Shown: piece by piece, positions 1 to 17,415 of the stretch
Position numbering within the stretch: position 1 is the first letter of the stretch
Layout: every line of letters begins with the position of its first letter
Assembly: GCA_030038695.1 (NCBI GenBank)
Contig: JASHSN010000277.1
Span: 1-17,415 of the forward strand
Direction: 5' to 3'
Origin: Nitrososphaeraceae archaeon
Lineage (GTDB): Archaea; Thermoproteota; Nitrososphaeria; Nitrososphaerales; Nitrososphaeraceae
Length of the DNA: 17,415 nucleotides
Notes under the pieces: generated by a model
Told to the model about the DNA's origin: nothing
The model's database searches: none
What the model saw: the letters and a program-made list of their open reading frames with translations, nothing else
Program-made: the position numbers and the translations under genes

Positions 1-132
1 AGCCTGGTTTAACAGTCACCTAAACTTGAATACTCTACAATTCTCCTTCAAAACTGATTTAAATTCTACCATACTAGGACTTCAGGAATCCAAGCTTCCG
101 AAATTATAGACCTGAGCAAAAAAGGACATAAG
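1..132. other. left-edge noncoding stretch
   Basis: This lies beyond the stop codon of the glycosylase gene. The longest minus-strand reading I find after a start codon is an 18-codon peptide beginning at about position 75. No gene, RNA or repeat is supported here. Confidence 0.4.
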
Positions 133-771
133 CTAACCGATAGGATCGAACTTTGAAAGTGATTTCCACAGATACCACCTGGCTACAGTTCTATAAGGCT
201 TCCACGGTTGAGTGATAGATAACATTTCTGTTGGTTTTGGAAGCTCTGAAAGAGAATATATTTTCTGCATGGCTTTTCTTATACCTAAATCTGTAACCGG
301 TAAGACATCTAATCTTCCAAGGCAAAATATCAAAAACATTTCTGCCGTCCATCTTCCAATTCCTTTTACTTGTATTAGCTGAGCAATGATCTCCTCATCT
401 GATAGTTTATGCAATGTTGATACATCTAGTTTTCTTTGCATAACTTTTGCAGACAGGTCCTTTATGTATTCTATTTTTTTATTTGATAACCCAATTGATG
501 ATCTAAGTACTGAATTAGGAGTTGAAAGTACCTGTTCAGGCAAGAATGGTCGAGAGTTATTGTTGTTATTATAATATTTGATAAATCTGCTATAAATAAC
601 TCTGGCTGCACTTCCAGCAAGCTGTTGATACATTATTGATTCAATCAATGCTGAAAACGGATCTTTGCGAATCTTGATTGAAAAATCTCCAACTGATCTA
701 ATTATTTCTCCTAGGCACGGATCAGTTTGGGAGAGGAATTTGATTATAACGGTAACATTATTAATGTTCAT
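133..771 (-). CDS. AlkA-like DNA-3-methyladenine glycosylase (HhH-GPD family)
   Basis: Base-excision repair enzyme that removes alkylated bases such as 3-methyladenine from DNA. The 212-residue protein has the HhH-GPD fold. The helix-hairpin-helix reads VKGIGRWTAEMF (residues 135-146). It is followed by the expected catalytic aspartate in LPVTDLGIRKA (D161), the position of D238 in E. coli AlkA. The N-terminal half carries the family's DPFSALIESIMYQQLAGSAA segment. At about 210 residues it is a compact archaeal/bacterial form without AlkA's N-terminal TBP-like domain. The start is an ATG at 771, with no competing start nearby. It is monocistronic, and a second alkylation-repair gene (ogt) lies 12.6 kb away in this window. 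Family assignment is firm; the exact substrate range is inferred. Confidence 0.9.
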   Translation of the reverse strand: MNINNVTVIIKFLSQTDPCLGEIIRSVGDFSIKIRKDPFSALIESIMYQQLAGSAARVIYSRFIKYYNNNNNSRPFLPEQVLSTPNSVLRSSIGLSNKKIEYIKDLSAKVMQRKLDVSTLHKLSDEEIIAQLIQVKGIGRWTAEMFLIFCLGRLDVLPVTDLGIRKAMQKIYSLSELPKPTEMLSITQPWKPYRTVARWYLWKSLSKFDPIG

Positions 772-1326
772 ATTAATTCTGAGTGAACCTCAAGATTAAG
801 ATTGTTTTCTCTGACTGATAATTAATTTAGACACAATAGGGATGCGTATCTAGTCATTTGTTTTTTGAAACAGGCTACAAAAAGCTTACCAATAGTAATT
901 AGTCGACTTTATGGCATTTCAATGTATAGTGTTTAATGTTGTCTCAATGACTGGATTATGCTTGTGTTCTTACAGAAATATAGAAATCATGATAATTTGT
1001 TGACCCAGTTGGTGACGTAGTTGCTGCTGTTGCTGTTGGTAGTCGAAAAGTATCTCTTCCTTTAGCATGTATACGAATGCACAGCGAAAACTGATCGGAT
1101 AGGACCAAACGACGAAGTACAGATAGATGGAAATACATCTTGGCAACCATATCTATAATGATGAAGATACCCTGTAATTCCGATTCTGGCAGCTATCTCG
1201 GGATTCACAACAGCGACAACAATACGCACAGCTGGCTGTAGCTCAGGCATTCTTGATTAGCTTTCACCTACTAAGAATATCTAAAGCTTAATTGACGATG
1301 GTAGAAAAAGATATTGCGGTTGCAGG
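772..1326. other. mostly noncoding, one doubtful small minus-strand ORF
   Basis: From 1250 down to 956 all three minus frames stay open for 60 or so codons in partly overlapping pieces. One frame starts MPELQPAVRIVVAVVNPEIA at 1250 and has a TATA-like tagatatt about 25 bases upstream. A second frame ends in Thr/Ala/Ser-rich sequence. A third holds a hydrophobic stretch then a run of six glutamines, near a CAG/CAA-rich tract at 1018-1042. This could be a frameshifted gene or chance. I recognise no family and do not call a CDS with confidence. Nothing else is seen in the interval. Confidence 0.3.
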
Positions 1327-1686
1327 TCAAGGTTTTTGTGCTATAATCATTGAAGTAGGATAGGTGAAATGAATCTGTCTTCCTACGTAATGACTGTTTA
1401 CCCCAAGCGTGTTGTTTTGTATATCTTCAATGAACAACCGACGAATTTTGTCTTTGTCCCCAGGATTAGGAAATGAAGCCTGCAATAGTCTCTCTAATTC
1501 CATCTCAACTCCATACGAATCGGTGTTTATTATTGTCAAACCTATCCTTTTGAACATCTCATGTAGTTCTGTAAGAGTTAATGCCCTAACATGTGAAGGG
1601 TCACGGAGCTTTTCAATATAATTATACGTGTCAACTTTGTCAAATGGTGAAGTAGAAAAAAAACTCCTATCCCCTGATCTTGTCTG
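1327..1686 (-). pseudogene. 3' remnant of a class I SAM-dependent methyltransferase gene
   Basis: The minus frame is open from just after a TAA at 1689-1687 down to the stop at 1327. It encodes YIEKLRDPSHVRALTLTELH followed by EMFKRIGL and a long C-terminal tail. The pattern (Y)IE+LRDPSH...LTxxEL...F..AGL is typical of the C-terminal third of UbiE/type-11 methyltransferases. The SAM-binding half (motif I, GxGxG) is absent upstream, and the frame there is broken by stops at 1720-1722 and 1687-1689. An internal ATG at 1557 could give a 76-residue peptide, but it would lack any cofactor site. I read this as a 5'-truncated gene fossil. Recognition of the tail is good; the original substrate is unknown. 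Confidence 0.7.
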
Positions 1687-1868
1687 TTAATTTAAACTCA
1701 CTTGTCTGTTATCCAGTCTTTACGGAAGATCCTGTCGCGCGTTGCTTACAACACTCACATTGATATTAAGAGAAAATCCTGATATCCTAGTATTGAAGTA
1801 CCATTGTATCACAACAGTGTACTACTGCTAATACACGTACGCGATAAGCTGCACAACCTCTTTATGTG

Positions 1869-2060
1869 TTACTTGCTCCTAATGCCTACTAGACAAGTTT
1901 TACACCATAAATCACATTTTTCAATATCATCAAGCGGCGCAAAACATTTTACACAATGAAGTTTCTTGCTATGGTTATGTGGTTCTAATCGACCACAAGA
2001 ACGACAAAGCATTCCACTGGTCGAGTAATGAAGCATTGACAAACATTTTACACATCCCAT
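1869..2060 (-). CDS. small double zinc-ribbon protein, function unknown
   Basis: A 63-residue protein built almost entirely from cysteine pairs: C3-x2-C6, C19-x2-C22, C36-x2-C39 and C53-x2-C56, with an extra C49. The spacing fits two consecutive Cys4 zinc ribbons: residues 3-22 (CVKC...CRSC) and 36-56 (CVKC...CKTC). The start is the ATG at 2060. An AT-rich box (gattaata, about 2080-2090) sits about 26 bases upstream, as expected for an archaeal promoter. Such mini zinc-ribbon proteins are frequent in archaea and often bind nucleic acids or partner proteins, but no specific role can be read from the sequence. Neighbours do not form an operon with it. Confidence 0.65.
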   Translation of the reverse strand: MGCVKCLSMLHYSTSGMLCRSCGRLEPHNHSKKLHCVKCFAPLDDIEKCDLWCKTCLVGIRSK

Positions 2061-2164
2061 TTTTTCTCATCTCTCTGGATCCGTTATTAATCATCAAAGT
2101 ACAAAATTTGAGTATTAAATTTAAAAAAACATAATTATAGTGAATTGTTCTTTGCTTTTCGTTC

Positions 2165-2194
2165 GTGGTGAACATTCACCACACCACTTTGGTG
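2165..2194. repeat. adjoining palindromes, possible operator
   Basis: GTGGTGAA-CA-TTCACCAC (2165-2182) is a perfect 8+8 inverted repeat. It runs directly into CACCA-CTT-TGGTG (2182-2194), so GGTG/CACC half-sites recur four times in 30 bases. It lies about 105 bases upstream of the zinc-ribbon start, between two divergent promoters. A regulator-binding site is a reasonable inference; a hairpin in a transcript is the alternative. Confidence 0.4.
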
Positions 2195-2503
2195 AGTCTG
2201 ATTCTTGAAAATGTACAAATCTTCAAAATACATATGGAAATTTTGACTTGTTCATGGTTATTAAACACATTATTATCTTAATGGTGTAGAAATCAAGAAT
2301 GGCCTGCAGTTTGTAAATTTATTAGAGCTTTTAATAACCAAGATGGTGGTTGTTGAATCAATACTGTTTTTAGTGGCAATTTTCCACTAGCCAATCGATT
2401 ATGCTAATAGGTTATACTTATGCCAGCTGCTACCCCAAGATCACACAAAATCTCTTCTCAATTCATCGTGTAGTCTTCGGTGTGGTCCTAGTGTATCCGT
2501 GTT

Positions 2504-2513
2504 AGAATATAAG
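2504..2513 (+). promoter_or_regulatory. TATA box of the DUF1214 gene
   Basis: agaatataag is centred about 27 bases before the ATG at 2536. That distance would place transcription initiation at the start codon, giving a leaderless mRNA. Confidence 0.5.
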
Positions 2514-2535
2514 CTGGACCTCTGATGGATTATAT

Positions 2536-2985
2536 ATGCAAAAAATGATAGGATTATGGGCCATAGCTGCTTTAACACTGGCGATGGGATCAACAAGCAC
2601 TTTTCAGCATGTATTTGCGCCTTCTTCCGGTCCAGGAATAAACTCCCCATCTTCTACCAATATACATTTTATCATGAATGACGATGGTTCAGGAAACCCT
2701 TTAACTGGGGCTAACAACTATAAAATTCACTTCAAACAAACAATCCCTCCGCAAAATTGGACTATTACATCATACGATAAAAATGGTTTGCGCTATAACA
2801 GCACAAATTCTTTCTCGGTTAAGAAGAATACAGATGGCTCAATTGACATATATGTACAACACCAGAGTCCTGCAAAAGACAAAAAGTCCAATTGGCTGCC
2901 GTCCCCTGATGACTCATTTGGTATTGTTTTGGAAACCTCTAGAACATTCCCCCCTGATGGCTTCAGTGTACCTCAGCGCAACTGA
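2536..2985 (+). CDS. secreted stand-alone DUF1214 protein
   Basis: A 149-residue protein with a signal peptide (residues 4-28, hydrophobic core then VFA) followed by one DUF1214 domain. Visible family motifs are IPPQNWTITSYD (70-81), NTDGSIDIYVQHQSPAKDK (98-116) and NWLPSPDDSFGIVL (119-132). DUF1214 is normally the C-terminal half of large DUF1254/DUF1214 proteins; here it stands alone and is exported. The usual closing segment (Pro-rich, W/PPxV) is poorly matched, and the protein ends abruptly in SVPQRN, so the last few residues may be lost. The start at 2536 is favoured by the TATA box 27 bases upstream. Function is not established. Family membership is confident, activity unknown. Confidence 0.75.
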   Translation: MQKMIGLWAIAALTLAMGSTSTFQHVFAPSSGPGINSPSSTNIHFIMNDDGSGNPLTGANNYKIHFKQTIPPQNWTITSYDKNGLRYNSTNSFSVKKNTDGSIDIYVQHQSPAKDKKSNWLPSPDDSFGIVLETSRTFPPDGFSVPQRN

Positions 2986-2993
2986 TCACTCTC

Positions 2994-3012
2994 CTATCCG
3001 TGGACCGGATAG
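2994..3012 (+). terminator. hairpin just past the DUF1214 stop codon
   Basis: CTATCCG-TGGAC-CGGATAG is a perfect 7-bp stem with a 5-base loop, beginning 9 bases after the TGA. It may mark or protect the mRNA 3' end. No U-run follows, so intrinsic termination is uncertain. Confidence 0.45.
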
Positions 3013-3326
3013 TGAAGAACAACATGTAAAATCATGTCACACGAATAACAGTTTACGACCAAAGAGTAGATAATCCAGATGTGTCTCAGTCTACGCTCTT
3101 GCGCTAGGATTAATTGTTGAACGTAGCTACAGTGTTTGCACTTTAATGGCAGTAGTTCTTTTACTTCTTTTATTCAGTCGTCTCGTCTTTTGCGAAAGTT
3201 CTAGCAGACGCAGTATCGATCAACACTCCGTATCAATTAGTACTACTATTTCCACAAAAAATATTCTTCTAATGCAATCAATATTTATATTGTTTGTGCA
3301 TACAAATCGAACAATACAAATCTATG
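3013..3326. other. noncoding stretch
   Basis: Only one plus frame is open (a 64-codon reading from 3146, hydrophobic then Ser-rich). It has no family resemblance and no convincing promoter, so I do not treat it as a gene. Confidence 0.4.
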
Positions 3327-3841
3327 TTACTGTAGCGTAAGTAGCATTAGCTTTGGCCAACAAATCAGATGCAGTAGGAAAAATAACACATCATAAACAT
3401 AGTCTCTTTCGTGAAGAATATTTACCATTAGAGAACTATGATCTAATCGTCTTGTTGACACTTTAGGTTTTGTGATTTTGGCAGCAGTAGTAAAAGGCAT
3501 CAATATTTCTTCTTTTTCTTCTTCTTCATTTCCTGGCAATGCCCTAAGCTGTTCGTCGTCAACTATTGGTACTTCTTCCTGAGGTTCATTTATGCCTGGT
3601 TCAAATTCATTGCCCTCCTTTGTTGTATTTTCCATATGTCCGTTTGATCGCAATGCCGACTGATAAGCAGGGATTGCGAATGTTTTAAATTTTCGGTGAT
3701 TCGTCTAAGAGGAAGCCCTTTCAAAGCTGTAATTGGTAATGGTTTAAGGTCGACCATGTATACCCATACACTAAGGGGAGAGAGATAGATGATTAGCCCT
3801 ACATTACCCGTTTCAGTGACGTCTATATTGGCAGATTTCAA
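3327..3841 (-). pseudogene. frameshifted unknown gene with acidic tail
   Basis: Two minus frames join naturally. The upstream frame (3841 to about 3690) reads NIDVTETGNVGLIIYLSPLS and on through LKPLPITALKGLPLRRITEN. The next frame picks up at the A-rich tract near 3685 with KFKTFAIPAYQSALRSNGHM. It then continues through a strongly acidic run (PGNEEEEKEEI) to a stop at 3327. Neither half has a good independent start: the first would need TTG at 3841 only about 9 bases from a TATA-like ttataat, or an internal ATG at 3757. A single-base indel explains the pattern. I do not recognise the family. Sequencing error at the homopolymer is the alternative to true decay. Confidence 0.45.
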
Positions 3842-4047
3842 TTCCTATTATAAGTGCATGTTAGTACGTATCATCTATACAACAAAAACAAGTCACATGA
3901 CATCATCCACGACGTCTTAACACTGTACTATACCTGCGTTTTTTCACTCTTAATTGCTTTTAATTGCAATTGCATACTTGAGAAATAAATGTGTTAGTAC
4001 GACCTGTGGGACATTGTGGGACAGCTATACTACTTTGACAGGGTGAC
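3842..4047. other. short intergenic region
   Basis: No coding frame. It has a local TTAATTGC-type direct repeat (about 3951-3973) and AT-rich DNA leading into the promoter of the next gene. Confidence 0.4.
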
Positions 4048-4057
4048 TTTTTATACT
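4048..4057 (+). promoter_or_regulatory. TATA box that decides the downstream start
   Basis: ttttatactt is centred about 27 bases before the ATG at 4080 but only 9 bases before an upstream in-frame ATG at 4062. The archaeal spacing rule therefore favours 4080. Confidence 0.5.
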
Positions 4058-4079
4058 TGTTATGAATTCTTTTATTCCA

Positions 4080-4613
4080 ATGAAAAAACGCTTGGGAATA
4101 TTGACAACAGCTGTGGTTGCGACCATCTTTGTTGGGTTATTTTTTGGCAATACCAACTTTATGGTATCATCAGCTTCTGCTGCATCGTCCAACCCACTTC
4201 AATCCTCATCACATGTGACGCTTCAAAACACAGCAACCTCATCGCAAGACCCGCTTCCAGGACACCAGGGACATCAGCTAGTAATGGTTCTTCCGCCACG
4301 GTCTGATGGAAAGCTGTGGGTAGGGACAGTCACATGGACTGCTTCAAAGCCAGTGGAATTGGTAGTCCTACATGGTTACAAGAACCTCACCTCGGCCGAC
4401 GATGCTCATGGGGTGCCACTTATTTCTACCCCTCCCTCAGGTGCTGTTGCGATAACCCTAATTAAGCCAAGCCAATTTATGCCTCCAGGAAACCCAGTAC
4501 CATCAGGAACTGCACCTTTTGTAGGAACCGCTGTAGCATTCCATACGTTAAGTGGAGCGAAGTTTACTGTAACATATAGTGTTGATGCAACAGCAAATAC
4601 TCGGACAAAGTAA
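4080..4613 (+). CDS. secreted protein of unknown function
   Basis: From the ATG at 4080 the protein is 177 residues. It begins MKKRLGILTTAVVATIFVGL, a classic signal peptide with a likely cleavage after ASA near residue 34, and the Ser/Thr-rich linker that follows is typical of exported thaumarchaeal proteins. The mature part (from HQGHQLVMVLPPRSDGKLWV onward) is rich in Val, Thr, Pro and Gly and looks like one beta-sandwich domain (VGTVTWTASKPVELVVLHGY; FHTLSGAKFTVTYSVDA). There are no cysteines and no C-terminal anchor. An ATG at 4062 would add six residues but lies too close to the TATA box. I do not recognise a named family. Secretion is well supported; role unknown. Confidence 0.7.
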   Translation: MKKRLGILTTAVVATIFVGLFFGNTNFMVSSASAASSNPLQSSSHVTLQNTATSSQDPLPGHQGHQLVMVLPPRSDGKLWVGTVTWTASKPVELVVLHGYKNLTSADDAHGVPLISTPPSGAVAITLIKPSQFMPPGNPVPSGTAPFVGTAVAFHTLSGAKFTVTYSVDATANTRTK

Positions 4614-5022
4614 CATTAAGAAGTGGCATAACATTTCTTGGAAACCAACTCTATCAGAGCAACAAACTAACGTACTCTGATAGGGAGAATATCCCACCTT
4701 TTTATTCTGGATCCAGTGAACGTACAAAACTCTAGACCTCTTTTTTAATCTTATGGTTAGTATGACTGACTGACTATGGAGGTTTTATGATTATACTCCA
4801 TAGGCCCTCCCCCATAGCCATCTTCTGCATAGAGAGGTAGAAGAAGGAAAATTCCACCATCCTTTCCTGCATACGTATCGGTACTAAAAACAGAATTGAT
4901 TAGGAAGGAAAATCCAACATGGATTTAGTGTGAGATTTACTGTTGGCTTAAAACGACTTAATTCTACCTGCTTCTTCCAGGGTGCAAGAGAATATAACCT
5001 ATTAAGTGCAGCACAACATAAA
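4614..5022. other. intergenic region with a 3' hairpin
   Basis: Contains the hairpin at 4651-4683 and a T-rich patch near 4698. On the minus strand, 4757-4919 is open without a start codon and reads sensibly (TDTYAGKDGGIFLLLPLYAE...), possibly a small gene remnant. Two short similar segments (aaggaaaattccaccat at about 4845, aaggaaaatccaacat at about 4904) are also present. Confidence 0.35.
4651..4683 (+). terminator. stem-loop downstream of the secreted-protein gene
   Basis: CTATCAGAG (4651-4659) and CTCTGATAG (4675-4683) form a perfect 9-bp stem with a 15-base loop, 38 bases past the stop codon. A pyrimidine-rich cacctttttatt follows within 20 bases, consistent with a transcript end. Confidence 0.45.
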
Positions 5023-5734
5023 TCAAGATTTTACCGATATTTTGAAATCATCTTCAACTGGTTCGATCGGTTGAAAGAGTATGGCATCAATAGTTACTCT
5101 AGGTTTAAAGATTCCTGCTGCATCAAACTTGTAAGCGGCAGATTCAACACCCCATGACGAATGAAGCGTTTGTTGATATGATGTCTTATTCTTAGGTGTA
5201 TCAATTGAAAATACATAGTCTATGTGGTTATGATTTTTGTCGGTCTCTATGTCAATAAAAATAATTTTAAAGTGGGTGATTTGTCCAACCTTTGGTACAG
5301 ATGGAGCCCATGTTAGTTGTACTGCTACATTGATCTTTGGATTAGTCTTCGTTACTGAAGAGATGTCGTTGTTAACAGAAACATTTCCTTGCATCCAAGG
5401 ATATATGGGAGAGGAAAAATTGTAACTACCATCATTTTCAAACCTATATTGGAATGAACCATTTGGTTTTATTATGCCAGAATTAGAGAAAATCCCCTTT
5501 CCACCAGATTTTGTTATAACTATTCTATGATTTATATCATCCAGTGTTATACCAACGTATTTGTTGTCCTTTTTGTATGAAATAAGAAGGCATATCGAAA
5601 AATTTAGCATTATTGTGATTGCTTGAACACGGAATTATTGTAATAACTTCCTCAGAAAGTACTGCAGGAATATTGGTAATTAGCATTAGAAATAAAACTG
5701 TCACAATCGGTATAGTAAACAAGGATGAAGTCAC
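5023..5734 (-). pseudogene. frameshifted plastocyanin-like (cupredoxin) secreted protein
   Basis: Two minus frames make one gene if a single extra base near 5541 is removed; the span is then exactly 237 codons. Frame one (start GTG at 5734) gives a signal peptide (about residues 5-27), then PSYFIQKGQQIRWYNT. Frame two continues DDINHRIVITKSGGKG, then NDGSYNFSSPIYPWMQGNVS, and a second beta-rich domain to about residue 236. The first 100 residues follow the cupredoxin pattern: xxIRWYNxD..NHRI for the first His ligand (H69), then the ligand loop. In that loop the usual Cys and His of C-x-x-H-P-W-M are Ser/Pro and Tyr, so type-1 copper binding looks lost. An upstream TAG in frame excludes a longer N-terminus. 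Decay, or a sequencing error, explains the frameshift. Confidence 0.7.
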
Positions 5735-5774
5735 ACCTAAACGCTATAGGGCAAAAGTCACACCTAAACGTTAT
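5728..5774. repeat. 27-bp-period direct repeat over the cupredoxin start
   Basis: AAGTCACACCTAAACGCTAT (5728-5747) recurs at 5755-5774 with one difference (T for C). It overlaps the first codons and upstream region of the cupredoxin reading frame. It may be a tandem regulator site or a small duplication. Confidence 0.5.
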
Positions 5775-6121
5775 GACTATAGCCTTTATCACCTCGGACG
5801 CCGCCACGGAAAGGCTTGTTATGTCGTGGGAGCCAACCTGATAAGTAGTCTAAAGATTGATTGTCAGGATTTTTTGTATAGTGGAAAACAATTAATTTTT
5901 AGAATTGTATAATTGACAATGCTATTCTAAAAACTAATTGAAATGATATAATTATTCATGATCTTTATAATTTTTGTCATTTCTTAAGTATGTTGAATGA
6001 ATATTACTAAGATACCTTTCAGATTTCTCATGGTTGGAAGTTCGAACGCAGATAAGAATCAAAAATAAAACAATTGGATCTTTTGACGTAGTCTAACAAT
6101 ACACGCGCAGATGCCTGAGGA
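5775..6121. other. AT-rich intergenic region
   Basis: No coding frame is supported. It contains the long AT-rich hairpin at 5889-5940. A tRNA T-loop-like gttcgaa at about 6040 has no matching stems. Confidence 0.4.
5889..5940. repeat. 17-bp inverted repeat / hairpin
   Basis: CAATTAATTTTTAGAAT (5889-5905) pairs with ATTCTAAAAACTAATTG (5924-5940) at 16 of 17 positions around an 18-base spacer. It lies 180 bases beyond the stop of the DUF6659-type gene on the minus strand. It could be a transcript-end structure or the remains of a small inverted-repeat element; no target duplication is evident. Confidence 0.5.
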
Positions 6122-6556
6122 CTACTGTAAAAAGTAATCTTGATTTTCAGCTACGCAAGGCAGGATTCTCTTTAGAATAATTGAATCGGCTTCTGCCTCA
6201 CTATCAAATGTCAATAATAACAAAAATTTAGTCTTTTCACCATTCTTAATCGGGATGGTTGCCCTTACCAACTTTTCATATCTACTGAGCGAGAACTTCA
6301 GTTCCCCTATCTTTGATTTGAATTTGTTACGTGTGGCTGCGCGTATAGCTGCCTGGGCCGCTGCCCTTGAAGATTCTTCCTGTGTCATCAAAGGAGCTAA
6401 CCCACGTCTGCATGCAGTTGCCATTAGATGACCAACATGATCGGCTACTGCCGCAGATCTTATAAAATAATGTCTAGTGAGTATTTCTACACAAAAGTTC
6501 TGAAAATATTCATCACTTGTAATGGTTTTGCTGTTGTTGCTTACGCCGCTAGCCAA
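6122..6556 (-). CDS. DUF6659-type thaumarchaeal protein
   Basis: A 144-residue soluble alpha/beta protein. Recognisable features include GHLMATACRRGLAPLMTQEE (about residues 42-61), then AAIRAATRNKFKSKIGELKF and SRYEKLVRATIPI. After that come a short hydrophobic strand (KFLLLLTFDSEAEAD) and the closing IILKRILPCV. This order matches, from memory, the archaeal DUF6659 family, common in Nitrososphaeria and with a roadblock/profilin-like feel. Its function is unknown; no catalytic residues stand out. The start is taken as TTG at 6556 because no in-frame ATG lies near, and an AT-rich aattaa about 28 bases upstream fits a promoter. No operon partner is visible. Confidence 0.65.
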   Translation of the reverse strand: MASGVSNNSKTITSDEYFQNFCVEILTRHYFIRSAAVADHVGHLMATACRRGLAPLMTQEESSRAAAQAAIRAATRNKFKSKIGELKFSLSRYEKLVRATIPIKNGEKTKFLLLLTFDSEAEADSIILKRILPCVAENQDYFLQ

Positions 6557-7022
6557 TAATATCGGTACTACTTCCTAGGATTAATTCTTTTCCTGCCTGT
6601 TCTCTCTAATTTCGATAGGGTCATGAATAATGTTCGCAATTTCTAGCCATGGTATTGCCCGTCATATTGGTTGGAATTACCCAAGGGCATGTTAACAAAG
6701 GATTCTGCCATTTATAAGCTCATTTTAACTGCATCCGAGTGTTTACTCCTGAGAGCGCAACCGCTATACGTCGTCGTCTCAAGACTCCATCACCGCCATC
6801 ACCGCCATCAGACCATCCTGATCCTATCTGCACATAGGGCTCGTTCAGAGCGACTATCAGAACTGCTGATTATCTGCTTCTAGTACAGCACCATGACCGT
6901 CGTTTGTCAGATATCATTAGGTTGTCCGTTTGGCAAGATACAATGGAATACAATTATGACAGGCCCTGGCCAGGGCGCCTGTCCGAATTCGGCACCTTTT
7001 ATCATCAATGTTAGAGGATATT
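6557..7022. other. noncoding or decayed stretch
   Basis: Several open frames of 45-90 codons on both strands overlap, none with a convincing start or family. One plus frame reads through a single TAG (about 6837) from FTPESATAIRRRLKTPSPPS into HHDRRLSDIIRLSVWQDTME, ending in a stop near 7011. It could be a gene remnant. A ccatcaccg microsatellite-like repeat sits at 6787-6808. Confidence 0.3.
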
Positions 7023-7442
7023 CTACTTATGACTCTTCTTGGATTTTAGTTTGGCTGCTTCACTTGTTAGAGGAGCCGATTCGCCTATCTGTTGCACTGT
7101 ATCCTTCACCGTTTCACCTATCCCGCGTGCTGCCACAACTGTTTTCTCCACGTTGACAGCAGTATCCTTAATCACGCCACGTTCTTTCAGCTCTTTAGCC
7201 GTTTCATTAATTTCCTTTGTGGTATCTCTTGCTGCGACCACCGCTTCATGGACAGCTGTTGCTAGTTCATCAATCGCGCCGCTCTGATGTACAGCTCGCA
7301 CGACATCTCTCATCCTTGCAGATGCTTCTCGAATATTACTTGCGACTTCTCTTATCGTATCGATAGTCTTTTGTGTCGAGGGATCTACAGTCGCTGTTGC
7401 ATCGGGACTTGAATTAATATCATCCGGTATTGAAGACGACAT
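7023..7442 (-). CDS. long amphipathic-helix protein, function unknown
   Basis: A 139-residue protein with no hydrophobic segment. After a disordered Ser/Asp/Thr N-terminus (residues 1-23), nearly all the rest is predicted helix rich in Ala, Val, Glu, Lys and Thr. Quasi-repeats such as TIREVASNIREASARMRDVV, VHEAVVAARDTTKEINETAK and VEKTVVAARGIGETVKDTVQ recur. The tail is lysine-rich (KLKSKKSHK). This resembles LEA-like, YtxH-like or apolipoprotein-like helical proteins that coat membranes or form coiled coils. The start is ATG at 7442, with TATA box tttatatta 25 bases upstream, so the message is probably leaderless. Tandem repeats further upstream (7497-7538) may regulate it. A stress or membrane-surface role is inference only. 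Confidence 0.7.
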   Translation of the reverse strand: MSSSIPDDINSSPDATATVDPSTQKTIDTIREVASNIREASARMRDVVRAVHQSGAIDELATAVHEAVVAARDTTKEINETAKELKERGVIKDTAVNVEKTVVAARGIGETVKDTVQQIGESAPLTSEAAKLKSKKSHK

Positions 7443-7460
7443 TGTATGGTATATGTCAGA

Positions 7461-7471
7461 ATAATATAAAG
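7461..7471 (-). promoter_or_regulatory. TATA box of the helical-protein gene
   Basis: Read on the minus strand, ctttatattat is centred about 25 bases before the ATG at 7442, fitting a leaderless transcript. Confidence 0.55.
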
Positions 7472-7496
7472 AGGTATGCTTTCCTACTATTAGTTG

Positions 7497-7538
7497 TTGC
7501 TACCTATCTGTGTACCAAAATTGTTACCTATGTGTGTA
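7497..7538. repeat. 24-bp-period tandem repeat upstream of the helical-protein gene
   Basis: TTGCTACCTATCTGTGTA (7497-7514) and TTGTTACCTATGTGTGTA (7521-7538) agree at 16 of 18 positions. They lie 30-70 bases upstream of the TATA box, a position suited to an activator or repressor site. A shorter echo, TTGCTGTGTA, follows at about 7553. Confidence 0.45.
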
Positions 7539-7725
7539 ATTGCAACAATTAGTTGCTGTGTACGCAATATGATGGCTCATTCAAAATATAGAGAACATTT
7601 TCTGTTCCTCAACCGGTTAGAAGGGGAGTAGGCGCTACCTATCTTCTAGCTATTTCATAATCGAAAACTTGCATCATTGTCTTTTTCGTAATTGCGTCAT
7701 CTGATATTACACTTATTCATTAAAG
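7539..7725. other. intergenic region between divergent promoters
   Basis: No coding frame or stable structure seen. It separates the minus-strand helical-protein promoter from the inverted-repeat-bracketed gene. Confidence 0.4.
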
Positions 7726-7759
7726 AGTTATAATAGAGTTAAACGAATTTCGTATAAAG
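7726..7759 (+). repeat. left inverted repeat carrying the His-rich gene promoter
   Basis: This 34-base segment matches the reverse complement of 8339-8372 at 30 of 34 positions, including a perfect 18-base block AACGAATTTCGTATAAAG (7742-7759). Weaker matching continues inward for about nine bases. The cgtataaag portion is centred about 26 bases before the ATG at 7781, so the repeat contains the core promoter. Confidence 0.75.
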
Positions 7760-7780
7760 ATTATTTCTATTCTGAGGGGC

Positions 7781-8224
7781 ATGAATACAATTGCAAGAAA
7801 ACTGTCTATCTTTGTCTTAATGGCGGCAGCAGCAACGACGGCACTGATGATTGGGGCAACAACCACTTTCGCAGCTTCTAATACTCACACACAACACATG
7901 CGACCCATGGGTAACAATGATAGCTGGGCTAGCAGCTTTACCCATACACCAACTAATTTGACGCGTTATGACGACGGCGGCTTCAGCTCCGCACAGTATG
8001 GATGGAGTCACCCGCACCACTCTCATAGCTCAACAGATATGATCGCTGATTTCAACGGTGATAATTCGAATAGTACTACTGGCAGTGACGACCATGGGGG
8101 CTTCAGCTCCGCACAGTACGGATCATCTGGCAGTCACCATCCCCATCACACGAACAGCGGCGTTAATTCAAGTTGGATGTGGCCTACACATCATAGCCCA
8201 TCAGACATTGTTGATATCAACTGA
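7781..8224 (+). CDS. secreted histidine-rich protein with two 40-residue-spaced repeats
   Basis: A 147-residue protein: signal peptide 1-31 (core FVLMAAAATTALMIGATTTF, cleavage near FA-AS), then a low-complexity mature part rich in His, Ser, Asp, Gly and Asn. GGFSSAQYG occurs at residues 66-74 and 106-114, exactly 40 apart. Each copy is followed by a histidine cluster (SHPHHSHSS; SHHPHHTNS), with further His pairs near the C-terminus. The DNA of the repeats is also nearly identical. His clusters suggest metal (Cu, Zn, Ni) or pH-dependent binding outside the cell; this is inference. Upstream are both a TATA box 26 bases away and a GAGGGG just before the ATG, so leaderless and SD-led translation are both possible. 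The gene is bracketed by inverted repeats. No named family recognised. Confidence 0.75.
   Translation: MNTIARKLSIFVLMAAAATTALMIGATTTFAASNTHTQHMRPMGNNDSWASSFTHTPTNLTRYDDGGFSSAQYGWSHPHHSHSSTDMIADFNGDNSNSTTGSDDHGGFSSAQYGSSGSHHPHHTNSGVNSSWMWPTHHSPSDIVDIN
7979..8118 (+). repeat. 120-base-period internal direct repeat
   Basis: GGCTTCAGCTCCGCACAGTA at 7979-7998 is repeated exactly at 8099-8118, encoding GFSSAQY in both copies. Identity at synonymous sites suggests a recent duplication or gene conversion within the His-rich gene. Confidence 0.7.
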
Positions 8225-8338
8225 GATCAGCAATACAAGGAATGCGCTGCCATTATTTTTTATAAGGACATAATTTTAGCGAAACTAAGCAGTGTTTTGA
8301 ACCGTACAAGCACATGTTACCCACATTGCAGAGATATT

Positions 8339-8372
8339 CTTTATACGAAATTCGTTGGACTCGGTTATAACT
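8339..8372 (-). repeat. right inverted repeat, promoter-like on the minus strand
   Basis: Partner of 7726-7759. Read on the minus strand it carries the same AACGAATTTCGTATAAAG block and an upstream agttataa. By the same spacing a transcript would begin near 8314 and run antisense into the 3' end of the His-rich gene; no minus-strand gene starts there. A T-rich tract (8375-8401) lies just outside. Confidence 0.7.
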
Positions 8373-8747
8373 AGGTTTTTAGCTTTTTTTCTTTTATTTT
8401 TGATGAGGAAATGTACCTAGTATTTCGCCAAAGGAAATCCAGTCATTTGCCTAATTCTTTATTGCGTTATGAAAGAAAAAGTTCTTGGGGATACACGGAT
8501 TCAAAGTTGTAGGATATGAAATCAGAAACATTTAAGAGGAATTCACATGGGTAAATCCGATATAACAATTAGTCCACTAGATTCGGCGTTGTATTTTGGT
8601 GAAAAATAGATGATGGATTTATAGCTCGGTACTTGGCGATTCAAACCATCCTTCTTTAAAGAAGTTTGTTTCTGTAACAAATTTTAGAAGTGTATCTTAT
8701 AACTGTAAGCTATCATGAATTAATACACTTGCTGTTATAGATGACAC
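8373..8747. other. intergenic region with a possible broken small ORF
   Basis: A T-rich tract (8375-8401) could terminate the His-rich gene mRNA. At 8547 an ATG preceded by AGAGGA opens MGKSDITISPLDSALYFGEK and stops at 8609. Adding one A to the A5 run would extend it IDDGFIARYLAIQTILL to 8659. A perfect palindrome, CTTCTTTAAAGAAG, lies at 8651-8664. The AT-rich aattaatac at 8718-8726 is the likely TATA box of the next gene. Confidence 0.35.
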
Positions 8748-9410
8748 ATGGTAGACAAGAGAGTAGGATGTGATGTCTGTGGAAAATCGTTCCATTCCAG
8801 AAAGCGCTTAGAACAACATACTCGGAGCACACATACTACCGTGAATAAGAATAACGTGATTAAAGCTGTCAAAAAACCTTTTAAGATCTCTAACAAATTG
8901 ATTGCAGTAATTGCCGCAGGCGCTCTAATCGCGATTGTTGGCAGTATTGCGACATATTATGCCAGGGATCATGCTGCTGCATTAACAATAGATGGAATAG
9001 GGTGTAACCCGATGGAACAAGCCGTCTTCCACATACATGCTCATTTGGATATCATCATTAACGGTGTATATTTTCTAGTGCCATCTCAAGTAGGGATACC
9101 CAGTAACTGCTTTTATTGGCTGCATACTCATGATGAATCAGGGATAGTACACATCGAAGCACCAATGCACAAAGACTTTACATTAGGTCAATTCTTCGAT
9201 ATATGGGGGAAGAAACTGAGCAATGATCAAATATTTAACTATGTGGCCGGGGTTAATAATCCTCTAAACGTATACGTCAACGGAACTAAAGTGCCAGACG
9301 GAACAAATTACAGAGATATCAAGCTAAATGCACATGATGAAATTGCAATAGTTTATGGTTCTCAGCCATCCACAGTACCTACAAGTTATACATTTCCAGA
9401 AGGCACATGA
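8748..9410 (+). CDS. membrane-anchored C2H2 zinc-finger protein with His-rich outer domain
   Basis: A 220-residue protein in three parts. Residues 8-29 form a C2H2 zinc finger (C8-x2-C11-x12-H24-x4-H29). A basic linker leads to one transmembrane helix (about 50-71). The remaining 150 residues would lie outside the cell. They contain a conserved His/Cys block: C86, HIHAH (H95, H97, H99), C121 and YWLHTHDESGIVHIEAP (H126, H128, H135), then FTLGQFFDIWGKK. The outer block resembles a domain seen in archaeal and actinobacterial hypothetical proteins; metal binding is likely but unproven. Topology (positive residues before the helix) puts the finger in the cytoplasm. The ATG at 8748 has a TATA-like box 26 bases upstream. 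A role in sensing or tethering is speculative; the architecture itself is clear. Confidence 0.8.
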   Translation: MVDKRVGCDVCGKSFHSRKRLEQHTRSTHTTVNKNNVIKAVKKPFKISNKLIAVIAAGALIAIVGSIATYYARDHAAALTIDGIGCNPMEQAVFHIHAHLDIIINGVYFLVPSQVGIPSNCFYWLHTHDESGIVHIEAPMHKDFTLGQFFDIWGKKLSNDQIFNYVAGVNNPLNVYVNGTKVPDGTNYRDIKLNAHDEIAIVYGSQPSTVPTSYTFPEGT

Positions 9411-9828
9411 CCATCTTGCTCCTCACTTTTTTTGATAGAGGCAAGTCAATTGACTTCAGTAGGTTCATTGTTTATTTTATAGGAATTTTTGTAATAAAAT
9501 AAAATTCTCTCCAATCTTATCCGTTTAGCGAGTAGCAGTACAACTATGAGATGCCAATGCAATCGATATCCGAGTCGTATCAAATTCTTTTTACATGAAA
9601 GATCTAATAAGAATACACTTTGGAGTGAGAAAAGTCACTGTGAACCCCTGAAGTGCTACTGTTTTTCAATGCTTATCAAATGTTGACTAAGATTAAACTC
9701 TCTTCTAGCTTGAATATGGGTAAAAAGTTTCTTGGTTTACTGTCTGAGTAACGTGTAAGCATCCGATTGTTTGTAGAATTATGAACGCGTTTTATGGTCT
9801 TGGTTTGTTGTGCTAAATATATCATAGC
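9411..9828. other. intergenic region between convergent genes
   Basis: It holds the perfect 14-base palindrome AAGTCAATTGACTT (9443-9456), 33 bases past the zinc-finger gene stop and next to a T-run. Otherwise AT-rich with no supported frame. Confidence 0.4.
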
Positions 9829-10413
9829 TTACTTCCGCTGACTCTTATCAGCCTTTATGGTATTCTTTAGGACCAAAAAGGAAGCAACTCCAACTGCTAT
9901 TGCGATTAGCAGACTAGCCCAAATGTTGTAATTTCCACCAAAAATATTCGAAGATTGCATGGCAGACACGGTAACTGTAAACGATGCTAAAGAAGAAACA
10001 TCGTGAATTTGCGACATCAATCTTGTAATAATTTGATATGATCCTGTGTTGGGAAAAACGACATTGACAGAGAATCGACCATCAGGCGCAGATATATTTG
10101 TCAATAGAAATGTCGTTTCCTCGTTACTAGGCCCTCCAAATATTGCGACTCGTGCTAATAAGTTCGTTACAGGATCACCTGTCTCCAAATTTTGGACAGT
10201 AAACCTCAGCACAGATGGTGTACCTTTAGTGAGCGCCGCTGGGGTCGTGCTAAATAGAATTTTTATGTTATTTTCCCTATTTATCCAACTTTCGGTACTA
10301 TTTGTGCCATCTTGACCATAGGCAATATGCAGAAAAACATGAGCCAGCATACTCAGAAGCAATGTAGTTAGGAGAAATCTGCTCATTAACTCAATAGATC
10401 GAACGACTTTCAT
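9829..10413 (-). CDS. membrane-anchored Ig-like extracellular protein
   Basis: A 194-residue type I membrane protein. It has a signal peptide at about residues 10-33 (FLLTTLLLSMLAHVFLHIAY) and an extracellular beta-sandwich (about 45-150). That domain has the order ILFSTTPAALTKGTPSVLRF, VQNLETGDPVTN, APDGRFSVNVVFPNTGSYQI and FTVTVSA. A C-terminal transmembrane helix follows (about 165-185), then a short basic tail (KADKSQRK). The pattern of loaded strand motifs, including the G-x-Y near the domain end, recalls YtkA/FixH- or invasin-like Ig folds, but I cannot assign one. The start ATG at 10413 is followed by an alternative ATG nine codons later; a ttataa box lies about 32 bases upstream. It is divergent from nothing obvious and probably monocistronic. 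Confidence 0.7.
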   Translation of the reverse strand: MKVVRSIELMSRFLLTTLLLSMLAHVFLHIAYGQDGTNSTESWINRENNIKILFSTTPAALTKGTPSVLRFTVQNLETGDPVTNLLARVAIFGGPSNEETTFLLTNISAPDGRFSVNVVFPNTGSYQIITRLMSQIHDVSSLASFTVTVSAMQSSNIFGGNYNIWASLLIAIAVGVASFLVLKNTIKADKSQRK

Positions 10414-10840
10414 AAATGGACAGACAAATTACATGCATGCAGTTATAAAAGTAGCCAATCCTTTCGGCCATTCACCGACAATAATTCAATAGTCGACGGA
10501 TTATAAGGCTGTGTCCACATTCGAAAATCGTGATAATTAGCTGCTCAATACAAATCAATGTTAGCAACATATTTGGAACAGAATATCCTCTCATATTGCC
10601 TGCTTATTTGCCTGCATACATCGCATAATAAAGTGTAGGGGGTTTCTTGAGCATAACAATAAGGAATTGGGTCTTGTAAAAAGATGTTAATGACATAGAA
10701 AACTCCGTTCATCTGAAAGAATAAGGGATTATGACGATATTTTTCTAAAATTTATAGAAATCACTTTTAATAGCCACTTGCGACCGCCACCACCCGCAGC
10801 TAGGAGAGTGATTCCTGTACGCCTTTACGTTACAAGTCGC
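10414..10840. other. noncoding stretch
   Basis: Beyond the promoter of the Ig-like gene I see only short frames, such as a 40-codon hydrophobic minus reading from 10594 to 10472. None has family or promoter support. Confidence 0.4.
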
Positions 10841-11461
10841 TCATTTTGTAGCGTTTGCTTGTGACATTTTTAACATCTGCAATTCCTCTACTGACGGCGC
10901 TGCTGGTATATATGCTTCATGAGTAGTGATAGTAACGGAATGAGGTCCGCTAAGAGTAAGAGTTCTGTTTGATACATTCTTTAGGATTATGTCTGTGACA
11001 GGATCGCCGAATCCGAATTGTGAATGATATACGCACGTGTCTGGTGGGTTAGATATTTGAGAAAGATAGCCGACTGCGGCTGGAGCCAGATCAGGGGCTC
11101 TGCCGACTAAGATATGAAATAGGGGCGCTTGAGGATTCCTGGCGTCACATGGTATACTTAATGCTATATGACCCTTGACTGCGTAGGGCGTCGAATCATA
11201 AAGTAAAATGAATTGATTTGTGCCCAGCTGTACACCGTGGAGCGGGACTGTTAGTGATGCTCTACTCTCATCAGCTGTATGAATATAGTTAAGACTAGAT
11301 GCTATTATATTACGCAATGCAGAATCAGTCTTTTGCTGTTCGGCTAGAGGAGACGATCCGGTTAAAGACCCCAGGTTTAGTGCGTTAGCTGTGACGATTA
11401 CAGCAATGAAAACAAGTATGGCCAAGCAACCAGATATCATCGTCGTCTGTGTGATGCTCAT
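10841..11461 (-). CDS. membrane-anchored extracellular protein of unknown function
   Basis: A 206-residue protein with an N-terminal signal anchor (about residues 8-28, MISGCLAILVFIAVIVTANA) and a globular outer domain. That domain has two cysteines, C105 in LSIPCDARNP and C143 in PPDTCVYHS, well placed for a disulfide. A striking conserved-looking centre runs PLFHILVGRAPDLAPAAVGY. It is followed by FGFGDPVTDIILKNVSNRTL, which has an N-glycosylation sequon (NVS and NRT). The C-terminus is polar with no second helix. The ATG at 11461 has an AT-rich ttaaat about 28 bases upstream. I do not recognise the family. Localisation is well supported, function is not. Confidence 0.7.
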   Translation of the reverse strand: MSITQTTMISGCLAILVFIAVIVTANALNLGSLTGSSPLAEQQKTDSALRNIIASSLNYIHTADESRASLTVPLHGVQLGTNQFILLYDSTPYAVKGHIALSIPCDARNPQAPLFHILVGRAPDLAPAAVGYLSQISNPPDTCVYHSQFGFGDPVTDIILKNVSNRTLTLSGPHSVTITTHEAYIPAAPSVEELQMLKMSQANATK

Positions 11462-11658
11462 ACACCAGATATCATAATTCTATCATTTAAGATTATGTCC
11501 GTGTTAGATGGCTTAACCTATTTATATACCGGCAATTATTGCTGTTACCACTGTGGTATGATTATCACCACACACTGGAAAAGGAAATGTTTGAACCATT
11601 TCGAATTATCAAGCATTAGAATTTAGTTCTAATCGTACCAAGGTTAGGCAAGAAGAAA
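11462..11658. other. promoter-bearing intergenic region
   Basis: A plus-strand TATA-like tatttatatacc (11518-11529) precedes the palindrome TACCAC-T-GTGGTA (11546-11558), close to the expected transcription start. This may be the relict promoter and operator of the decayed metallophosphoesterase. Confidence 0.4.
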
Positions 11659-12116
11659 ATGGCGTCGGTTACCCTTCCCATACCAAATAAGAATAGTTTC
11701 ACGCATTGCCCCCTACTGGAACTGCATCGTATCATTTACCGTCGATAAAGTGATATCGAGAGCAAATAATCAGAATAGAAAATTCAGGAAACATTACCTC
11801 CCTATTGTTTGTGATACTGGCGGAACAAAAAGTCCAATGGTCCAACACATAGTTGAAGCTGCGATGGAATCTGATTTTGATCGCACGAATCCTTAAGAAC
11901 CCTCCCTTCATTTATCATCTTGGGGATATAGTATAGAAACTCGGAGAAGCTAGTGAATATTATTCTCAGTTTTACGAGCCCTACGTTCATTATCCAGTGC
12001 CGATATTTGCAATCCCCGGCAATAAGGATGTGGACGTTCGTGTGATTTCGAATGAAAATTCCCTAAAGGCTTCCCTCAATAACTTCTGTGCTTACTCAAT
12101 TGTAACTTGTTCCTGA
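11659..12116 (+). pseudogene. decayed metallophosphoesterase (calcineurin-like) gene
   Basis: Pieces of one gene lie in three frames. An ATG at 11659 gives MASVTLPIPNKNSF and soon stops. A second frame reads HYLPIVCDTGGTKSPMVQHI, then VEAAMESDFDRTNP and a stop at about 11895. A third reads YHLGDIV, a TAG, then KLGEASEYYSQFYEPYVHYP and VPIFAIPGNKDVDVRV, ending at the TGA 12114-12116. GDTGG-like, GDIVY and GNHD are the metal-binding motifs of calcineurin-like phosphoesterases. Here GDTGG has become CDTGG, the residue after GDIV is a stop codon, and GNHD is GNKD. At least two frameshifts and two nonsense codons make function impossible. The C-terminal half of the family is missing. The assignment rests on ordered motifs in correct spacing and is strong. 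Confidence 0.75.
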
Positions 12117-12219
12117 TCGCGTTTGCTATTCACTGGTCCTTCTTCCTCAGCGAAGACCTTATTCTTATTGGGTATAGACAGATCGGTCCTGGTGGATACT
12201 GGTTACCAACGATACGAGT

Positions 12220-12351
12220 ATGAAGAAGCGAAGTATAATCTTGATAACGATTGCCGTTATTGTGATAATTGGCTTGACAGCAATATTCATGGTACAATTC
12301 GATTGTAAGGATCGACATGATGATTGGAGAAAGTGGAAAGTTAGAAAATGA
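12220..12351 (+). CDS. 43-residue single-pass membrane peptide
   Basis: A short ORF beginning MKKRSIILITIAVIVIIGLT and continuing AIFMVQFDCKDRHDDWRKWK. It has a basic N-terminus, one strongly hydrophobic helix (about residues 5-24) and a charged, Trp-containing C-terminal tail with one Cys. The K/R-rich start suggests the tail is outside. Codon use is ordinary, and the frame shows a clear membrane-protein pattern unlike the other frames here. Promoter evidence is weak (gatact about 23 bases upstream). It lies just past the metallophosphoesterase fossil. Function unknown. Confidence 0.5.
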   Translation: MKKRSIILITIAVIVIIGLTAIFMVQFDCKDRHDDWRKWKVRK

Positions 12352-12626
12352 GTTCAGTCCAAGTGTAATGCTTTCATTTATTTAATAATGCTTATAGACT
12401 AGCATGAGTTCTGTGGGTTAAGATGTCAAACAAAATACTAATGATGGGACTCTCGGGTCTCGTCTCATAAACCTTCGACCGTAAAACATTAAACATGTTA
12501 TTGTATGCTTCGCCTTTCAGGTCAATCGACCGCTTGCCCAATATACGAATCCTTGAGACCTGATGCTCATATGCCTTATTTCATGTACCATATTCCGACA
12601 CTAGAAGCCCTGTTCATGTCTTTCTT
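12352..12626. other. intergenic region with a possible minus-strand gene remnant
   Basis: On the minus strand 12580-12392 is open for 62 codons without a good start. It reads RIRILGKRSIDLKGEAYNNM, then FNVLRSKVYETRPES. An ATG in another frame (about 12593) gives MVHEIRHMS, which could be its displaced beginning. I do not recognise it; it may be another fossil. Confidence 0.3.
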
Positions 12627-13328
12627 TTAACTTAGTAGTAACTTGTGAACATTTTCTTTGGTTAAATGAAGTTTGTATACCTTACCTTCGTTTAATACAA
12701 AGATTTGATCATGTATTTCGAATAGTTCTACAAGGTGTTTTATTTCTGAATTTAATAAATTGTCGGTCTTGTACGCACAGTACATCAACCCATCTATTCT
12801 GTTGTCATTATACGCTTTCTCTATATCAAGAGTATCTCTTAGAGAAGATTTTTTAACATCGTTCATTAGAAAATCTAAACAACACACATGCCTGTTGGAA
12901 GCATTTTTAACGACATTTTCTATCACTTTTGTACAATATATCATAATATTTTTATATCTTTGGATTTGTTGTACATCTTTAGATTTTTGATTGGAATAGT
13001 AGTATGGTGCAACTGTTCCATCATACCAGCTAAGTTTAACTAGAAGTTCCGATGTAGGACTGTGTGGTGGTCCAAAGAAACATCTAAACAAGCTACCTTC
13101 CTTTGCAAGCCTATCCATCGACCTTAAAATGCGCATCATAGAGTCATCATCTGAGTATATTATTAGATCGTGTTTTCTAGGTACTTGTGATTGCTGTTTT
13201 TTTAACCATTTGTCCACTGCATCTTTCACTATTGAATTTATTGAAACTCCTCTTTGATTCGCTATCTTTCCTAGCTCATCATGAACTTCATCATCAAATC
13301 CTCTAATGATCAGAGTATGTTTCAACAA
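12627..13328 (-). CDS. ribbon-helix-helix regulator with unknown C-terminal domain
   Basis: A 233-residue protein. Residues 3-44 form a ribbon-helix-helix (Arc/CopG-like) DNA-binding domain: the strand HTLIIRGFDDEVHDELGKIA followed by helices through NQRGVSINSIVKDAVDKWLK. After a short linker, a roughly 180-residue alpha/beta domain follows (HDLIIYSDDDSMMRILRSMD; IMIYCTKVIENVVKNAS; HVCCLDFLMND; LFEIHDQIFVL). It has cysteines at 83, 132, 149, 150 and 184. It recalls archaeal sensor domains of the MEDS/DcmR type, but I cannot confirm that. The start is TTG at 13328 (or 13325), matching a TATAAATA box centred 24 bases upstream. It is divergent from ogt, with palindromes between them, so auto-regulation and control of ogt are likely. 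Confidence 0.75.
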   Translation of the reverse strand: MLKHTLIIRGFDDEVHDELGKIANQRGVSINSIVKDAVDKWLKKQQSQVPRKHDLIIYSDDDSMMRILRSMDRLAKEGSLFRCFFGPPHSPTSELLVKLSWYDGTVAPYYYSNQKSKDVQQIQRYKNIMIYCTKVIENVVKNASNRHVCCLDFLMNDVKKSSLRDTLDIEKAYNDNRIDGLMYCAYKTDNLLNSEIKHLVELFEIHDQIFVLNEGKVYKLHLTKENVHKLLLS

Positions 13329-13347
13329 TATGTTTCTCTTAAACGAG

Positions 13348-13355
13348 TATTTATA
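13348..13355 (-). promoter_or_regulatory. TATA box of the RHH regulator gene
   Basis: On the minus strand gctataaatac is centred about 24 bases before the TTG at 13328, predicting a leaderless or nearly leaderless mRNA. Confidence 0.55.
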
Positions 13356-13360
13356 GCTAT

Positions 13361-13374
13361 GCTATCAAGATAGC
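13361..13374. promoter_or_regulatory. operator-like palindrome 1
   Basis: GCTATC-AA-GATAGC, perfect 6+6 arms. It abuts the upstream side of the regulator's TATA box and lies 14 bases before the ogt TATA box. Its size suits a ribbon-helix-helix dimer pair. Confidence 0.6.
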
Positions 13375-13387
13375 AGAACTGTATAGA

Positions 13388-13395
13388 TTTATATA
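13388..13395 (+). promoter_or_regulatory. TATA box of ogt
   Basis: tttatata is centred about 27 bases before the ATG at 13419 but only 12 before an in-frame ATG at 13404. It therefore supports 13419 as the true start. Confidence 0.6.
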
Positions 13396-13397
13396 CT

Positions 13398-13411
13398 GCT
13401 ATCATGATATC
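13398..13411. promoter_or_regulatory. operator-like palindrome 2
   Basis: GCTATC-AT-GATATC matches palindrome 1 at 12 of 14 bases, 37 bases away. It sits between the ogt TATA box and the predicted transcription start, where bound protein would block initiation. Confidence 0.55.
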
Positions 13412-13418
13412 ATTGCGT

Positions 13419-13790
13419 ATGAGAAAAAGTAGTGACAGAAATTTGTTTTATGATAATGAAAACGCGAGCCAAAATACGATAAAAGACACAGATGTCTACG
13501 ATCTATTACTAAAAATACCCGCAGGAAAGGTATCTACCTATGGAGATCTCGCAAAAGCTCTTGGGAATCCTTTAGCCTCAAGGCAGGTAGGGAGAATACT
13601 TGGCAGGAATCCGAACCCAATTAAAGTGCCATGTCACAGAGTAGTGATGTCTGATGGGAAGGTAGGAGGATACTTCTATGGTAGCGACAGGAAGAAAGAA
13701 TTGCTAGAAAAAGAAGGGATATCCTTCACGGATGAAAGTGTCAACAATTTTATGGAAATCAGAATCCAGGCTGACGAGTTAGTGATTTAG
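13419..13790 (+). CDS. ogt: methylated-DNA--protein-cysteine methyltransferase (O6-alkylguanine repair)
   Basis: A suicide repair protein that moves an alkyl group from O6-alkylguanine to its own cysteine. From the ATG at 13419 it is 123 residues. The C-terminal ATase domain spans the whole conserved part: DVYDLLLKIPAGKVSTYGDL (with the active Tyr), ALGNPLASRQVGRILGRNPN (with the Arg finger helix) and then the active-site PCHRVV (Cys at residue 72), VGGYFYGSDRKKELLEKEGI. The usual N-terminal RNase-H-like domain is absent; only about 20 polar residues precede. It is therefore a short single-domain form, as in some archaeal and ATL-like proteins, but it keeps the reactive Cys, so it is an enzyme rather than an ATL (which has Trp). 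It is divergent from the RHH regulator and likely controlled by it. Confidence 0.92.
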   Translation: MRKSSDRNLFYDNENASQNTIKDTDVYDLLLKIPAGKVSTYGDLAKALGNPLASRQVGRILGRNPNPIKVPCHRVVMSDGKVGGYFYGSDRKKELLEKEGISFTDESVNNFMEIRIQADELVI

Positions 13791-13819
13791 AAAATAAAAA
13801 TGCAATAGTTGAAAAGCTC

Positions 13820-13842
13820 GCAGATATTTGCTAGCAATCTGC
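13820..13842 (+). terminator. hairpin after ogt
   Basis: GCAGAT(att)TGC pairs with GCAATCTGC around a TA loop, starting 29 bases after the ogt stop; there is a three-base bulge in the left arm. It could mark the mRNA 3' end, or be part of the promoter of the small ORF that follows. Confidence 0.35.
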
Positions 13843-13855
13843 AACATGAGGATTA

Positions 13856-14122
13856 ATGAGAAAGGAGATTCTCACCAGAGTCTTTTTAGTTTGTGCTTTA
13901 TTAGACGATTTAAGGAATATTGAGCTACAATCTCTTGATGAACCCATTTGGGTAATTCGACAACTCCTATGCATGTATAACAGACGGGACGAGTATTGTA
14001 GAAGTACGATGCCAATCTGAGATCCGGTCAAGAGATATACTGGAATTACAGGAACGGTTGAAAGAGTGGTTGTCTGGAGAAAGGAAAGGATAACTGATTT
14101 TTGGAATTGGAGGGCCGGTTAA
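13856..14122 (+). pseudogene. small unknown ORF interrupted by one in-frame TGA
   Basis: From ATG at 13856 a 54-residue frame reads MRKEILTRVFLVCALLDDLR, then NIELQSLDEPIWVIRQLL, to a TGA at 14018-14020. The same frame then stays open for 33 more codons (DPVKRYTGITGTVERVVVWR...) to TAA at 14120-14122. An agatattt box lies 29 bases upstream. The whole 88-codon frame looks protein-like, so this may be a small gene with a nonsense mutation, or a 54-residue peptide with chance continuation. No family recognised. Confidence 0.35.
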
Positions 14123-14182
14123 AAAGAGTGGGCTTAGGCACCGCTCGGCAAGTTTTTATATTTTGCCAAATATGACCATGTG

Positions 14183-14518
14183 ATGACGGATAAACTCCTG
14201 GAGGAACTTTACATTGTTTCTACAGGACTGACTAAAACTTTTGATGCCAACACAGCAAATTATTCCAAAATTAGAGTGACAGCATTTGCTCTGCTAGGTT
14301 CAAGCGCAGATGTAAAAATTGTTATAAAAATGACCAGCTCTGCTCAAAGTGGAGACTTGGGGGAAATAGACTCATTTCATGTGAAACCTGACGGCAAAAC
14401 ATTTACCAAAGTGTATGAGATCCCTGGGCCACACTTAAAGTTCGAAGTAACTAGAGATTCGAAAGAAGGTACGGCTACTCTTGTACTGAGCGTATTCGGA
14501 GAACTTTCTGACATTTAG
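14183..14518 (+). CDS. small beta-rich protein of unknown function
   Basis: A soluble 111-residue protein without signal peptide or membrane segment. After a helical start (TDKLLEELYIVSTGLTKTFD), alternating strands follow (YSKIRVTAFALLGSSADVKI; DSFHVKPDGKTFTKVYEIPG; HLKFEVTRDSKEGTATLVLS), giving the look of a single beta-sandwich. There are no cysteines and no catalytic motif. The ATG at 14183 is preferred over the in-frame GTG at 14180 because the TATA box tttttata is centred about 27 bases before it. The spacing implies a leaderless mRNA. Family not recognised. Confidence 0.65.
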   Translation: MTDKLLEELYIVSTGLTKTFDANTANYSKIRVTAFALLGSSADVKIVIKMTSSAQSGDLGEIDSFHVKPDGKTFTKVYEIPGPHLKFEVTRDSKEGTATLVLSVFGELSDI

Positions 14519-14619
14519 GTCTGCTCCCGACTCAGACTCGCGTTCGGTGCCAAACCCCAGTCGCACCCAATCACATTATATCCTGAGCCACCAAGAGTCC
14601 CATCACTTCTGCAAACATA

Positions 14620-14844
14620 ATGAGCATTTGGAACTTGCTCAGGAGTGGCCTAGGTGATGTGCAGGAACGTGTGAGTGAGGTATTGATTCATGCGCAGGTA
14701 TATGTGTCGGATTGTGTAATATGGTATGACAAGTCAGACCAGGGTCTTGAGGCGTACAGATGTCCTGTCTGTGGTGTACATATCTCTGCAGAAGACACAA
14801 ACATGATTTTGATGTCATGGGCAAGAGACTGGAACGTGAAGTAG
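14620..14844 (+). CDS. small CxxC-containing hypothetical protein
   Basis: A 74-residue frame starting MSIWNLLRSGLGDVQERVSE. It has one CPVCG knuckle (C48, C51) and a lone upstream Cys (C32), so at most half a zinc site; a dimer or partner would be needed to complete it. The C-terminus is helical with two tryptophans (MSWARDWNVK). A TATA-like cattata lies about 40 bases upstream, farther than in neighbouring genes. Convergent with the next minus gene. Existence is plausible but not certain. Confidence 0.45.
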   Translation: MSIWNLLRSGLGDVQERVSEVLIHAQVYVSDCVIWYDKSDQGLEAYRCPVCGVHISAEDTNMILMSWARDWNVK

Positions 14845-14887
14845 AAAAAGAACGCAGGTGGAGAAGGCTAGACGAGGATTAGACGAG

Positions 14888-15100
14888 TTAAGATAACGGC
14901 ACTTCGTAATCAAAATACCATGGCATCAACTTCAAGAGCCTAACCATATTCCTCGGTTCCATATAGTTTGTCAAATCGCTGAACTTCAATTTCTGACCTC
15001 CCATTTGAATTTGTTCGATATAAATCAAGTAGCTTATCAGTTCGGCATCCCTGTTGATATCATTACGTTCTACTTGTTCTGGTAGACTGTTCATCCTCAT
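14888..15100 (-). CDS. small soluble protein of unknown function
   Basis: A 70-residue frame from ATG 15100 (or ATG 15094). It is mostly helical and polar: NSLPEQVERNDINRDAELIS, then YLIYIEQIQMGGQKLKFSDL, ending in LLKLMPWYFDYEVPLS. A good TATA box (cttatatcaa, about 15124-15133) lies 28-30 bases upstream. No cysteine, signal peptide or membrane helix. No family recognised. Confidence 0.55.
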   Translation of the reverse strand: MRMNSLPEQVERNDINRDAELISYLIYIEQIQMGGQKLKFSDLTNYMEPRNMVRLLKLMPWYFDYEVPLS

Positions 15101-15214
15101 GGATGTTTATCGTGTAATTTGATATAAGTTTCATGGTGGACGTCATATAAGTCTACGTGATCTATATCGGAGAATGTAAATACGGTTGAATACATACAGC
15201 ATTTTAGGATTTTC

Positions 15215-15427
15215 ATGTCTACAAAAATAAACTATTACATAACAGTTGCGACTTTGGTGAATTTGGTGTTTGTAACCCTATCTGTTTGGTTCTTCCCGAA
15301 CCAACACATATTTGAAGTGACGAGCACTTTGGCATGGATTTTGATCGCAGGTCAGTATTGGGTTGCGCATCGTCTTCACAGAGCACCGAAGGGACCGACT
15401 CCCACAATCAAGGAAGAATCTGTGTAG
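15215..15427 (+). CDS. two-helix small membrane protein
   Basis: A 70-residue protein with two transmembrane helices: about residues 7-27 (YYITVATLVNLVFVTLSVWF) and about 33-50 (FEVTSTLAWILIAGQYWVAH). A short loop separates them, and a basic/Pro C-terminus follows (RLHRAPKGPTPTIKEESV). ATG at 15215 with gaatacata about 23 bases upstream. It resembles small thaumarchaeal membrane proteins of unknown role. No operon partner. Confidence 0.65.
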   Translation: MSTKINYYITVATLVNLVFVTLSVWFFPNQHIFEVTSTLAWILIAGQYWVAHRLHRAPKGPTPTIKEESV

Positions 15428-15435
15428 AAAACCAA

Positions 15436-15456
15436 TTGATCAGCGAGTCTGATCAA
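15436..15456 (+). terminator. hairpin just after the two-helix gene
   Basis: TTGATCAG-CGAGT-CTGATCAA is a perfect 8-bp stem with a 5-base loop, beginning 9 bases past the stop codon. Likely a transcript-end structure; no strong U-run follows. Confidence 0.5.
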
Positions 15457-15590
15457 CTTTCGAAGTGGACAAAACTGGGGATGTCAGAAGCGTTTCAAAT
15501 GACAAGGTAAGTCAGTTTTATTTATAAGCCCCCGCTACTTGTTTTTGAGACTGACGAATATCTCATGAGAAAGACAACTCTGTTCGCACT

Positions 15591-15811
15591 CTAGCGACTT
15601 ATAGAAAAAGAAGTTGGCCAAAGTGGGCTGGTTCCAGAGAACAAACCAAACGTGCCTTCAACCTTATTCACCTTGAAGCTGACGTCTCTAAGGGACACTA
15701 CCTTACCCATTGAAGAGACATACACTTTGGAGAGAGATTTTCAACGTTCAGAATGACCTCTTTACTGTCAACATCATCCTGATGAATCCTTTCACGTGTA
15801 GTAACTGACAT
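15591..15811 (-). pseudogene. 5' remnant of an ABC transporter ATPase gene
   Basis: From ATG 15811 one frame reads MSVTTRERIHQDDVDSKEVI then LNVENLS. A neighbouring frame then continues VYVSSMGKVVSLRDVSFKVN and KVEGTFGLFSGTSP before a stop at 15591. Joined, this is the standard N-terminus of an ABC ATPase: ...VENLSK.Y....GKVVSLRDVSF+VNKGEIFGL-GPSGAGKTT. The Walker A lysine segment is scrambled and everything beyond it is gone. At least one frameshift plus 3' truncation, so it is dead. Assignment rests on the continuous motif order and is good; the transported substrate cannot be known. Confidence 0.7.
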
Positions 15812-15940
15812 TATCATTAACAATAGATATGACGATTAAATTAAAAGATGCTAGACCATGTGAGTTAACATTGTTCATTTATATCGTTATTCATTTAGAT
15901 ATTACATCGGGTATTAGCTATGGATAATAACAAAAAGAGA

Positions 15941-16295
15941 TTAGCAAGCTTGTCTTGAAATTGTTTGGGCATATTGTATCTCATCTATGCAAATAATCTT
16001 CGCCTCTTCTTTTCTAAAACGTATTAGATTGTCATCATTAATCTTGATAGACGTGAGCTTGTACGTGACTGCTATTCACGAAGGAATTGGTCAAAGCTAT
16101 GGATGAGTATATTTGATTCTTCGGACTGGGAAGCACACACGCTTCGATTGTAAAGAATCGCTTACATTCCCGCGTCATATCCTTCCATGACTTCCTTGAA
16201 GGCATCAGAGATAAATAGAAAACATGTGGACTAAGCGTTAAGATTGAGCAATGAGATATACAGTGAATACTCCGATGATCTAGAATCAGCTTCAT
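15941..16295 (-). pseudogene. decayed unknown gene downstream of the response regulator
   Basis: All three minus frames carry protein-like pieces. One has an ATG at 16295 (85 codons, unlikely composition). A second reads FLFISDAFKEVMEGYDAGM, a stop, then EESNILIHSFDQFLRE. A third (about 16077-15941) reads VTYKLTSIKINDDNLIRFRK, EEAKIICIDEIQYAQTISRQ and stops. In order they look like one frameshifted gene of roughly 115 codons. It lies in the direction of the two-component pair, immediately after the regulator, so it may once have belonged to that operon. No family recognised. Confidence 0.4.
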
Positions 16296-16697
16296 TCAAT
16301 TTGTGTTCGCAATTACTGTGTTTATCCTTTCTAAGATCTCCTCATTTTCAATTGGTTTTGCTATAAAGTATCTCGCACCTTCTTTAGGAAATACTTCCTT
16401 CTTAAATGCATCATAATCATGCATATCGCTTAGAGCTGTCAAAAAGATTACTTTGACTGTTTCCTCTTTCTTTTTTATTTTTGTGTATAACTCAAAACCA
16501 TTCATCTCCGGCATTTTAATATCGAGGATCAACAACTGATAGAAACCGACTTTAAATTGTGCTAATGCACAAACAGGGTCAGTAAATGCATCGACATGGA
16601 ATCCCTGTATTTCTAAATACATCTTTAAAGCAGTAGTTATATCAGATTCATCGTCGACTATTAGAATTCTTTGCTTATCATTGTTTTTTGATATCAT
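16296..16697 (-). CDS. single-domain response regulator (CheY-like receiver)
   Basis: A 133-residue receiver domain with no output domain. Acidic pocket D15/D16 (ILIVDDESD), phospho-acceptor D59 (LLILDIKMPEMNGFELY), switch T87 (VIFLTALSD) and K114 (YFIAKPIENEEIL) are all present, so it should be phosphorylatable. The loop HDYDAFKKEVFPKEGARY between T87 and K114 is longer than in CheY. It is probably co-transcribed with the kinase upstream: the gap from the kinase stop to this ATG is 26 bases. As a stand-alone receiver it would act by binding a partner; the partner is not in the window. Confidence 0.92.
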   Translation of the reverse strand: MISKNNDKQRILIVDDESDITTALKMYLEIQGFHVDAFTDPVCALAQFKVGFYQLLILDIKMPEMNGFELYTKIKKKEETVKVIFLTALSDMHDYDAFKKEVFPKEGARYFIAKPIENEEILERINTVIANTN

Positions 16698-16723
16698 TAT
16701 TGCACCTTACCATCATTTTATTA

Positions 16724-17415
16724 TCATTTACAATGTAGAACCGGCAGTGTGAAGTGAAATGTAGCTCCGTGGTCTCTATTATTGTCGGCCCATATTCTAC
16801 CGCCATGAGCTTCTACAATGCTCCTGCAGATAAACAATCCCAGTCCCGTCCCTTTAAATGACTTTGATGCAAATTTCTCAAATAATCTTGGAAATATATC
16901 AGGATCTATACCAGTACCGTTATCCTTTATACTGACAAGGGCAACTTCTTGTCCACCAGCGACATCTTCTTTCTTTTCTATATTGATAGATACGATCCCA
17001 TCATATCGCTTGACGAATTTGAGAGCATTACTTAATAAGTTAACAACAAGCTGAGCAACCCGGTACCTGTCTGCTTGTACGAAAATGGTGTCATCTCCCT
17101 TAGATTCATACAATATCTGTGTTCCACCACCGCATCCATCCTGAATTTGATTTTTAACATCTTTAATGGCACTTATGACTACATCATTTAGATTCAATCG
17201 CTCTTTATTCAATATCAACGACTGGGTCTCTATTTTTGTAACATCTAATATGTCTTCTGCCAATCTCTTCAATCTTTGTGCATTTCTATGAATCATCTCA
17301 AGTGAATCATCCATCTGCTGATTACTGACATGTCCCCTTTTTGAGTGAAGAAGGCCCACCGTGGTTAGTATGGGTTGAATGGGCGTTCTTAATTCATGAG
17401 CTGCCACGTTGATAA
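16724..17415 (-). CDS. sensor histidine kinase, 3' part (runs off the window)
   Basis: The kinase core of a sensor histidine kinase; its N-terminal sensor part lies beyond the right edge. Visible order: H-box INVAAHELRTPIQPIL, a HisKA dimerisation hairpin (EMIHRNAQRLKRLAEDILDV) and then the HATPase_c domain. That domain has the N-box LVVNLLSNALKFVKR, G1 box DNGTGID, F box RLFEKFASK and G2 box GTGLGLFICRSIVEAHGG. It ends TFHFTLPVLHCK. All catalytic motifs are intact. The frame is open through 17415 with no start, so the protein is truncated only by the window. It lies directly upstream of the response regulator in the same direction, as a cognate pair. Confidence 0.92.
   Translation of the reverse strand, partial: INVAAHELRTPIQPILTTVGLLHSKRGHVSNQQMDDSLEMIHRNAQRLKRLAEDILDVTKIETQSLILNKERLNLNDVVISAIKDVKNQIQDGCGGGTQILYESKGDDTIFVQADRYRVAQLVVNLLSNALKFVKRYDGIVSINIEKKEDVAGGQEVALVSIKDNGTGIDPDIFPRLFEKFASKSFKGTGLGLFICRSIVEAHGGRIWADNNRDHGATFHFTLPVLHCK

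Follow-up and report, generated by a model that had tools for sequence, protein, structure and literature searches.

A candidate promoter module shared by secreted-looking histidine-rich protein genes of one archaeal genus, and a probable orphan copy facing one of these genes

A conserved operator or promoter element marks a known general kind of archaeal regulon, and convergent, overlapping promoters with cis-antisense RNA are likewise a known arrangement. The locus analyzed here resembles both and departs from both. As in archaeal regulons of the operator or promoter kind, a conserved block surrounds a TATA box, keeps a nearly constant spacing to the start codon and recurs before several scattered genes; unlike in those regulons, the block extends over approximately 60 nt, has strong copies in one genus only, and is tied to genes that are alike in their N-termini. 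As in convergent promoter pairs, a putative right-hand promoter is directed into a sense gene at its 3′ end; here, however, both putative promoters are copies of a single module. A third comparison concerns a possible role only, with the zinc exoprotein ZepA under Zur in Anabaena (PMC10957091). Like ZepA, the proteins considered below may be exported, may handle metal outside the cell and may be placed under one shared transcriptional control; unlike ZepA, they form a multigene archaeal family. A literature search listed no paper on either the promoter or the protein family, and neither ‘histidine’ nor ‘promoter’ is present in the main text of two Nitrosopolaris-related papers.

The window, that is, the whole 17,415-nucleotide stretch of DNA analyzed, corresponds to contig C472 in the draft genome of an archaeon (3.75 Mb in 679 contigs, 78.5% complete, 5.13% contamination). 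Some named homologues of the 147-residue protein encoded at the locus are from Candidatus Nitrosopolaris, and record names suggest that the host belongs to this genus, whose members are described as putative ammonia oxidizers of polar and alpine distribution (PMC10117904).

Two arms of the window, 7726-7759 and 8339-8372, are inverted copies of each other at 30 of 34 positions and bracket a single open reading frame (ORF) at 7781-8224. These features, reported by the first-pass annotation, were confirmed from the sequence, as was its uninterrupted 18-base block (7742-7759 and 8339-8356, exact), which is also the longest run of identity that the arms share. A repeat finder extends the arms to 7726-7768 and 8330-8372 (43 nt, 86%). 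Among the inverted repeats listed for the window none is longer, the runner-up having 29 nt at 72%. A 17-base core occurs exactly in the own genome only at the two arms, the remaining matches there carrying two or three mismatches. Each arm contains an inward-pointing TATAAAG, the first T of which precedes an ATG by 28 nt in the left arm and by 30 nt in the right, so that the inward TATA-like boxes at leaderless distance described earlier are indeed present. The accompanying claim that the arms bear promoters holds as far as sequence can tell, the arms being part of a conserved module in which an ATG follows the TATA box by 28–31 nt in all 20 aligned copies.

Alignment of these copies defines a module of about 60 nt with the consensus AAACTTAGTTATAATGAAGTTAAACTAAnTTCGTATAAAGGATATCTCT followed by ATG, and a mean pairwise identity of 66% over 58 columns. 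Counted from the first T of TATAAA, the ATG lies at 30 nt in 13 of the 20 copies; the ATG was taken as the first to open at least 60 codons, or, at the right arm, which has none such, as the start of the longest frame. In archaeal promoter geometry such spacing corresponds to transcripts almost without a leader. Upstream of the TATA box, the conservation, with AGTT steps approximately 10–11 nt apart in the consensus, suggests a candidate regulator site. The left module occupies 7720-7783 on the plus strand, with TATAAAG at 7753-7759 and ATG at 7781-7783, and its predicted promoter activity would drive the 147-residue histidine-rich gene.

Copies of this module recur before similar genes. With the bracketed region as query, the first matches were arm-like sequences directly upstream of ORFs on contigs C230, C365 and C444 of the own genome, together with one match each, again before an ORF, in the same-genus genomes G020, G021 and G024. 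All of these ORFs are secreted-looking and contain histidine, the one in G021 running off its contig. A sequence-only model, R1, was then built from seven copies including both arms, and yields 41 rows at E ≤ 1 in six genus genomes, of which 23 reach at least 19.5 bits. Fifteen of these 23 matches neither belong to the model nor duplicate one of its members, and behind 14 of the 15 stands a small ORF that has several histidines and a hydrophobic N-terminus. The fifteenth, G024:C5 (26.3 bits with R1, 19.9 with R2), lies inside an open frame and was left out of the second model. Two of the 18 rows below 19.5 bits were inspected (G021:C2 and G022:C135), and neither precedes such a gene.

The second model, R2, built from 20 copies, finds 22 copies at 41 bits or more, distributed over all six genus genomes. 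Since these are the 20 training copies plus two that are identical to one of them, R2 speaks for specificity, and independent discovery comes from R1. Of the 22 strong copies, 21 start a small secreted-looking, histidine-containing gene, the sole exception being the right arm at the present locus. Recurrence at near-fixed spacing before similar genes thus points to a candidate regulon whose genes have one promoter element in common.

Further scans bear on the specificity of the module. In the 64 other family genomes no R2 match exceeds 20.6 bits, under filters strict enough to miss some weak matches; in 201 sampled genomes of the order, the matches at E ≤ 0.001 that fall outside the genus reach just 20.4 and 18.5 bits. 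Scanned with a weight matrix, the 270,156 positions of 16 loci (L144-L159) give 15 scores of at least 42.6, equal to the number of copies present there, and a next score of 11.8; leave-one-out weight-matrix scores of the 20 copies range from 29.9 to 58.8. An exact-pattern scan of GTDB species genomes returns 22 stretches, six in this archaeal group and 16 scattered over bacteria. Eleven of the 23 R2 rows below 41 bits were inspected: two in genus g7 precede secreted-looking ORFs, and the other nine, G024:C5 included, have no such gene behind them. Genus g7 may hold a divergent form of the module, and the regulon may then be older than the genus. In G043, a genome of g7, weak module-like sequences occur at L098:1501-1548 and L116:1501-1550 (18.4 and 17.8 bits), with a histidine cluster in one of the two ORFs only.

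The gene behind the left module (7781-8224, plus strand) encodes 147 residues, 14 of them histidine (9.5%), with a hydrophobic N-terminus that is signal-peptide-like as judged from hydrophobicity, so the product is secreted-looking. It matches no Pfam or NCBIfam family. A database search returns 96 proteins at E ≤ 1e-3, itself included, the closest homologues being P0005, P0007, P0010 and P0011 at 79-83% identity, and the related-locus search found no relatives of it in genome contigs. An internal coding repeat at 7965-8123 (plus strand) consists of 39-nt copies placed 120 nt apart and in frame. The homologues P0002 and P0006 have 190-191 residues versus 147 here, and length apparently varies by whole repeat units, some homologues having an extra one. 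A run of T just past the gene (8256-8261, plus strand) is a candidate terminator of the sense transcript. The relative on C230 has a similar TTATTTTTT behind its gene; compared with C230 and C365, the 3′ region as a whole scores no higher than the top one of 100 shuffles, though the stop codon is surrounded by a short visible match.

Across the family, 19 of the 20 aligned copies open a frame of 75-226 residues, and the 19 members behind them contain 4.0-12.9% histidine and a hydrophobic N-terminus. These compositions suggest that the proteins are exported and that their histidine clusters may bind metal at the cell surface or outside the cell. Four consecutive histidine codons are not enriched in the own genome (51 sites versus 71 for the reversed pattern). 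Among the 20 distinct ORFs listed with such a run, the promoter stands before three (C230, C313 and C365), the promoter-bearing C444 lying outside the loci examined in this check. Three secreted-looking, histidine-rich ORFs of the own genome (L162, L167 and L172) have no module, with weight-matrix scores of -6.9 or lower; the module therefore marks this gene family and not histidine richness. The C444 member (L040:1128-1808) carries about ten tandem (D/N)QAYGPTAA units between its N-terminus and its histidine-rich tail.

The right module (arm 8330-8372) spans 8313-8415 on the minus strand, with TATAAAG at 8345-8339 and ATG at 8315-8313. Its R1 score is 65.0 bits and that of the left module 55.8 bits, both being training members; on leave-one-out the right copy scores 46.9 versus 33.4 for the left, a value within the range of the gene-bearing copies. 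Its upstream part continues to resemble other family promoters to about 8415. Beyond the repeat, the outer flank aligns above all 200 shuffles for six of the 19 other copies, with scores of 24 for C365 (shuffle mean 10.1; z 7.7, the best), 18 each for C230 (z 5.5), G020a and G024b, 17 for G024e and 16 for G023c. For the other 13 copies, the left copy included (14 of 200 shuffles as high), it does not exceed all shuffles. By BLAST, 8375-8415 is 83% identical to C365.

On the inner side, the flank of the right arm aligns to none of the 19 copies (shuffle test, z at most 1.6). Behind the promoter lies a 20-codon frame at 8253-8315 (minus strand), MCLYGSKHCLVSLKLCPYKK, which has no similarity to family N-termini; a likeness to the C365 start that had appeared by eye dissolved in the shuffle test (z -0.1). 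A candidate decayed family coding sequence at 8225-8313 gave chance-level matches only, and so did the search for a second family coding remnant across 7400-8800 outside the sense gene. Another 20-codon frame, MGKSDITISPLDSALYFGEK at 8547-8609 (plus strand), lies in the otherwise gene-poor stretch outside the right arm and might represent the beginning of a gene since lost.

The inverted repeat is thus most likely a pair of convergent promoters of one family, rather than a pair of transposon ends or inversion sites. This reading holds whether the pair is a local inverted duplication or two independent family members; either may be true, and the differences among copies are too small to decide. 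A local and recent inverted duplication of the left arm as the origin of the right one is not supported. In its favor, the 17-base core is identical in the own genome only in these two copies, and the best match of the left copy is the right copy (42 of 58 ungapped positions), followed by C230 (41). Over the same 58 positions, however, the right copy is closer to C230 (44) and C444 (43) than to the left copy (42).

What the right-hand promoter does, or once did, can be read in several ways. We favor, with fair though not full confidence, two convergent, genus-specific, near-leaderless promoters, of which the left drives the 147-residue gene and the right has been orphaned by the loss, or the non-arrival, of a second family gene. 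The left module would start an mRNA with almost no leader, encoding a histidine-rich protein that is probably exported. The right module would once have served a second family gene transcribed toward the first, the coding part of which was lost or never came along, recent loss being the favored course. It would now be an intact orphan which, if the presumed shared regulator permits, starts a transcript near 8315 that enters the 3′ end of the histidine-rich gene. Gene loss is preferred over selected antisense control because R1 and R2 searches found no second convergent pair in the six genus genomes, all of them drafts. As 7400-8800 yielded no coding remnant above chance level, the putative loss is deduced from absence. 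The main contrary evidence is that the right copy is undecayed (46.9 versus 33.4 for the left), which counts against a long-dead relic; the 13 of 19 copies for which the outer flank stays within the shuffles also weigh against this reading. Such an orphan copy would let nature itself provide a test case for convergent transcription in archaea.

The same intactness favors the next reading, in which selection has kept the right module as a co-regulated antisense promoter, one signal setting off both sense and antisense transcripts, so that the histidine-rich gene limits its own output. The minus strand has no run of five or more T from 8313 to 7500, so a transcript started at the right module could cross the whole gene in antisense. 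The uniqueness of the pair among the six draft genomes weighs against this reading, and we regard it as rather unlikely. A wider proposal, that in an ammonia-oxidizing lineage one module runs a regulon of rapidly diverging secreted histidine-rich proteins and that its second copy here is a co-induced antisense promoter capping the sense gene, we consider unlikely as a whole.

An assembly artefact, in which the right module was joined in from another family locus of the metagenome, would suit the fragmentation and contamination of the draft, and would suit the end of family likeness at the right module's start codon. Against this explanation, the arms share no exact stretch longer than 18 bases, which falls short of the usual assembly words, the inner side is unlike other copies, and no shared word was seen to bridge the junction. 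Such a misjoin is very unlikely.

Another reading takes the 20-codon frame at face value, as a micro-protein with three cysteines and one histidine that the right module drives. Its ATG does stand at the family's commonest spacing of 30 nt; yet it lacks the signal-like N-terminus that all 19 other aligned members have, and has no homology to the family, which leaves this reading highly improbable.

The invertible cassette and the small inverted-repeat mobile unit with a passenger gene, both offered by the first-pass annotation, draw on the geometry of paired inverted arms around one gene, and we judge them barely credible because the right arm remains similar to other promoters beyond the edge of the repeat, the 20 other strong genus copies are unpaired and placed as promoters directly before genes, a Pfam scan of 10 window proteins (six without any family) names no recombinase or transposase, and no target duplication is visible by eye at 7726 or 8372, as had been noted before. 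The guess of a mobile element thus gives way to a concrete, testable candidate regulon in Ca. Nitrosopolaris.

Neighboring genes offer one lead toward a regulator. At 19 family loci no common operon is obvious, and the Pfam families of the neighbors are diverse (42 of 80 listed neighbor ORFs scanned; the best 25 of 39). Genes for HVO_0163-type/ArsR-like winged-helix HTH proteins lie near three of the 17 loci that had a neighbor among those 42 scanned ORFs (L145:4666-5193, L158:4629-5156 and L147:4407-5051), and two of the three look orthologous. Their position is suggestive at most of a candidate regulator of the module. The regulator and its inducing signal, perhaps a metal, would, once found, give these unnamed proteins a role.

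The gene at 8748-9410 (plus strand), also in the window, encodes an N-terminal C2H2-like finger, which falls below the Pfam cut-off, a hydrophobic segment and an exported-looking domain of the form HIHAHL...LHTHDESG. Outside the window, none of its relatives in the genus shares a contig with an R1 match of at least 19.5 bits. Relatives occur in 56 of 70 genomes of the family, and the own genome holds five further matches that are 67-78% identical. The joining of a zinc finger to a membrane or secreted domain, as in this protein, is unusual.
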